Shown: piece by piece, positions 1 to 64,000 of the stretch
Numbering within the stretch: the first letter of the stretch is position 1
Layout: the number at the start of each line of letters is the position of its first letter
Assembly: GCA_021498125.1 (NCBI GenBank)
Contig: JAIZWL010000007.1
Span: 1 to 64,000, forward strand
Source of the DNA: Candidatus Thorarchaeota archaeon
GTDB taxonomy: Archaea > Asgardarchaeota > Thorarchaeia > Thorarchaeales > Thorarchaeaceae
Length of the DNA stretch: 64,000 nt
Reading direction: 5' to 3'
Translations under genes and position numbers: made by a program
The notes under the pieces: model-generated
The model's input: the letters and a program-made list of their open reading frames with translations, nothing else
Told to the model about the DNA's origin: nothing
Databases searched by the model: none

Positions 1-1
1 G

Positions 2-256
2 GTGAGAGGAGGCCTGAGCGCCTTTCAGCGCTGGTGTATCACCATGGGGATCCAGCACATCCGGGCAAGGAGATGCCATCCGCAGACCCTGGGGAAGGTG
101 GAGCGGGTCCACCGGACGATCGACGAGGAGCGGGAGCGGCTCGGGCTGTGCCTGGAGGAGTACCTGGAGTACTACAACAAGGAGCGGCCGCACACCTCCC
201 TGCTGAACCGGGTGCCGGGGGAACTGTACTGGAGTGTGAGGAGGATCCAGAGATGA
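2..256 (+). CDS. DDE transposase/integrase, C-terminal part (cut by window edge)
   Basis: This is the C-terminal end of an rve-type DDE transposase that would cut and join insertion-sequence ends. The stretch HPQTLGKVERVHRT carries the catalytic glutamate of the DDE triad, and YYNKERPHTSL is the usual family tail motif. The first two acidic residues and the N-terminal DNA-binding part lie outside the window. After the stop, AT-poor sequence gives way at about 290-340 to AT-rich DNA, and the string TGTCCCAAAAGTGGTGG near 282 could be the terminal inverted repeat, but the other end is not visible. IS481 or IS3-like families are both possible. Codon use is GC-richer than in the next gene, as expected for an inserted element. 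Confidence 0.85.
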   Translation: MRGGLSAFQRWCITMGIQHIRARRCHPQTLGKVERVHRTIDEERERLGLCLEEYLEYYNKERPHTSLLNRVPGELYWSVRRIQR

Positions 257-411
257 GAGAGGCGAAGATAAAAAAGGAGGTGTCCCAAAAGTGGTGGTAC
301 AAAGTCCTACATCTTCTGTGATTCTACAATCCTCGCTCTTTTTGGAAGAAATCTTATTAACCATTCAATTGCAATCGTGACCATTGTTGGATTATGGAAG
401 GTTTGTGAGTA

Positions 412-1887
412 ATGGATACTAGGCCATTATCCCTTAGGAAGTTGAGAGTAATTTCAATTGCTGTCATATTTCTAGTTGTGGTCGGGACTATTGGTTCTTC
501 GTGTGATATGCTTGCCAGATTTTCGAGTATTTCTGCCAATCATGACGTCCTTGTGATTGGGGATACAAATACTGCGGAAACAAGGGCAACATCCAAGTTC
601 ATAACCGAAGAGCTTCGAAACTTAGGATGGAACAAAAAAACCAGTATGACTAGGATAAAGTACGACTGGACTAACAATGTAGTTGGTAGAACTACTTCGG
701 TATCAGCATACTGCAATATTGCTGTTTCTTCAAGAAATCCGAGGATCCAGACGGTTTTCATTCGAACCAAAGATGATTTAATGAATGCATTGAAGAGGCA
801 TCACGCGACAGTAGTTGTAATTGTAGGACACGGTTCTAAAGCAGGGTTGGCTGTAGGACGATCAAGTTGTAGATGGAACGAACTTGCTAACACACTATTG
901 ACTACAAATAACGCAAGAATACCAATAGTCGTTGCATGCTATAGTGCTGAAATTAGCAAGTACTTGAGTAATGCAATCGGGTTCGACGGAATCATTGATG
1001 CACGACTTTCTGCAATTGCAGTTAGTGGGCTAATTCTCTCACTATATGGAGCAAATTCTGAATGCATCGTGACAATCAAGTCTCTTTTTGATGCACGCAT
1101 AACCAATCTTCTTAGTAATCCAGAAGGATTTGACCCACTTATTGACTGGCGAAGCATTGGCAATACTGTAAATACAATAATCAAGTACACTCCAGCGCCA
1201 TCTACTTCATGGGGAGCTCAAGCAGTTGTAATAAAGCTTGGAATTCTTATGCTGTCATCACTATTGTTGATTGCTTTTGAGCAACTATCCGCAACTCCTG
1301 CATCACGTCTGGCAATGATAGCTACTGTGATTGGTAGTGTTGATAGTATAGTAAATCTCATAGCTGATTTGATGACCATTAAACAAATGTTCACGTTGAC
1401 GATATTCGGTGTGCGAGTGAATCTCTGGCCTGCAGTCAAAATAGGAATATGTGCATTGATCACTGCCGCAATTATCCTGTTGGGTGGACCCGCCATCCTT
1501 CTGACTGATGTCCTAAAAGGAGGGCTAAAAGCTACTCTCATTGGACTAGTCACACTCTGGATTTCACCGAGAAGCTACAACTCCATGTTTACAGCAACAG
1601 CTCGGATTATAGGCAATACAGTTGGAGACGTCTTCATGCCGCTCATTGTGTCACTACTAGGTTTGATCAATATTAGACTATCTTCAAGTGCGCAATTCAT
1701 TATCCGAACGTGTATTTACATCTTGACCACTGTAATAGTCATAAATGCGGTCGACAAATTCATGAGTAGCAAAGTGACATATCTGGACCTAACGCAATCA
1801 TGGATAACTGCACTACAACGGACACTAATCCTGTGGAATCTTTCGTGCTGGATTACAGACTGGATGTTTTACTTAGCTGGTAGATGA
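412..1887 (+). CDS. Membrane protein with caspase/gingipain-like (clan CD) domain
   Basis: This 491-residue protein has an N-terminal signal anchor (about residues 11-35), a soluble alpha/beta region (about 42-250) and seven or so hydrophobic segments to the C-terminus. The soluble region has the layout of clan CD cysteine peptidases: a strand ending in VVVIVGHGS with candidate catalytic His140, then a strand ending in IPIVVACYSAE with candidate Cys176. Caspases, gingipains and CHAT proteases share this His-Gly then Cys pattern. Fusion to a multi-helix membrane region is unusual. The start is the only ATG that leaves a complete signal anchor. It lies between a transposase remnant and a small membrane protein gene. 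Peptidase activity is inferred; the fold could be catalytically inert. No substrate can be named. Confidence 0.55.
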   Translation: MDTRPLSLRKLRVISIAVIFLVVVGTIGSSCDMLARFSSISANHDVLVIGDTNTAETRATSKFITEELRNLGWNKKTSMTRIKYDWTNNVVGRTTSVSAYCNIAVSSRNPRIQTVFIRTKDDLMNALKRHHATVVVIVGHGSKAGLAVGRSSCRWNELANTLLTTNNARIPIVVACYSAEISKYLSNAIGFDGIIDARLSAIAVSGLILSLYGANSECIVTIKSLFDARITNLLSNPEGFDPLIDWRSIGNTVNTIIKYTPAPSTSWGAQAVVIKLGILMLSSLLLIAFEQLSATPASRLAMIATVIGSVDSIVNLIADLMTIKQMFTLTIFGVRVNLWPAVKIGICALITAAIILLGGPAILLTDVLKGGLKATLIGLVTLWISPRSYNSMFTATARIIGNTVGDVFMPLIVSLLGLINIRLSSSAQFIIRTCIYILTTVIVINAVDKFMSSKVTYLDLTQSWITALQRTLILWNLSCWITDWMFYLAGR

Positions 1888-1918
1888 TTTGCTGATTAGT
1901 ATGACGGATGAATAGCGA

Positions 1919-2236
1919 ATGACGGAAACCAATGAAGGCCAAGTCGCTGAATCACTAGCACAGTTCAGAGGTCATGTGATCAAGACAGTCTTGTTTGTGA
2001 TTGTGATGTTAGGTCCTCTGATTATAGCCTATTTCCTTCAAGATGTAATATTGCAATGGATGGGTACAGGTTATGACGAAAGATTTGTTGGACTGGTATG
2101 CTGGTCTCTCATGATTATTTGGTGGTTTGCAATGCTCAAAGTCGTTCTTCCGCTATTCAGTAGGAGAATCGACAGTCGAGTTGCGGGCAGCTACACCAAA
2201 CTTGGACATATTTGGACATTGTTTGTAGGAGTTTAA
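1919..2236 (+). CDS. Small two-helix membrane protein, possibly truncated
   Basis: A 105-residue protein with two membrane segments (about residues 19-42 and 58-82) and a basic loop after the second. I do not recognise a family. It lies 31 bases downstream of the caspase-like membrane protein in the same direction and may be co-transcribed with it. Its stop codon falls inside the TATA-like box of the small RNA element that starts at 2222, so the original C-terminus may have been replaced when that element arrived. The reading frame is otherwise clean. Confidence 0.5.
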   Translation: MTETNEGQVAESLAQFRGHVIKTVLFVIVMLGPLIIAYFLQDVILQWMGTGYDERFVGLVCWSLMIIWWFAMLKVVLPLFSRRIDSRVAGSYTKLGHIWTLFVGV

Positions 2237-2357
2237 ATACTCCCGGCCACAAGTCACGTATGACCTTCACTCTGATGGTGAGGTTGTTATTGCCCACTGC
2301 CGTTGGTGGGCGGACTATGGACCCACTGTCCAAGAAAGTCCAACTTATAATCAACGG
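2222..2357 (+). ncRNA. Omega/re-RNA-like small RNA element, copy B
   Basis: A 136-nt element that matches a second copy at 6252-6391 from the TATA-like box to the last base. The shared parts are TTTGTAGGA, the box, TATGACCTTCA, a GTTGGTGGGCGG block and the terminal AAC(T/A/G)TA(T/C)AATCAACGG-like end. From 2291 on it also matches the last codons and 3' end of the TnpB-like gene at 57427-57495 read on the minus strand. CCGTTG (2300-2305) can pair with CAACGG (2352-2357), as in the pseudoknot next to the guide in TnpB RNAs. If it works like those RNAs, the guide would start at 2358. No open frame continues through it, so it is not simply a gene fragment with coding potential. It could instead be a dead MITE-like end. 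Confidence 0.6.
2226..2240 (+). promoter_or_regulatory. BRE/TATA-like promoter of small RNA element B
   Basis: A TTTAAATA box at 2232-2239 is preceded by a purine-rich TAGGAG, as in archaeal BRE plus TATA promoters. The conserved block shared with the copy at 6252 resumes 27 bases after the box starts, which is where an archaeal transcript would begin. The same box-to-block spacing is present in the second copy, so the promoter appears to be part of the element. Promoter activity is inferred. Confidence 0.5.
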
Positions 2358-2491
2358 TTGCAGACAGCTGCCAAAGAGATGGCCAAGATTGAACATGGGC
2401 CTTGTGGGAGTCAACATATTGACGACCCTAGCACTCAATTGAGGCCATGATGAGAAGAGCTAGGTTTCATGACCAAAATCGATTGCAATGA

Positions 2492-2745
2492 CTAGTAGTA
2501 CCAGAGCGTCACAGATGAAGCCAGTAGGTAGTCATGGTCAATCGTCCAGCCGATGAGAGATGCAATGTCCGTGCCGATGAAGAACAAAGACCAGTAGAGA
2601 TACCGCCACACTACGAACAGGATGATCATCTCGGCCACACTGGCAATCCAGTAGCGAGCATCGCATGCACCTCTTCTGAATCCGACTACAGTTGCCAGCA
2701 GTATTGATGATACTCACTCTTATTGTGAGCATTGTCGGATTGGGT
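2492..2745 (-). pseudogene. Decayed small membrane protein
   Basis: On the minus strand one frame reads a membrane-protein-like sequence (LATVVGFRRGACDARYW, then VAEMIILFVVWRYLYWSLFF) and ends at a stop at 2492. That frame has no start codon: an in-frame stop lies just upstream, while a neighbouring frame supplies MLTIRVSII. Joining the two needs one frameshift near 2705-2715. I read this as the remains of a small two-helix membrane protein. No family is recognised. A short plus-strand open frame at 2732-2968 with hydrophobic stretches may be another remnant. The rest of 2358-3131 shows nothing I can support. Confidence 0.35.
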
Positions 2746-3131
2746 AAAGAACAGTATAGAAAATAATCAATCACAGGTGTCGGAGGTACTTGCTATGTTA
2801 TCACCTTGTCAATACCGCGTGTTCTTGCTTGTACCTCTTCCAGGTCTGCTGAATATTGCTATCCTGGCCACACTCGATCTTATGAAGAGCAGAGGCGACC
2901 TCCCATTCCTGGAGGTCTTTCTGGGCTATGTGAAGAGACTCTCAGTGTCATTCATTGTATTGGGATAGCGCCCCCAGTTTTAAGTAATTGTTTTTTAGTT
3001 TTGATAGATCGTTCGAGAATACTTGGGATAAACTGCTAAAGAAGGTAGAAGAGGCTCTTTCAAGGGATGTCTATAGTGGAGAAAAACCTTGTTGGATTGC
3101 CTTTGACACAGTTGCATTGAATCGGCGATAC

Positions 3132-3398
3132 TCATCCTTGTGGATTAACTACTCCTGATGAAAACAAAGCCTCAGTAACCCTACTATGTCGAAATTCTAA
3201 GTTTCGAGCATTTTTTGAAAAGTCCTCTGGTGATACTGTTTTTCTTATCTCGGCAGTTGGCCTATTGGAGGAAATTTTTATCTTAAAAAGTGGTGCATAA
3301 CTAAAAGGAGTATCAATCTTGAATTCTATGACTTCATTAGATGCCATCCAATTCAATATAGCTATTAATTTTGGAGCCGCCAACTGTACATACTTCAT
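3132..3398 (-). CDS. Small protein of unknown function, end of decayed CARF locus
   Basis: An 88-residue open frame whose ATG overlaps the stop of the CARF-like fragment upstream (ATGA-type overlap). It begins with a short hydrophobic helix (KYVQLAAPKLIAILNWM) and is otherwise mixed. It may be a separate gene translated by coupling, or the C-terminal part of the CARF protein displaced by another frameshift. The second reading fits the decay seen just upstream. No family recognised. Confidence 0.35.
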   Translation of the reverse strand: MKYVQLAAPKLIAILNWMASNEVIEFKIDTPFSYAPLFKIKISSNRPTAEIRKTVSPEDFSKNARNLEFRHSRVTEALFSSGVVNPQG

Positions 3399-4014
3399 GT
3401 TGTGACCCCCCTCTTAAAGTCAACAAACTTTACGAATGCTTCGGGGATTAGAGGATAGTTTCGATTTGTATATGCATCGTCTAAAAGGTGAAGGTAAAAT
3501 CTCGACTCGACGTTTTCGGAAATTCCGACTTTGAGACCTATTGCTGAAGCAAATTTACGTCCGGGAGTAATATCAATGACGCGCGGTTTGTTTGAATGTG
3601 CATGTACCTCTTTCTGAAACTTTTCTGCAAAACCGCTGTAATCTATTTCGTTACACACTTCAACACTCAGACGGATTGACAAATCATATGCTTCATTGAA
3701 TTTCTCTAGTCACTTCTCAAAATTGAAGAACGCCAAGTCAAGTTGATCGATGATTCTTTGTTTTCCACTTTCCGGAATTAATCTAAATAAAATAATCTTG
3801 TTTGGTTGCCAGTTGTATTTAAAAGGTATGCTGCCCATATTGTATTAAGAACCGCATGCGGACTTAATCCAATTGTAGTAAACCAATACCCCTCTGTCAT
3901 AACCTTAACTCCTTTGTAACTAGCTATCTTTGAACCCTTATCCTTCAAAAAGATTTTGAGCTGTTTCATAACTTTAGATTTGCATATTTCTGAACTGACA
4001 ATGTGATAATTCAC
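3395..4014 (-). pseudogene. CARF-like domain protein, broken by a frameshift and a stop
   Basis: Two open pieces (4014-3778 and 3682-3395) join into one protein if one frameshift near 3800-3815 and one in-frame TGA at 3710-3712 are repaired. The joined product shows the order typical of CARF domains of Csm6/Csx1-type proteins. First is WFTTIGLSPHAVLNTIW, like the family pattern hhTxGxSPxVVxExLxxL. Next is the strand NKIILFRLIPESGKQ. Then VIDITPGRKFASAIGLKVG matches the DxTxGxKxM motif, followed by a final strand with YLHLLDD. CARF proteins sense cyclic oligoadenylate in type III CRISPR immunity. No effector domain is visible. It starts with GTG after a GGGGGT and lies downstream of the ParA-like gene on the same strand. 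Confidence 0.5.
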
Positions 4015-4050
4015 AATACCCCCATGAAACTTATTTTCTATAAATTTACA

Positions 4051-5112
4051 TTACAAGTCTTGAAAAAATTTCACGAGGTACATATCCATCCACGTATAGA
4101 ACGATCCGAGCATAGACTGCACTTCGTTGAGTGTGAGGCTTCTGCGCAGGATCATATCGACGACTGCCTTTCGAAGGTACGGATAGTAGTGCGGCAGTGG
4201 AAGAACATTGAGCGGGAACGTATTGTGCTTGGTGAGGAACACGTTGACGCGCTCGATCCATCTGGCATTGATCACGTCCTCTGTGTAGCTCTTCGGGTCC
4301 TCGGTCATGAGCGAGTCCAATTCCGCGAGTAGAGGTGAGAAGACCTCACGTTGGATTTGATCGAATGGGTATCCCTCGACCCGTGCAGTTGGAGAGGTCG
4401 CCCGTTCTTTGTAGAGACCTGCAAGATCGTCAGAGCCGGGGACGGTATAGATCTCTCTCTGGAACCTGACGAGGCGAGAGAACTCGGAGGAAATGCTCCT
4501 GTCCTTTTCAAGGACCGAGAAGACATGGACAAAGTGGGTGCTATCCCAAGTCTGATTATCAAAGATCGCCTTGTACTCGCTGATGGTCGTGCGGTACGCG
4601 CTGGGGATTCGAAGTTCATGAGGGCTTGTGATGCTCCAGATATTGAAGAAGATAAATGGCGGGATCGTGAACCGTGTACTTGACTTGAGGCGGTAGCTCG
4701 GGAAGCAATAGTTCCCATCAACTACGATTATGTCTGGTTTGAACTCTTCGACGCCACGCTCTTTTGCGTAGCTTGCCGTTGCGCCCTGAATGAGATCCAG
4801 CACGTGTTCAGGAGGTAATGGTAAAAATTCTCGTGGCCTGACAAGATGAAGGTTCTCGCTCAATGGGAGATAATATGCGGTCTCGACGCTGGGTAGAGAG
4901 AAGGCGGTCTCAAAGGTACGTTCGCCCGTGAACTTGAGATCCTTGAGCGCCTGGAAGAGATCCTGATTGGTGTGATTGATGTCTACCGCAAGGACGCGCA
5001 ATGGTGGATCCTGAGAGAGGGCCCACGCGGTGAGAGCGATGGATAATGGTGTCTTGCCGCTTCCACCCTTGTTGCTGGTGACGATAATTGTCTGTGGCGT
5101 GTCGATCTTCAT
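4051..5112 (-). CDS. ParA/MinD-like ATPase
   Basis: A P-loop ATPase of the SIMIBI class. Near the N-terminus it has the deviant Walker A motif SNKGGSGKTPLS with the signature lysine of ParA/MinD, followed by a strand with VLAVDINHTNQDL (the A' Asp) and later DIIVVDGNYCF. The start chosen is the ATG at 5112, which overlaps the upstream stop (TAATG) and begins MKIDTPQTIIV, giving 353 residues; a longer frame to 5175 adds residues that do not fit the family. Family members position DNA, divisomes or other cargo on membranes or nucleoids. There is no ParB next to it. The overlapping upstream gene is a membrane protein, so the partner may be the membrane rather than a centromere. Confidence 0.8.
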   Translation of the reverse strand: MKIDTPQTIIVTSNKGGSGKTPLSIALTAWALSQDPPLRVLAVDINHTNQDLFQALKDLKFTGERTFETAFSLPSVETAYYLPLSENLHLVRPREFLPLPPEHVLDLIQGATASYAKERGVEEFKPDIIVVDGNYCFPSYRLKSSTRFTIPPFIFFNIWSITSPHELRIPSAYRTTISEYKAIFDNQTWDSTHFVHVFSVLEKDRSISSEFSRLVRFQREIYTVPGSDDLAGLYKERATSPTARVEGYPFDQIQREVFSPLLAELDSLMTEDPKSYTEDVINARWIERVNVFLTKHNTFPLNVLPLPHYYPYLRKAVVDMILRRSLTLNEVQSMLGSFYTWMDMYLVKFFQDL

Positions 5113-6062
5113 TATATCACTATCCAACCATTTCCTGTCAAGAGTCCTATTATGAATCCTAGAACGGTACCCCACCCTATATAGAGCACCGCATCAGTAA
5201 GCATCTGCAAGACAACGATTCCCACGAACGTCAACATCAGCTTCTTGATGATGTCACTGGGTGTTGCCAACTTGATGAGATCGCTCTTCGCGGCCTCGAG
5301 GAGTCGAAGGTCAGTTCTCATGTCGCGTGTGGCATCTTCGAGTTTTGCACGGATGTATCCCGAGTCCTGTGAGAAGCGTCCCTCTTCTAATATTATAGAG
5401 CTGTTCTTCCAGCGCCTAATGAACTCGTCAAGTGACTCCAGTACGCTCTGTCTGTTCTTCTCAACTAAGACCTCATAGCGCCTGACCTCGTAGACCACGA
5501 CCTTGATCACGCTGGCCAAGACAATGAGAGTGCTGAGATTGAGGACGCTATTGAGAAAGAAACTGACTCCTAAGAGCGAGCTTCCCGGAAAGAATTCTCG
5601 GATAATTGCGAGACCCCTCAGTCCGGCAGCCTTGTACAATGCAATGAACAAGAGCAGCTTGAGGCTCAAGTAGGCCCTTGAGAGGCTCTGGCGAATGAAG
5701 CTCCGAGTCACCGGTCCGCCAGCAGTGAACGGTCGATGAACGAAGACGGAGAAGATCGTTCCTCCGATATTGACCATAAAGAGAAATGACAGGAAGAGCA
5801 GACCCAGCCCGAGTGCCAATCGTACCCAGCCCGTGACGCTCATCACTCCCGAGTCGATCATCTCCAGAGTTTGTTGAAGTGTTGCGACATCACGATTGGC
5901 GATTGCTGTCTGAATGGTCGTGATCAGGTCGGGGTTTGAGAGAAGATACCCTATGAAAAAAATGCCGTAGAGCAGAATTGCCACGAACGAGGCTGCATTG
6001 ACGGAGATAAAAATGGTCTCCAGTCTGCTGTCGTTATGAGTACGATGGCTCTTGTGGCGCAT
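5112..6062 (-). CDS. Multi-pass membrane protein, partner of ParA-like ATPase
   Basis: A 316-residue protein with hydrophobic segments at about 18-40, 73-100, 135-155, 170-195 and 275-305. Between the fourth and fifth lies a charged, coiled-coil-like cytosolic stretch (about 200-270). No family is recognised. Translation is coupled to the ParA-like gene: the stop and the next start share bases at 5112-5114. This points to a two-protein unit in which the membrane protein recruits or regulates the ATPase. The gene starts just after a GC-poor stretch, and its promoter must lie in 6063-6250. Confidence 0.65.
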   Translation of the reverse strand: MRHKSHRTHNDSRLETIFISVNAASFVAILLYGIFFIGYLLSNPDLITTIQTAIANRDVATLQQTLEMIDSGVMSVTGWVRLALGLGLLFLSFLFMVNIGGTIFSVFVHRPFTAGGPVTRSFIRQSLSRAYLSLKLLLFIALYKAAGLRGLAIIREFFPGSSLLGVSFFLNSVLNLSTLIVLASVIKVVVYEVRRYEVLVEKNRQSVLESLDEFIRRWKNSSIILEEGRFSQDSGYIRAKLEDATRDMRTDLRLLEAAKSDLIKLATPSDIIKKLMLTFVGIVVLQMLTDAVLYIGWGTVLGFIIGLLTGNGWIVI

Positions 6063-6251
6063 GACGATGCTCCCCTTGCAGGTGGCAGGGTATAATTCCC
6101 ATTCGTTAGCATATATGATTTCCTAGTTGGTCATTGCAAAACTGGTCATTTTTCGAAAATTTGGGCCCTTAACTATCTCGATTCAATGATATTATCGATC
6201 TGGTATCGAAGCGGTTGCAGGCCGCAGAGAACTTCGGCCTCGCATGCGACT

Positions 6252-6391
6252 TTTGTAGGAACTTAAATAGGTCTTATCTCTTCTAGAATATGACCTTCAA
6301 CCTGACGGACAATCGATCGATGTTTATTGCCGTTCGTTGGTGGGCGGGATTCGGACTCATCGTCAAAGATTGTTCAGCTTACAGTAAACGG
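6252..6391 (+). ncRNA. Omega/re-RNA-like small RNA element, copy C
   Basis: A 140-nt element aligned with copy B over its whole length. It shares the box region, TATGACCTTCA, TTATTGCC, GTTGGTGGGCGG and an ending in AAACGG. CCGTT (6330-6334) can pair with AACGG (6387-6391). It is the most diverged of the four copies in its last third (GATTGTTCAGCTTACAGTAAACGG). A guide, if used, would begin at 6392 with TACAAACAAA. Together with copy D it fills most of the 530-base gap between the membrane protein gene and the MoxR gene, where no protein gene is seen. Confidence 0.55.
6256..6270 (+). promoter_or_regulatory. BRE/TATA-like promoter of small RNA element C
   Basis: CTTAAATA at 6262-6269 follows a TAGGAA purine run. 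It corresponds base for base in position to the box in copy B, with the conserved TATGACC block again 27 bases downstream of the box start. Conserved spacing over otherwise divergent intervening bases argues for function. Activity is inferred. Confidence 0.45.
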
Positions 6392-6510
6392 TACAAACAA
6401 ACAATACGAACTTGTTTGGATTGTGTGGGCAAGAGCGTTGTAAGACGCTGATCGAGTCGATTATACGATCGATGAATCGAGTGGCGGGTTGTAGATCTCT
6501 CAATGCATGG

Positions 6511-6580
6511 CCGGTGCCGCTGGTGGGCGGACTCGGTGGATGTGACATCTGGTCAAGATAGTCCAACTTACAATCAACGG
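6511..6580 (+). ncRNA. Omega/re-RNA-like element, copy D (3' part only)
   Basis: This copy has only the 3' scaffold: GCCGCTGGTGGGCGGACT, then GTCAAGATAGTCCAACTT and ACAATCAACGG. Its end is closest to that of copy B and of the TnpB-like gene. CCGCTG (6517-6522) against CAACGG (6575-6580) leaves one mismatch. No TATA-like box sits at the position seen in copies B and C, so it may be silent or carried on a longer transcript. It ends 13 bases before the MoxR start codon, so a guide would overlap that gene's leader. It may simply supply leader sequence to the operon. Confidence 0.5.
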
Positions 6581-6593
6581 AGGGTAACAGTAG

Positions 6594-7505
6594 ATGGGTA
6601 GCGCAGATACAGAAGACAGGGGATCAAATTCCGATTTCATAGATCTGGCAAGAGGTCTTGTTATTGAGCGTCAGGTTCCATCTGTGAAGTTGGTGAAAAA
6701 GGGTCAATATGCTGCTGCTTTCGAGTGGTTAGAGGCAGCAGATGCGGCAGGGCTCACTCCGGCACTGACAGGGCCTCCGGGAACGGGTAAGACACTGTTG
6801 GCCACATCATATGCCCTTGAGACCGGCAGGGGATTCGAGGTGATGACTCTGGATGATTCAACCCGGCCTGCACATTTGGTCGGTGTTCACAATCCTGCGC
6901 AGGTGCTTAAGGGTGGGTATGGTTGGAAGTCCTTCGAACCCGGGCCACTCACTCGGCTCTTTGTCTCAGGTGGTGTTTTCGTAGCGAACGAGTTGAATAG
7001 AGCCAACGAATTTGTCCAGAACAGCTTTCTCGAGTGGCTGGAAGAGCGGACCCTCTATCTTCCACAATTGGCACGAGTGCGAGCGCATGATGACTTTTTC
7101 ATGATCGCTGCTGTAAACCCTGGCGACATGGCAGGTACGCATCGAATGTCCGAGGCTCTAAAGGATCGGATTCGCGTCTGGATCAAACTTGACTATCCAC
7201 AACCGTCAGTGGAGATGGACATCATCCGTGCAAATGTACCCGAGATCACACTCTCGAAAGAATTCATTCAGAAAGCGCATCAATTGATCATTGCGACCCG
7301 CAACCACCGCGAGATCAAGACTCCCGCATCTATTCGTTCTGCGATCGCAATCGTCCGAATGGCATCGCAAGTTGGAGGCAAGAAGAAAGAGATCTCAGAT
7401 ACGGAGTTCGAGAACATCGCCATGTTAGTCCTTCCCAAGGGGATCGAGCCCAAACCCGGGTTTGATGCGGAAGCCATAACCAAGGCACTGCTTCAAGGAT
7501 TATGA
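6594..7505 (+). CDS. MoxR-family AAA+ ATPase
   Basis: A 303-residue AAA+ ATPase of the MoxR group, which acts as a chaperone or remodeller together with VWA proteins. Walker A is GPPGTGKT (residues 60-67). The Walker B region reads GGVFVANELNRA, where the family normally has DEINRA, so the Walker B aspartate is replaced by asparagine (residue 132) while Glu133 is kept. The sensor and arginine-finger region follows with AVNPGD and DRIRVWI. A purine-rich GGAGGG lies 13 bases before the ATG. Its last codons overlap the next gene's start (ATGA-type overlap at 7502), so the two are translationally coupled. ATP hydrolysis may be slow or altered because of the Asn. Confidence 0.9.
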   Translation: MGSADTEDRGSNSDFIDLARGLVIERQVPSVKLVKKGQYAAAFEWLEAADAAGLTPALTGPPGTGKTLLATSYALETGRGFEVMTLDDSTRPAHLVGVHNPAQVLKGGYGWKSFEPGPLTRLFVSGGVFVANELNRANEFVQNSFLEWLEERTLYLPQLARVRAHDDFFMIAAVNPGDMAGTHRMSEALKDRIRVWIKLDYPQPSVEMDIIRANVPEITLSKEFIQKAHQLIIATRNHREIKTPASIRSAIAIVRMASQVGGKKKEISDTEFENIAMLVLPKGIEPKPGFDAEAITKALLQGL

Positions 7506-10225
7506 ACATGGGAGTGGGAGCATTGACCATTGCCCTAGACCAATTCGCTCTTGAGTTTGTACGGCTGGCAAGAGAGGAACCGCCTCCCAGTATACGTGAT
7601 GATCTCTTTTCAACGCGGCAATCCATTGCTATTGTAAATCTCGGGCTTTTGAGAAGGTTTCAGATTGGAGCCGACCTGTCCATTCCTGATCTGGTGGAAC
7701 TGGCAATTATCACCACGCCATTAGAGGCGCAAGGTTATGCTGAGATGATCGCTCTTCGAGTCCTTCTGGGTGATGAGCGTGAGGTTATGAACACGGATCG
7801 GGGGATTCCCGAGCTAGTAGACCCTGAAGATGTGCAGATCGTTCCGGGTGGTGGTACTAGTAGTAGGAAACCCGGGCTGAGTCAACATCCACGTAGTTCG
7901 CGTTTCAGAAAGCGATTGACCCCAAAGGAACTCTTCGATGTCTTGTCACTCATTGCAGAACAGAGGATCGAGACCGAGATCAAGTCTGAGGCCATCACGT
8001 TTGCGAATCAGGTAGAGGAAGACCTCTTTGCCCAGAGTAGGGACTCGATCAGCGAGGATGAAAAGAGACAGTATGTCATGCATCGCACCTCTTTCGAACT
8101 GGTCGGTGGTAGACGCGGCATATTGCAGAGAGAGATCACCAACTATGATGATCTCTTCGATGCTGCACGAAGAGAGGTTCTCACTGCGCTTCCGCTCTTT
8201 GACAAACATAAACTCAGTCAGGGTCAAGCCCTCGGACTAAATGAAGAGATGAAAGAGTTGACCCGGCGGGACGATCAGGCGTTGGCGCTTGCTGTTCTTG
8301 ATACGGTCACTTCGAGACAAGAGCCTCCCGAGACAAAGATACTGATGGATGACGCTCCGATCTCTCATATCATGTCCGCCTATGATACTCTCTTAGAGTA
8401 CGAGCAATTCATCGACAGAATGGGACTGGCCCCGACTTCTGAGGCACCGCATCTACAGGAAGTCAAAGTGCAATTGCAAGAATCGATTCGGCAGAACGTG
8501 GAATTGTTGTCGGATCTCCTACAGTACCCCGAACTCTTTCAGGATGGCATTGATCATCATACGCTCAGAGCAATGGCTGATGCAACCCTGCGAACAGCGT
8601 CCCCTCTTGATGCGCTTAAGCAGGCCCGCAGTGTTGATGAGCAATTATGGACCGACCTCTCGACCTATGTCTATGAGAGAGCGAAAAAAGATCTTGAGTT
8701 GCTCACTGCACAGGATGTCTTGGATGATCCCATCCTGTCACCTGAATGGGCGAGGCTGCTTCATGATCGACTTGATGTGCTGACTGATGCAAGCTGGGAA
8801 GAGCGAAGGCAGATTGTCAATCGTCTTGAAGAACTAAGCGAATACGCAAGCCGGGCCCCATCAGTGGTTACCGCTCTCTTATCTGAGACCCAATCTCAGC
8901 TTCAGTCCATGATCCCGCAGGCCTCATCGTTAGAGGAAGTTATCTCCACTAAATCGTTGAGTGATACTGCTCAGCTCACAAAAGAGGTCTCACAAGATTT
9001 TCAGGACTGGATGGATCAGCGGATAGATCGTGTTGGCAGCCGTGACGAACTGGTCAATGTCGTAGAGACCGCAAAGGCCGAGGGCCTGCCTTTTTCCTCC
9101 GGTCATGTTTATGATAAGGGGACTGCCCTTGAAATGCCTCGTGCGGAACTCTCCAAATTACTTGGCAATATGTTTGATTATCTGATGAATCTGATGGAAT
9201 TTGACAATCCCTCTTTTGAGCGGGTCGAGTCATTGATAGAGAACGCGCACTTCTCTCTCAGCGAGATTGAACTTCTGGTCTCACGCGCGATCGAACAATC
9301 CTGTTCGGGCGCATTGGGTGCCCTGGCCTATCACGACACGGATAAAATCCTCAAGACCGTACCATCCTCTGCTGCGGATTTGTTACAACAAGGTCTCGGC
9401 GCAGGTGCAGGGGAGAATCTGCTTAAAATCTGGTTCGAATATTCCGGGCGTCTCCCAGACTGGATGCGTGACCCGATCAAGCAGGTGGCCAAGCGAGTTG
9501 TGATCGAGCTCGGGAAGAAAAAAGCGTCAAGCCTGATCGGTTCATCTGAGGCTGGTGCCTTGCCTAATGGCACGGTCCGGCCGTACTTTCTTGGTGACGA
9601 TCCTGATACTGTTGATATTGATGAGACCCTTGAACATATTCTCTCCACAGGGAAGCCAAGAGATGCCATAACGGTGGATGACTTTGTGGTGCGTAGAATG
9701 GTCTCAGGCAGGCGTTGTGTTGTATTCCTTGTGGACATCTCTGGGTCGATGAGGGGCAGACCTCTGAGTGCTGCAACACTGGTCGCCTCTATGCTTCTTG
9801 CTGCCTTCGCCCGGGATGAACTTGGTGTTGCACTGTTCGAGTCAAACTCGCATGTCGTGTGTGAGATCGGTGAGGCAGTCGATATCGATGTGGTGATGGA
9901 CACGCTGTTGGATCTCACAGCACGCGGTGGCACACAGATGAGTTCGGCTCTGCGCTGGGCCCGTGATGAGTTTGCGAAGTCCCGAAGTCAGGATAAGATG
10001 CTCATCATGGTCACCGATGCAAATCTGGCGGACTTTGCAAAGTCCATACCGATCATGGAGGAGATCGCAGACATGGGAGTCACGAGTCTTCTTGCGATCC
10101 CCGTCTCGACTTATGGAATTGGGAACATCCAGGCTATTATCGAGTCCGCCTCGGCTCAGATGGTCCCGATAAAGAGCTGGGACAACTTTCCCGAGCTTGT
10201 CAGTGAGATCTTGTCACGGAGATAG
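7502..10225 (+). CDS. VWA-domain protein, partner of MoxR ATPase
   Basis: A 907-residue protein with a long helical N-terminal part (about 1-700) and a C-terminal von Willebrand A domain (about 740-907). The metal-ion-dependent adhesion site is complete: DISGS (Asp745, Ser747, Ser749), a threonine in the GGTQMSSAL loop and an aspartate in VTDANL. Such proteins pair with MoxR ATPases and bind clients through the metal site. The N-terminal part, rich in Glu, Leu and Arg, is not recognised. The gene overlaps the MoxR gene by four bases and precedes the SWIM-like gene by five bases, so the three form one operon. Confidence 0.85.
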   Translation: MNMGVGALTIALDQFALEFVRLAREEPPPSIRDDLFSTRQSIAIVNLGLLRRFQIGADLSIPDLVELAIITTPLEAQGYAEMIALRVLLGDEREVMNTDRGIPELVDPEDVQIVPGGGTSSRKPGLSQHPRSSRFRKRLTPKELFDVLSLIAEQRIETEIKSEAITFANQVEEDLFAQSRDSISEDEKRQYVMHRTSFELVGGRRGILQREITNYDDLFDAARREVLTALPLFDKHKLSQGQALGLNEEMKELTRRDDQALALAVLDTVTSRQEPPETKILMDDAPISHIMSAYDTLLEYEQFIDRMGLAPTSEAPHLQEVKVQLQESIRQNVELLSDLLQYPELFQDGIDHHTLRAMADATLRTASPLDALKQARSVDEQLWTDLSTYVYERAKKDLELLTAQDVLDDPILSPEWARLLHDRLDVLTDASWEERRQIVNRLEELSEYASRAPSVVTALLSETQSQLQSMIPQASSLEEVISTKSLSDTAQLTKEVSQDFQDWMDQRIDRVGSRDELVNVVETAKAEGLPFSSGHVYDKGTALEMPRAELSKLLGNMFDYLMNLMEFDNPSFERVESLIENAHFSLSEIELLVSRAIEQSCSGALGALAYHDTDKILKTVPSSAADLLQQGLGAGAGENLLKIWFEYSGRLPDWMRDPIKQVAKRVVIELGKKKASSLIGSSEAGALPNGTVRPYFLGDDPDTVDIDETLEHILSTGKPRDAITVDDFVVRRMVSGRRCVVFLVDISGSMRGRPLSAATLVASMLLAAFARDELGVALFESNSHVVCEIGEAVDIDVVMDTLLDLTARGGTQMSSALRWARDEFAKSRSQDKMLIMVTDANLADFAKSIPIMEEIADMGVTSLLAIPVSTYGIGNIQAIIESASAQMVPIKSWDNFPELVSEILSRR

Positions 10226-10230
10226 AGACC

Positions 10231-12408
10231 ATGGTGTTTCGATTTGTAGAGGATAAACGATTGGCCAAGGCCAAGAAAATCAGTGACTCCAAGGTCAGCT
10301 TGCATATTATTCGTGAACGGCCACTCAGCCTCTGGGCCTCCATTCAGGGGAGTGCAAAGGACCCCTACTATATAGCGATCGACCTTGAGATGGGTGTCGT
10401 CGGGCATGTCTGTCCTGACTTTCTCCGGTCAAAGTCACGGCCGTCTGATATGACCCTCGGCTGGTGCAAACATCTCGGAAAGATTCTCTTGATGCTTGAT
10501 GACGTTCAAGTTGGCGAGTTATACCAAGCGGTTGAATCACTCAGGATTATCAAGAGTGAGACGGCTCTCGCAGAGATTATTGAACGTATCAAGATGAAGG
10601 CCCAAAAGTCACCGGAAGAAAATGAGGTCAGTCTTCGTGATAGCCTTGCTCATGCTGTAAAGTCCTCTACCATTTCTGATGAAGAGTTGGATGCTATCAG
10701 GGAAAAGTTGCGTGCTGAGATCGGGCAGGGCTCACTGTTTTACCGGCTTATGCATATGGCGTCAATTTTGGAGGAGTCGCAACAGTTCGCAAAAGTTGTC
10801 ATGCCGCTAATGATTCCCTACTGGCGACGTGCCGAGCAAGATTTCTTTACTGCATTCTGGTCAGTTGGTGGAATCCATCGACTGGATGTGGCATATCTCC
10901 TCGCTCATATTGGCCGTCAGCTGGGATTGAGTGTGTCTATTGATCTCTTACAGGTACCGAAGGATCTCTTGCGCGAAGAAGTAGCGGATGCGAAGATCAC
11001 TCTAGATGTGATGGGTCTTGAGCATCGTGCGTTCCGTCGTGTCTCGGACGATCTGGTTCAGCAACGAATGGAGCGTCTGTTGTTTCTTCTCGGCATAACT
11101 GAGGCCAAGGTCGATGATGTTAGACAATATATCGAGTCCCATACTCGGAAGATGCACGTGGACGAGAATAAACCGCAAGTCGATGATTTTCTTATTTATT
11201 GCCTTCAGTCAGTTCATCATACCACACCATTAGATATCCGTAAGTATGAGCGAAAGAAATCCTATGTGCTTCCTCGTGAGATACTGGACGATCCCGTTCT
11301 CTCATTTGTTCTCAAGTCTATCAGTGCGACACGCTCATTGGAGCTCACAATCGAAGAAGTGTATGTACATCGTACCCTGTTCGATTGGTTGAAGGATCCG
11401 ACTGATGAAACGATTTGGATTGAGAGACCCCGCAAGTGGACTCCTGATAATTTATTAAATCCGGGAGGATACATTGTCCAATGGGCTGTTAATTCCACCC
11501 GCTTTCACCATGAGTTTCTTCACGCATATGATGCCACTGATAGGCTTGTCATTGATCCGACCAGTCCCATCTATCCCGAGATTCAACCGTTCGATCTGAC
11601 CCTCTGTCAGGCCGCTAGTCAGAGAGGACTTGGATTGGAACGGGTCGTGCGTCCTATGAATATTCTCAGTCCCGAGCAGACTGTTAGGCTGGTCCTGAAG
11701 GGAACCAAGATCATCTCGAACGTTCTTCCTTGGAGCGTGTTGCAAGAGTTTGCGCGTGTAGGTGTTGTCAAGGCGGGCGAGATCGCAGCGGCTGTTCGTG
11801 AGTGTCGCGGTCTACGTTTTGTATATGGGAGTCATGCTTTAGAACAGGCCCTTCTAGCCATTCAGCACTTGGGATCATCGGGCATGTCGCAAAAGAAGTA
11901 CTCGGAATTTCACGTGATACTTCGTACCTCGCCTCGTAGAACAACCGTTGATGTCGCTCGAATAGCGCAACAGATTATCCTTAACGAAGGTCCCGAGTGT
12001 CAACTTCTCACAAGTATTGTAGCCACTAAAAATGATCATTTGCGGCTGGTTGCCAGTATTGCACGGTCTACGGATAATATCATTAAGTTTCGGAAAGATC
12101 TGTGCACGGCCATCGTTGAGCATGTGATCGGTCAATCGATCTACGAGGGCATTCTCACCAAAATTGTCAAGAGTGATCTTCGTCATTATGAGATGTTCAA
12201 AGACATACTGAAACAACACATCATGGCCGACCTAGTAAAAGCTGAGAGCGTCCTTGCATCCAACCCGGATAGTCAAGCCATTCGGCAGAACCGCCTGCTC
12301 CAAATTCTCACAAAGTCCGTCACGACCCCGCGCTCCGGTCCGGTCTCATCTCAAGTCCTTGAGGAATTCAATCGGCTTGTTGGTGAAATTCACAAGTTGG
12401 TTGATTGA
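10231..12408 (+). CDS. SWIM-like zinc-finger protein, third member of the MoxR/VWA operon
   Basis: A 725-residue, mostly helical protein. Near the N-terminus, after a beta-hairpin-like stretch (YYIAIDLEMGVVGHVC), is a candidate SWIM zinc site. The usual CxC-xn-CxH becomes His59-x-Cys61, then Cys79-x-His81 in GWCKHLGKILL. SWIM proteins stand next to MoxR and VWA genes in bacterial operons such as E. coli yehL/yehP/yehQ, which supports the assignment. The other 600 residues are not recognised. The gene follows the VWA gene after five bases. The operon ends here; a run of A-rich and T-poor sequence follows before a convergent gene. Confidence 0.6.
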   Translation: MVFRFVEDKRLAKAKKISDSKVSLHIIRERPLSLWASIQGSAKDPYYIAIDLEMGVVGHVCPDFLRSKSRPSDMTLGWCKHLGKILLMLDDVQVGELYQAVESLRIIKSETALAEIIERIKMKAQKSPEENEVSLRDSLAHAVKSSTISDEELDAIREKLRAEIGQGSLFYRLMHMASILEESQQFAKVVMPLMIPYWRRAEQDFFTAFWSVGGIHRLDVAYLLAHIGRQLGLSVSIDLLQVPKDLLREEVADAKITLDVMGLEHRAFRRVSDDLVQQRMERLLFLLGITEAKVDDVRQYIESHTRKMHVDENKPQVDDFLIYCLQSVHHTTPLDIRKYERKKSYVLPREILDDPVLSFVLKSISATRSLELTIEEVYVHRTLFDWLKDPTDETIWIERPRKWTPDNLLNPGGYIVQWAVNSTRFHHEFLHAYDATDRLVIDPTSPIYPEIQPFDLTLCQAASQRGLGLERVVRPMNILSPEQTVRLVLKGTKIISNVLPWSVLQEFARVGVVKAGEIAAAVRECRGLRFVYGSHALEQALLAIQHLGSSGMSQKKYSEFHVILRTSPRRTTVDVARIAQQIILNEGPECQLLTSIVATKNDHLRLVASIARSTDNIIKFRKDLCTAIVEHVIGQSIYEGILTKIVKSDLRHYEMFKDILKQHIMADLVKAESVLASNPDSQAIRQNRLLQILTKSVTTPRSGPVSSQVLEEFNRLVGEIHKLVD

Positions 12409-12527
12409 TTGATAGATAGATCGGTGTCCCGTTCACAAGAACACAGGAGCCCCCGAAATTAAAAAAGAACTACAAAAAAAGAGAGGCAAGAGCCTGAAGA
12501 TTGATCATCAAGCTCTTTGTGTGTGCA

Positions 12528-14753
12528 TTATACATTCCACTGGTCGCGTGTCAGGAAGACGATCGCACCTGATGCACTATGACCGACGGCGAAGCTTTCA
12601 GTCCATGAGGGCATTGATGGCGCACTCTGAGAGGATAGCATATCCTGCCATGCCTCATCGGTGAGCCGATCACTTGCAGGATGAGTGAACTCGTAGTATG
12701 AGAACGTCCCTCCACGGGTGATGAGGATCTGGCCGTTCACAGAGGTCACGACATAGATCAACATGGGATTACCAACTGCCTCTTCGAGAACCTGTCCCGA
12801 GTTAGGGTCGGTGTGCACGTCCGCAATCACTGCCATCTGTTTATCTGCACTGCTGACCAGCATACTATCTTCAGGCATCGTGGATATTGCTTCTAACGTG
12901 CTCCCGCTCGCACTTATCGTAAGCAGGTCTGTTTCATTGAGGGCTTTTCCCGATAACTCCTTGATCGAGATCGCCCGGAGATCAAGAAGGAACTCGTGGA
13001 GCCTTGTCAGTTGTGACCTCATGCTGTTCGATATAAGATCCCTCTTTTCCAATCCGGATAGCATCATTTTACATAGTGATGCAAGTCGTCCGTAGAGTTT
13101 TGGCACTGGTTCGACGTATCCTTGACTCGTCTCACCTATAGCAGTAAATCTTCCATAGGACTGTTTGGCATAGAGAATCGTGTCATGACGTAGTTCAGTC
13201 CATGAGGCCAATGCGGTCATTAGTTGTTTGTCAACCCATGCACTATTCTGCATAAATAGAGGATAGTTCTGGGTAGGTTGTTCAAGAAGTGGCAGTAGAC
13301 TGTAAAGCCATAGATAGTACAGATTAGAGGTCCAGGTCTCAGCAGTGAGATTCCCCATCTTGTTACGCAGCATCGCCATCTGCTCGACGTAATTAGGATA
13401 TTTTTTATCATCCTCAAGGAGCTTCCACGCACGCTCAGAACCAAGCGCCGCCATGACATCCAATCCCTTAGGCATGAACCGATTCTCTACGTGAGAGTAA
13501 ACAAGCTGAGAGAGGATATAGCTGTCAGGGATGTATCGCTGTCCCATAAACCTGAGTCCCATTGTCTGATTGATGTTTTCAAAATCACCTAGAAGACTGG
13601 AGAGAATCTGAGGCGATCTCAGTTTGACGGCCGATTCGATGAACTTTGAGAGAAGCGTGTCATTAGCAAGCGTTGTAAAGCTCGGGTTCAGACCATAGGT
13701 CTCGTTGATGAGCTTGAGATATTCGGTGGGCAGAAGATCGTCAGCCTCACCAACAAAGAATACCGTAGGATAGTATATTGCCTCCCAGAGATCATAGCCA
13801 TCAACATCCGAGCCAAAGAATGGGACTGGGTTCTTCAGGGCAAGTGTTAGCAGAATTGCTTGAGCGGTCTCGTTCATTCCCTTCGCATTGTTGCTGAGCG
13901 AGCCTTTGGGAACGAGTCGAAAACCAATTCGACCGTACCACATCATTGCCAAGAAGAACTGCTCTAATCTGTAGCTTCGAGTATAGTGACCACGCGGAAC
14001 GTACTGCGTGAAGTCCTCCTTGTATTCCATGAACCAATCATCGGTCATCTGTGAATGTTGATCAATGAGGCTGAGCACCTTGTTCACTTCTGTCTGGGCC
14101 TCGGGAAGGATAGATGTCGTGTTGTCGAGTAGATATGCGGCTACGGAGAAATAGATGACGTTCCTGAGGGCAGCATCTTGCCATCTACCCGGTGGCGCGG
14201 CATGATATTGATCGATTGAGGAGTCAAGCATCATCGTTGTAACATTACCCAACAGATCCCAGAATGAATAGACCTCCGCCTCTCGCAGGGAAAGATCATA
14301 GAGAACGTGAAACGCATGAAGTACTGCATCCGAAGTCACAAAACTTGGAAGCCCGTTGCCCTCATTTTCTATTAGGATGTCATAGATCTGTTTGTAGTCG
14401 GACTGTGGGACTGCCACGAAACCGTTGGTCTCAAGCAGTTGCTTCTGTTCTGTTGTGAGGTCTGGGAACGAGTCCAAATTAACAACGTTTGTCAAACCTG
14501 GCGAGATGGTGTATTGAGGCGCATTTATGGTGAAGTTTTCGCTATAAGGCTCATAGTCTGCAAAGGCATGCGAAATCGTTGTGTTGATCTGAACTCCAAG
14601 ACCATTGACCTGAATCTGTGGAATTGTCGGGATCCCAAACCATGAGACATACCCGGCAATCCCAACTATCAGAGTTGCGGCAAGAATCGATGAGATCACT
14701 CCGCTGGTAATCATCTTCTTTTTGGTGGTTGGTTCTAAAGTCAATACGCTCAT
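12528..14753 (-). CDS. DUF3160 family protein, membrane-anchored
   Basis: A 741-residue protein with an N-terminal signal anchor (about 15-40) and a large extracytoplasmic region. The family hallmarks are clear: LLETNGFVAVPQSD, then LPSFVTSDAVLHAFHVLYD, and a mid-protein tyrosine- and glutamate-rich helical repeat. DUF3160 proteins are exported and have no established activity. The ATG chosen leaves a short basic cytoplasmic tail before the anchor. It is transcribed alone, convergent with the MoxR/VWA/SWIM operon; the two ends are 119 bases apart. The neighbours on the other side are peptide-binding proteins on the same strand, so it may share a cell-surface role in nutrient handling. Confidence 0.8.
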   Translation of the reverse strand: MSVLTLEPTTKKKMITSGVISSILAATLIVGIAGYVSWFGIPTIPQIQVNGLGVQINTTISHAFADYEPYSENFTINAPQYTISPGLTNVVNLDSFPDLTTEQKQLLETNGFVAVPQSDYKQIYDILIENEGNGLPSFVTSDAVLHAFHVLYDLSLREAEVYSFWDLLGNVTTMMLDSSIDQYHAAPPGRWQDAALRNVIYFSVAAYLLDNTTSILPEAQTEVNKVLSLIDQHSQMTDDWFMEYKEDFTQYVPRGHYTRSYRLEQFFLAMMWYGRIGFRLVPKGSLSNNAKGMNETAQAILLTLALKNPVPFFGSDVDGYDLWEAIYYPTVFFVGEADDLLPTEYLKLINETYGLNPSFTTLANDTLLSKFIESAVKLRSPQILSSLLGDFENINQTMGLRFMGQRYIPDSYILSQLVYSHVENRFMPKGLDVMAALGSERAWKLLEDDKKYPNYVEQMAMLRNKMGNLTAETWTSNLYYLWLYSLLPLLEQPTQNYPLFMQNSAWVDKQLMTALASWTELRHDTILYAKQSYGRFTAIGETSQGYVEPVPKLYGRLASLCKMMLSGLEKRDLISNSMRSQLTRLHEFLLDLRAISIKELSGKALNETDLLTISASGSTLEAISTMPEDSMLVSSADKQMAVIADVHTDPNSGQVLEEAVGNPMLIYVVTSVNGQILITRGGTFSYYEFTHPASDRLTDEAWQDMLSSQSAPSMPSWTESFAVGHSASGAIVFLTRDQWNV

Positions 14754-14914
14754 GGTTCAAATAGTAGCTACAATTATACTTAGTACCACGGTTTAGAACA
14801 GTGATGGACTGGTCTGTCCACAAATTAGAACAGTCAATCGTTCGATGACGCTATAGTGATGTTTGGGTAATCTGGCTCACGTTACGAACACTCGTCAAAT
14901 TTTGCTTCTTTGCT

Positions 14915-16834
14915 CTATGTTGTCGTTCTACGCCTACGGATGTTAGCCGTATAATCTAAGATGAGCGACCCGGCCACGATTGCATCTACAACAAGAGATA
15001 CAGCTATGAACACATTCAGTGGTGAATCGATCCATGGAATCTCTTTTGGTTGTTGCATTGTTGATTGATTTGTCCCGTTACTACGAACAGGACCATAGAA
15101 GTAGATCGAGTTATGTGTTAGCTCGATAAATTCTCCCGCAATGTGTTCCGTCACATTAAATGGGCCACTGGTCACCATAGGTTTATTCGGGGGCTGTGGG
15201 TCCCATGTGTCCCAATTTTCCGGACCAATGCTCTCAAAGACATGCTTGGGGATGATTGGTAGGCGACCTAGAGTATGAAAATTCCAGTATGACGTGTCAT
15301 TGAATTCTGCAACTACCACATAAGCAGTCGGAGTGGTTGCGGAAACAAGGTTTGTCAGACTGTAGCTATAGGGATTATCTCTATGATTTGGATTAACATC
15401 TCCTTGTTTATAGTAATTAATAGAGAACGCCACATCCTCTGCTGTGAGAGGTGTATTATCACTCCAACTTGCGTTTTGCAACACTCGGAAAGTATATCGG
15501 ATGTGCCCATCCAAGACCGATGGATTATCGGCATGGGTTTCTACGAGGTAGCTCTCTGCAAGCCAATTGATGATATTTCCTTGCCAGTCCCAGACCAGTA
15601 GACTATCGTAGAGTTCACCAAGTACACCTCTCGCATAGTCACCGTAAGGGGCAGAATTAGCCTCATAGATCATGAAATTGAACGTGTCTATATCCTTTGA
15701 AATGCTCCACCGAAAGGTCCCTCCAAAGGGTCCGCCCCGATCGGCTCTCAAATGAGCCTTCTGATTTGTCCACCAATATGGAATAGGATTGGCGACATCA
15801 TGAAGGAACCCCTCAAATCGATCAGTCCTGTGAGCAGTCAATAATACGTTCTCGTAGCAGACTATTACTGGACACTGATAGACTAAGATATTCTGCATCT
15901 CAATGGCTGCGTGATATATCTCATCATAATCGGTGGAGTACAGTATAATATCTTTCCATGCATCATAGTCGGAGTTGCAAAAATTGGGGAAGTTGTGATA
16001 CGGCTCACTTGCTGATTCGCTACTATACTCATAGGCTAGCCAGTCAACATCAAAATTTCGGAAGTTCGTACCGAGGAATACGATATCGTAGTCTTTGTGA
16101 TAATTTAGATTATAAATCACATCGATAAGATCTATTGATAGTGCTATAGCATCAAAACCAAGGTCTCTCAGTGCTTCTGTGATGATTGCGCTCACATTCG
16201 CATTGGTGCCTGAATTCCAATATTCAACAAGGATTGTTTCAAGATCCACAGTGCCAGAGCCACCGTGACCGGGACCCTCAAGGTATCCGTCACTATCAGA
16301 ATCGATAAATCCGGCAGCAGTAAGAAGCTGCTTTCCCTTGGTAATGTCCGCCTCATAATAGTGGTAGGTGAGCAAATCCTCTGCTGAGAAGGGATTGGAT
16401 TTTGGCACTACTGAATCTAGAGGTTCTGCGAGACCGTCCCATACCTCTTCAGAGATCCTCACTTTATCAAGTGCGAAGGCCAGTGCTCTGCGAAATGCGG
16501 TGATGTTGAATGGGTATTTTGCAGTGTTGATAGTAATGTACCCATAACCATTACGCGGAGTCTTGACGACTTCTATGTCCTCAGTAGCAGTCAAGGTCGA
16601 AAAGTACTTCGGGTCTACTATATCACCAATGAAATCAATCGAACCGTTTTGAAGAGCTAGTGCTTGTTGATCAGGATCCTCTATGATATTATAGACAAGT
16701 CTATCGATGAATGGCCCAGTTTGGGGATTCCCTAGGATAGTAGATTGTGCTGTAACAGCCGTTGGCGAGAATGTTGCGACAAGAATGATCGCAATGCTCA
16801 TAATCGTTACTACGCTCTTCGGATACCGTAACAT
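14915..16834 (-). CDS. Peptide/nickel-type ABC substrate-binding protein (SBP family 5), membrane-anchored
   Basis: A 639-residue extracytoplasmic solute-binding protein. After a signal peptide (about 1-29) it has the SBP_bac_5 features: the early GYGYITINTAKYPFN and RRALAFALDK segments, and later DNTPLTAEDVAFSINYYK. Unlike typical members it ends in a membrane helix (about 610-630) followed by an RRRR tail, so it is held to the membrane from the C-terminus. No permease or ATPase genes are nearby, so it must work with a transporter coded elsewhere or act as a sensor or capture protein. It is a close paralogue of the next gene. Confidence 0.85.
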   Translation of the reverse strand: MLRYPKSVVTIMSIAIILVATFSPTAVTAQSTILGNPQTGPFIDRLVYNIIEDPDQQALALQNGSIDFIGDIVDPKYFSTLTATEDIEVVKTPRNGYGYITINTAKYPFNITAFRRALAFALDKVRISEEVWDGLAEPLDSVVPKSNPFSAEDLLTYHYYEADITKGKQLLTAAGFIDSDSDGYLEGPGHGGSGTVDLETILVEYWNSGTNANVSAIITEALRDLGFDAIALSIDLIDVIYNLNYHKDYDIVFLGTNFRNFDVDWLAYEYSSESASEPYHNFPNFCNSDYDAWKDIILYSTDYDEIYHAAIEMQNILVYQCPVIVCYENVLLTAHRTDRFEGFLHDVANPIPYWWTNQKAHLRADRGGPFGGTFRWSISKDIDTFNFMIYEANSAPYGDYARGVLGELYDSLLVWDWQGNIINWLAESYLVETHADNPSVLDGHIRYTFRVLQNASWSDNTPLTAEDVAFSINYYKQGDVNPNHRDNPYSYSLTNLVSATTPTAYVVVAEFNDTSYWNFHTLGRLPIIPKHVFESIGPENWDTWDPQPPNKPMVTSGPFNVTEHIAGEFIELTHNSIYFYGPVRSNGTNQSTMQQPKEIPWIDSPLNVFIAVSLVVDAIVAGSLILDYTANIRRRRTTT

Positions 16835-17015
16835 AGTTTTTCATTCCCCATGTGCACCAACAGCCATACAAGATAGTATTTTGAATAATAGGATAAATCG
16901 GTTCTGATGTTATTTAGGGCACATAGTAGTTTCAGTGCGTCCACTTGTACGATGAACCTGAGAGAGATTATTTATAATATCTTATCTTGTCTTGGCAAGA
17001 CCATCTCTCTGCGAC

Positions 17016-18914
17016 TCACTTACGTTTCCGAAAGATGAACTGATAATCTATGACTATCACTATGGCCACTATTCCATCGATTGCAAGAGCCACGCTTAGG
17101 AACATCATCTTTGATGGATCATTCCACCATGCTGTTGTTTCAGAGACCGTAGAGCCACCGGTGCTATTTGTGGTACCTGATGTATTTGTCAATGACCTAT
17201 CAGGTCTATAGAAGTAGTTTGGATTGTAGGTCAGTTCGATAAATTCTCCTCGCACATACTTGGAGATGTTGAACGGACCACTGGTCACCATCGTGTGATC
17301 TGGGGGAAAAGGCAACCATGTGTTCCAATTATCATAGCCGATCTGCTCGAAGATGTGTTTTGGAATAATTGGTTTGTATCCGATCTTATGAAGATGCCAA
17401 TAGGACTCTGTTTTGAACTTCACAACCAGTGAGTATTGACTGGTGGCATATGCATCTATCAAGTCTGTGAGGTCTTGACCATAAGGATTACCGGGAGCCA
17501 GTCTGTAGTAGTTCAATGCATATGCAACATCCTCCGCAGTGAGCGGTCGTTCATCGATCCATGTCGCATTTTTAATTAATTGGAACGTCACGTGTGTATG
17601 GCCCTCAGGTACTGATGAGTTGTCCGCATGAGTTTCAATATCGTAGCTCTCTGCAAGCCATTTTAAGTCACGGCCCTGTGGGTCCCGAACGAGTAGAGTA
17701 TCATAAAGATGGCTAAGGAAGTCAACTGTGTATCTAGAGCTATGCACCATGAAATTAAACGTGTCAATGTCAAGAGGTATGCTCCAGCGAAATGTACCTC
17801 CGAATGGATAGTTCAGATTGTCCTTTAGATGGATTTTCAGATTTGTCCACCAACTTGAAACGCCCTCTGACACATCATTGACAAAGCCCTCGAACTTGTC
17901 AGTCCTGTAAGCTGAGAGGAAGTGGCTATCATAGCAGACGATGATCGGGCTCTGGTAGAATATGATCTTCTGCATTTCGATGGCCGCCTGAGACACCTTC
18001 TCATAGTCTGAGGAGTGAAGTAACTGATCTCTCCAAGCATCGTAGTCAGAGTTCCGGAAGTTTGGGAAGTTCCTGCACGACTCATTTGCGTACTCGCTCC
18101 AGTATTCATAGGCAAGCCAGTCAACATCGAAGTTGTCGAACTGGGTGGTGTAGAATGCAATATCGTAGTCTTGGTGGAAGTTCAACCTGTTGAGATACTC
18201 GTAGAAGTCAGTAGGTCTGGTCTCTGCTTCGATGCCGAGATCAGCAAGTGCCTCTGCAACAATCGTGCTCACCTCGATCGTCATATTGTAACCCTGCGCG
18301 CACTCGATGATGACCTTGTTGAGTTCTACAGTACCTGCGCCGCTCGGACCGGGGCCTTCGAGGTAACCATCACTGTCGGAGTCAAGAAATCCTGCTGCTG
18401 CAAGGAGCTGTTTGCCCTTGTTAACATCTGCCCGGTAATAGTGATCTTCGAAGACGTTCTCAGCCGAAAGAGGATTCATCTCAGGCACAATGGAATCTAG
18501 AGGTTGTGCGAGGCCGTCCCAGACCTCATTGGAGATCTTCTCCTTGTCAAGAGCAAAGGCAAGTGCTCTTCGGTAGGCTGTGATGTTGAAAGGGTACTTT
18601 GCAGTGTTAATGGTGATATAGCCATACGCATTATACGGGGTCTCAGCAATTTCTATGCTCTCTGACTCACGCAAATTCGCGGCATATGTGGGGTCAACGT
18701 CGCCGCCTATAATATCGATCCCATTATTTTGGAGTGCACGCATCTGCTCCGCATCACTCTCGATCACGTAGTATACAATCTTGTCGATGAAGGGCCCGGT
18801 CTTTAGCTGCTCCTGATCTATTGTCTGTGACACGGACAAGATCGGAGTGAATGTCGTAAAGACCAATAGGACGATAAATGCGATTGCGATCCGTTTCTCC
18901 GCATACCCCATCAT
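17016..18914 (-). CDS. Peptide-type ABC substrate-binding protein (SBP family 5), paralogue
   Basis: About 632 residues, from the ATG at 18914 (after GAGAGAG), which starts just before a signal peptide (MMGYAEKRIAIAFIVLLVF); a longer frame back to 19088 adds a sequence that does not look exported. It has the same landmarks as its neighbour: GYITINTAKYPFN, RRALAFALDKEKISNEVWDGL and DERPLTAEDVAYALNYY. It ends in a C-terminal membrane helix with a basic tail. Long stretches match the neighbour closely, which indicates tandem duplication. A Ser/Thr/Gly-rich linker precedes the anchor. Like its copy, it has no transporter genes nearby. Confidence 0.85.
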   Translation of the reverse strand: MMGYAEKRIAIAFIVLLVFTTFTPILSVSQTIDQEQLKTGPFIDKIVYYVIESDAEQMRALQNNGIDIIGGDVDPTYAANLRESESIEIAETPYNAYGYITINTAKYPFNITAYRRALAFALDKEKISNEVWDGLAQPLDSIVPEMNPLSAENVFEDHYYRADVNKGKQLLAAAGFLDSDSDGYLEGPGPSGAGTVELNKVIIECAQGYNMTIEVSTIVAEALADLGIEAETRPTDFYEYLNRLNFHQDYDIAFYTTQFDNFDVDWLAYEYWSEYANESCRNFPNFRNSDYDAWRDQLLHSSDYEKVSQAAIEMQKIIFYQSPIIVCYDSHFLSAYRTDKFEGFVNDVSEGVSSWWTNLKIHLKDNLNYPFGGTFRWSIPLDIDTFNFMVHSSRYTVDFLSHLYDTLLVRDPQGRDLKWLAESYDIETHADNSSVPEGHTHVTFQLIKNATWIDERPLTAEDVAYALNYYRLAPGNPYGQDLTDLIDAYATSQYSLVVKFKTESYWHLHKIGYKPIIPKHIFEQIGYDNWNTWLPFPPDHTMVTSGPFNISKYVRGEFIELTYNPNYFYRPDRSLTNTSGTTNSTGGSTVSETTAWWNDPSKMMFLSVALAIDGIVAIVIVIDYQFIFRKRK

Positions 18915-19228
18915 GTTCTCTCTCTGCAAAAAACTATTTGAACTAAATACACACTGTTTAGTATAAAGTAGTTCTGATGCAAGTAGAGCACAATAATATT
19001 TTGCGTTCATGACGAATACGAGTCCGAATTTGATGATGAATACACACACCAGATGATCCGACGAACTCGATTGAAATTGTTCTGACATAAAATAGGTATG
19101 ACTTTTTATTTTAAGTTTCTTTTAAATTTCGGGCGTGATCTTGGACATCGACTTGGATTGCTTCTCCGACTAGGCGGTGACCAAAACACTAAACACCGCC
19201 ATTAGTAATAGTATTGGTCTGGATTACG

Positions 19229-19672
19229 ATGGATGATGACTTGGAACTCGAGCCAAAGTTGCGTGGAACGACTCTGAGAGTGTATTGGTTTTTGTTACAG
19301 AGTGGGCGTTCTGTTGGTGTCAGGGAAGTCCAACGCAGCCTGAATCTATCCAGTCCCTCGGTGGCCAGTCATCATCTCACGAAGCTAGAACGATTATCCC
19401 TTGTTGAGAAGAATACAGACAACACGTACGATCTTGTCAGAGTGGTCAAGGTTGGGGTCCTGAGAAATTTTACAATGTTCAGAGGTGTCGCTCTTCCCCG
19501 TTTCTTCTTTCTGGCCGTTCTCTTTACAGCCTTCACGGTTCTCTATGTGATTCTCTCATTTAGTGCCCCTCCGGGACTATTTGATCGAGTGGCATTGATC
19601 GTCTTAGGGGTCACAGGTGCGATCTTCACATGGGTTGAAACCTACCGTTTAATTAAGATAAAATTCTTTTAA
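19229..19672 (+). CDS. Winged-helix transcription regulator with two membrane helices
   Basis: About 147 residues from the ATG at 19229; a TTG at 19214 is possible but less likely. The N-terminal half is a winged helix (GREVQRSLNLSSPSVASHHLTKLERLSLV as the helix-turn-helix and recognition helix, here cut short: REVQRSL, SPSVASHHLTKL), followed by a short wing. The C-terminal half has two membrane helices (about 92-115 and 120-140). Archaea commonly have such membrane-tethered one-component regulators. It is divergent from the binding-protein genes, with a 314-base gap (18915-19228), so it could control them. The 19673-19922 gap is AT-rich and contains only the promoter of the next operon. Confidence 0.8.
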   Translation: MDDDLELEPKLRGTTLRVYWFLLQSGRSVGVREVQRSLNLSSPSVASHHLTKLERLSLVEKNTDNTYDLVRVVKVGVLRNFTMFRGVALPRFFFLAVLFTAFTVLYVILSFSAPPGLFDRVALIVLGVTGAIFTWVETYRLIKIKFF

Positions 19673-19922
19673 ATTAGAAATAAAGTCTAATTTAATAAAA
19701 AAGAAAATAGCAATATTAATAATAACCGAATTCTCCAACAGAATTATACTTGGTCCATACTAGCGAGTGACTTTCAGTTGATTGATGACAGTGTAAAAAC
19801 AGAAGATTAAAAATCTGAATTGAATCACGATTCTTAATACAATAATAAAAATCGGCACTAAAAGTATAACAAATATAAAGACCCGAAGAGTTAAATAGTT
19901 TATTAAATTGTGCCTTTATGCC

Positions 19923-22163
19923 ATGTTGATTTGCACCAGCGGTTTACACTCAGGTATCAATCCCTCCCCCGGAGTTGGTACTGCCAGATCGATAAAAGAG
20001 GCATTCCCCCACGCGCATATCATAGGTGTCGATTATAGCACTCGCTGTTCTGGTTTGCACTCGCCCGATCTGGATGAGGTCTGGTTGCAAGAGGCGTGGC
20101 AAGTTATTGATCTTGACCAGTATGCGGATCAGATACGATTGTTGTTAGATGAAGGCCGGCTCTGGATCTCAGGTCTGGACCTTGAGACCTACTGGCTTGC
20201 TGAGAGTATCGGTTCGCATCCCAACTTACTTGTTCCCCCCATTGAGGCGTTAAAACGGGCGAGCAAACCCGTCTATGAGATCGGTCACGAGTATGATCTT
20301 GCGATTCCGCCATTTATCCGCCTGACGGAACCGGAGTGGGATATCCACAAGTTTTGTCGGCGCAATGATTGGCACTGCTGGGTCAAAGGACCAAACTATG
20401 AGGCTCAGATGGTTCGGGACTGGTCCGGATTTCATAAGGCACGACGCAAACTCTCAGCGACATGGTCTACCGTTGACGATCTCTTTCTGCAAGCTCACAT
20501 CGCGGGGCTGGAAGAATGTATTGCATTTTCAGCCTATCACGGTGAACTACTGGGTTCCGCACACATGATCAAGCGTGATGTCACTAAGGAGAACAAGACT
20601 TGGGCGGCGAAGGTCTCACCAGTTCCAGAGGACCTCTCCGAATTGATTGCGAACATTATTCACGACCTTAAGTGGACAGGTGGTGGCGAATTCGAATTTG
20701 TCCGCGACTCTCAGGGGACGCTCTGGTTATTAGAGATCAATCCGCGTTTCCCGGCGTGGATCTACGGCGCCACGCTTGCAGGGATCAATCTCCCCGGTCG
20801 GCTGGTTCAGGCCGCAACAGGTGAAGAGATGCTTCCACAGAGGCGAGCATCATCCGAGTTTGTCAGGATCGTCGTCGAGGTCCCGGTTCGTGAGGGGTAC
20901 AATCTTCCTCCACTTCAGCGCATGAGCATAGATGACCGCGATTCGGGGTTGAAGCACCCCTCGGGGATGCCCCTTCTCTCAAAGAGGTTACGTGGCACGA
21001 CTCGAAAGATTCCCCGTGTTCACACCCCGCATGATACTATTGTTCCCTCGGCGATTCGAAATGCGGTTCAATCTATCACGTCCGAATCGCTGAAGACCCC
21101 GACCCCATTCCTCTTGGAATCGATCCTACATGAGCGGACCGTACTACTCAAAGAGGCGCTAGCTCGTGCGTCGAACGATCAGGTGACGGTGACTGCCGCG
21201 TACAGTGTGAAGACCGACCCCGATTCCAAGATCATGCACATGATGAAAGACCATGGCCTGTTGGCCGAGGCGATCAGTCAGTTAGAGGTCCGACGGGCAT
21301 TGAGTTCGGGATTCTCCCCGTCCGAGATCGTTCTTAATGGTCCGGGAATGTGGTGGCCTGAGAATGAGACCTCAAGTCCGCTTCATGCGATAATGAGCGA
21401 TACCTTGAATGATCTTGAGCAACTTGTTGAAGGCTCACGGCAACGGAAGATCGCTGAGGTGATAGGTATCCGGATTCATCCCCCCGATGTGGAGTCACGT
21501 TTTGGGATTCCGATCTACGATTACTCTCAGTTTGACCGGCTCGTCCAGATTGTCAAAAGATGCCCGTCTGATCAAGCGTTCGGGGTACACCTTCATCTGG
21601 CCAGTAGTAGGTTGGGTGTGAAACGGTGGAAGCATCTGGTCGAGGCTATGCTTCATTGGGCTGTGGCACTTGAACATCTTACGGGTGTCCCGATCAAGTT
21701 TGTTGACCTTGGTGGTGGCTGGTTCCCTGATGATTTTGATGAGGTCTTCCTTCCCGACCTCCCCTCACTTGTTGACACGATCACACGTCTATTGCCGTAC
21801 GTCACAGAGATTGAACTGGAACCGGGGAAGGCACTGGTCCAACCTGCAACCTGCATGGTCTCACGTGTGATCAATCTCCAAGAGTCCGAGGCAGGTACGA
21901 ACATAATCGTCGATGCCTCGATCGCCGATCTGCCGCAGGCTCTCTACTTTCCGCACCGGCTCTTATTCCGGAGCAAGGCGACTAGGCAGTGGCTGGCGCC
22001 TCGCAATGGCGATTGGCGAGTGACCGGTCGTCTCTGTATGGAGACCGATGTCCTTGCGGAAGATATCGATTTTGCTGTGCACCCGCAGATCGGTGATCTG
22101 ATCGTGTTTCTTGATTCAGGAGCGTATGACAGGAGTATGTCCTATGATTTTGGTAAAGGCTGA
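19923..22163 (+). CDS. ATP-grasp ligase fused to PLP-dependent amino-acid decarboxylase
   Basis: About 746 residues from the ATG at 19923; a TATA-like AT-rich box some 25 bases upstream suggests a short or absent leader. The N-terminal half (about 1-330) is an ATP-grasp domain: GGGEFEFVRDSQGTLWLLEI followed by NPRFP, with the metal-binding Glu and Asn, as in carboxylate-amine ligases. The C-terminal half (about 390-746) is a fold III decarboxylase of the Orn/Lys/DAP/Arg class: the PLP lysine in AYSVKTDP, HLHLASS, FVDLGGGWFP and ELEPGKALV. A single chain could therefore decarboxylate an amino acid and ligate the amine, or act on a ligated product. It heads a three-gene operon with a radical SAM enzyme. 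Confidence 0.85.
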   Translation: MLICTSGLHSGINPSPGVGTARSIKEAFPHAHIIGVDYSTRCSGLHSPDLDEVWLQEAWQVIDLDQYADQIRLLLDEGRLWISGLDLETYWLAESIGSHPNLLVPPIEALKRASKPVYEIGHEYDLAIPPFIRLTEPEWDIHKFCRRNDWHCWVKGPNYEAQMVRDWSGFHKARRKLSATWSTVDDLFLQAHIAGLEECIAFSAYHGELLGSAHMIKRDVTKENKTWAAKVSPVPEDLSELIANIIHDLKWTGGGEFEFVRDSQGTLWLLEINPRFPAWIYGATLAGINLPGRLVQAATGEEMLPQRRASSEFVRIVVEVPVREGYNLPPLQRMSIDDRDSGLKHPSGMPLLSKRLRGTTRKIPRVHTPHDTIVPSAIRNAVQSITSESLKTPTPFLLESILHERTVLLKEALARASNDQVTVTAAYSVKTDPDSKIMHMMKDHGLLAEAISQLEVRRALSSGFSPSEIVLNGPGMWWPENETSSPLHAIMSDTLNDLEQLVEGSRQRKIAEVIGIRIHPPDVESRFGIPIYDYSQFDRLVQIVKRCPSDQAFGVHLHLASSRLGVKRWKHLVEAMLHWAVALEHLTGVPIKFVDLGGGWFPDDFDEVFLPDLPSLVDTITRLLPYVTEIELEPGKALVQPATCMVSRVINLQESEAGTNIIVDASIADLPQALYFPHRLLFRSKATRQWLAPRNGDWRVTGRLCMETDVLAEDIDFAVHPQIGDLIVFLDSGAYDRSMSYDFGKG

Positions 22164-22167
22164 TATT

Positions 22168-22797
22168 ATGAGTCGCGTATCCCGTGCGATACGACGCTGG
22201 CACGATATGCCAATCTCACCTGTGATCTCTCATGATAGTGAGTGCTGTGCTCAAGCCAAGGCATGGTTCGTGGCCATGGACGCCTCTCTCGCTGGTGGTG
22301 CTGGTTCTCTTGTAGGTCCCACTTGGGTCTCAATACGTTATCGGCAGGGGCCCTCGGGATGGCCACTCCATTGGTGTGAACTGATTGATCGTGAGGTCAT
22401 CTCGTGTAATGTGTTCACTTCGATCTCCTGTCTTCTCTTCAAGAACCGTGGCTTTACTACCTTTCCTGTTCATGTCATCCAGCAATATCCCGAACACATC
22501 ACGAAACGATGGCGGAACGAGTGGATATCTCAAAACCTTCTTGCTGAATGGATCTATGGCGAGCTCATTCGACATGAGGTCTGTGGCATAGTGACAGATG
22601 GAGCTCTTCGTCTATGGGACGGCACTATTGGCAACTGGTTAGAGCCACCTGATGCACAAGGGGTCGGACAGGTGCTGGCTCTACGACCACATCCATTAGA
22701 TGATACGGTTCCCAAGACGCTACGTTGGGGAGCCTTTGTTGTAGAGAGTGATGATTGGACTATTCTTCCATTTGTAGAGGAGCGTGATCGGTCATGA
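22168..22797 (+). CDS. Unknown protein of the ATP-grasp/radical SAM cluster
   Basis: About 209 residues. The start at 22168 follows AAAGG and the upstream stop by four bases; 22144 is an alternative that overlaps the upstream gene. No family is recognised. It is a soluble alpha/beta protein, with conserved-looking blocks WFVAMDASLAGGAG, FPVHVIQQYPEHI and VTDGALRLWDG. Its stop overlaps the start of the radical SAM gene, so it is translationally coupled and probably part of the same pathway. It could be a tailoring enzyme or a precursor-binding partner; the sequence does not decide. Confidence 0.75.
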   Translation: MSRVSRAIRRWHDMPISPVISHDSECCAQAKAWFVAMDASLAGGAGSLVGPTWVSIRYRQGPSGWPLHWCELIDREVISCNVFTSISCLLFKNRGFTTFPVHVIQQYPEHITKRWRNEWISQNLLAEWIYGELIRHEVCGIVTDGALRLWDGTIGNWLEPPDAQGVGQVLALRPHPLDDTVPKTLRWGAFVVESDDWTILPFVEERDRS

Positions 22798-23957
22798 TTG
22801 AGATGGAGACCCTTCAATCCATGCCTGTAACGAATAGATTTCTCTCAACCATTATGCAGGAGATCAGAAAGAATCGGCCCTTCGGCAGACGTGAGGACTT
22901 TGGTTCTTTCACGGAGGCAACACGTCTTTGGAATCATCCCTACGGTCTGCCACTGCACTGGTTTGTGACACGTGGCTGCTCGAACGATCGTGCGGGAGGC
23001 TGTACGATGTGTAATTTTGGCTGGAGTCAGGTCTCCGAGGCAGATATTCTCTGGCAGATCGACGCTATTGCACGAAAGGTTGAGGGCGCCCCTTTCGTCT
23101 ATCTTACGCCACTGGGCTCTATGTTCGACGATGTGGAAGTCCCCCCGCATGTCCGAGAGCGCATCTTCGCCAAGTTCTCAAATATAGGTCTCACATGGTT
23201 CGGGACCGAGAGCCGGGTTGACACGATCACTCATGAGCGAATGGCCGCCTTTCGAGAAGCCTTCGGTGATGATGTGCATCTGCAAGTGGGTCTTGGTCTT
23301 GAGTCGGCCGACCCCTACGTTCTTCGTAATTGTATCAACAAGCGAATCTCATTGGACCAGTACCGCGAGGCAGTGGATATCCTTCACGAGTACAATATTG
23401 ATGCGATCACACACGTTCTCATGAAGCCAGCCTTTCTCACCGAACAGGAGGCCATTGAGGACACCGTCAATACGATAAACTGGGCGCGACGCAATGGCGC
23501 AGATCGAATCGTCTTCTTCATGGCCAATGTGAAACCCTATACTCTGCTCAGTTGGATGATGCATCATGGAATGTATCGTGTCCCCTATCTCTGGTCAGGG
23601 ATCGAAGTCCTGCGTCGTGTGAATGCCGACCTGCATCATCCTATCACCCTCTCTGGAATCTATAGCGGCATTGAGATCGAACAGCTCGCCCACAACTGTG
23701 ACCAATGCAGTGAGGAAATCATTGGTGATCTTCAGAGGTTCAGCATGACTCTTGACACATCGATTCTTGATGATCTTGAAGATATCGAATGCTCTTGTCG
23801 CCATGAGTGGGAACGGATCACAACCAGCGATTCGATTCCGCTTCGCGAACGTCTGCCTCAGATGTATGAGGCAATCGCAGTTGGAATTAAAGGCTCTAGT
23901 TGGTGGGACCTTAACCGCGACTGGATCCTCCGAGAAACGGAGATGCTTCCTCCATGA
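22794..23957 (+). CDS. Radical SAM enzyme, RaSEA-like
   Basis: A 387-residue radical SAM protein. The iron-sulfur site is TRGCSNDRAGGCTMCNFG, a Cx7Cx2C spacing with the GGCTMC signature found in RaSEA (the radical SAM subunit of archaeosine synthase) and relatives. A TIM-barrel follows with GTESRVDT, LQVGLGLES and the helix before it. A C-terminal set of cysteines (HNCDQCSEEI, IECSCRHEW) may hold zinc or a second cluster. It could be a RaSEA paralogue recruited to a small-molecule pathway, given its operon with the ATP-grasp/decarboxylase fusion, rather than the tRNA enzyme itself, whose usual ArcS partner is not here. The start overlaps the previous gene (ATGA). Confidence 0.85.
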   Translation: MIEMETLQSMPVTNRFLSTIMQEIRKNRPFGRREDFGSFTEATRLWNHPYGLPLHWFVTRGCSNDRAGGCTMCNFGWSQVSEADILWQIDAIARKVEGAPFVYLTPLGSMFDDVEVPPHVRERIFAKFSNIGLTWFGTESRVDTITHERMAAFREAFGDDVHLQVGLGLESADPYVLRNCINKRISLDQYREAVDILHEYNIDAITHVLMKPAFLTEQEAIEDTVNTINWARRNGADRIVFFMANVKPYTLLSWMMHHGMYRVPYLWSGIEVLRRVNADLHHPITLSGIYSGIEIEQLAHNCDQCSEEIIGDLQRFSMTLDTSILDDLEDIECSCRHEWERITTSDSIPLRERLPQMYEAIAVGIKGSSWWDLNRDWILRETEMLPP

Positions 23958-24401
23958 AAGACTTGCTTCATATTAGAAGTGGAAACGGTAGGTAGTGTCA
24001 GTGGGTTCATTGTTCCACTTGGAATTCTCTTGATGAACTGCGCTCAACCATTTCTGTCTAATCCGTGGAACGGAACGAGGCTGATTTTATCCCGAATATT
24101 TGGTCTGACCGGAGTTTCTGAGGAAAACTTGACGGGAAACGTATCTGGATAAAAATTCAGTAAAAGTTACTGTTTGTTAACAATAAATAATAAAAACGCC
24201 TTCTCGTATATGAATGTAGCCTCTCAAATATTTAACAAAAATGCTGCATGTCTGACCTCAAAAAAAGGCGTTCAGAAGCCGTCTGGACGATATACGTGGG
24301 CATTTCTATTTTGGAGTGTATCTACTAAGTAGCCAATCATTTATTATTGGATAAACGTAGGTATGTCTATAATTGAGGATGTTATCGCGAGGTATGAACA
24401 T
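23958..24401. other. Non-coding gap between radical SAM gene and cas6
   Basis: I see no gene here. Part of it is AT-rich. AAAAACGCC at about 24191 and AAAAAGGCGTT at about 24264 can pair partly and enclose a 60-base AT-rich loop; this could be a terminator for the upstream operon. No repeat-spacer pattern is present, which matters because cas6 follows. Confidence 0.5.
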
Positions 24402-25136
24402 ATGAGGTTTAGGGTCACCCTAGCACCAATGAGGATAAGTCGATCACATCATCCCCCTGTGATTAGATATGACTATCAACATGCTGTGGGATCGATGTTC
24501 TATGATCGGCTTATTCGGGCTAGGTCGGAGTACAAAGAGTTGCATGATGGCAAAGGGTTCAAGTACTTCACGTTTTCGGGGCTTGAGATCCCAAAGCGGC
24601 GTGCATTGAGAAACGGTCTTGAGATCTTGAGCAATGATACGTATCTCTGGTTCAGTAGTGTGGATGGTACGCTTGTTCGCATTCTTGCAGGACAGATGCT
24701 TCGTGAGCCTGCTGTTCGAATAGCGGGTGTAGACTTTCGAGTTGTGGAAGCGATGCTCATGCCAGGGTTGGAGCTACACGGATCATCTCAGACTTTTACT
24801 ACTATGTCGCCTATAATTATTCGGAAGCGCATAGAACAGAACGGCCGGGTCAAGACGTGGGATCTCTCACCCAATGACCCCGACTTTGTGGAACGCCTGA
24901 AACGAAATCTTGTGCGGAAATTTACTGAGTACACTGGAAGGGTTCCGGATGGAACTATTGAGGTCGCTAAGATTGAACGGACGAAACAGAAACGTATCGA
25001 GATACAAGAGATATATCATCGTGCGCACCTGATGGATGTGACACTGGAGGGCAATCCTCAGCTTGTTGCATTTGCATATGATTGTGGACTGGGCGAGAAG
25101 AACTCGATGGGTTTTGGAATGGTTCAGATAAGTTGA
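24402..25136 (+). CDS. cas6: CRISPR repeat endoribonuclease Cas6 (orphan)
   Basis: About 244 residues from the ATG at 24402, which follows GAGGT and begins MRFRVTLAP, the usual Cas6 start; a frame back to 24363 adds 13 residues. Cas6 cuts CRISPR precursor RNA within repeats. The family layout is visible: an N-terminal ferredoxin-like fold starting with the first strand, and a C-terminal one that ends in the glycine-rich loop CGLGEKNSMGFGMVQI. A catalytic His is not certain; His52-like positions near KELHDG are candidates. No other cas gene and no array lies in the window, so it works with an array elsewhere or is a relic. Confidence 0.85.
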   Translation: MRFRVTLAPMRISRSHHPPVIRYDYQHAVGSMFYDRLIRARSEYKELHDGKGFKYFTFSGLEIPKRRALRNGLEILSNDTYLWFSSVDGTLVRILAGQMLREPAVRIAGVDFRVVEAMLMPGLELHGSSQTFTTMSPIIIRKRIEQNGRVKTWDLSPNDPDFVERLKRNLVRKFTEYTGRVPDGTIEVAKIERTKQKRIEIQEIYHRAHLMDVTLEGNPQLVAFAYDCGLGEKNSMGFGMVQIS

Positions 25137-25228
25137 AACGGACGTTGTTCTGACAGTAACAACATCGGGCGCAATGTTGATAGTCGATGAACATAAACTG
25201 GTTCAAAGCAGACTATACGATGTGGCTC

Positions 25229-27040
25229 CTATGAATTGAAGTAAGGGTCGAAGGTATCGCCGTTCTGAAAGCCGACATCTCTGAGGATGGCGGAGATCGA
25301 CTCGGCGCGTCTCTGGTAGACGAGTTTCACAGTTCCGTTGTTCTCGACAGTGAGGACGATATCTGGGAGATCGCCGAAGAGGTTGTGGTCAGCCTCGATG
25401 ACATCCTGATAGGCCCCGGTAAGGGCAATGATCATGAAGGAATTGAGGATGTTATCGGGGTGAGAGAGGGGGATGCCGTGAGTAATCACATTCGCCTTTC
25501 CAGTGAGGGGTCGCTTGTCGCTGGTGAACAGATGGTCGCCAGTGTTTTTCGAACGTCTCAAGAAGTTCGAGATCTCGCCATCGCTGTCGCAGGTGATGTC
25601 AATGAGGCGGACGGTAGTTGCAGGTTGGACATTATGGCCGCTGATGGGGATGACTGGGAAGTACTGGTCAACGAGGACGTGATCCATAGCGCTATTGAAC
25701 AGGCTAAAGTTTCCAACAACGAGCGTGTCGGGAGTGGTGACCCAATCGAGAACGTCCTTGCAGATCTCGGAGGCAATGCCCAGTTCACAGAGGCGTTCTC
25801 GGACTCCGGATTTGACAGCGCTATAGAGTGCCTCTCGGGAGATCAGTTCAGGTATCTTGCCAGTTGGCTCGGCAAATGCTTGGTCAAGTGCTTGCTGTAA
25901 TTGTTTGAAGTCCTCACAGGAGTTAGCCGACTTGATCCTCTGAGACCATTGACTCAGTGTGTCCCCAAGAATCTCCTCAACCTGACGACCACTATGGCTG
26001 GTATTGCGAACGTCCACGATGTCTACAACGATCAGCGAGCTGTGCGCAGTGATCGCCCTTCCCGACTCGGTCATGATATCCGGATGTTTTTCGAGACCCA
26101 GCTTCTTAGAATACTCGACGAGAGATTCAACAAGAGTAGTGACGTACTCGTCGATCGCAGGTTGTTCCCTGATGCTCTTGTAGTCAATGGGGATCCCGCC
26201 GCCGAAGTCGATTGCCGAGAGGCCGGTGAGACCCTGATCCCTGAGCCACGCGAACATCTCGACCATGAATTGGACAAAGCTGCGAATCATCCGAAGGTCG
26301 TCGAGTTGAGACCCTGCATGTGCGTGAATAGCGACCACACTCTCTAGAAGGCCCGCCGCGCGAAGGATCTTGATCACAGTTGGGACATCTTCTGCCGAGA
26401 TTCCGAATTTGGAGTCACGGCCTGCTGAATGTGACCAGTGACCGCTTGCAGTGATGTAGGGTTTGACCCTGAGGGCCAGAGGGATATCGGCATTGGCGAA
26501 CTGGGACACGATAAGTCTGGCCTCGGCGATGCTCTCGATGGAGAGGAGAATCCGGTATCCGCGAATGTGAGCATCCTTGACCAGTCGAAGGTACTCCTTG
26601 TCCTTCCCCCCATTGCACATGAGAAGCCGAGACTTGTCAGTTCCAACGGAGTCCCGACAGAGGATGAATTCGGCCTTCGACCCGGCCTCAAGACCGTAGG
26701 TGGGATCGGCGTCAAGAACGGTTGTGATGCACTCGTATTGTTGATTGACCTTAATGGGAAAGAGAGGTTGGTGCTTTCCGCTATACCCTGTGCGTTCTGA
26801 GACCTCTTTGAATTTTTGTTGGAGTAGACGGATTCGATGGGCGATCATCTGAGGGAGGCGGAGCGTGAACGAGCTGGCATCATCACCAGCCTTTCTTCGC
26901 ACCTGTTCGATCAACTGAGGAAAGGGGATATGCGTCCGGCCGAGGCGCAGACACAGGTTCCCCTCATTATCGATCGTCAGGAAGTAGAGGTCTCCGCGTT
27001 CCAACCCGTGAATGAATTTCGAATCCGCAATGCTCCACAC
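25229..27040 (-). CDS. speA: Biosynthetic arginine decarboxylase, SpeA type
   Basis: A 603-residue fold III, PLP-dependent enzyme that turns arginine into agmatine, the first step of polyamine synthesis. It has the SpeA landmarks: FPIKVNQQYE with the PLP lysine, LEAGSKAE, SGHWSHSAGRDSKFGIS, AIHAHAGSQ and AIDFGGGIPIDY. Its length is normal for SpeA (about 630). Most archaea make agmatine with a pyruvoyl enzyme, so a SpeA-type enzyme in an archaeon suggests transfer from bacteria or an older bacterial-type gene. The start codon overlaps the stop of the Cache sensor gene upstream, so it is the last gene of a four-gene operon with two Cache sensors. Confidence 0.92.
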   Translation of the reverse strand: MWSIADSKFIHGLERGDLYFLTIDNEGNLCLRLGRTHIPFPQLIEQVRRKAGDDASSFTLRLPQMIAHRIRLLQQKFKEVSERTGYSGKHQPLFPIKVNQQYECITTVLDADPTYGLEAGSKAEFILCRDSVGTDKSRLLMCNGGKDKEYLRLVKDAHIRGYRILLSIESIAEARLIVSQFANADIPLALRVKPYITASGHWSHSAGRDSKFGISAEDVPTVIKILRAAGLLESVVAIHAHAGSQLDDLRMIRSFVQFMVEMFAWLRDQGLTGLSAIDFGGGIPIDYKSIREQPAIDEYVTTLVESLVEYSKKLGLEKHPDIMTESGRAITAHSSLIVVDIVDVRNTSHSGRQVEEILGDTLSQWSQRIKSANSCEDFKQLQQALDQAFAEPTGKIPELISREALYSAVKSGVRERLCELGIASEICKDVLDWVTTPDTLVVGNFSLFNSAMDHVLVDQYFPVIPISGHNVQPATTVRLIDITCDSDGEISNFLRRSKNTGDHLFTSDKRPLTGKANVITHGIPLSHPDNILNSFMIIALTGAYQDVIEADHNLFGDLPDIVLTVENNGTVKLVYQRRAESISAILRDVGFQNGDTFDPYFNS

Positions 27041-28479
27041 TATTTCTCTTCACCTTCCTGTCCTAAGGTGTCCATGACTCCTTGGAGTGCTCTCCCGAGG
27101 TCTCCGAACTCATCGCCGCGATCCATGATCTCTTGGTCGATCTTCAGGTCGATGGGCTGGAACTCGGTCCTGCCTGTGAACTTCTGAGCCAATATTACTC
27201 TTATCTTTCGCCAGATCTGGTCCAAGGGTTTCGTTATGTCAACGATAATCCGCCAACCAATGACTGAGGCCACTATGAGACCTATGACCGAGAAGATGAA
27301 GATACTTCGTATTGTCTGAGCAAGGGTCGTATTGATCCTCGCGGTCAGAAGAGGTATTGCAGTGAGCACCTCCTCTAGAGGGACAATGATGATACAGGTA
27401 TAGTCACCCTTGCCAACAGGTGCATAGACCAGTAGGTAGTCCTTTCCGTCGCGCGTGTACTCTACCGAACCAGTATTTCCTGAGGTGATCTCATTGACCT
27501 GGCTCTGAGTCAGGGTTCCTCCTTCCACGGACAGGAGAGTAGGTGTTTCGGTCTCGTAAGCCGACGCAGGTACTTTCGGGTGTGCTACAACTGTTCCGTC
27601 ACCTTGTATGAGTGCTGCATAGCCAGTTTCGTAGACTTGAGTGTTGATGATTCTTTGATTTATGCTATCAATCGAGATGTCACCCGAGATGACGCCCATG
27701 AGCGTTCCGTTTTCATAATAGACATTCTTCCCAATTGATATCATCAGCACCGACTCAATAGGGTCAAAATAGGGTGCCACAAAGACAGTCTTTCCTGCAC
27801 CTGCTACAATCTCAAGATACCAGTCGTCGAGGGTGGGATGCCACGGGTCACTCACTCGATCCGCATCACTGCCTGCGAGAATGCTGCCCGGATAGTTGAT
27901 GAACATGTCCGTGTCCGCGAACGTGAAGTACAGCCATCGGAACTCTGGGACTCGTTCATGGACTGACTTGAACATGAAGTCAAGGTTCGAGATTCTACCC
28001 AGACGGTCCTTGTACTGACTCTCGTAGGTCAGATAGTTGCTACTTGTGGAGCCGGGGATGTACCAGCTGCTGTAATTCCATGAGACATTGATGTTGTACT
28101 TTGGATCAAAGTGCACATCAGCCGGGTGAGGACCAGCCGCAGTGTTCTTGAAGAAGTAGTCGTAGTAGACCTCTCGGTGACTGAAGGTGTTCTTTGAACT
28201 GAATAGGTTCTCCACCTCTTCGCCCAGTGAGAGGATCATTCCCTCGGCAGTGGTCAGTTTTTCCTTGATGATGTCCGCCGTCGTGTTTGCGATACTGAGC
28301 GCATTATCCGTGGCCTGTTGCTTCAGAGATTGAGTGCTCACATTAGCAGTCATTCCACCGATAGAATTCCCAAATGTCAGTGACACTAGGCTGGTCAGAA
28401 CTATGGTACCTCCTGTGATCAGAAGGAACGTCAACATCACAGTCGCCTTGAAGCTTCGATTCTTTTCTCTTGTTGCCAT
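27040..28479 (-). CDS. Membrane sensor with double Cache domain, no output domain
   Basis: A 479-residue protein: N-terminal membrane helix (about 12-35), extracytoplasmic dCache region (about 40-380), second helix (about 385-408) and a short HAMP-like cytosolic piece. Ligand-binding landmarks of dCache_1 are visible (DDWYLEIVAG, VAPYFDP, GVISGDISID), but the arginine of the common amino-acid motif is not at its usual place. There is no methyl-accepting or kinase domain, so it must signal through a partner. Its gene lies between the Cache-TPR-VWA gene (11-base gap) and speA (overlap), which suggests arginine or polyamine sensing. That is inference. Confidence 0.85.
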   Translation of the reverse strand: MATREKNRSFKATVMLTFLLITGGTIVLTSLVSLTFGNSIGGMTANVSTQSLKQQATDNALSIANTTADIIKEKLTTAEGMILSLGEEVENLFSSKNTFSHREVYYDYFFKNTAAGPHPADVHFDPKYNINVSWNYSSWYIPGSTSSNYLTYESQYKDRLGRISNLDFMFKSVHERVPEFRWLYFTFADTDMFINYPGSILAGSDADRVSDPWHPTLDDWYLEIVAGAGKTVFVAPYFDPIESVLMISIGKNVYYENGTLMGVISGDISIDSINQRIINTQVYETGYAALIQGDGTVVAHPKVPASAYETETPTLLSVEGGTLTQSQVNEITSGNTGSVEYTRDGKDYLLVYAPVGKGDYTCIIIVPLEEVLTAIPLLTARINTTLAQTIRSIFIFSVIGLIVASVIGWRIIVDITKPLDQIWRKIRVILAQKFTGRTEFQPIDLKIDQEIMDRGDEFGDLGRALQGVMDTLGQEGEEK

Positions 28480-28490
28480 ATAATTCCCTC

Positions 28491-31265
28491 CTAGTAGTCT
28501 ACCTGTGTTCCTCCTATCTCCAGTTGTGCCATGAGTTTCTGTTCGACCTGTTCGAATTGCCGCTGAATGGCAAGACGCACATCGCCGCCCCTGTCTACTG
28601 GGAGAAACTCGGCATCTGGGATATCATCGCAGATTGCCTGCAAGATCTTGTCGTATTTCTTTTCGCAACGGACACCAATGATGACGAGTTTTATCGGAAC
28701 TGGACTCTCCCTGAGAACCTTCTCTATCTCAGTCTTGCGAGAGTTCCACTCGCTCTTCAGCTTCTTTGTACCGTACTTACTCGATTGATTGTCCATTCCA
28801 TCAGTCAGTGCAACGATCCATCGCTGTCCGGGTTCGGTAATGGCCATGAGTTTCTGGGCGGCCAAGCCTACTGCATCAAAGAATGCAGTGGCCCCACCTG
28901 TTGAGAGAGCCTTTCTGATCTCGCGAGATGCCTTGTTCTTGTCGGTCACTGGTGACATATCTCGTACAACTCTCGGAGAACTCTGGAACTTAATGACACC
29001 CAGTTGGTCACGTTCGCCGATCACGTTGTTGAGAATATTCTGGGCTCCGGCTACTGCCGCCTCGATTCTTGCACCCTCCATGCTTCCGGAAGAATCGATG
29101 ACAAGAAAGAGGTATAGCATTCCTCGCCCACCACGAGTCTTGAGTTCCTCGATCTGGACTCGGACCTCATGACTTGACTTGTTCATTGCATCGAGAGAAT
29201 CAGCCAGTGCTTCAAGGACCGTGATAGCAAGCCCGATCTCGCCCATTTCTGCGGCGATCTCTGCGGACTTTCGGAACCTGCGTTCCGCCTCCGCATGCTG
29301 TCCCATATCTGCCAAGAGTCGCCCCATGTGATATTCGATGTATGAAATGGTACGGCGGTTGGAAACCTTGGTTGCAATATCAAGAGCCTTTTCAAACTCG
29401 GCTCTGGCCTTGTCAGTCTCACCTAGTGCCATGTAACACATACCCATCGTATCATAGTGTCTGGACAGTCCCTTTGTGTTGCCGATCTCTTCGTCATAGC
29501 GAATTGACTCGTTGAGGAACTCCATTGCCTTGTAGAAGTCATCCTCATCCATTGAGAGAATGGCGTAGTTGTGTTGGATCTGTGCAAGACGTTCCAGAGC
29601 ATCAACTCGTTCTTCTTCGTTCTTCGCCTTGTCAAGCATTTCTTTGGCCAGTTTCTCAGCGCGCTCATATCGGCGGCGTGCCTCTTCGATCTGTCCACGT
29701 TGGCGATGGACATTGCCAAGGTTCATCTCCATGGCCTGAATTCCCTGAACGATCTCCATGTCCGTGGCCAAGTTCAGTAGCGTAGAATAGCTCTCATTGG
29801 CCGCGGCAAGGTTACCTCTGATAAAGTCCTCATTGGCAATACGGCCCATGTGTTGCAGGTACAAGATCGCATCTGCCGTGACGCGGACTTCTTCGAACCG
29901 AATTGATGATGTGTCGATCAGGTCTCGAACGTTACCCGTGCTGATGTCTTTGAGGACCTTGGTCATCTCAATGACTGGTTCTGCGACTGCACGGCCTTGC
30001 TTGCTGGAGATCTTTGCTGATGCTGCGATAATGCCAAGCATAAAGATCACAAGTAGTCCGAACTGTTGGAAGACCTGTGCATTGACTGCATTGGTCAGTG
30101 CGATTGCTGGAGCAATGACATCACTATAGGGGGTGACGGTGCAGACGATCATTCCGGTATCGGCTATCTTTTCGTAGGTGATGTACCAAGTTTCACCGTT
30201 CTTTGTGAACTTCTGTTGTCCCTTGTCACTGTTCAGAATCTGTGTAAGTGTACTCTGGAATGCTACGGCGTCTGCTGTCTGGCTGCCTCCAAATTCAAGA
30301 TCATAGAGTGTCTGTCCCTCTATTGTCCATTTGGGGTGCGCAAGAAGACTTCCATCATGGTCAAGCAAGAAAGCATAGCCATTGTCCAGGACCTTCAGCG
30401 ATACGACATTTTGATTGATCGTGTCAAGTGTCACATCCGCAGAGACCACGCCGATGAGCGTTCCATTATCAAATTGAATTGGTCTTCCCATCGACAGTAC
30501 GAGGCCTGCGGATGGGTCACCATAGGGAGCTGTGATCGCCACTTTTCCGTCAGTCGCCGCGACTGCATTTGCGTACCATGCTTCCTTGTTCGGGTCATAG
30601 TCCGCTGTGGGATCGTTGTGGTTGTCATTGTAATAGCCGAGGAAATAATCAAGATTGTCGTAGGGGTAGTTCTTGAATAGATGATTATCAGTAATGCCTG
30701 TATCAAAGCCCATGTACAACCAGATATAGTCTGGCGTCATCTGGTGCAGGCTTCGGAACACATTGTCCATGTTCGAGGTCGTGTCTAAAACGTACTTCAT
30801 GTCGCTATCCCAGTTGAACGGGTCGCCTCCATTGTAGTAGGGTCTCGGCATGTAGTAGCAACTGACATCAAAGGAGATGCTGTCGGACTCGTATTCGGGA
30901 ATGCTCTGTATGTTTGGTACCCTATAGCCCGTCCTCTGGAACTCGAGATCGGGGTCCCAGAAATACGAGTGTTGTGGTGTGGCGTTATATCTCCCGTTGA
31001 ATAGGTTTTCTGCGTACTCCTCCATCATGTACACGCCATCAAAATAGAAGTCCATCTTTTCACGGATGAAGTTCCCCAAGTTCGATGTGGTGTTCATGAT
31101 GCCATACAACTGTTCGTTGACTACCGAGTCTGCTGCGTCCTGTGCATTCTTGTTTGACATATCGTAGATCAAGAATGCTTGCGGTGCGGCTATGAGTACC
31201 GATGAAAGAATCACCGCTGCAACGAGGCCGTAGACAACTTTTTTCGAAATTGACATGCTCTTCAT
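28491..31265 (-). CDS. Cache sensor with cytosolic TPR and VWA domains
   Basis: A 924-residue protein. Order: membrane helix (about 9-33), dCache region (about 45-390; YDPNKEAWYANA, TAPYGDPSAG, GVVSADVTLD), membrane helix (about 405-425), HAMP-like linker, TPR repeats (about 490-690; GNVHRQRGQIEEARRRYERA, MCYMALGETDKARAEFEKAL) and a C-terminal VWA domain (about 710-900). The VWA metal site is intact: DSSGSMEG, the threonine loop GGATAFFDAV and ALTDGMDN. An extracellular Cache signal feeding a VWA domain through TPRs, with no kinase, is not a standard architecture. It heads towards speA in a tight operon. The likely output is protein-protein contact. Confidence 0.88.
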   Translation of the reverse strand: MKSMSISKKVVYGLVAAVILSSVLIAAPQAFLIYDMSNKNAQDAADSVVNEQLYGIMNTTSNLGNFIREKMDFYFDGVYMMEEYAENLFNGRYNATPQHSYFWDPDLEFQRTGYRVPNIQSIPEYESDSISFDVSCYYMPRPYYNGGDPFNWDSDMKYVLDTTSNMDNVFRSLHQMTPDYIWLYMGFDTGITDNHLFKNYPYDNLDYFLGYYNDNHNDPTADYDPNKEAWYANAVAATDGKVAITAPYGDPSAGLVLSMGRPIQFDNGTLIGVVSADVTLDTINQNVVSLKVLDNGYAFLLDHDGSLLAHPKWTIEGQTLYDLEFGGSQTADAVAFQSTLTQILNSDKGQQKFTKNGETWYITYEKIADTGMIVCTVTPYSDVIAPAIALTNAVNAQVFQQFGLLVIFMLGIIAASAKISSKQGRAVAEPVIEMTKVLKDISTGNVRDLIDTSSIRFEEVRVTADAILYLQHMGRIANEDFIRGNLAAANESYSTLLNLATDMEIVQGIQAMEMNLGNVHRQRGQIEEARRRYERAEKLAKEMLDKAKNEEERVDALERLAQIQHNYAILSMDEDDFYKAMEFLNESIRYDEEIGNTKGLSRHYDTMGMCYMALGETDKARAEFEKALDIATKVSNRRTISYIEYHMGRLLADMGQHAEAERRFRKSAEIAAEMGEIGLAITVLEALADSLDAMNKSSHEVRVQIEELKTRGGRGMLYLFLVIDSSGSMEGARIEAAVAGAQNILNNVIGERDQLGVIKFQSSPRVVRDMSPVTDKNKASREIRKALSTGGATAFFDAVGLAAQKLMAITEPGQRWIVALTDGMDNQSSKYGTKKLKSEWNSRKTEIEKVLRESPVPIKLVIIGVRCEKKYDKILQAICDDIPDAEFLPVDRGGDVRLAIQRQFEQVEQKLMAQLEIGGTQVDY

Positions 31266-31280
31266 TTTTAGTGTATTCTC

Positions 31281-32738
31281 CTACTTGCTAGGAATCTTGC
31301 TTGCAATTTTCTTGTAAAGGGTCTTATCATCAATTTTTGAGGTGAGAAGGAATGTTCCCCGACCCACGAACTCGCCTTCGATCTCACCTTGTTTCATAAG
31401 GAGGATCAGGGCGTGCCGGATGTCCCGCGGACTGAGCTCGTGGTCGATGTCGGTATCTGAGAGCGCATCTGCGATGTCAATGAGGTCTCCAATATCCGAT
31501 CTTCGTGTGCTAACGATTGCGCGAATCTGTTTCTCTCGTTCAGCCAGTGGTCTAGCAGTGGTCTTGGGCTTTGGTCGCGTAGTGGCAATAAATGTGCAAC
31601 CGCGAAAGTGCCCTGACACGATTCCCTGTTTGACCATGCTCTGGATATGTCGGCGCAGATTGTATACTCTCGGTGCTGGTAATGTTCGTCGCACTATTCT
31701 ATCAAGTTCATTCAGCTTGATCTGATGGTCCGCCTCAAGTACAGAACTGATAGTCTCCGTGATGAACTTGTCGAGTTCTTCCTCCTCAAAGGACTCGAGG
31801 TATGCACCACACGAGGGACAGCGATTTACATCAGGCGGGACTGGAGCACCGCAATACCCACAACGGATTGGTCGTCGGTAGATTTCTTTCTTGGTGGAGC
31901 GGAGCTCTTCCACGACGCGTTTTGTGGCCGCTGACTCTTTTGCGCTGACCAACCGAATGATCTCAAGAGTATTGGCCTGTGTTCCGACGACTAAGAAGAG
32001 CGAGTTTCCTCTAAAGTGTCGGTTTGCATCGATTGAATGAGGCACGTCCGGGAGAGGAATACGGCTGATGAGATGTCCCTCCACGTTCCAGATCTTTAGT
32101 GCTGCCTCTTTTGGGCCGCCTGTGACTATGACCTTCTCCTTTTCCAGATCAAGGACCGTTGCGACTCGGATGTCCTTATCATCAAGTTCTATTTCTTTGA
32201 GCACATGTCCAGATGCAGAGAGTACTGTGACTCGCCCTTTTCGCTCTATGACAACTACATCCAAGTCTTCATCATCGGTCATGTTTTCCAGTCTGACCGA
32301 AGTCACTGGCGACTCGAACTTCCGCGAGAAGATCACTGTGGTCTCATCGTTCCACAGGGTCACCTCATTATTTTGCAGGGCCGCGATGACTTCCGAGGCG
32401 CAGTCGCCATCGATATCAGCGGCATCGCAGGTGATCACGGGGCTTGGTCGCTCGATCTTGGCGATACGATTGCCCTTTGCGCCAATGATGATGACGCAGT
32501 CTTTTGTACCTGCGATCACATCATCCGCAAAGTCTGAGTCCACATCACCAATTGCTATGCTTCGCACTTCGGGACTCCATGCGCGCGAGGCTATCTTGTG
32601 GCCTTCCGTGTCATAGATCCCTAGTTTTCCTCCATAGTCGATTGTAAAGATCTCAATACTCCCGTCACGACGGGTTCTCACAAAAAGATCGTACACAAGA
32701 CTGGGGACACGTTTACTCAGTCGTGAATCTACTCTCAT
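31281..32738 (-). CDS. FG-GAP-type propeller protein with zinc ribbon and winged helix
   Basis: A 485-residue protein. The first ~270 residues are a propeller of FG-GAP/WD-like repeats (IAIGDVDSDFADDVIAG, CDAADIDGDCASEVIAAL, and similar) without a signal peptide, so it is cytosolic. A zinc ribbon follows (CGYCGAPVPPDVNRCPSCG, about 300-318), then a helical winged-helix-like region with two repeats of a RHIQSMVKQGIVSG / RHALILLMKQGEIEG type. It could bind DNA or act as a scaffold. It is the first gene of the operon with the Cache sensors and speA (15-base gap), so it may be their cytosolic partner or regulator. No exact family is recognised. Confidence 0.7.
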   Translation of the reverse strand: MRVDSRLSKRVPSLVYDLFVRTRRDGSIEIFTIDYGGKLGIYDTEGHKIASRAWSPEVRSIAIGDVDSDFADDVIAGTKDCVIIIGAKGNRIAKIERPSPVITCDAADIDGDCASEVIAALQNNEVTLWNDETTVIFSRKFESPVTSVRLENMTDDEDLDVVVIERKGRVTVLSASGHVLKEIELDDKDIRVATVLDLEKEKVIVTGGPKEAALKIWNVEGHLISRIPLPDVPHSIDANRHFRGNSLFLVVGTQANTLEIIRLVSAKESAATKRVVEELRSTKKEIYRRPIRCGYCGAPVPPDVNRCPSCGAYLESFEEEELDKFITETISSVLEADHQIKLNELDRIVRRTLPAPRVYNLRRHIQSMVKQGIVSGHFRGCTFIATTRPKPKTTARPLAEREKQIRAIVSTRRSDIGDLIDIADALSDTDIDHELSPRDIRHALILLMKQGEIEGEFVGRGTFLLTSKIDDKTLYKKIASKIPSK

Positions 32739-32950
32739 TCGCTCTCCAGTACTAATTCGGAACTTGTGTATATAAAATCTGGCCTTCTTGGTCTGCAGTT
32801 ACTATTGCGCCGAAGAAATATATTAAAATACGTTTTTGCCTATGAATCATTTAGGTGGGTTTCAAATTTTAAATTAACAGTCGTCAAATTTTTAACTAAC
32901 GATGTCGAGCACAAGCTCACTTCGCTTCCTTTAGGGAGGAGAATAAAAAC

Positions 32951-33328
32951 ATGCAGCTAGACTTTGCGTTGCTAATGGGTAGCTTTGGACTGTTGATGGT
33001 AATGGTTTTCGTAATCTTACTGGTCATAAATGCAGTCTTTCTAGGCATAGCCCTTGGTTTTGTACACGGTGAAAACAGAGAGTTGGGCACAACGTTTGTG
33101 ACGGCTCTCTTGATGGCAATAGTTTCGATGATACCAATTCTTGGTTGTATCCTTTCTTGGTACTTTATCAAGACCCGCCATAATCTTGGTTGGGGTGGTG
33201 CAATTGTTGCTTGGCTAATCACTGGTATTATTGCAGGAATCGTTCTCTTTGCAATCATCTTCTTGATATTCCCGGGATTGCTGACGGCATTTATGCCAAC
33301 TATGCCAACATTCACCTTTACAACCTAA
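32951..33328 (+). CDS. Small membrane protein, three helices
   Basis: A 125-residue protein with three hydrophobic segments (about 8-35, 50-72, 80-110) and few charged residues. Not recognised. A strong GGGAGGAG ribosome site lies 14-20 bases before the ATG at 32951. The upstream AT-rich gap (32739-32950) separates it from the divergent propeller/Cache operon. A second membrane protein gene follows within 25 bases, so they are likely co-transcribed. Confidence 0.7.
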   Translation: MQLDFALLMGSFGLLMVMVFVILLVINAVFLGIALGFVHGENRELGTTFVTALLMAIVSMIPILGCILSWYFIKTRHNLGWGGAIVAWLITGIIAGIVLFAIIFLIFPGLLTAFMPTMPTFTFTT

Positions 33329-33350
33329 TTTGTATCTTAAGGATGAAATT

Positions 33351-34040
33351 GTGACTGTCAACGATGAGGAGCTGAAGGAGCTGAGTAAGCAATCCTGCGA
33401 GGATGTGATCTCAGACCCGAATCGAGGACGACTGGTGTTTGACCGCGGGTCGGTCATTGGTCGTCCCCTACGATTCCTCCAGATTTCAGGCCCCATCTTG
33501 ACAGCCCATCATCCTCTTTGTTCTTTTTTTGAGGGTCACACTTTCCTGCTATTTGGCCGAAAGTGGTGCATTGGCTGTTTTTTCAATTCTCTCTCGTTCT
33601 TTACAGCACTCCCTCTCTTGCTTGTGCTGTGGTCAATCAATCCCACCTTATTCGTCCGTGACACACTGTATCTCTGGGCCTTTGTCGGAGTTGCGATCTC
33701 TCTGGCTATGAGTGCTTTTGGGTTGACTGAAAATAAAAAAGTGAAGGCGGTTGCCAAACTTCTTCTCGGTGGATCTTTTGCGTTCTTTGTTGTTGCAATA
33801 CTGATAACTGGCGGCAGTGTCACAACGTACCTTGTGATGAAGGGCTTTCTTATCTTCATTGTCTACCTTCCTATTATGACCTTGATGAATATTCGGCGGC
33901 TTCGTGAGATCCAGAAGACTTGTGAGGCTTGTGAATATAAGATGCGGTGGAGTTCCTGTCCCGGCTTCAAGGATATCGTCTGTGCTTACATCAATGAAGG
34001 GTTTCTGTATCCCAAGTCTGTATCGAAATCCGACATGTAG
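33351..34040 (+). CDS. DUF2085-like membrane protein
   Basis: About 229 residues from a GTG at 33351, chosen because AAGGATG sits at proper spacing upstream; a TTG at 33330 has no such site. It has four membrane helices (about 85-200). The segment HHPLCSFFEGHTFLLFGRKWCIGC resembles the His/Cys motif of DUF2085 proteins (CHQ...RS...CARC), which may bind metal. A second Cys pair (CEACEYKMRWSSC) lies near the C-terminus. Function unknown. It likely shares a transcript with the small membrane protein upstream. Confidence 0.6.
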   Translation: MTVNDEELKELSKQSCEDVISDPNRGRLVFDRGSVIGRPLRFLQISGPILTAHHPLCSFFEGHTFLLFGRKWCIGCFFNSLSFFTALPLLLVLWSINPTLFVRDTLYLWAFVGVAISLAMSAFGLTENKKVKAVAKLLLGGSFAFFVVAILITGGSVTTYLVMKGFLIFIVYLPIMTLMNIRRLREIQKTCEACEYKMRWSSCPGFKDIVCAYINEGFLYPKSVSKSDM

Positions 34041-34115
34041 TTTGAGTCAAAGTCATGACTTTGGCAAGGGATGTGCTAATTTATTGGAGGTCGTTTTCAA
34101 CGTACAATGTGATGC

Positions 34116-36116
34116 TTACTTTCTGCGTTTAATCATAAATAATAATATGATTACTGCAATGACTCCTCCTATCACTAGTATCCCAATAGGGCCTTGGTCA
34201 TAAGGATCCAATGGATTCCGCCACATGTTGATCTCATCACCATCGGAGACCCCATCGCCATCGGTATCAGGATTGTACGGGTCAGTTCCGTATGTTTGGA
34301 TCTCGTCCTTATCGAACAGCCCATCTTGATCTATGTCTGAGAATGTGGGATATCGATCAACAGATCCCGCTGTACCTTGGATTGGATAGGTGCCATTTCC
34401 AGAATAGTCGCCCCAAGCATTTCCCACGTCAATTCCGTTATCCCATGTATTGTCCATACCGTAATCGTATGCATTCTGTTTGCGATTTAGGGATATAGTG
34501 TTCCCATAGACGAGGCAGGTTTTGGTGAATGATTGTAACTCGATCCCAACACTATTATTTGCAATAGTATTATATGTTATATTAAATTGTTCACAACGTA
34601 AAAGCTGCAAGCCTGTAAGGTTGTTATGCATGATCGTATTCTGGGTTATCACTGAGGTCTCGGATTCGGAGAGGACGATTCCTTGTTCACAGAATGACAC
34701 TTTATTATTTATTAATGAAATCTCACTTGAATAGCTTGCTTTGATTCCAGTCATTACTGTGTTATCAATTGTATTGTTTACGATCATTGTTTTAGTCACG
34801 TGCTGGAGTAGAATGCTTGTGTAGAAGCTCTCGATTATTTTATTATTTATGCAGGTTGAATTGGAATCATTATCAATTGATATTCCTACACTTTGGTTGT
34901 GCATGAAATTGTTGACCACCTGGACGTTTTTGCAAAAGGAGGCCTGTATAGCAATATACGAGTGAACAAACTCTGAATCACTGACGACACAATGAATTGC
35001 TGCTGACAAGTATATTCCGAACCGAGTTGCCCCCTTGATCGTTACGTCAGATATGGTACAATCGGTCGAGTGGTCAATGAAAATCCCTATGACTTGATTT
35101 TCGAACGAGCCCCCATTGATCGTGATATCGTGACAATATGATAGATATATTTGACCGTACTCGGTTCCATCAATGGTAACATCCTGAATGTAATTGAAAT
35201 ACCCCAACTTTTTGCCATTAACGGTGTTTCCCTGAACGGTTCCCAGCCAGCCAGAAATGTCTGGATCTATATCGAATGAACTATTGACGAGTGTGTTATC
35301 TATTATTTTAGCGGGAACAGAAAATAGTGTGTGAATTCCTCTTTCTGTGTTCCTTATTGTATTGTTGATGATGCTAACATCTGACATGAACTCGACGCTG
35401 ATCCCTCGCCTCGCATTATTGATGTAGCATGATTGTATTATGCAATGATCCGCCAGATGATTCGATTGAACTTTAAAACCAGAAAATGAATCATAGATCT
35501 GGCAATTTGTTATAGTGATATTTTCAAGTTTGCCGGATGTGTGATGCGTAATATCCGAATCATCGACATCATTGATATCCGTACCAACGATCACATGAGT
35601 GAATATCGTGTGCGCGATGGTGATTGCGTGACCACCGATCATTCGAATGCCACGAACCTGATCGTGGAACGAATTGTTAGAAAAGATGATCCTTGTGCAA
35701 TTCCATTCATAGATCCCCTGATACCCATTGGTGAACTCCGAGTCTGTGATCACCCCGTGAGTGACATTGAACATGTAAATTCCTGTGTCGCTCGATTCGA
35801 GTAAGCATTCTCGAATAGTGAAGTTGGCTCGTGTGTTATTGATGGTGATTCCTATCTCACCGCCGATTTGGAGACCCTCGATTATGTACGGGTTCGTAAC
35901 ACTACCGTTTCCCGGCCAACCCTGTGCGGCAAAGTCCGAGTCCGACGTGATCACAAATGGTGCATGTGCGGTATAGTCTGACAAAACGATCTGTTGGTTC
36001 TCTGCTGTATTGCTTTGCATACTCTCTTTTTGTGTGTCCATGTTCACGGTCGAGGAAATAATAAGCAGAAATAAAATCCCTATTCCAACGGCATATGTTA
36101 AGCCTGTTCTCGACAT
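34116..36116 (-). CDS. NosD-type beta-helix surface protein, paralogue 1
   Basis: A 666-residue exported protein. Signal peptide (about 5-25), then a conserved entry motif [20 protein letters not shown], then many short repeats of a right-handed parallel beta-helix (NNTI-, NNSF-, HNNL-type turns rich in Asn, about 85-560) as in NosD and carbohydrate-active proteins. It ends with two acidic calcium-type loops (DIDQDGLFDKDE, DTDGDGVSDGDE) and a C-terminal membrane helix with RRK. The layout shows a cell-surface protein anchored at its C-terminus. The substrate is unknown. Two paralogues follow on the same strand and a fourth at 55355. Confidence 0.85.
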   Translation of the reverse strand: MSRTGLTYAVGIGILFLLIISSTVNMDTQKESMQSNTAENQQIVLSDYTAHAPFVITSDSDFAAQGWPGNGSVTNPYIIEGLQIGGEIGITINNTRANFTIRECLLESSDTGIYMFNVTHGVITDSEFTNGYQGIYEWNCTRIIFSNNSFHDQVRGIRMIGGHAITIAHTIFTHVIVGTDINDVDDSDITHHTSGKLENITITNCQIYDSFSGFKVQSNHLADHCIIQSCYINNARRGISVEFMSDVSIINNTIRNTERGIHTLFSVPAKIIDNTLVNSSFDIDPDISGWLGTVQGNTVNGKKLGYFNYIQDVTIDGTEYGQIYLSYCHDITINGGSFENQVIGIFIDHSTDCTISDVTIKGATRFGIYLSAAIHCVVSDSEFVHSYIAIQASFCKNVQVVNNFMHNQSVGISIDNDSNSTCINNKIIESFYTSILLQHVTKTMIVNNTIDNTVMTGIKASYSSEISLINNKVSFCEQGIVLSESETSVITQNTIMHNNLTGLQLLRCEQFNITYNTIANNSVGIELQSFTKTCLVYGNTISLNRKQNAYDYGMDNTWDNGIDVGNAWGDYSGNGTYPIQGTAGSVDRYPTFSDIDQDGLFDKDEIQTYGTDPYNPDTDGDGVSDGDEINMWRNPLDPYDQGPIGILVIGGVIAVIILLFMIKRRK

Positions 36117-36316
36117 CTTCTTCTTCTCTCAATCTGCATTTTTGATAACCATGACCGATTATTTCATGATCATCAAAGTAACATGCTTATACATGTCGGT
36201 TTTATGCATATAAACCTAATGTAATCCATGATGGCCCTGTCCGACCGAAATTCTCTACATCACAAGACTTACAATGATCGGTCACAAGTAAGACCATTGT
36301 CCAGTGGCGAATCGAG

Positions 36317-36802
36317 ATGAACGTTGGAGATGTGGCACCAGATTTTGAGACCGTTACGGAATCCGGCGAGAGCTTCAGGCTGAGTGATCATCGAGGACAC
36401 AAGGTCGTTCTGTATTTTTATCCGAAAGACAATACACCCGGATGTGCCGCAGAGGCCTGCTCCCTACGAGATGCATTGCCGGTGTTTTCAGGGGAGAACA
36501 TTCGTGTCTTTGGTGTTTCAGGTGGGAGTGCAAAGTCGCATAAGCGGTTTAAAGAAAAATATGATCTTAATTTCGCGCTCTTGATGGACGAGGATCATAG
36601 TATTGCAAAGTTGTATGGCGTATATGTTCCCAAGAAGTTGGCCGGTCGGGAATATCTCGGTATCCATCGGATCACGTTTCTCATTGACGAGAATGGACTG
36701 ATCGACGGCATCTATGGTGGCCCTCACGGTATCGAGAAGGTCAAGACCAAGCAGCACGCGGAACAGATCGCCAAATACTGGAAATTACCACTTGGCAAGT
36801 AG
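36317..36802 (+). CDS. bcp: Peroxiredoxin, Bcp/PrxQ type
   Basis: A 161-residue thioredoxin-fold peroxidase that reduces peroxides with thiols. The peroxidatic site is DNTPGCAAEACSLRD: the first Cys is the attacking residue and the second, five positions on, is the typical Bcp resolving Cys. The N-terminus (VGDVAPDFETVTESGESFRL) and later RITFLIDENG also fit. Length is normal. The gene sits alone between two beta-helix genes on the other strand, with its own promoter region (36117-36316). Confidence 0.93.
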   Translation: MNVGDVAPDFETVTESGESFRLSDHRGHKVVLYFYPKDNTPGCAAEACSLRDALPVFSGENIRVFGVSGGSAKSHKRFKEKYDLNFALLMDEDHSIAKLYGVYVPKKLAGREYLGIHRITFLIDENGLIDGIYGGPHGIEKVKTKQHAEQIAKYWKLPLGK

Positions 36803-36928
36803 GGATGAACAGACCTGCTGCATATACAGTTGGTGTCAAGTAGGTTCATTCCGGATGCCGCAAGCAGTATATCAGCTCTGCGGACTGGTACCTCTGGAAC
36901 GTGCTGTGAAGAGCGCACAGAGAGATCG

Positions 36929-38935
36929 TTACCGTTTCTTCCTCACGACATAAAGAATGATAATCACCCCTACGACTCCGATGATCACGAAGACTCCTAG
37001 AGGTCCTTGGTCGATAGGATCTAGGGGGTCACGCCACAGTCTGACTTCTTCCCCATCTGGGACTCCATCTCCGTCAGTATCAGGATTGAGTGGGTCAGTC
37101 CCATACTTTTGGATCTCGTCTATGTCGGTCAGTCCGTCGCCATCTGTGTCTGCGTACGTGGGATAGTGATCTATTGACTTTGCTAGACCTGGTATCGGAT
37201 AGGTCTCGTGTCCAGTATACTTGCCCCATGCGTTTCCCAAGTCATTTCCATTATCCCATGTATTATTCGTACCATTATCCAATGCATCTAGTTCTCGATT
37301 CTGAGCTATGGTATTTCCAAAGATGGCACATGACTGTGTGGAGGTATGTAGCTTGATTCCAACACTATTGTTTGTAATGGTATTGGATATGATCTCGAAC
37401 TTCTGACAATCTTTGACATCAATACCAGTCCCATTGTTATGCATGATCGTATTTGATACGATACTACACGATTCCGAATTATACGCCAAAATTCCTGCTT
37501 CGTTGTTCACAATAGAGTTGTTGATTATAGTGATATGATTACTGAAGGTCATTTGAATTCCTGTTCCATTGGACTCCCTGAATGTGTTATTAGATATCAC
37601 TGATTTTTCTTCATTCATTACATCTATTCCGTTGTTGTAGTAGTCGCTGAATATACTATTATTCATTATATTATTGCTATTCTGTAAGAAAAATATTCCA
37701 TAATTCAGATTTGTAAACTGATTATGATGAATGAGTGTATTCTCTGTTTGGAATCCGAGTATACCCATAATAGACCCGGAAAATTTTGAATTATAGATAG
37801 TACAGTTATTTGATTTAGAAATAGAAATTTGCATAAATTTGTTATTCATTGCTGCGATATTTGCGACCGTGCATTTGAATGAATTCTCTAAGAAAATTCC
37901 CATGAACGTATCTGTGAAGGTCCCTCCGGTAATATTTACATTATAACATTCTTGCAGGATGATCTGTCCATATGTTGACCCGTTAGATATAACAATATTA
38001 TTTGTGTGGAAAAATCCTAGTGGTAGATCATTCACCATATTGCCCGTGATGACTGAGTGGGATATGTCTAGAATGTCTTGAATTTTGAAAGCACATGAGT
38101 AGAGTGAGTTATTGATCACTTGAAATGAGCCTGACGAAAATATACTAATTCCCCATGCCTTAGCTTTTATTCTATTATTCATTATACTGACACTTGATGT
38201 GGCCAGAGTGTAAATACCATAGAAATCAGCGTCTAAAGTGCAGGAGCGTATACTGACGTTGTTTACACCGTTGTATAGACCAATCCCTTCTGACACACCG
38301 TTGAAAGTGCACTCTGTAATAGAGATGTTCTTGCTTGGTTCATGACCTTCTGAGAAAAAGTCACCGAAAGTTATTCCATTGTTCGAATCTGTAAACGTGC
38401 ATTTGTTAATAATTATTGATTTTGAATAGGTCATACGAATATCAGTGGCTGCATCTCGAAACGAGTTCTGACTGATCTCAATACTCGTACAATTTTCCCC
38501 CTTGATCCCGTAGGTCGTGGACCATACAGTGAAGGTATGGCCCACGAATGTCACATTGAAGATTTTTCCATTGGTCACATTATCAAGGGAGACACCCGAA
38601 TTGTTGGTTTCTATTAGGCAATTTTGAATGATGAAATGTGCTGTCGTATTTTCTATGCTGATTGCTATCTCCCCATTAATTTGGAGACCCTCTATCCGAT
38701 AGGGATTTGTTGCACTACCATTTCCCGGCCAGCCCTGTGTGGCAAAGTCTGTATTCGTGACAATTTCTATTGGATTGTGCGTAGTAAGATCCGCCAAATT
38801 GTTGCTATGCCGATCAGTCCCCCTTACTATGTCAACTTGGTCACTCATGACCATATTTGATGCGACCAGAATGAGTAAGATGATTAACAGGAATGGCTTG
38901 GCTTTTATGCATAATCCGGCGACACTTTTTCGCAA
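36929..38935 (-). CDS. NosD-type beta-helix surface protein, paralogue 2
   Basis: A 668-residue protein with the same plan as its neighbours: signal peptide (about 12-32), the entry motif [20 protein letters not shown], Asn-rich parallel beta-helix turns (about 90-560), two acidic loops ([24 protein letters not shown]) and a C-terminal membrane helix ending in RKKR. Its turns differ from paralogue 1, with many serine and isoleucine positions, as if the side facing the solvent had been free to change. Local AT-richness is higher than in the flanking genes. No catalytic residues can be assigned. Confidence 0.85.
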
Positions 38936-39219
38936 TTTTATTAATACTCTCCCGCCTATATTTTTAGAGTTTTAAATAAGCTCCCAATCTATCCTGTGTT
39001 CTTTTGTCCATATAAATCTCAGCCAGTTTTTGATAAACGATTACGTGCTGTTATATCCAAGAACTGTGTACATTATTAATTGGGATTGCACTGCTGGAAA
39101 CTGATGTGGGTCGGTTCTTCATTTCTAATCGGTATAAGGCAAGCTCGGGAAAGGTCAGCGTGAATGTGATCCTCTCATCGTGGCTCCAAGTAATACGGTG
39201 ATGGCACGACAGGTGATTG

Positions 39220-41232
39220 TCATCGTCTCTTCTTTAAGATGCAAAGGCTGACAATTGCTACTGCGGCCGCGATAATTATAATTAACCCCCACGGTCCTTG
39301 GTCATTAGGGTCTAATGGATCTCTCCACATTCTGACCTCATCGCCATCGTAGACCCCATCACCATCAGTATCCGGATTGTACGGGTCGGTACCGTATTTC
39401 TGGAGCTCATCAATGTCGATCAGGCCATCTCCATCAATATCCGAAACGGTCGGGAAGTAATCAATAGAGTTGGCCGTACCTGAAATTGCATAGGTACTGC
39501 CACCCGTATAGTCACCCCACGAATTCCCGATACTTTTTCCATCATCCCATTTATTGTCCGATCCATCATCTTTGGCATTTAGCTCGCTGTTCAATGAGAT
39601 GATATTCTTGACGAGCGTACAATTAGAGCTGTCTTTCAGATAAATTCCCAGGCTGTTGTTTGCCACAATATTTGATATGACAGAAAACGTCTGGCAATTA
39701 TAGAGCTGGATGCCAATGGCCCTATTTTTTATAATCTTGCAGGAGCTGATAGTGGAGTCAAATGTATTAAATATTAAAAGTCCGTTCGTGTTGTTTACTA
39801 TTTCGTTTTTTGTTATTACGATCGATTCTGAAACTGATGCGTAGATCGCGCCGCTGTCCTCTATATCTTTGATCACATTGTCTTCTATTATTATGCTGCT
39901 TGTATCTGTGAGATCAATGCCTGTGTATTGTGTCCGAATAATTGTGTTGTTTCTAATAGCCGCATTTGTGACGTTATAAAGTCTAATACCACCACTCTTA
40001 CAATGAAATATACTATTGTTTATTATTTGTATGTCTCTAAGGTCCTTACCTGTTATCGCATTACTTGATAGATCGTAAAATCTTGAATTCGTGATAGTAC
40101 AATCTGTCGAGTCCGAAATAAAAATACTTGACCCATCTGTTCTTTCAATCGTTACATCAGAGACCATGCACTTGGAGGACTTTAAGATAGAGATCGCCTG
40201 CGTGACATTAGCGAAGTGGCCGTGGGTAATGTTCACATTATTGGAATTGACGAGAATGATTTGGCCATAGTCATTGCCATTAATGACGGTGTCGTGCATG
40301 TTTTGGAAAAAGCCGAATTTTATCCCGTTGATGGTGTTGCCGCTAATTTCTGTCCCTGACTCAGGTTGCGAATCGTCAATCCACATAGCACTGCGGTCGA
40401 GGGTATTATTTATAATTCGCAGTGGGATGATGGGAAGATCCATAATATTGATTCCGGAGGCTGTTTTTGTAAAAGTATTATTTATGATGTCCAAATAGCT
40501 ACCTCCACGAGTAGTAATTCCGTTTATAGAATCGATGAAGAGGCTGGACTGAATTGTCACGTTATTTATTTTTTTGAGAGATTGGATTGCAGATGTTGTT
40601 CTGTTGAATATACAGTTTTTAATTATTACATCTACAATATATGCCTTGGAATTAGGATCACTTAATCCGCCAGCCAGTATTATGCTTAATCTTGCAAGTT
40701 CAAACTTGGAATCAGTGATGGTAATCGAATCCAGGTTGGTGAGGAATATGCCCCAGCCAGTAAAGTAGAATGTGTTATTGGTGATCCTCATATGTGAACA
40801 GTTCTCGCCACTAATTCCGTAATGGTTTCTTTTGAAGAACGAGTCACGAATTTCTCCATTTGTTACATTGTTTAGAAGAATTCCTGTCCGATTGGATTCG
40901 ATGAAGCAATTCCGGATCACAAAGTGGACCGTTGTGTTCCCAATAATGATCCCTGTCACGTTGGCGATATGGAGACCTTCTATGAGGTATGGGTCTGTCG
41001 AGTTTCCGCTTCCTGGCCAACCTTGTGTGGCAAAGTCTACGTTAGAGTTGATGATGATAGGATCATGTGATGAGTATCCGGAGACCACTACAGGTCCGCG
41101 CTTTTGTGTTTTTAATTTATGTGTAGTATTAGAATCCCCTGAACTCACGCTATCTGTCACGAGACCCATTGAGGTTGTAAATACCAGCAGAAACACTGCA
41201 AGAGTCAATAAATGGTTCCTGATTTTCGGCAT
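39220..41232 (-). CDS. NosD-type beta-helix surface protein, paralogue 3
   Basis: A 670-residue protein with signal peptide (about 6-24), entry motif [20 protein letters not shown], parallel beta-helix (about 90-565), acidic loops (DIDGDGLIDIDE, DTDGDGVYDGDE) and a C-terminal helix with KKRR. It is separated from paralogue 2 by 284 bases in which I see no gene. All three have closely similar C-terminal 110 residues and diverged helix turns, which points to repeated duplication with selection on the exposed face. Confidence 0.85.
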   Translation of the reverse strand: MPKIRNHLLTLAVFLLVFTTSMGLVTDSVSSGDSNTTHKLKTQKRGPVVVSGYSSHDPIIINSNVDFATQGWPGSGNSTDPYLIEGLHIANVTGIIIGNTTVHFVIRNCFIESNRTGILLNNVTNGEIRDSFFKRNHYGISGENCSHMRITNNTFYFTGWGIFLTNLDSITITDSKFELARLSIILAGGLSDPNSKAYIVDVIIKNCIFNRTTSAIQSLKKINNVTIQSSLFIDSINGITTRGGSYLDIINNTFTKTASGINIMDLPIIPLRIINNTLDRSAMWIDDSQPESGTEISGNTINGIKFGFFQNMHDTVINGNDYGQIILVNSNNVNITHGHFANVTQAISILKSSKCMVSDVTIERTDGSSIFISDSTDCTITNSRFYDLSSNAITGKDLRDIQIINNSIFHCKSGGIRLYNVTNAAIRNNTIIRTQYTGIDLTDTSSIIIEDNVIKDIEDSGAIYASVSESIVITKNEIVNNTNGLLIFNTFDSTISSCKIIKNRAIGIQLYNCQTFSVISNIVANNSLGIYLKDSSNCTLVKNIISLNSELNAKDDGSDNKWDDGKSIGNSWGDYTGGSTYAISGTANSIDYFPTVSDIDGDGLIDIDELQKYGTDPYNPDTDGDGVYDGDEVRMWRDPLDPNDQGPWGLIIIIAAAVAIVSLCILKKRR

Positions 41233-41411
41233 TACGCATTGCCTCCTTTCCTTCTACTCATGCCAACGTGAAAATTAACAAATATTATTCTGCGAACATT
41301 TAGAGATGTCAAGATTTGTGTCAGAATTTGGCTCTTTGGTATTATATCTGTATATTATTCAGCAATCTTGTCGGAATACAGCGCACTCCGTTTTTGGTAT
41401 TTGATCATGCA

Positions 41412-41564
41412 GGCTCCTTGGGAGCTGTGTGAAAAGTCCACAGACATAGATCGTTCAAGTCAGAATGAATCCCGAAACGTTTTGGATTCGATCGCAAAAT
41501 GGTGTTCATACTTCTCATGATCACTATTTCACTGACTTTTCACACAGAGCCGGCTCCTTGGAGC
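41412..41564. repeat. Inverted-repeat element with flanking direct repeats
   Basis: CTGTGTGAAAAGTC at 41425-41438 is repeated as its exact reverse complement at 41534-41547, 95 bases later. Outside these arms, GGCTCCTTGGGAGC (41412-41425) and GGCTCCTTGGAGC (41552-41564) form a near-perfect direct pair, each also partly palindromic. The set looks like a small insertion element (MITE-like) with its ends, or a long hairpin RNA. The remainder of the gene-free stretch 41233-41730 shows nothing else I can name. Confidence 0.5.
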
Positions 41565-41730
41565 AAGCGAAAAGCATGACTAATTTTTCTGTCGCGCTCG
41601 TCGATCCAGAGAGGTATAACTGTGAGCTACTCCTGTGAATATGTATCTCTGACTACATTTCTGCGGATTGTTAAAGTGGTGGGCCCCCTCAGATAGATGG
41701 AAGGGGGGACGTTTCGGATTGTACGAGAGA

Positions 41731-43056
41731 TCAGATCACAACATTCTCGGGTTCGACCTGGCGATGCTTTAGACTGAGGGCGTCAGATGGGATCTTTTTC
41801 CCGCCATAGAGTTCGGCTTCTGGTTCGCCACGATAGAGCGCATCTGCGATTCGAGCCATTGCATCTGATTTCATAATGCCGCTGCCGCTTGCACCGTTCA
41901 CGACAAGGACACCATTTTCGAGATAGACATGCGGAATCGCATCAGGAGAATAGCTATAGCCACCACCCCAGCTTGAGACTGGTCGTGCTCCCTCAAATGC
42001 GGGGAAGTACTTTGAGAGCACTGGATAGAGACTGTTCTCGTAGTACGGGGTCTCACCCGTGTTGAAGTCCTCCGTCTGAACGTAGTTGTACGATCGGCCC
42101 AGCTTGTCACCGCATCCGATCCAGAATCCTTTCTCTTGAAGCTGAGGTCTGAAGTAGACGGCTCCTCCAGCACCCGCAGTTGGGAGGATCACAAAGGGCA
42201 CGCAGTTCATGTCATTGAACCCTTTGGTGTTGAGAAGGTCGAGAAGCTTCTGGTTGTCCTTTGCGTGGATGACAAAAATCTGGCGTTTCTTAGCCTTCAG
42301 CCGACTGTCCATGCCTATTGGGTCGAGGAGCTCATTCGCCCACGCACCAGTGGCGAGAACGGTGGTCTCGGCGCGTATCGGCCCATCGTCGGTGACTACC
42401 CCATTGACACGCTTGAACTGCCAGACGAATGGTTCACCGGGGAGATCGAGTTTGGGATCTGCCTCTAAGAGAAGTCGGGTGACATTGACATTGAAGCGTG
42501 GTTTGACATGTGATATCTTTTTAAATTCTTCAAAATAATAATCGACAAGTCGAGTAGGATCGAGGACTGCACAGTCTGCACCAAAGAGACCATAACTGAC
42601 TTCTCGCAGATTCATCAGTTCTGCATCCTCATCGCCGCTGAAGTCTGTGTTAAGACCGGGCATCAGATCGTTGAGTTCTTGTTTGTTGTATACGCGGTAA
42701 TGTACTCCCGACGCCTTCATCCGTTTCATCCAGAGTTGCACGCTATCACTGTTGAGCTGTTCTTCACTGAGCAGCCAAAGATAGCCCACCTTCTCGAACA
42801 TGAGTTCGAATCCTTCCTCATTTTGGATGTGTTCCATGTGCTTGATCGACGTGTCTGTCAAGAGCTGATTGGTCGATGAAGCGAACATGTTACGAACAGC
42901 AGCCGCGCTCATGGCCGTATTTGCTTGGCCCGGGGCTGACTGTCTGTCAAGAAGGAGTATCCGCTTGTCAGGATTGTTCTTCTGCAAATAGTATGCAGTC
43001 GCCGTGCCGATGACGCCTGCTCCTACTACTATTATGTCGAAGGTCTCTTCGCTCAC
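41731..43056 (-). CDS. FAD-dependent oxidoreductase, DAO/glycine oxidase-like
   Basis: About 441 residues from a GTG at 43056, chosen because GGAGG lies eight bases upstream and the FAD motif follows at once; a TTG at 43137 adds 27 residues of unlikely sequence. The Rossmann motif is IIVVGAGVIGTATAYYL, and the C-terminal FAD motif is GVLVVNGASGSGIMKSDAMAR, as in D-amino acid, sarcosine and glycine oxidases. The substrate cannot be read from the sequence: amino-acid, sarcosine and 2-hydroxyacid oxidation all remain possible. It is a lone gene between the inverted-repeat region and the FetAB-like pair. Confidence 0.85.
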   Translation of the reverse strand: MSEETFDIIVVGAGVIGTATAYYLQKNNPDKRILLLDRQSAPGQANTAMSAAAVRNMFASSTNQLLTDTSIKHMEHIQNEEGFELMFEKVGYLWLLSEEQLNSDSVQLWMKRMKASGVHYRVYNKQELNDLMPGLNTDFSGDEDAELMNLREVSYGLFGADCAVLDPTRLVDYYFEEFKKISHVKPRFNVNVTRLLLEADPKLDLPGEPFVWQFKRVNGVVTDDGPIRAETTVLATGAWANELLDPIGMDSRLKAKKRQIFVIHAKDNQKLLDLLNTKGFNDMNCVPFVILPTAGAGGAVYFRPQLQEKGFWIGCGDKLGRSYNYVQTEDFNTGETPYYENSLYPVLSKYFPAFEGARPVSSWGGGYSYSPDAIPHVYLENGVLVVNGASGSGIMKSDAMARIADALYRGEPEAELYGGKKIPSDALSLKHRQVEPENVVI

Positions 43057-43150
43057 GCTTGTCGCCTCCGGTTTCTGAGCACGTGTCCGGTAGGAACTCA
43101 GTTTTAATACTTTGGATTTCCCAGTGGTCGCCTCCAACCGTGACCGATCT

Positions 43151-43972
43151 CTACGAGTCAGGAGGTGGGACTGTTAATTGCATGCGTTCATTGAACATCT
43201 GTTTCAGGAAGAGTCTGGAGACTATGATCCCACAGCTCACGGTTGAGAGAAAGATCATGATGAAGATGATGACCTGATAAAATGCTGCCGCGACAGGACT
43301 TGCACCACCAATGATCATTCCACTCATGAGACCTGGAATACTCACTATTCCCAGCGACGCATACCGATTGAGGTTCGGAAGCATGCCGCTTCTGATCGAC
43401 TCTCTGATCGTGAGGTCTGTGGCCTGAAGGGGTGTGGCACCGAGTGCGAGTGCGGTTTCCATGAGGGCACGCTGCTTCTGAGCATTGCCCCACATTCTGT
43501 CAAGGACAAGTGCCGTCATGCCCATTGAATTGCCTATGACCATACCTCCCATGGGGATGATGAACTCTCCAGTCGGTTTGACGATGCCCAGAATCGTTGC
43601 GAGAAACATGACCCCGACACCTCCAACGAAAATCCCCGGTAACGAGGTCTTCATGACTCCCGGGATCTTGTCAAGGTTTCCGCGGGTCGTATAGGCTGCA
43701 AAGGTGGCCATGAATGAGAGGACGATATAGATGATGATCATGTTCTCAAGTGCAAAGATCTCAACGAGGATGAGTGCCATCAAGATGATTTGAATTGTGC
43801 CGCGAATCGTTCCTACAATGAGTTTGCTTCCGACTCCCAACCCCTGCCAGCGGGTGACAAGAATCAGGATTGCCAAGAGGATCATCGCAGTGATGTAGCT
43901 TACTATCGCTTGCTCTACATCAGTAGGGAGTGAGTTGAACCAAGCCATTATGTCAAAACCAAACTGCATCAT
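43151..43972 (-). CDS. fetB: ABC exporter permease, FetB/UPF0014 type
   Basis: About 273 residues from the ATG at 43972, with GGAGGTG seven bases upstream. It has about seven membrane helices and the family motifs PLQATDLTIRESIRSGMLPNL and VSIPGLMSGMIIGGASP. FetB is the permease of the FetAB system, tied to iron homeostasis and peroxide resistance in E. coli. The start follows the stop of the ATPase gene by one base (TAAGATG), so both are made from one transcript. Confidence 0.88.
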   Translation of the reverse strand: MMQFGFDIMAWFNSLPTDVEQAIVSYITAMILLAILILVTRWQGLGVGSKLIVGTIRGTIQIILMALILVEIFALENMIIIYIVLSFMATFAAYTTRGNLDKIPGVMKTSLPGIFVGGVGVMFLATILGIVKPTGEFIIPMGGMVIGNSMGMTALVLDRMWGNAQKQRALMETALALGATPLQATDLTIRESIRSGMLPNLNRYASLGIVSIPGLMSGMIIGGASPVAAAFYQVIIFIMIFLSTVSCGIIVSRLFLKQMFNERMQLTVPPPDS

Positions 43973-43973
43973 C

Positions 43974-44621
43974 TTAGTGCACCTCCGAATTTCCAATTTC
44001 TATGACTCGCGAAGTAAAACGTTCTGCCTGTTCTCTATTGTGGGTCACGATCAGAACGCCCACTTCTCGGTCTGAGACCACATTGTTCACGGTGGTTTCT
44101 ACCATGAGTGTGGACTCCTCGTCTAGGGCAGAGGTCGGTTCATCCAATAACAGTGCATGAGGTTTTAGAAGTAATGCTCGAGCTATTGCAATACGTTGTT
44201 TTTCTCCACCCGAAAGATTGTCCGCTACTTTTTCCAGCATCGTTGAGGGGAGATTGACCTCTCGTAGCACTTGTGCGAGGGCCTCTTCTGTTGTCTTTAA
44301 CCTGTGGATCTTAAGGCCCCACAGTAGATTGTCTCTGACCGTTCCCGGGAACATACTTGCCTGCTGCGGTACGAGGATCATCCTTCGTCTGAGCTCGCGT
44401 GGGTTCCATTCATGTACATTCTTTCCGAGAAAGATTACCTCTCCGGAGGTGGGCGGAATCAGGTCCACTGCAATACGTAGAAGCGTGCTCTTGCCTCCCC
44501 CTGATGGGCCGGAGATCCCAATGACCTCTTTATGATGTAGGTTGAGAGAAACATTCTCAAAGAGTGTTCGGTCACCATATCGTTTTGTGACCTCTTTCAG
44601 CTCGAGGATATGGCCGTCCAT
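43974..44621 (-). CDS. fetA: ABC exporter ATPase, FetA type
   Basis: A 215-residue ABC ATPase with Walker A GPSGGGKS, Q-loop VPQQASMF, signature LSGGEKQRIAIARALLL, Walker B HALLLDEPTSALD and a switch His in VTHNREQ. It pairs with the UPF0014-type permease immediately downstream. Together they form a small exporter like FetAB. The product is short, as is usual for this group. The gap 44622-44861 upstream holds promoters for this gene and for the divergent propeller gene. Confidence 0.9.
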   Translation of the reverse strand: MDGHILELKEVTKRYGDRTLFENVSLNLHHKEVIGISGPSGGGKSTLLRIAVDLIPPTSGEVIFLGKNVHEWNPRELRRRMILVPQQASMFPGTVRDNLLWGLKIHRLKTTEEALAQVLREVNLPSTMLEKVADNLSGGEKQRIAIARALLLKPHALLLDEPTSALDEESTLMVETTVNNVVSDREVGVLIVTHNREQAERFTSRVIEIGNSEVH

Positions 44622-44861
44622 ATGAAAATCGCCTATTCAGCTCACTTGTGTCCTATATTTGAATCGTCCTACATCGGCCTTGCGAATTGTATGCGCTGAT
44701 GATAACGACTCTTTATGCACTCTTGTTTACCCGGTATGGGTTTTTTCATTTAATCTGCAATGCACAAGACTGATGAGGCATATAGCAGATGAATGATTAA
44801 ATGCGGTCCACGCAAAACACAAATGTAACTATTTAGAACCATACATTGGAGGACTGGATAA

Positions 44862-45878
44862 ATGCCTGGACTTGTCGTCCGTAAAAATAATGGAGAACTC
44901 AGATGGTATCCGTTCTTTAATCGAGGAGACTTCTTCTCGTTCTATCCTGATAGAGATGCTGGCGTCTATGAGACCGGAATAAAGGTCGGTAAAGGGTTCA
45001 AGTTCGAAAAACATTTGCCAGGGTACTGGATGCGTTCTTCTTCTGGGAAACGTCGAATTGGTGGTGGTAATTCTCTTATTGTGTTGGAGAAGGACGGCGA
45101 TCTGAAATTCTATCGATTTGAAGGCCAGACTTTCATGGTGCATGATACCGGAAAGCGAGTTGGACGCGGTTTCAAACCAGAATGGGACTATATTGTTGCT
45201 GAGTGGACAGGAAACGGTACCAGTGATCTCCTCGTTCGTGATGAGGATGGTCACCTGCGCCTCTTCCCGTGGAATGGCGAAAAGTTCGTTGATCTCGGCT
45301 CCGATGAGCGAGTAGGCGACGGGTTCGATAAAGAAAAGTACACACATCTCTTTGCGGGATACTGGACTGGAGGTTCGACACCTGACCTTGTGGTACGAGA
45401 GAAAGATGGAGACCTCTGGTTATATCCCTTTGATGGGCGCACCTTCAAGGGTCACGGCAAACCACGTCGTATAGGTCGTGGATTCAAGGATCATTTCACG
45501 CATTATCTCGTCGACCACTGGATGGGAAATGGAACTCCTGATCTCATTGTCCGTGACAAACATGGTCATCTTATTCGGTATCCCTATGGCGACTACGGAA
45601 AGTCAGAGGGGTTCACGTTCTCAGACCCGCCCTATGAGGAGGTCGGAAAGGGATTCAAAGAGAAGTGGGTCTATATCGTTGGGCACTGGCGCAAACCCGG
45701 TCACCCCGATCTCATCGTCTGTGATGATCACCATACGATGAAGTTCTTCCCCTTTGAGAATGGTGAGTTTGTAGAGCTTCCAAAGGATCAAAAGATTGTT
45801 GGCAAGGACTGGAACTTTGAAGACTACTGGGATTTCTATCCTATTGATGAACCCACATATCCGCAACCTACGAAGTAG
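44862..45878 (+). CDS. Six-repeat beta-propeller protein
   Basis: A 338-residue protein built from about six repeats of roughly 50 residues. Each repeat holds a HWMGNGTPDLIVRDKHGHL-type stretch, an L-P-Y or F-P-F strand and a VGKGFK-type turn. This is like tachylectin or FG-GAP propellers with one sheet per repeat. There is no signal peptide. GGAGG precedes the ATG at a good distance. No enzymatic motif is visible; a ligand- or glycan-binding role is possible. The repeats are close to each other, which suggests recent internal duplication. Confidence 0.75.
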   Translation: MPGLVVRKNNGELRWYPFFNRGDFFSFYPDRDAGVYETGIKVGKGFKFEKHLPGYWMRSSSGKRRIGGGNSLIVLEKDGDLKFYRFEGQTFMVHDTGKRVGRGFKPEWDYIVAEWTGNGTSDLLVRDEDGHLRLFPWNGEKFVDLGSDERVGDGFDKEKYTHLFAGYWTGGSTPDLVVREKDGDLWLYPFDGRTFKGHGKPRRIGRGFKDHFTHYLVDHWMGNGTPDLIVRDKHGHLIRYPYGDYGKSEGFTFSDPPYEEVGKGFKEKWVYIVGHWRKPGHPDLIVCDDHHTMKFFPFENGEFVELPKDQKIVGKDWNFEDYWDFYPIDEPTYPQPTK

Positions 45879-45944
45879 CGCTCTGCATGGCCTTTACGCA
45901 AGTTTCTTAAGCCACACAAAGACGGCGGGTACGGGTTTAGCGGT

Positions 45945-46733
45945 ATGACAGAGAATGGTAGCCATGATGATCTTGAGCTCTCGTACTTTGAGAGCTCAAA
46001 CATTACAAAGCTGGATGTGATTGGCACTATTCTTGCCGCCATCTATGGTGTTTCAAGTACCATTCCTATCAGTACCTTCTTTGGTGCCTTCGGAGTGACC
46101 AGCACCGCCCTCGGTTTTTCGATTTGTATTGCGCCACTATTTGGGATCCTTCTTGGTCCTCACCGTGGGTTTGCCTACGGTCTTATCGCAGGTCTCATTC
46201 AAGGTGCCTTGGCCACGGTTGTTCCAACAGCAGGTCTTGCCCTTCTTAATCCCCCCGTTATCCTTGGTCCCGCAATCTCGGGACTCTTCACAGGACTCGC
46301 GCTTCGCAAATTTACAACTATCAGGGGGCGGAAGGTTCCCGGGCCGCTCTTCACAGCAATTTATATGCTAATTATTATTACCCTTTATGAGATTCCCAAT
46401 TACACTGCATGGTGGTTCATGTTGCCCTATGCCCTTGCCGCTATTATTGCACTGGTTCTACAGATCTATCAGATAGAGTTCGATCCCGAGAAGGAAGGTT
46501 GGCGTAGATACGCTCAGGTCTTACCATTCACCTTCATTGGAACCATGACGGACTTTTCTATGATGACGATGGGTGCTGTCTACTTGATGGCAGTTCCAGC
46601 TGTCGTGTTTGGATCAGTCATCTTTCCGTTCATGCTCGGTGAGCGAATTGCCGCAACGGTTGTCAGTACTATAATTGCATTCGTTGTCTTGGCAACTTTT
46701 AGAGACGTTCTGATTGTTGGGATGAATAGTTGA
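45945..46733 (+). CDS. ECF-type substrate-binding membrane protein (S component-like)
   Basis: A 262-residue integral membrane protein with six or so helices. The stretch IPISTFFGAFGVTSTALGFSI, then LGPHRGFAYGLIAGLIQGAL, resembles the start of ECF transporter S components, which bind vitamins or metals. No EcfA or EcfT gene is nearby, so any energising module would be coded elsewhere. The assignment rests on helix pattern and glycine-rich loops only. A long, highly charged linker lies at about 170-190. Confidence 0.55.
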   Translation: MTENGSHDDLELSYFESSNITKLDVIGTILAAIYGVSSTIPISTFFGAFGVTSTALGFSICIAPLFGILLGPHRGFAYGLIAGLIQGALATVVPTAGLALLNPPVILGPAISGLFTGLALRKFTTIRGRKVPGPLFTAIYMLIIITLYEIPNYTAWWFMLPYALAAIIALVLQIYQIEFDPEKEGWRRYAQVLPFTFIGTMTDFSMMTMGAVYLMAVPAVVFGSVIFPFMLGERIAATVVSTIIAFVVLATFRDVLIVGMNS

Positions 46734-46844
46734 TTAACTTGGAGGGATTTTATTACATTTTTTACCCCATACATTGCTGAGTGACGCGCGGACATCTAGC
46801 TCGTTTTCGAGTTATTATTTTATGATCTTGCTGCATATATTACT

Positions 46845-47232
46845 TTATTTTATTTCGCTTTTTGCTTGTCTAACGAAATCATACACAATCTCTAGTAGAG
46901 ATATCATTTCTAAGAGTTCGTCGGTTGATATTTTGTAATATTCGTGTGCTATTAGATTTCTAAAGAATACCAGTTTCTTCGCGGCATTGTACATTTCATT
47001 TGTCATCAAGTGTTCCTGTAATAAAATTTCAAATATTTCTCTGTACGTTGAAGGGAAGCCAAGTTTCCGTGTTGTTATAATGGACTCACCTATCAATAAG
47101 AGCATTTACTGTCTGAAAACATTCCATTGCCAACGTATTGTACACAAGATAATCTGAAACGTTTCTATCTCGGAGCATTGATGCCTTATTATAATGTTTT
47201 TCAAATCGCAAAATGTTCTCTACAAGTTTCAT
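46845..47232 (-). pseudogene. HEPN toxin (HepT/DUF86 type), frameshifted
   Basis: From the ATG at 47232, which overlaps the upstream stop (ATGA), a helical N-terminus runs (MKLVENILRFEKHYNKAS to CFQTVNALIDR) and stops at about 47096. A second frame then takes over (GESIITTRKLGFPS to the end at 46845). One frameshift near 47095-47100 separates them; repaired, the product is a normal HepT of about 128 residues. The ribonuclease motif RNLIAHEY (Rx4HxY) is in the downstream piece. The toxin of the MNT/HEPN pair thus seems dead, or is made only after frameshifting, while its antitoxin is intact. Confidence 0.75.
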
Positions 47233-47645
47233 GCTCCCACTCCCTCAGAGATTCGCCTATATAACCACGAGATCTCCAAGTAATTCCTAAGAACTTTCTT
47301 TTTAATCTCTAATAGATGTGTTTCATTTTTATTGAATATCTCAATGCCTTCTTTTAATACATTAAATTGAATATGAAGCGGAAGGCGATGAAAGAGAACT
47401 AAGTCAATTCTATCGGAATAAAGGCTGCCAATATCTGCTTCACTTTCAGAATCCGTTTTGTCTAAAATTACTGCAATATCAGTGTCCGAGAGTGGTTTTG
47501 CTTCTCCTTTTGCAACAGAACCGAAGAGGAAGACGGCAATTACATTTGGGTCATTTCTTAATGTGATCAAAATCTTTTCAATATCATTGTCCATTTCCAT
47601 CATCCTGTGTATCGACGCTACCACCAAAATACTGTCATATTTCAT
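47229..47645 (-). CDS. Minimal nucleotidyltransferase antitoxin (MNT)
   Basis: A 138-residue MNT-family protein. The nucleotidyltransferase motif is GSVAKGEAKPLSDTDIAV (GSx11DxD), with the third acidic residue expected in DLVLFHRL. MNT proteins act as antitoxins that modify or bind HEPN toxins. The gene overlaps the HEPN gene by four bases, the usual order for this pair. The N-terminal 15 residues may be absent if the second ATG is used. The gap upstream (47646-47885) is AT-rich and holds no gene. Confidence 0.85.
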   Translation of the reverse strand: MKYDSILVVASIHRMMEMDNDIEKILITLRNDPNVIAVFLFGSVAKGEAKPLSDTDIAVILDKTDSESEADIGSLYSDRIDLVLFHRLPLHIQFNVLKEGIEIFNKNETHLLEIKKKVLRNYLEISWLYRRISEGVGA

Positions 47646-47885
47646 GCTTTAGTTGGAGTTGCACCATTTATCGCTTATACACATAAACTATTACTTTCCA
47701 TCTATTAAAAACGTGTGTGTATAACGTGATGTATTCAGATATTGAATGGTTGCTTTTTATTTTATCTTTCTTAGAAAGTGCAAGACTGTGATAAAACGGG
47801 CGAATATCATCATTACAAATTATGAATCAAGTTCCGTCATTACATGATGTGAACTTGCTTGTATCAGAGGTCTACGATAATCGCT

Positions 47886-48469
47886 CTAAATCGATTGTAT
47901 CATCTTACGGACATCGAGCCATTTGTCTTCTACAACGAAGATCTCTCTCAGGTTCTCGTCTTCACGACGTCTCAGATATTTGGTGATGATTGCACCACCT
48001 GTTCCTAAAATCGTGAAATATGCAAGAATGAGAATCCCGCCCGGAACCGTCCATACAGCCTCCATACCATATGTTTTCCACAGTGACACTGCCCAAGGAC
48101 TAAGCCACGACCAGATTAATTGGCCAAAGAACATAGATGCAAGTCCCCAAACGAAAAGAATCCTCTTTCGAGTGCGGATAAATGTCCGATAGTAATCAAT
48201 AGTCTCTTCTGGAATGGAGAGTCTTTCTTGGACATGTGGAATGACCTGCTTCTCGATACAGTATACGGGATAGATCCAATAATGCCAGAATCCCATTATT
48301 ACAGCCATGATCGGTACTGAGATCCCAGTATACTCCAACCAAGCAAGGAACCCCATACTTGTATAGATAATTGCGCTCTGAACTATGCTGAACAAAAAAA
48401 GGCAAATGCTACAATAGCTTCAGGATAGTTCCAACAAGTCTGATAGAACTCTTCGTCTTCCTCAGCCAT
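47886..48469 (-). pseudogene. Small membrane protein, frameshifted at a run of seven A
   Basis: From the ATG at 48469 (GAGAGG upstream), MAEEDEEFYQTCWNYPEA leads into a hydrophobic stretch and stops at about 48384. A second frame carries on through the rest (FSIVQSAIIYTSMGFLAWL to KMIQSI). The switch falls in a run of seven A on the plus strand (48394-48400). With one base more, the two join into a single membrane protein of about 195 residues with three helices. Such runs are classic places for sequencing or assembly error, and for slippage. No family recognised. Confidence 0.55.
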
Positions 48470-48589
48470 TTGTATTCCTCTCATTAAAATGAAGTTCGTA
48501 TTTAATATTTTATAGATATAATTTGTATCCGATAATATACTAACATGAACTTTATTTCTCGTTTGCATGGGATAAGGTATTCTATAATT

Positions 48590-49354
48590 TTAACTGCTTT
48601 CGTTGAATTGCCCGTTTGAAATGGCCGTGATCAATTCCATCAATCGTTCCCTTGTAAAGTTCTTCGGATGAAGATAGTAATCCGTCGTAGTGGTTGGGAG
48701 TCTGATGAGTTCGGAGTTAGTGGTAATGATCGCTCCCTCTGGCGTCGGGATTGCGAACTGCCCTTTTCTTCGATGGACTTTGTACCCCGCCAGTTTGCGA
48801 TAACCGAGTTTGAGGAAATTTTTGGGAACAATAATCTTTTCTGAAGTCTGCGCGTTTATTCGATCATCTCGCACAAAGTACAGACTTCCTATTGTGGTGG
48901 GTACCGCGAAGATGATCACATCTGCAACTCGGGTGACCGCATACTCTTTGGTGATGACTGGTTCTTGGTTGATAGTTTTTAATATTCTTATTTGTAAGAA
49001 ATACGATTCAATTTTTGCTGAGCCTTCGGCCTGAAAGCCGCCGATGAGGGCCAGTAAGGTTCCTATGATAACTGACACCAAGTATAGTATATTCGAAAAA
49101 ACAAGTTCCATAAGCAAAATTGGGACTGTCAAAATTACCCCTATGACAATTAATCCTGCACCTCTCCTCCAAGCCTGCTTTGATTGTTTTCTAAGAGCCG
49201 CCAACAACTCTTCTTCTTCATTTGAGGATGTTACTGATTCTTCCATCTCTTTCCTCTCTCCAATCTCCTCGGGATCAAAGTTCCTAAACTCAAGTACAGA
49301 TAAACACGAATCGGTTGTAAATTTTGCTGCAACGGATTCCGTTCTGGTGATCAT
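48590..49354 (-). CDS. Membrane protein, tandem paralogue 2
   Basis: A 254-residue protein with two membrane helices (about 74-120) after a charged N-terminal region, and a cytosolic domain. The domain shares a pattern with the upstream gene: VTRVADVIIFAVPTTIGSLYF, then INAQ, GYKVHRRKGQFAIPTPEG and DYYLHPKNFTRERLMELI. The ATG overlaps the upstream stop (ATGA). No known family. The pair is probably a duplicated membrane-bound module of unknown role. Confidence 0.65.
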   Translation of the reverse strand: MITRTESVAAKFTTDSCLSVLEFRNFDPEEIGERKEMEESVTSSNEEEELLAALRKQSKQAWRRGAGLIVIGVILTVPILLMELVFSNILYLVSVIIGTLLALIGGFQAEGSAKIESYFLQIRILKTINQEPVITKEYAVTRVADVIIFAVPTTIGSLYFVRDDRINAQTSEKIIVPKNFLKLGYRKLAGYKVHRRKGQFAIPTPEGAIITTNSELIRLPTTTTDYYLHPKNFTRERLMELITAISNGQFNESS

Positions 49355-49998
49355 GCCTCTGCTATGTGATCCTCTTGAATTGCCATGACCAGTCGGAGTA
49401 ATTGCTCTTGTGAAAAGTCCCGAGGATGTAAACAGAATTGTTTCATAATGCTCGGAAGTACATAGATCACGCTATCGACTGTGTAAATGTGTTTGTCCGG
49501 TGTTGGGACCGAATAGCGTCCTTCACACCGATATACCTTAAAATCGGCGAGAGTCTTTTTCAGGCAGTCTCTGAAGATAGTTGGGACATTGATCGTGTGC
49601 GCGACCTGTGCATTCAGCAGTTCTAATTTTGCAAAATATATTCTTCCCGTCCTCGGTGTGGTAAATGCGATCACATCTTCAAATCTGATGACTGCATACG
49701 TATCAGTGATGAGCGGGTTGGGTTCTATCTTTTTCAGTTGGTCAATCAATATACGATATGACTTGATCAATGAGGCTCTAGCTATTAGGATCACTCCTGC
49801 TATGGATGCCAGTAAAAACCATGTAGTGAGGAGCTGGAACCAATAGCTCGTATAGCGAAATACCGACGGAATCAGCAATAATACGAGTAAGGGATCAATC
49901 CACGAAAACAAGACGACAATCCCGATCGCTAAACTGTGTTTCTGTGCTCTGAGTAACCTGTACTCAAAATATTCTGTTGAACCCACCATTTGTGACAC
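49351..49998 (-). CDS. Membrane protein, tandem paralogue 1
   Basis: A 215-residue paralogue of the next gene: two helices (about 20-75), then VIRFEDVIAFTTPRTGRIYF, LLNAQ, FKVYRCEGRYSVPTPDK and FCLHPRDFSQEQLLRLVMAI. The shared Y(S/A)(V/I)PTP and LHP(R/K)(D/N)F motifs suggest a common binding or contact surface. It precedes its paralogue by an overlapping stop and start. Function not recognised. Confidence 0.65.
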   Translation of the reverse strand: MSQMVGSTEYFEYRLLRAQKHSLAIGIVVLFSWIDPLLVLLLIPSVFRYTSYWFQLLTTWFLLASIAGVILIARASLIKSYRILIDQLKKIEPNPLITDTYAVIRFEDVIAFTTPRTGRIYFAKLELLNAQVAHTINVPTIFRDCLKKTLADFKVYRCEGRYSVPTPDKHIYTVDSVIYVLPSIMKQFCLHPRDFSQEQLLRLVMAIQEDHIAEA

Positions 49999-50145
49999 TT
50001 AGCCCGCCTCTCTAACTTCCCATGTTGAAGTGATCACGTCAATCGCATTATAGGCTTTCAATGAAAGCAATGCTTTAAATTTATGCGCAAATATTATTCT
50101 TTTATTATTCCGTGCCAACTCTGAAAGAAATTGTGACTTTCCGCT

Positions 50146-50763
50146 TTATCGGAATTTTAATCTCTCAATAACGATCTGCATTGAGCGAAGGATCATGGGG
50201 AGCGGCATTGAAGGTATCGTTGTGGTATGTTTCTCAATTATCTGCTCAGGTAGTGGTGGTACATGTATGAACCCTACTTGTGCTGTGAGTTGGTCCATTG
50301 CACGCCAATGCATGAGATTGTAAAAGAGCCAGTTGCAGCCATAGGTCCCTGCATGATAGCTGACCTCTGCAGGGATTCCTTCATCTCTTAGTGACTTGGC
50401 AAGATATGCAACATCGAGATCCGTAAAATATGCAGGAGGGCCCTCTTTTTCAATTAGGTCGGATTCTGGAATGTTTTCGTAGTTATCTCCACGCATTGTG
50501 TTAAGCGCATTGACTGCTATCTTTTCGAAGGTGATCGCTCCGCGATTTGCTTGGCCACATGCGATCACTACTGACGGCTTATGCTGATTGATTGCATCTC
50601 TGACTTCATCAAGAGCCCGCGTATAGTCGAGATGTAGAACCTTGCCGACAATTTTGAATTGACCCACCGTTGTGTCGTCCATTGCCTTTGCAAGTTCGGC
50701 AGAGGGATTGAGAGACGATCCGTCAAAAGGCTCGAATCCTGTGAGCAGGAGTGTTTTGGTCAT
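50146..50763 (-). CDS. pcp: Pyroglutamyl-peptidase I (pyrrolidone-carboxylate peptidase)
   Basis: A 205-residue cysteine peptidase that removes N-terminal pyroglutamate. The start TKTLLLTGFEPFDGSSLNPS is the family signature; the catalytic glutamate region follows (NRGAITFEKIAVN), then YHAGTYGCNWLFYNLMH with the catalytic cysteine, and the catalytic histidine expected in the C-terminal GFIHVPPLPEQ. The length is normal. It is a lone gene; the LysE-like pseudogene starts 52 bases away on the same strand. Confidence 0.92.
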   Translation of the reverse strand: MTKTLLLTGFEPFDGSSLNPSAELAKAMDDTTVGQFKIVGKVLHLDYTRALDEVRDAINQHKPSVVIACGQANRGAITFEKIAVNALNTMRGDNYENIPESDLIEKEGPPAYFTDLDVAYLAKSLRDEGIPAEVSYHAGTYGCNWLFYNLMHWRAMDQLTAQVGFIHVPPLPEQIIEKHTTTIPSMPLPMILRSMQIVIERLKFR

Positions 50764-50815
50764 GGGTCAGCACCGTCTAGAACGTGGGACTGATGCTACT
50801 TGAATATGGTGGCTC

Positions 50816-51482
50816 TTACGAGACCCCCAGTGAACCTATGATGAACCAGATTCCCAGTGTCACCTGAAATAGACCGACCGCCACATTCATCCAATTGATC
50901 CCTCCCACCATTGCTTTCTTCCGAGCCTTGTCTGTTCCAAGGGTCAAGAATGCACCATAGAGGAGATCAGTTGAGATATGGGTCAGGTAGACGAGGATCC
51001 CAGCCACGAGGATAGTTCCTACTCCCACCTGAAGATCGACCACGAGGACAGTGACGGTAGAGAGACCTATTGCGAACCACCAGAGCAGAAAGTATGGGGA
51101 GAGAATGCTGACCAATGCGCCCTGAATGGTTGCTGGCGGCGGTTACCGGTGGCGTATTTTGCTCATCACTCGTGTCTTCTAATTCTTCAGCAGAGTATCG
51201 GTATTCCCGTAGCGCAAGAAGCCCAAAAAAGATGACCACGAGACCCCCAGCTCCCATGATCAGTGCAATCATGAATGGCGTCATCACAAGCGAGTGGACA
51301 CTGATAATAATAACAATTACAATTCCGACCTCCACGATCGAGTGACCGACCATAGGGAGCATGCCAAATAGCCTGCCTCTCTTGGCTGCATTTTGTATGA
51401 CCGCAGCCGAGAGCGGGCCGGGTGCTAGTGCGCCAGTGAGTGAGAGCAAAAACCAAGCTGCTAGGATCTCAAGAATGGTCAT
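50816..51482 (-). pseudogene. LysE-family amino-acid exporter, frameshifted
   Basis: The N-terminal part (51482 to about 51130) reads a LysE start: LSLTGALAPGPLSAAVIQNAA, then helices to GGLVVIFFGLLALREY. It then runs out of frame near 51128 (SNHSGRIGQ). A second frame, from IQGALVSILSPYFLLWW, completes the protein to 50816. A one-base repair restores about 220 residues with six helices, typical for LysE exporters. It is a recent pseudogene or a sequencing error. The plus-strand DUF389 gene diverges from it. Confidence 0.75.
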
Positions 51483-51647
51483 TTAATGCGCCTCGGGATG
51501 TACCAATACTGGTGCCAAAAAAAAAGGTTCAGCAATGTACACCGGAAAATTTTCATTTTCTGGGCATTGTTATTTAAAAATGCCATGCCCAATATCCTTA
51601 ATAGAACTGGGCCCGCTATCATAGTAGATTCATGGAGCGGCTATGCT

Positions 51648-52763
51648 GTGAAACTAGTACAGATAGTCTTGCCCTACGATAAGACTGAGAGCATCTATAA
51701 TTTCCTTGTTGAGGCAATGGAAGTTGTGAACATTCAGCGTATTGATGTGGGCACGGCTCACCTCCTATTCTTCCGTGTTCCCGACGACCTTGTTTCCGAC
51801 ATGGTGGAGGCTCTCAAGAGTAGGGGTCTTGGTATAGAGTATGGCCTGATCGACGTTATTGATACGAAGGTCTCTCTCCCTGGTGATATCAAAGAAGAAT
51901 CAACAGACGAGAAGTTTCAACGAGAGGCAACTCTTGCTGTTGAAGAGATCTATCGCAACGTCAAGAAGCAGGCATCTCTGAGTTTTGACTTTGTTGCATT
52001 TGTCATCCTAGCTGCACTGATGGCCGGTGTTGGTCTCATTCAGAACAACGTCACGATCATTGTTGCTTCGATGCTTCTCTCACCCCTGATGGGTCCCATG
52101 TTGGGAGTTGCACTTGGTCATGTGGTGGGTGATAAGGGCCTGTTTATCAAAGGCACGCGGAACGAACTGTTCGCACTTGCTCTCTCTTTTGCAGTCGGTG
52201 CGATCATGGCGATGTTGATGCCTTTCCTCTCTCCGGGGCCGCCCTCCCTAATGACCATTGTCGAGAATGACTGGAACTCTCAAGTCCTCACCGAGATAAC
52301 TCGTCGAGGTGGATTTTCCGCACTTGATGTCGGTGTTGCGATCTTCTCAGGGGCAGCAGTGGCAGTCTCTGTGACTCGTGGTGACATGTCATCACTTGTC
52401 GGTGTCGCAATATCCGCCGCCCTCATGCCTCCTGCTGTCAACGTTGGCATGATGATTACTCTGGGCGCGATCAGCGGTTCCGCTATTGGAATTCATATCG
52501 GGGTTGGTTCTCTAATGCTCCTGATTATGAACATCATTATCATCGACGTGGCGGCCATCATCATGTTCCGAATAAAGAAGATCGGGGTCTTGTCTGATAA
52601 GGCCGTGGACTGGGTTCAGGTCTCTCACTTCCGAGACACTGGTCAGTCACTGTACCATCATCAGTCTACTAAACCTAAAGAGACCACATTTACCCCCGCC
52701 TCTTCGTCCTCTTCCCCTCCCAAAACTACGCCAACAGAAAAGCGGGCCGACGGCGAAGGATAG
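51648..52763 (+). CDS. DUF389 family membrane protein
   Basis: About 371 residues from a GTG at 51648, preferred because GGAGCGG lies upstream and the family's usual start (VKLVQIVLPYD) follows; an ATG at 51585 would lie very close to a TATTTAAA box at 51571 and add 21 residues. It has an N-terminal soluble domain of about 100 residues, then six or more helices from about 135, with MLLSPLMGPMLGVALGHVVGD and ISAALMPPAVNVGMM, as in DUF389 proteins. A disordered Ser/Thr/Pro-rich tail ends it. Function is not established. The following gap (52764-53068) is AT-rich, with no gene. Confidence 0.8.
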   Translation: MKLVQIVLPYDKTESIYNFLVEAMEVVNIQRIDVGTAHLLFFRVPDDLVSDMVEALKSRGLGIEYGLIDVIDTKVSLPGDIKEESTDEKFQREATLAVEEIYRNVKKQASLSFDFVAFVILAALMAGVGLIQNNVTIIVASMLLSPLMGPMLGVALGHVVGDKGLFIKGTRNELFALALSFAVGAIMAMLMPFLSPGPPSLMTIVENDWNSQVLTEITRRGGFSALDVGVAIFSGAAVAVSVTRGDMSSLVGVAISAALMPPAVNVGMMITLGAISGSAIGIHIGVGSLMLLIMNIIIIDVAAIIMFRIKKIGVLSDKAVDWVQVSHFRDTGQSLYHHQSTKPKETTFTPASSSSSPPKTTPTEKRADGEG

Positions 52764-53068
52764 GCCAATAGGTAACTGACACATGCCGTAAACTAGATGA
52801 ACCTAGAGCTAATAGAGATCATTAGACACAGATCTGAATGCCTTCCCTATACTACCAACAATGGTGGACTCCTTTTGGAGTTCCCATTTTTCATTTTAAG
52901 AGGTCTTTGTCCCTATTATTTTTTATTCACAATCGACTACTGAATCGTTCTGGTAGGGGCTTAAAAGATTACGTTCGCAAAATACAGATGGTACTCCCCC
53001 AATAGAGTTCCTAGTTTTCTCATTCGGTACACTGATAAGCTCAAGTATGGAAGTGGTGACTGATAGTG

Positions 53069-54346
53069 ATGGAGCAATCTACGATCCCTGACTTTGATTC
53101 ACAGGGCGGAGCAATGTCTGATGATTGGACATTTGAGAGAGCGAGTACAAACTATATGACTCATGGGCTTCATCCCTATCCAGCAAGAATGATTCCTCAA
53201 ATTGCAAGAAAATTGATACTCCGGTATTCGAAATCTGGTGAAACGGTCTGGGATCCGTTTTGTGGGTCAGGAACTGTTTTAGTCGAGTCAATGCTCTTAG
53301 AGCGAAGATCTATAGGGACTGATCTGAATCCTTTTGCTATCTTTCTCTCAAAAGTCAAGACCACACCAATAGAACCCGATCTGCTGAGCATTACAAGCAG
53401 AAAGATCATCGAACAGGTCCTGTCACTAAAGCCGGGCGACATAGAAGCTCCGGTGCCACCAATGCATAATATCGACTATTGGTTTAAAAAATATGTTCAA
53501 AACGATCTCGCGCAAATATTGGCCGTCATTAACGGGATCGAAGATTCTGACCTGCGAGATTTCTTCCGCTTATGCTTTGCTTCCACTGTTCGTGATGTTT
53601 CTAATATGAAACGTGGCGAATTCAAGATCGTGCGGATGCGTAAGGAAAAGTTGGATCGTTTTCAGCCGGAGGTCGCGGCAATTTTTGCCAAGCATGTTCA
53701 ACGGTGCGTCCCGTTGATGAAGTCATTTCATGCAGCACTTGCTGATAAAGAGGTCTCCACTCCTGAGATATTTGAAGTTGACAATCGTGTCGCACCTATC
53801 GCTCCTCGCTCAGTAGATCTCGTCGTGACTTCGCCCCCGTATGGTGACAGTGCAACAACGGTCGCCTATGGTCAGTACTCGAAGTATCTCGCCCTTTTGC
53901 TAGGTCTCGAACACGAAGACGTTGTTTCTGTTGACAAACGAAGTCTGGGTGGCTCAAACAAACATGATCATGCAAATGGCGATCTTGAGAGTGAGAGCCT
54001 CTCAGCGATCTATCATCAGGTGCAAGCAAAGAGTGAGAAGCGAGCAAAGCAATTATTGGGCTTTTTCAATGACCTCAACGGCTCGTTACTCTCAATCTAT
54101 GATAAGATGCGTAGTGATTCACAAGTATGCATAGTCTTGGGAAACCGGTTAATGAGCAGGGTCAGAATTCCGACACATGTGATCGTCTCTGAATTAGGCG
54201 AGGCGATGGGTTTTGAGTTGGAGCAGATGATCCCTCGTAAAATTCCAACTAAACGAATGCCATGGCAAAATGCTCCAGAGAACGTTGAAGGTGAAAAAGC
54301 GGACACAATGCATAGCGAGCATATAGTCGTTCTACACAAGCCTTAG
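53069..54346 (+). CDS. DNA methyltransferase, probably N4-cytosine (MvaI/BcnI-type system)
   Basis: A 425-residue SAM-dependent DNA methyltransferase that would protect host sites. Motif I/X is DPFCGSGTVLVESMLLERRS followed by IGTDLNPFA (about 70-95); the catalytic motif IV is TSPPYGDS (about 252-259), the N4-cytosine/N6-adenine amino-methylase signature. The order FGG then SPPY matches alpha/gamma-like enzymes. GTG and ATG starts lie side by side; the ATG was chosen. The gene converges on the restriction nuclease gene, the two stops overlapping by four bases. An N4-cytosine product would fit the MvaI/BcnI partner. The target site is not readable. Confidence 0.85.
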   Translation: MEQSTIPDFDSQGGAMSDDWTFERASTNYMTHGLHPYPARMIPQIARKLILRYSKSGETVWDPFCGSGTVLVESMLLERRSIGTDLNPFAIFLSKVKTTPIEPDLLSITSRKIIEQVLSLKPGDIEAPVPPMHNIDYWFKKYVQNDLAQILAVINGIEDSDLRDFFRLCFASTVRDVSNMKRGEFKIVRMRKEKLDRFQPEVAAIFAKHVQRCVPLMKSFHAALADKEVSTPEIFEVDNRVAPIAPRSVDLVVTSPPYGDSATTVAYGQYSKYLALLLGLEHEDVVSVDKRSLGGSNKHDHANGDLESESLSAIYHQVQAKSEKRAKQLLGFFNDLNGSLLSIYDKMRSDSQVCIVLGNRLMSRVRIPTHVIVSELGEAMGFELEQMIPRKIPTKRMPWQNAPENVEGEKADTMHSEHIVVLHKP

Positions 54347-55059
54347 ATGATCCTTATCTTTTCTCTGAACAATTTTGGCATCTTGGTCTCAAGCATTCGG
54401 TAACACGGGCCGTGATCTCTGACGGTGCCATCGCTTTTTACATGCATTCGCCAATCAAATGTAATATCGCCATTCTCTATGAGTTCAATACACTTCGTGA
54501 TGTCCGCGTTGGCAAGTAGATATGCTTCATCATATCGAAAGAATTCTTCTTTCCCCTCTCGTTTCCTCTCCGCAATTATCAAGACCAAGTTTGAGACTTT
54601 CCTCGACAGTTTGTCTTCTAGTGACTGAAAGTCTTGGGAGGCAACGATCTCATCGTTATGTGAGAACAGAATTCTCTCGTTGTCCTTATCAACTATCATC
54701 TTCCAATGACGGTTATTCTCGCTGATAGCATCTAGTGTAAGGTATAGTGCTTGTCTATTCCGTTTCTCATCCCAGTATCCATGGGCTTGCATGAACTCGG
54801 CCCGGCTCTTGTACTGATGCAACTTCGGGGCCTTTGACATAAGTGTGATTGGTGTCTTAGAATCGCGTCGTGTTGTCTTGATCTCCAGTAGTCCCCAATC
54901 GGGTAGGGCCACATTTGTCTCCGGAAGGCCAAGAAGCCCTTCCATTGTGTGACCAACTCCGGTATTGCCCTTCCTATACGATCGAATCCATCCAACATCC
55001 CGGATCTTTTCAATTCTTCGTACAAGTTCCTCCAGTGTCATTTCAGGAATCGAAGTCAT
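54343..55059 (-). CDS. Restriction endonuclease, MvaI/BcnI family
   Basis: A 238-residue type II restriction enzyme. The family start is RRIEKIRDVGWIRSYRKGNT, then GVGHTMEGLLGL with Glu40, then ALPDWGLLEIKTTRRD holding the PD-(D/E)xK site: Asp54, Glu59 and Lys61, the same spacing as in MvaI. Known relatives cut CCWGG or CCSGG as monomers. The gene faces the methyltransferase and ends against it. This tail-to-tail order, with the four-base overlap, leaves each gene its own promoter. The site is probably a short CC-GG-type sequence, by family. Confidence 0.88.
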   Translation of the reverse strand: MTSIPEMTLEELVRRIEKIRDVGWIRSYRKGNTGVGHTMEGLLGLPETNVALPDWGLLEIKTTRRDSKTPITLMSKAPKLHQYKSRAEFMQAHGYWDEKRNRQALYLTLDAISENNRHWKMIVDKDNERILFSHNDEIVASQDFQSLEDKLSRKVSNLVLIIAERKREGKEEFFRYDEAYLLANADITKCIELIENGDITFDWRMHVKSDGTVRDHGPCYRMLETKMPKLFREKIRII

Positions 55060-55332
55060 TTACATGCCTCATGTAGATTTACTATCTGGTAGAGGTTAAG
55101 TCTTCTGAGACCCTTCCTGTGATTGAAAGATGGTTCTCTTTGGCCGGTGTGGTTAGCGAAGATCCTCCCGTGTTCGACTTTAGATATAGGCCGGCATAAG
55201 GCATTCAGAGGCAATCACCATCTTTAGCACAACTCACTCTGTTCTATGTTCGAGTCCACGGCTCTTCAATATCTTCTTGATTTTTGACCGATCGATCATT
55301 CTACTGCTCAAAATGTGCTGCTTTATTGTTAA

Positions 55333-55342
55333 CGCATATATA
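55333..55342 (+). promoter_or_regulatory. TATA-like box of the fourth beta-helix gene
   Basis: GCATATATAC ends about 13 bases before the ATG at 55355. This spacing suggests a leaderless or nearly leaderless transcript and supports that start over the upstream ones. Inferred from spacing alone. Confidence 0.35.
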
Positions 55343-55354
55343 CAAACTTGTGCC

Positions 55355-57316
55355 ATGCGAGAATGGGGTGTTATCTTGAAGGCAGATGCGCCAACCACCA
55401 AAATAGTCTTAACCATATTTTTTGTAATAATATTAACAACAACTATGCAACCTATACGTAACTCAGTTTCTCTGAGTGCAGTGCCATCTGAACATGATCT
55501 GGAACCTCCATCAGTATCTGGGAGTTCATTCCAGTACTCTCTGGCCTTTACCCCGCATGGTCCGATCACTATCACTTCAAATGCGGACTTTGCTTCACAG
55601 GGCTGGCCGGGAAGCGGTACCAAGGCAGATCCGTACGTGATTGCGGGGCTAAATATCACTGCGACTAGTACGTGCATCGATGTATCACATACCGACGCCT
55701 ACTTTGTCATTCGTGATTGTTTTCTCACCAGTGATATTAGCAATAATGGAGTTGGGATCTCATTTGATGGGGTGAAAAACGGATTGATTACTGGCTGTCA
55801 CATCCGTAATGGTTCTTACGGAGTGTCATTCTCATCCTCATCGGATAATCTCATCAGGAATAACACGTTCACTGAGAACGGGTGGGCTGGTGTCGGTCTC
55901 AAATCCTCGTCGAATAACCTCATCGAGAACAACACGTTCACTGCAAACATATGGGCCGGTGTATCATTTTCGTCCTCGTCGAATAATCTTATCGAGAACA
56001 ACACGTTCACTGCGAACGGATACGCAGGTGTGTCATTATCGTCCTCATCATACAATGCCGTCGTTGCTAATGCAATTTCTGAGAACGGGATGTATGGTGT
56101 GTCGTTCGTATTTGCTCCGAACAACACCATCGAGAACAATACGATCACTGCGAACGTGTTGATTGGTGTGGATTTGGATTCTTCTTCGAATTGTCGCATC
56201 AATCATACAACATTTGTGAATAATGGTCTTGTAATCGATGCCTCTTCTGTGGACGACTGGTATCAGCAGATCAGTTCCGACACGACCGTGAACGGAAAGC
56301 CTTTGGGCTACTTCTGGAACCTGACCAGCGGCACTATCGATGGGAGCCAGTATGGTCAGGTGATCCTTGCCAACTGCACAGGAGTACGGGTGGAGAACGG
56401 TCAGTTCAATAACGTATCAGTGGGAATCCAACTGGGCTTCTCATCAGGTACGACCATTGTTAATAATACCATCACCGCGAACGGTTGGAATGGAGTGTCC
56501 TTTTCATCTTCATCCAACAACACTGTGAAAGATTGCGTTATTCGGTCGAATACTGTTAATGGCATGACTTTCGTTTCCTCGTCGAATAACGAGATCGTGA
56601 ACAACACGGTCAGTTTGAGCAAATATGGCGTATACCTTTACTATTACTCGTCGAATAACGAGATCGTGAACAACACGGTCAGCATGAATGAGTATGGGGT
56701 ATATCTCTCATATCTCTCGGCTAATAATACTCTCTGGCTCAATGCATTTGCATGGAATAATGTTAGCAATGGCTACGACGTGAATGATGACAATCATTGG
56801 AACAGTACGGACATCGGCAACTACTGGTCCGATTACAATGGTACTGGAGTCTACCACGTCTCAGGTAAGGGTGGCGCCATAGATTATCATCCTATCCAGT
56901 TGGTCGATACTATTGCGCCCTCGATCGATCATCCCTTGGATCTTCAATATGCTGAAGGCACAAGTGGGCATTCTATCACTTGGCATCCTGAAGACAAATT
57001 CCCCTCAAGTTACAAGGTCTACAGGAACGGAACCGTTGTGGGATTCGGAACCTGGGATGGAAGTCCGATCACTGTGGATGTAGATGGTCTTAGTGTCGGG
57101 TCTTACAACTATACGCTGGTCGTCTACGATTCAACAGGCAATCAGAACAGTGACACGGTCTTTGTCACAGTCACGGAAAACACGATCTCTTCAACAATGC
57201 CGCCTACCATTTCGGTCACTACATTCTTTATTATGGGTCCTTCCTTCATACTCTTGGCAGGACTTGGTATTCTCGTGGTGATCGTTGTAATTGTCTTAGC
57301 AAAGCGTAGGTCTTAG
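55355..57316 (+). CDS. NosD-type beta-helix surface protein with Ig-like domain, paralogue 4
   Basis: About 653 residues from the ATG at 55355. Signal peptide (about 16-33), entry motif DFASQGWPGSGTKADPYVIA, then a parallel beta-helix whose turns include five or more near-identical copies of SSSNNLIENNTFTANGWAG-type blocks (about 150-260) with matching DNA repeats. After about 505 comes an Ig/Fn3-like domain (YKVYRNGTVVGFGTWDGSPI), a Ser/Thr linker and a C-terminal membrane helix with KRRS. It differs from the other three by the Ig-like domain in place of the acidic loops. The DNA repeats at 55830-56040 make it prone to copy-number change. Confidence 0.85.
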   Translation: MREWGVILKADAPTTKIVLTIFFVIILTTTMQPIRNSVSLSAVPSEHDLEPPSVSGSSFQYSLAFTPHGPITITSNADFASQGWPGSGTKADPYVIAGLNITATSTCIDVSHTDAYFVIRDCFLTSDISNNGVGISFDGVKNGLITGCHIRNGSYGVSFSSSSDNLIRNNTFTENGWAGVGLKSSSNNLIENNTFTANIWAGVSFSSSSNNLIENNTFTANGYAGVSLSSSSYNAVVANAISENGMYGVSFVFAPNNTIENNTITANVLIGVDLDSSSNCRINHTTFVNNGLVIDASSVDDWYQQISSDTTVNGKPLGYFWNLTSGTIDGSQYGQVILANCTGVRVENGQFNNVSVGIQLGFSSGTTIVNNTITANGWNGVSFSSSSNNTVKDCVIRSNTVNGMTFVSSSNNEIVNNTVSLSKYGVYLYYYSSNNEIVNNTVSMNEYGVYLSYLSANNTLWLNAFAWNNVSNGYDVNDDNHWNSTDIGNYWSDYNGTGVYHVSGKGGAIDYHPIQLVDTIAPSIDHPLDLQYAEGTSGHSITWHPEDKFPSSYKVYRNGTVVGFGTWDGSPITVDVDGLSVGSYNYTLVVYDSTGNQNSDTVFVTVTENTISSTMPPTISVTTFFIMGPSFILLAGLGILVVIVVIVLAKRRS

Positions 57317-57367
57317 CTGGTCTCATGCAGCAGATTATCTAGGGGTGGTCCCTTATGATGGGGGCCT

Positions 57368-57389
57368 CCTCTAGAGGTATTTTTTTTTT
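57368..57389 (+). terminator. Palindrome plus T-run terminator of the beta-helix gene
   Basis: CCTCTAGAGG (57368-57377) is a perfect palindrome, followed two bases later by a run of ten T (57380-57389) on the plus strand. This is 52 bases after the stop of the beta-helix gene and fits an archaeal or intrinsic-type stop. On the minus strand it lies beyond the TnpB-like gene's 3' end and would be A-rich there, so it does not serve that gene. Confidence 0.6.
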
Positions 57390-57426
57390 CATGTCAATAA
57401 ATAGAGAATAGGACTGCCGTTGGCAA

Positions 57427-57495
57427 CCGTTGATTGTTAGTTGGACAATCTTGGACATGCCGTCCCGTCTGTCCGCCCAGCAACGGCACTGGGCA
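57427..57495 (-). ncRNA. Omega/re-RNA scaffold at the 3' end of the TnpB-like gene, copy A
   Basis: Read on the minus strand, this stretch covers the last 19 codons and the stop of the TnpB-like gene and eight further bases. It matches the three copies at 2291, 6327 and 6511: GTGCCGTTGCTGGGCGGAC, then GTCCAAGATTGTCCAACT and AACAATCAACGG. CCGTTG (plus 57481-57486) pairs with CAACGG (plus 57427-57432). In characterised TnpB systems the guide RNA overlaps the 3' end of tnpB and the guide lies just past this scaffold; here it would begin at 57426 and read TTGCCAACGG. Because the copies elsewhere are not coding, the conservation is on the RNA or DNA level, not the protein. Confidence 0.6.
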
Positions 57496-59614
57496 CATAG
57501 ATGATATTCCTTGCGGCGTTCACATCCGCATGGAGTTCCGCCTCACAGTGCGGACAGTAGAAGTACTCGCCGCCTCGCCGCTCCTCTCTCGCCCCCGGCC
57601 ACTCGATCCTGTAGCCTCGCTCTCCGCACGCACTACAGGTCTGCGAGGTCCACTTGGGGTTCACACTCCACACCCCTCCATACTTGTGGCCCAGCTGCTG
57701 CCTCATGTACACTATGGTCTCCCATATTCTGGCCCACAGGTTCGTACTCAGCGCCCAGGACAGGCCTCTCTTTCCAGCGGGCGGCGTGTAGTTCTTCAGG
57801 CTCTCGAAGACCAGCGTCCGCACCTCGTGTTCCTCACACCACCACACCGCTCGTGAGGCCACCTGTCGTGCGATCTCTCTGTCCAGTCTTCGTATCTTTC
57901 TCCAGACCGCCGCCAGATGCCTCATCTTCTTCAGGAGAGGCCCGGGATACTGCTGTCTATATTCGCTTGTCCCCATCTTTTTTGTCTCTGTCTTTGACTC
58001 CCAGTTCCTCTTTTTTCGTGCCACCTCTCCGCTCAGCCATCGGGTCTCCTGCCGGAGCGCCTCTCGTCTTTCCAGCAGGCCTGTCATCTCGATGATCTCA
58101 TCGACATACCTGTCTTTTCCCGTACTCACCGAGACCACCAGTGGCACACGAACCCCGCGGTCGGCTCCGGCACGTCTGTGATACTCTCTCTCGCCGATGG
58201 TCTTCGCAATGAGTTCGCGATGCGGTGGCAGGAAGGGTATCTGCAGGACGACCCGCTCCCCCCTCATGATTATACGTGGAGGAGCACTGCGTCGTGCGAG
58301 CCTCAGTCGTGCGACCCGTGTCTTCAGTCGCTCGATCTCTTCAGGGTCGCCCTTTCGACTCTTGAGGCGCGTGAGGCGATACACTGCGTGCTGGAGTTCT
58401 ATGGTGTTCACGAGCTGCATGTGCTGGTCTCTCATCTTTGCAGCTCGGAACCGTAACTGACGTGCGCGCCCCTTCTTTCCGTGCATGGCTGCATCCCGTG
58501 CCTTTCGCTCATCTCTCTGTGCGGCACGGACCAGCCAGTCGAGAAACCGGAGGGTCAGGGTCTGCACGCGATAGGGGGAGGACTTGTGTTCGCGTCCACG
58601 AATGGGGCGAGGAAGCTTCAGGTGGAAGAGGACCTCGTTCTCGCGGTCCCTGTCGAGGCTGAACCAGTAGCCCTGTCCGGGCATGTTTTCCGTCGAGGCT
58701 GAAAAATCACAGACTGCCGAGAGCATGAGCGGGGTCTCGAACGGGTAGCCGTTTTTTAGCCAACCGCGAATCGTATCTCTTGCGAGTGAGAAACTAGAAG
58801 GGTCCTCTCGTACGTACTTGGAGACACGACGACGTTGGCTTGTCCGCCAGCCAAGTGGTTCGCCTCTCGACCCGAGAAGTTCATGGTCGAGCCGCTTTCT
58901 CAGCTGTTGTGCTGCGGAGAGGGCATAGTAGTACGAATTCCCATTCTTTTTCTTGAGGGTGTCCTTCATCAGTTGGATGAGTTGACGGGGGATGTACTTG
59001 TTGCCTAAGAGGCGTCTGAGCAGGTCTTGATCATTGTTCAGGACTTCCAGCCCCGCTATTAATAACTGTCGCCTCATCCAGTCACTCTGGACAATTCTTG
59101 CTGCTTGTTCTAGTGCGTTCCGATAGAGCCGTTCATACGTCTTCTCGCGGATTGCCTCATTGTCCTTGTAAGCCAGAGCGCTATTGCGCTTCAGAACTAC
59201 GTAGCCATGGCCTGCTTTCTCAACCAACTCTTCTCCCAGTCGCTCCAGTAGTTCCTTGTCACTATAGACTCTGGAGAGCACGTCATTTACTATCTCTACA
59301 TACTTCTCAAAGTGTCCTGATAGCACATTCAGATCTATTCTCTCTACTTTTCGTCCGTGCTCTCGTGAGAGCATCTCTTGGATTTCCTCGTTCCACCTTC
59401 CTCTTCTAAATCGGGGGTCCGGCTGTCGCCCCTTTCCTTTTCGCAAGACTACTCTCTCAGAAGAGTTCAATGTGAACTCTTCAATCAGATAGGTTAGACC
59501 AGTATGGATAGACGACCACCTTATTAATCTGTCATTCATTGTCTTTTGCATTGCTTGCGTCCGCGAATGACACCGGACTGTACCTGTGGTCGTCATTTCT
59601 CTTCGCTCTTTCAT
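57437..59614 (-). CDS. Large TnpB/Cas12-like RuvC nuclease
   Basis: A 725-residue nuclease; ordinary TnpB has about 400. The C-terminal third holds all parts of a split RuvC site: Asp485 in RAGADRGVRVPLVVSV, Glu604 in TLVFESLKN, and Asp697 in HADVNAARNI. The zinc ribbon is complete: CSACG (Cys660, Cys663) and YCPHC (Cys687, Cys690). The first 480 residues are helical, basic and unrecognised, and make it Cas12-sized. No TnpA gene lies nearby and no CRISPR array is visible. The gene is divergent from the giant ORF at 59750 with a 135-base gap that must hold both promoters. RNA-guided DNA cutting is inferred from family and from the scaffold at its 3' end. Base composition is GC-richer than the neighbours. 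Confidence 0.85.
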   Translation of the reverse strand: MKERREMTTTGTVRCHSRTQAMQKTMNDRLIRWSSIHTGLTYLIEEFTLNSSERVVLRKGKGRQPDPRFRRGRWNEEIQEMLSREHGRKVERIDLNVLSGHFEKYVEIVNDVLSRVYSDKELLERLGEELVEKAGHGYVVLKRNSALAYKDNEAIREKTYERLYRNALEQAARIVQSDWMRRQLLIAGLEVLNNDQDLLRRLLGNKYIPRQLIQLMKDTLKKKNGNSYYYALSAAQQLRKRLDHELLGSRGEPLGWRTSQRRRVSKYVREDPSSFSLARDTIRGWLKNGYPFETPLMLSAVCDFSASTENMPGQGYWFSLDRDRENEVLFHLKLPRPIRGREHKSSPYRVQTLTLRFLDWLVRAAQRDERKARDAAMHGKKGRARQLRFRAAKMRDQHMQLVNTIELQHAVYRLTRLKSRKGDPEEIERLKTRVARLRLARRSAPPRIIMRGERVVLQIPFLPPHRELIAKTIGEREYHRRAGADRGVRVPLVVSVSTGKDRYVDEIIEMTGLLERREALRQETRWLSGEVARKKRNWESKTETKKMGTSEYRQQYPGPLLKKMRHLAAVWRKIRRLDREIARQVASRAVWWCEEHEVRTLVFESLKNYTPPAGKRGLSWALSTNLWARIWETIVYMRQQLGHKYGGVWSVNPKWTSQTCSACGERGYRIEWPGAREERRGGEYFYCPHCEAELHADVNAARNIIYVPSAVAGRTDGTACPRLSN

Positions 59615-59749
59615 TCTTACTCATTCTACTTATACTCCACTTTCCCTTATTAATCTATCAAGCAAAAAGGGCTATTATGCCAATATTTGGCTTATAATGC
59701 CATGATAGACCGATATTCAGTATTCCAAACAATGTGGAATTACTTATAT

Positions 59750-62700
59750 ATGACTACAAGCATAGCCATGGTGAACAACTTGCCACGACGAAGTGCCAAC
59801 CCGCGACCGAACGAGGTCCTCATCCAGTCCATCTATACGGGACTCTCGGCCGTGGCACGGATGGGCTCGACACGCGCAAGATATGGAAACCCCTGCCTCG
59901 CAGAGGCCATGGAGTCCCTCTGGCGACGGGCACGAACACGCTATCGCAGGTCGGGCACGGGGCGGACACGCGACTTCTCGCCGATCAGAAATGCAGAACC
60001 GAACCTGCGACGCCTCTTTCTCAAGATGGTCTGGAATAGTACTCGCAGATACGGAAACGTAGAACGTAAGAGAGTCTACTCATGGAGAGAGGGGACAGTT
60101 GGCCCCCTCAACGCACTATTGAACTATGCAGGCGCACGACTGCGAGAGCTGGCAGTGACACAGTATCCCTTTCCCGAACCGAAGAAGTATCAGATCAGGG
60201 AATATCGTGACGGGCGGCAAGTGGTCCTCAACGAGCATATGGCAGGGTTGAGAGGAGAAGACGATGGTGCGGTCAAGACCTATTGGCGGGCGGGCTATCC
60301 GACCTCCCGGACCTATCCCCGTGTCTTCCTCGCGCATCCCACCCTTCCCTCCCTGGACTTTGTGGACATGATCCGGGCTCACGTCGTGGAACTGGTGCGC
60401 CAGTGCTTCATTCACAATGTCCCACGGACCATTGCACAGGCATACATCGACAGGCTCATCCACGAACTCGCTCCCTTTCTGGAATATGTCTATACTGGTG
60501 GAGAGAGGGGACGCAAGGACTTCTTTCCCGAGGCAGACCGGGAACTGCGGAACATCGTCCTTGAGATAAGAGCAGAGTACGGCGTCAGAGCGGGGAGAAG
60601 ACAACGCATGAGTAGATTGGTACGGGAGTTTCAGACTGCCTCCGCCAATATCGAGACCCTGCGACAGAACGCCCTCCACGCCCTGAAGGAATTGGAGGAC
60701 ACGGAGGCTATCGCACAGGCACAGGAGATCCTCGACCAGATCGACCGGGCCAACATCGGAGAGGCGGATGTGGACCGCCTTATGGAACGGGTCACGACGC
60801 TTGCCCAACATCAGGGCACCGACTGGCATCGGATGCTCCTCAGCGGCCTGCCACATCCCGCCTCACTGAAGTCCGTGGTCCTTCATGGCGATGGACTCCT
60901 TGATAGGCCTTCAGACACGCTCTTCGTGGCAGAGCTGTCCGTCCTCGGCGAAGGCGCGGGCGCTGCCGACATCGTCCTCTTTCTGAGAAGAATTATTGAT
61001 GAGAGGGTGGTGTGGACGCCCATCGCAGTGCTGGAGATCAAGACCAAGTCGGCCTTTGACTTCACTATTATTGGCATCAGGCCGCGCACAAAGAAGTATG
61101 ATACCCGTGTTCCTCATCCCATCATCGAGAGGCGGCCACTCACCGACTCGGAGTGGGAACGGGTCCTTCATTCGACACCCACGTTGAGCGCAGAACACCA
61201 ACTTGACCTGTACTCACGAGCCATCATACAGGAATACAGCGACCTAATCACAAACGACCCTCGACCACCCGGAACACTCTGGCAGGGTGTCATTCTGATT
61301 GATACGACTCAACGACAGCGGGATGAGGCGTACAGTCAGTTCATGGAACTCCTCAGAGGGCTGGGGGAGGAACTCATCGCTGGCGGTCCCGACCCCTCAC
61401 AGAGGACACTGTTTGCAGTATCGGGTTCAGACTCTCGGATCGCAGTAGTGGTGCTCCCCTCTACACGACAGGGGAACGCGCCACCACCCGTGAGAGAGAA
61501 CAGAACGGGACCGCCACCAACCCTACCGGAACAGGATCCCTTTGCTCAACGAAGGGACCACAAGGCGTTCTTCACCCTGTACGTGTCCGTGGCGTCGCCC
61601 ACCTCCTATGGCCCGGCTGCGACCACTGTAGCCACGCGATGGCACCTGATCAATCATCTTGACGAATTGTGTTCTGGTCATAGGCCACCCCCCACGATCG
61701 TGTGGCTCGACTTTCGAGGTGTCTATCCCACAGAGGGCCACAGAACACTCCTCTATCGTCGTCTCGGTCTTCATTCTGTGAACGTTAGGGGCGGCATCCC
61801 ACGAGACCGTCTGAGGCGACTACGAGGACTGGTGGATCACATCCACTTCGTTGATATCCATGAGGCAATGAATGTCTTCCTGCGCGAACCCACGGGGAAC
61901 AACCTTACAGTTCTGAAGGGCCACATGGCCGACATACTACAATCATATGGGAACGGGAGCACGGTCATCATCCTTGACGGCTGGAGTGAACTCTCACGCC
62001 TCCGCCCCCTCTCGAACGGTACGCTACGTGTCCTTGAGGAACGACTGGTCCGGTGGCTCGACGGAGAGAACAGAGAGGTCCTCTGGCTTGACACAGGCGT
62101 GCCGGACTCGCGTATGGACCCCGTTTTTCAGAAACACAGGGTTCGCCCCCTTCCACATGACTCCCCCCGGGCAAGAGTACTGGATGAGATCATCTGGAAC
62201 CTCCCCCTGCCGCCACGTGTCTTTGGCTGGCGTGCTCCCGTGGCCGAGGACGCCCGGGTCATAGTCCAGGACCTGCCCTCTGCGAGTAGACCGTGGAGCA
62301 CTGTTATCCATGTGCCGCAGCTGACGGGGTGGAGCGCACGGTTCAGAGCCGCCACCGTGGACAGACGCCCGGTCCTCGATATGACCAAGGCCGAAGATCA
62401 GACTGGCCAGCGCGAACGACCCATGTACGGCAGAGGAGTCACCCTCTCAAGCATCCAGTCCCCGTTCATCAACACCGAAGAACTCGTAGAAGCAGCCATG
62501 ACCCTGCTCCCAAGTCTGAGCCGTTCCCGTTCCCATGGGCCGGGCCTCCCAGCAGTCCTTGAGGCACATGGCGAGCGTGTGGAGTTAGACCAGCGACCAC
62601 TACCACCACCTTCTCGCTCAATTAGACCTCCATCAGAGAAGGCTGCCACGACCGACAGGTACGACAGACTGGAGGCGCGCCTCACCCTGCGGCCGCAGAT

Positions 62701-64000
62701 TGCCGCGTCGCTCCTTGTGGAGCGTAGGAACTACTCCCCACCGGGAGGAATCACTCGTTCGTGGCGCTGGAAACATGAGCGTGCTCATGACGCCAATGAT
62801 GACGTGGCAGCGGAGTCGAGGCACAAACGGGTGACCCATCGACCTCCACCCATTGCCTTGTGGAATACGACACTGGACACCGAGGAACACCGCAGACGCG
62901 AGTTGCACAGACTGAGCAATACAGCACGTTTCCTGACGAGGCGAACTGAGATACTCTTCGATGAAGACCTTGTAAACCTCCTCGAACGAGTCAGGACTAT
63001 ATGTGCAGAGGGACTGAGGACCGGAGCGTCACTAGATGCATTGCAGCAGGTGGCGCATGTGCTGCTCTCCCGAAAGGAGACCCGTGAGGTCTGGCTGCTG
63101 CTGCGAGAGGAGCGCCTCCAGTCACGAGAGATCCTGAGTCGGAACAATCGCCAACTCGTGGAACAGCGACTCCGTACCGTCCCCAACCTGTTCCTCCTCT
63201 ACGGAAATGCACTATTCCTGCTCATCACCGCCATCGTGAGACGGCTTGTTGATTCACCCCGTCCGGAGGCGATACAGACACTCTGGAGAGCCGTGGGGCA
63301 GTGGGTCCTCATCCACATCGGTCTGGAAATCGATCGTGAGGCACTGGGCGATACGGTGTCGCGGTACAGCACGCATGCCCTCTACTCGAATCTGCGGTCC
63401 CGGCTCTCGAACCTGCAACGCCTCCGACGGCCTGTACCTGAGACCCGCCACCACCCCGCCGATGATGTGACCGAGCCCACAATGGATAGCCCCATGATGA
63501 TCTCACGTAGAATTCTGGAGGTGCGTCATGGTCGCCTGCTCATCCTCGAGGACGAAACGGATCCTACTATCGAACCACTGGCCTGGCTACTATTTCCGCA
63601 GACTCCCTCCTCCGCGCCCCCCAGTCCCTCAGAGCCCTGGTTCATGGGCCTGTTCCGATTGGGGTCACGCTTTCTGATGCGCGGTGGCTGGGCCCGTGGC
63701 ATCACCGACTACTCGCATCTGTGGACCGCCGCAGAACGCGCCCGTGGAGTCTCCACCAGCGTGAAGGTCTTTCCAGCAGCAGTGGTCCATACATCCAATG
63801 GCAGGCTATTGCTATGGCTCAAGAGTCTGGTCATGGAGGACGACTCGCTGGAGTGGCACTGCTCCGGACTGCTGGAGTACCCGCGACAACGGCAGGTGGC
63901 ACAGAAGAGTATTGGAACGCTGCACCCCCTTCCCCTCCACCTTCGCCTCCTCAGATGGCTGAGCCTCTCCCGACCCACAGACATAGATGTGGCCGCGTAC
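59750..64000 (+). CDS. Giant protein with PD-(D/E)xK nuclease motif and RecA-like region (runs off window)
   Basis: An uninterrupted frame of 1,417 codons from ATG 59750 to the window edge, with no stop reached. Residues 1-300 are basic and helical. At about 390-440 lies a PD-(D/E)xK nuclease core: GEGAGAADIVLF with Asp407, then TPIAVLEIKTKSAFDF with Glu429 and Lys431. Residues 605-790 look like a RecA/RadA fold: LYVSVASPTSYGPAATT where a Walker A would be but without its GKT, then TIVWLDFRG, HIHFVDIHEA, and the Walker B-like STVIILDGWSEL (Asp743). The rest is not recognised; a helical stretch lies at 1040-1200. Codons are GC-rich and Arg/Leu/Pro-heavy. It diverges from the TnpB-like nuclease, so they may be co-regulated. 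A start at 59771 is possible. ATPase activity is doubtful; nuclease activity is plausible. Confidence 0.7.
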   Translation, partial: MTTSIAMVNNLPRRSANPRPNEVLIQSIYTGLSAVARMGSTRARYGNPCLAEAMESLWRRARTRYRRSGTGRTRDFSPIRNAEPNLRRLFLKMVWNSTRRYGNVERKRVYSWREGTVGPLNALLNYAGARLRELAVTQYPFPEPKKYQIREYRDGRQVVLNEHMAGLRGEDDGAVKTYWRAGYPTSRTYPRVFLAHPTLPSLDFVDMIRAHVVELVRQCFIHNVPRTIAQAYIDRLIHELAPFLEYVYTGGERGRKDFFPEADRELRNIVLEIRAEYGVRAGRRQRMSRLVREFQTASANIETLRQNALHALKELEDTEAIAQAQEILDQIDRANIGEADVDRLMERVTTLAQHQGTDWHRMLLSGLPHPASLKSVVLHGDGLLDRPSDTLFVAELSVLGEGAGAADIVLFLRRIIDERVVWTPIAVLEIKTKSAFDFTIIGIRPRTKKYDTRVPHPIIERRPLTDSEWERVLHSTPTLSAEHQLDLYSRAIIQEYSDLITNDPRPPGTLWQGVILIDTTQRQRDEAYSQFMELLRGLGEELIAGGPDPSQRTLFAVSGSDSRIAVVVLPSTRQGNAPPPVRENRTGPPPTLPEQDPFAQRRDHKAFFTLYVSVASPTSYGPAATTVATRWHLINHLDELCSGHRPPPTIVWLDFRGVYPTEGHRTLLYRRLGLHSVNVRGGIPRDRLRRLRGLVDHIHFVDIHEAMNVFLREPTGNNLTVLKGHMADILQSYGNGSTVIILDGWSELSRLRPLSNGTLRVLEERLVRWLDGENREVLWLDTGVPDSRMDPVFQKHRVRPLPHDSPRARVLDEIIWNLPLPPRVFGWRAPVAEDARVIVQDLPSASRPWSTVIHVPQLTGWSARFRAATVDRRPVLDMTKAEDQTGQRERPMYGRGVTLSSIQSPFINTEELVEAAMTLLPSLSRSRSHGPGLPAVLEAHGERVELDQRPLPPPSRSIRPPSEKAATTDRYDRLEARLTLRPQIAASLLVERRNYSPPGGITRSWRWKHERAHDANDDVAAESRHKRVTHRPPPIALWNTTLDTEEHRRRELHRLSNTARFLTRRTEILFDEDLVNLLERVRTICAEGLRTGASLDALQQVAHVLLSRKETREVWLLLREERLQSREILSRNNRQLVEQRLRTVPNLFLLYGNALFLLITAIVRRLVDSPRPEAIQTLWRAVGQWVLIHIGLEIDREALGDTVSRYSTHALYSNLRSRLSNLQRLRRPVPETRHHPADDVTEPTMDSPMMISRRILEVRHGRLLILEDETDPTIEPLAWLLFPQTPSSAPPSPSEPWFMGLFRLGSRFLMRGGWARGITDYSHLWTAAERARGVSTSVKVFPAAVVHTSNGRLLLWLKSLVMEDDSLEWHCSGLLEYPRQRQVAQKSIGTLHPLPLHLRLLRWLSLSRPTDIDVAAY

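Follow-up and report, generated by a model that had tools for sequence, protein, structure and literature searches.

A giant accessory gene paired with tnpB in mobile elements of Thorarchaeota

The element and its genes

The window analysed here, a stretch of 64,000 nucleotides at the beginning of a 124,301-bp contig of a Candidatus Thorarchaeota archaeon, ends inside a giant gene that is read divergently from a tnpB gene. The tnpB gene (57437..59614, - strand) encodes a 725 aa RNA-guided nuclease of the Cas12f/TnpB superfamily (PF07282, 1.2e-14, together with guided_TnpB and Cas12f matches), in which the RuvC D/E/D residues, the zinc finger with its CxxC pairs and the TNB domain are all intact; the neighbour that a preliminary description of this DNA had called TnpB-like is thus a TnpB. 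The giant gene starts on the + strand at the ATG at 59750, and its first 1,417 codons fill the window to its end (59750..64000). That description had reported an open frame of at least 1,417 codons without a stop, and extension along the contig carries the frame to position 65278, which gives a complete gene of 1,842 codons. An alternative upstream start, the TTG at 59687, would give a protein of 1,863 aa; since homologues in other species start near the ATG, we prefer 59750, and the 135 bp first assigned to the divergent gap to tnpB are kept. This intergenic region (59615..59749) is probably a promoter region common to tnpB and the giant gene, as the gaps at homologous loci are mostly of 113-263 bp and contain a TATA-like motif. 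The motif, which was defined after looking at the sequences, is common to the loci of both TnpB classes described below and occurs in 41 of the 49 intergenic regions; shuffling gives about 4.

After the giant gene the contig carries, outside the window, a tnpA gene (65317-66009, - strand) for an IS607-type serine transposase (Resolvase PF00239, 3e-22) with an N-terminal HTH_17/MerR domain, so that the order in the orientation of tnpB is tnpA, giant gene (antisense), tnpB and right end. In contig coordinates, the left boundary of the element lies at 57427..57428, with the GG core on the - strand, and was recognized by common terminal motifs and by the exact empty sites of two related loci (L039 and L043). 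The right boundary, also placed by common terminal motifs, lies beside tnpA at about contig position 66090, outside the window. The tnpA-side end carries the same repeats as the tnpB end and finishes in ...ACCC on the + strand, which reads GGGT in the orientation of tnpB. Both ends also occur as short copies, apparently devoid of genes, elsewhere in the genome and, in the window, near 2199-2358.

The 3' end of tnpB runs into an omega-RNA-like tail (57427..57541, - strand) that ends in CAATCAACGG at the element end. Tails of this class share a hairpin of the CCCAGTGCCGTTGCTGGG type, the repeats TGTCCAANNNTGTCCAA and a terminal CAAT(C/G)AACGG, after which the sequences are unrelated. Pair counts over 23 aligned element ends indicated that the hairpin covaries: three of its six pairs are changed on both sides, 97% of the cells are paired, and none of 500 shuffles reached the covariation score. 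The predicted RNA thus has the layout of an omega RNA in which the flank serves as guide, and the host flank past the tnpB end (TTGCCAACGG...) would be the candidate guide. A search of Rfam returned nothing significant at the giant/tnpB locus.

Searching with a profile built on residues 1-939, we found homologues of the giant in 33 of 228 genomes of the Asgard phylum, mostly metagenome assemblies; 30 of the 33 belong to the family of the window's own genome and three to one other Asgard family, and the named records are Candidatus Thorarchaeota and one 'Heimdallarchaeota' bin. The gene is multicopy, with up to 16 matches in a single genome, some of them fragments, and the set comprises 63 unique giants. 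Values of dN/dS between homologues were 0.15-0.26, similar to or slightly over those of the TnpB of the same elements, and the family is therefore under purifying selection. No relatives were found among viral contigs, phages and plasmids, and the protein matched no Pfam, NCBIfam or PADLOC family. The giant gene of these TnpB-carrying Thorarchaeota elements is previously undescribed; in the literature searched, no paper combined TnpB with Thorarchaeota or with both Asgard and IS607, and none treated mobile genetic elements and insertion sequences together with Thorarchaeota.

Domains of the giant protein

The most conserved part of the protein is its N-terminal, mostly helical domain (59807..60616, + strand), which was delimited by invariant columns and by the structure model and includes the motifs RYGNxExKR and LDFxDxIRxH. 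A reading of this domain by eye as a tyrosine recombinase found no support, as hhalign gave no signal with four sequences compared. A match of the giant to phrog_296, a 'DNA transposition protein', was rejected because it appeared in only 1 of 25 members.

The next domain (60767..61306, + strand) is a PD-(D/E)xK nuclease domain with a QxxxY motif, comprising D407, E429, K431, Q484 and Y488 in the numbering from the ATG. The first three had already been proposed as a catalytic triad, and the homologues bear this out: D407 and K431 are invariant and position 429 is E or D in 41 of 41 homologues, and the whole set D407, (E/D)429-x-K431 and Q484xxxY488 is kept throughout 38-41 homologues with strands and helices in the expected order. 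When the giant profile was compared with Thorarchaeal PDDEXK_1 proteins, the motifs were in register with an E-value of 7e-4, against 0.34 for a reversed control, this and the other hhalign values being single pairwise comparisons. A Pfam search with 25 members gave no nuclease-family match. Cas4 proper was discarded as the identity of the nuclease, because the profile signal was absent against Cas4 and present against PDDEXK_1. Judging from these conserved positions, the giant has an intact RecB-like PD-(D/E)xK nuclease site.

Downstream lies a domain of RecA/Rad51 fold (61547..62335, + strand), identified by Foldseek matches and motif alignment. The RecA/RadA order of strands had been noticed by eye, and the structure model confirmed it: residues 1-939 were modelled with AlphaFold at a pLDDT of 83.3 and a pTM of 0.84, and the best PDB matches were almost all of the RecA superfamily (RAD51-paralogue complex, Elp4/5/6, Dmc1, DnaB and KaiC). 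The top match, to the RAD51-paralogue complex, had a probability of 1.00 and an E-value of 1.1e-3, which narrowly misses 0.001. Furthermore, in a comparison of the giant profile with the Rad51-like proteins that some of these elements encode, the WLDLxGxY and VDGW strands were in register (pairwise E 5.6e-4). At the Walker A position there is a degenerate SPTSYGPAATT (61595..61627, + strand), as had been pointed out, and in the motif alignment only 4 of the 38 homologues retain GKT or GKS, and with it the Walker A lysine. Moreover, the giant reads DLxG where Rad51 has its catalytic glutamate (DTEG). As the lysine is mostly lost and the glutamate position is not kept, this domain, a RecA/Rad51 fold with a dead P-loop according to the model, probably derives from an active ATPase and is now a pseudo-ATPase that would have lost normal ATP binding.

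For the C-terminal half of the giant, profile matches to designed helical proteins were set aside as non-specific and helical, and an RNase H-like fold was weak (Foldseek E about 1e-2, low TM, model pTM 0.41) and is not claimed.

Pairing with TnpB and mobility of the element

As we mentioned before, the giant gene and tnpB are divergent neighbours in the window, and the same arrangement is nearly universal for the giants of Thorarchaeota elements. Leaving aside a clade of giants of about 1,420 aa, a divergent TnpB lies beside 49 of the 50 unique giants whose upstream sequence extends for at least 900 bp, and extension of one further locus (L126) raises the count to 50 of 51; the sole exception (L072) is a giant truncated at its 5' end. 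Examined genomes contain between 1 and 45 TNB-domain matches, with two in the window's genome, and with so few TnpB per genome a chance adjacency is negligible. The partners fall into two classes, one of about 715 aa (IS607-type) and one of about 560 aa, in which the RuvC-II glutamate is absent from its usual position. On the giant tree, which is the result of a quick search, the class switches at least eight times and the divergent layout stays, which indicates that the partner of the giant is TnpB in general and not one class. The initial picture of a nuclease joined to an inactivated ATPase fold beside an RNA-guided nuclease is therefore upheld by the invariant motifs, by the structure prediction and fold search and by pairing at about 50 independent loci. 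Neither of the two outcomes named beforehand as speaking against it, a giant never seen beside a TnpB-like gene or a fold foreign to the nuclease and RecA families, came about.

The clade of about 1,420 aa has a different order, tnpA, giant gene, Rad51-like gene, small gene and tnpB, and its Rad51-like ATPase is operon-linked to the giant and has an intact Walker A. Here tnpB was present in three loci, and an adjacent tnpB was absent in two others with enough sequence (L051 and L054).

The mobility of these elements could be followed in relatives of the window copy. Since the flanks of the window copy are not syntenic in relatives, the empty sites were taken from other copies. L039 and L043 are allelic regions of two genomes, and each is an empty site for the element of the other, exact at the GG/CC: L043 is without the 8.6-kb tnpA-giant-tnpB element of L039, and L039 is without the 8.3-kb giant-tnpB element of L043. 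In addition, a third locus (L042) contains a 93.7% identical copy of the L043 element (8,179 bp) between unrelated flanks. Insertion at GG without target duplication was thus seen directly in two giant-bearing relatives; for the window copy, the matching ends suggest the same. The use of GG targets without duplication is a signature of IS607 (PMC6188088). Taken together, the element ends, the omega-RNA-like tails and the precise empty sites of related loci demonstrate joint movement of tnpA, the giant gene and tnpB, which enter a GG target as a single unit of about 8.6 kb. The reciprocal empty sites, the nearly identical copy elsewhere and the number of matches per genome mark this unit as selfish. 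Canonical IS607 relatives with the same TnpB class exist without the giant, so the giant is dispensable for the basic life of the element.

Possible role and relation to known systems

What does the giant do for these elements? We tentatively favour the view, to which we give somewhat less than an even chance, that it is a dedicated accessory of TnpB transposons that trims the breaks made by TnpB and so prepares them for copying of the element back by homologous recombination. For other insertion sequences, it has been described that a TnpB cut at the empty site leads to recombination that copies the element back (PMC11870625). In the elements studied here, after excision or on meeting an empty allele, TnpB guided by the omega RNA would cut the empty site; the giant would bind the broken ends and its nuclease would trim them; and its RecA-like pseudo-ATPase domain would pass the ends to the host RadA or, in the clade of about 1,420 aa, to the element's own Rad51-like partner. 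Homologous recombination would then copy the element into the break, and the giant would act as a retention or homing helper. A RecB-like nuclease, a RecA-fold domain and the pairing with TnpB, with a Rad51-like ATPase added in one clade, fit such a break-processing helper, and from them we infer the physical partnership, the processing of ends and the outcome of recombination.

A second possibility is that the giant is a transposition factor that takes the place of TnpA or assists it, by recognizing ends, processing strands or capturing the target during excision or integration. Many giant elements have no tnpA nearby and tnpA-less copies have nevertheless moved, as the L042/L043 pair illustrates, and a catalytic recombinase might reside in the conserved N-terminal domain. 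However, a serine TnpA acting in trans explains IS607 insertion at GG, tiny gene-less elements with the same ends also occur, and neither the hhalign comparison with four sequences nor the isolated phrog_296 match described above supports such a function. We therefore regard a transposition factor as rather unlikely.

The preliminary description had left the choice between a defence system and a mobile element. The second part of that proposal holds, given the IS607 ends, the GG target and the empty sites, and the first found no positive support. In its specific form, the giant would be cargo for defence or for warfare between elements, with the transposon only a carrier: its nuclease would be the effector that destroys invading DNA, and its pseudo-ATPase domain the sensor. 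Proteins that combine an intact nuclease with a degenerate ATPase fold are common in defence, the distribution of the giant is patchy, and a restriction-modification pair lies about 2.4 kb from the window copy. Nevertheless, the giant matches none of the PADLOC families, its copy number suits a selfish gene better than host immunity, and obligate pairing with TnpB over two TnpB classes would be left unexplained, so that we consider this alternative improbable. The giant could also be a regulator or toxin-like partner that holds back or permits TnpB cutting, either by direct binding or by way of the promoter region that the two genes share. The divergent layout, with gaps mostly of 113-263 bp, and the common TATA-like motif would agree with this. 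We nevertheless hold it as very improbable, because a regulator would hardly need such a size and an invariant nuclease active site, and the clade of about 1,420 aa drops the divergent layout.

A wider reading can also be considered, which we hold as possible though doubtful: the elements would be self-contained RNA-guided homing machines of Asgard archaea that encode TnpB, a giant nuclease and pseudo-RecA mediator and, in one clade, their own Rad51, and both the break and its recombinational repair would be under the control of the element. The study of TnpB systems treats them as minimal units of tnpA and tnpB. Since the conserved giant pairs anew with one TnpB class or the other, it seems that dedicated recombination helpers have evolved for some RNA-guided nucleases. 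The giant bears on how TnpB breaks lead to copying of the element and could inform recombination-based genome insertion; in any case, it adds a large unannotated protein family to the mobile elements of Asgard archaea.

Mobile elements with giant proteins are also represented in Asgard archaea by the aloposons of Heimdallarchaeia, which have tandem genes for proteins of 3,000-6,000 aa and integrate at tRNA genes, with no mention of TnpB or IS607 (PMC8813620). The elements described here differ from aloposons in having a single gene for a protein of 1.4-1.95 thousand aa and in inserting at GG sites, and they are not assigned to that group. With the nucleases of the RecB/Cas4/AddB type (PDDEXK_1), the giant shares D, (E/D)xK and QxxxY in the same order and the weak profile match already given, whereas no helicase or iron-sulphur cysteines were identified in it and Cas4 profiles gave no significant match. 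It shares the RecA fold with the RAD51 paralogues, Elp4/5/6 and the RecA superfamily at large. Elp4/5/6 have likewise lost catalytic residues. Unlike these proteins, the giant has no family membership at the sequence level, and its core is fused to a RecB-like nuclease and to large further domains. The TnpB class of about 560 aa is similar, also in its conserved right end, to solo-tnpB elements of the IS200/IS605 type, and is called IS605-like by right end and TnpB family only, although here its elements carry the giant divergently and a TnpA beside them was not found. Finally, the window element agrees with IS607 transposons in its TnpA, with an N-terminal HTH and a resolvase domain, in the GG/(G)GG target without duplication of the tested relatives and in the omega-RNA-like tail of tnpB at the right end; it differs from them in a TnpB of 725 aa and in a giant gene, of 1,400-1,950 codons across these elements of about 8-9 kb, placed antisense between tnpA and tnpB.

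Element flanks and element traces in the genome

A DNA methyltransferase gene (N6_N4_Mtase) and an adjacent gene for a MvaI/BcnI-family restriction endonuclease (window 53066-55059) form a restriction-modification pair, separated by ~2.4 kb from the giant element, the IS607-type unit that carries tnpA, the giant gene and tnpB. A ~240-bp stretch adjoining this element (L002:9295-9571, that is, contig C7:66295-66571) is overlapped by a small ORF and presents 67-78% DNA identity to copies in many Thorarchaeota genomes, whose locations are apparently non-syntenic.

MITE-like short copies of IS607 element ends, apparently without genes, were observed at window 2199-2358 and about 6554-6580, matching the giant element at both its ends. 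Comparable end copies are present in the same genome at C1:1480625-1480797 and C5:79-112, and leftovers of additional tnpB copies at C1:2-904 and C3:212622-213161 (79% and 91% identity to the window's TnpB, respectively).

Genes accompanying the giants and tnpB

Immediately 3' of a ~1,420-aa giant, locus L053 encodes a Rad51/RadA-like ATPase with an intact Walker A (L053:11079-12077). Such an ATPase occupies the equivalent position downstream of the ~1,420-aa giants in L051, L052, L054, L095, L096 and L099, and these genes partially overlap the giants.

A ~230-aa protein family adjoins tnpB (L027:11282-11962 and L053:12086-12742; also L031, L033, L034, L036 and L175), either between tnpB and the giant or, where the giant is absent, close to tnpB. 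It had no match in Pfam, and could possibly be a third component.

Active site of the ~560-aa TnpB class

In the ~560-aa TnpB proteins of those loci within L022-L101 that carry this class (tnpB2), the usual RuvC-II position reads VAIGRLKxIR, without the glutamate. The predicted active-site arrangement of this class is atypical.
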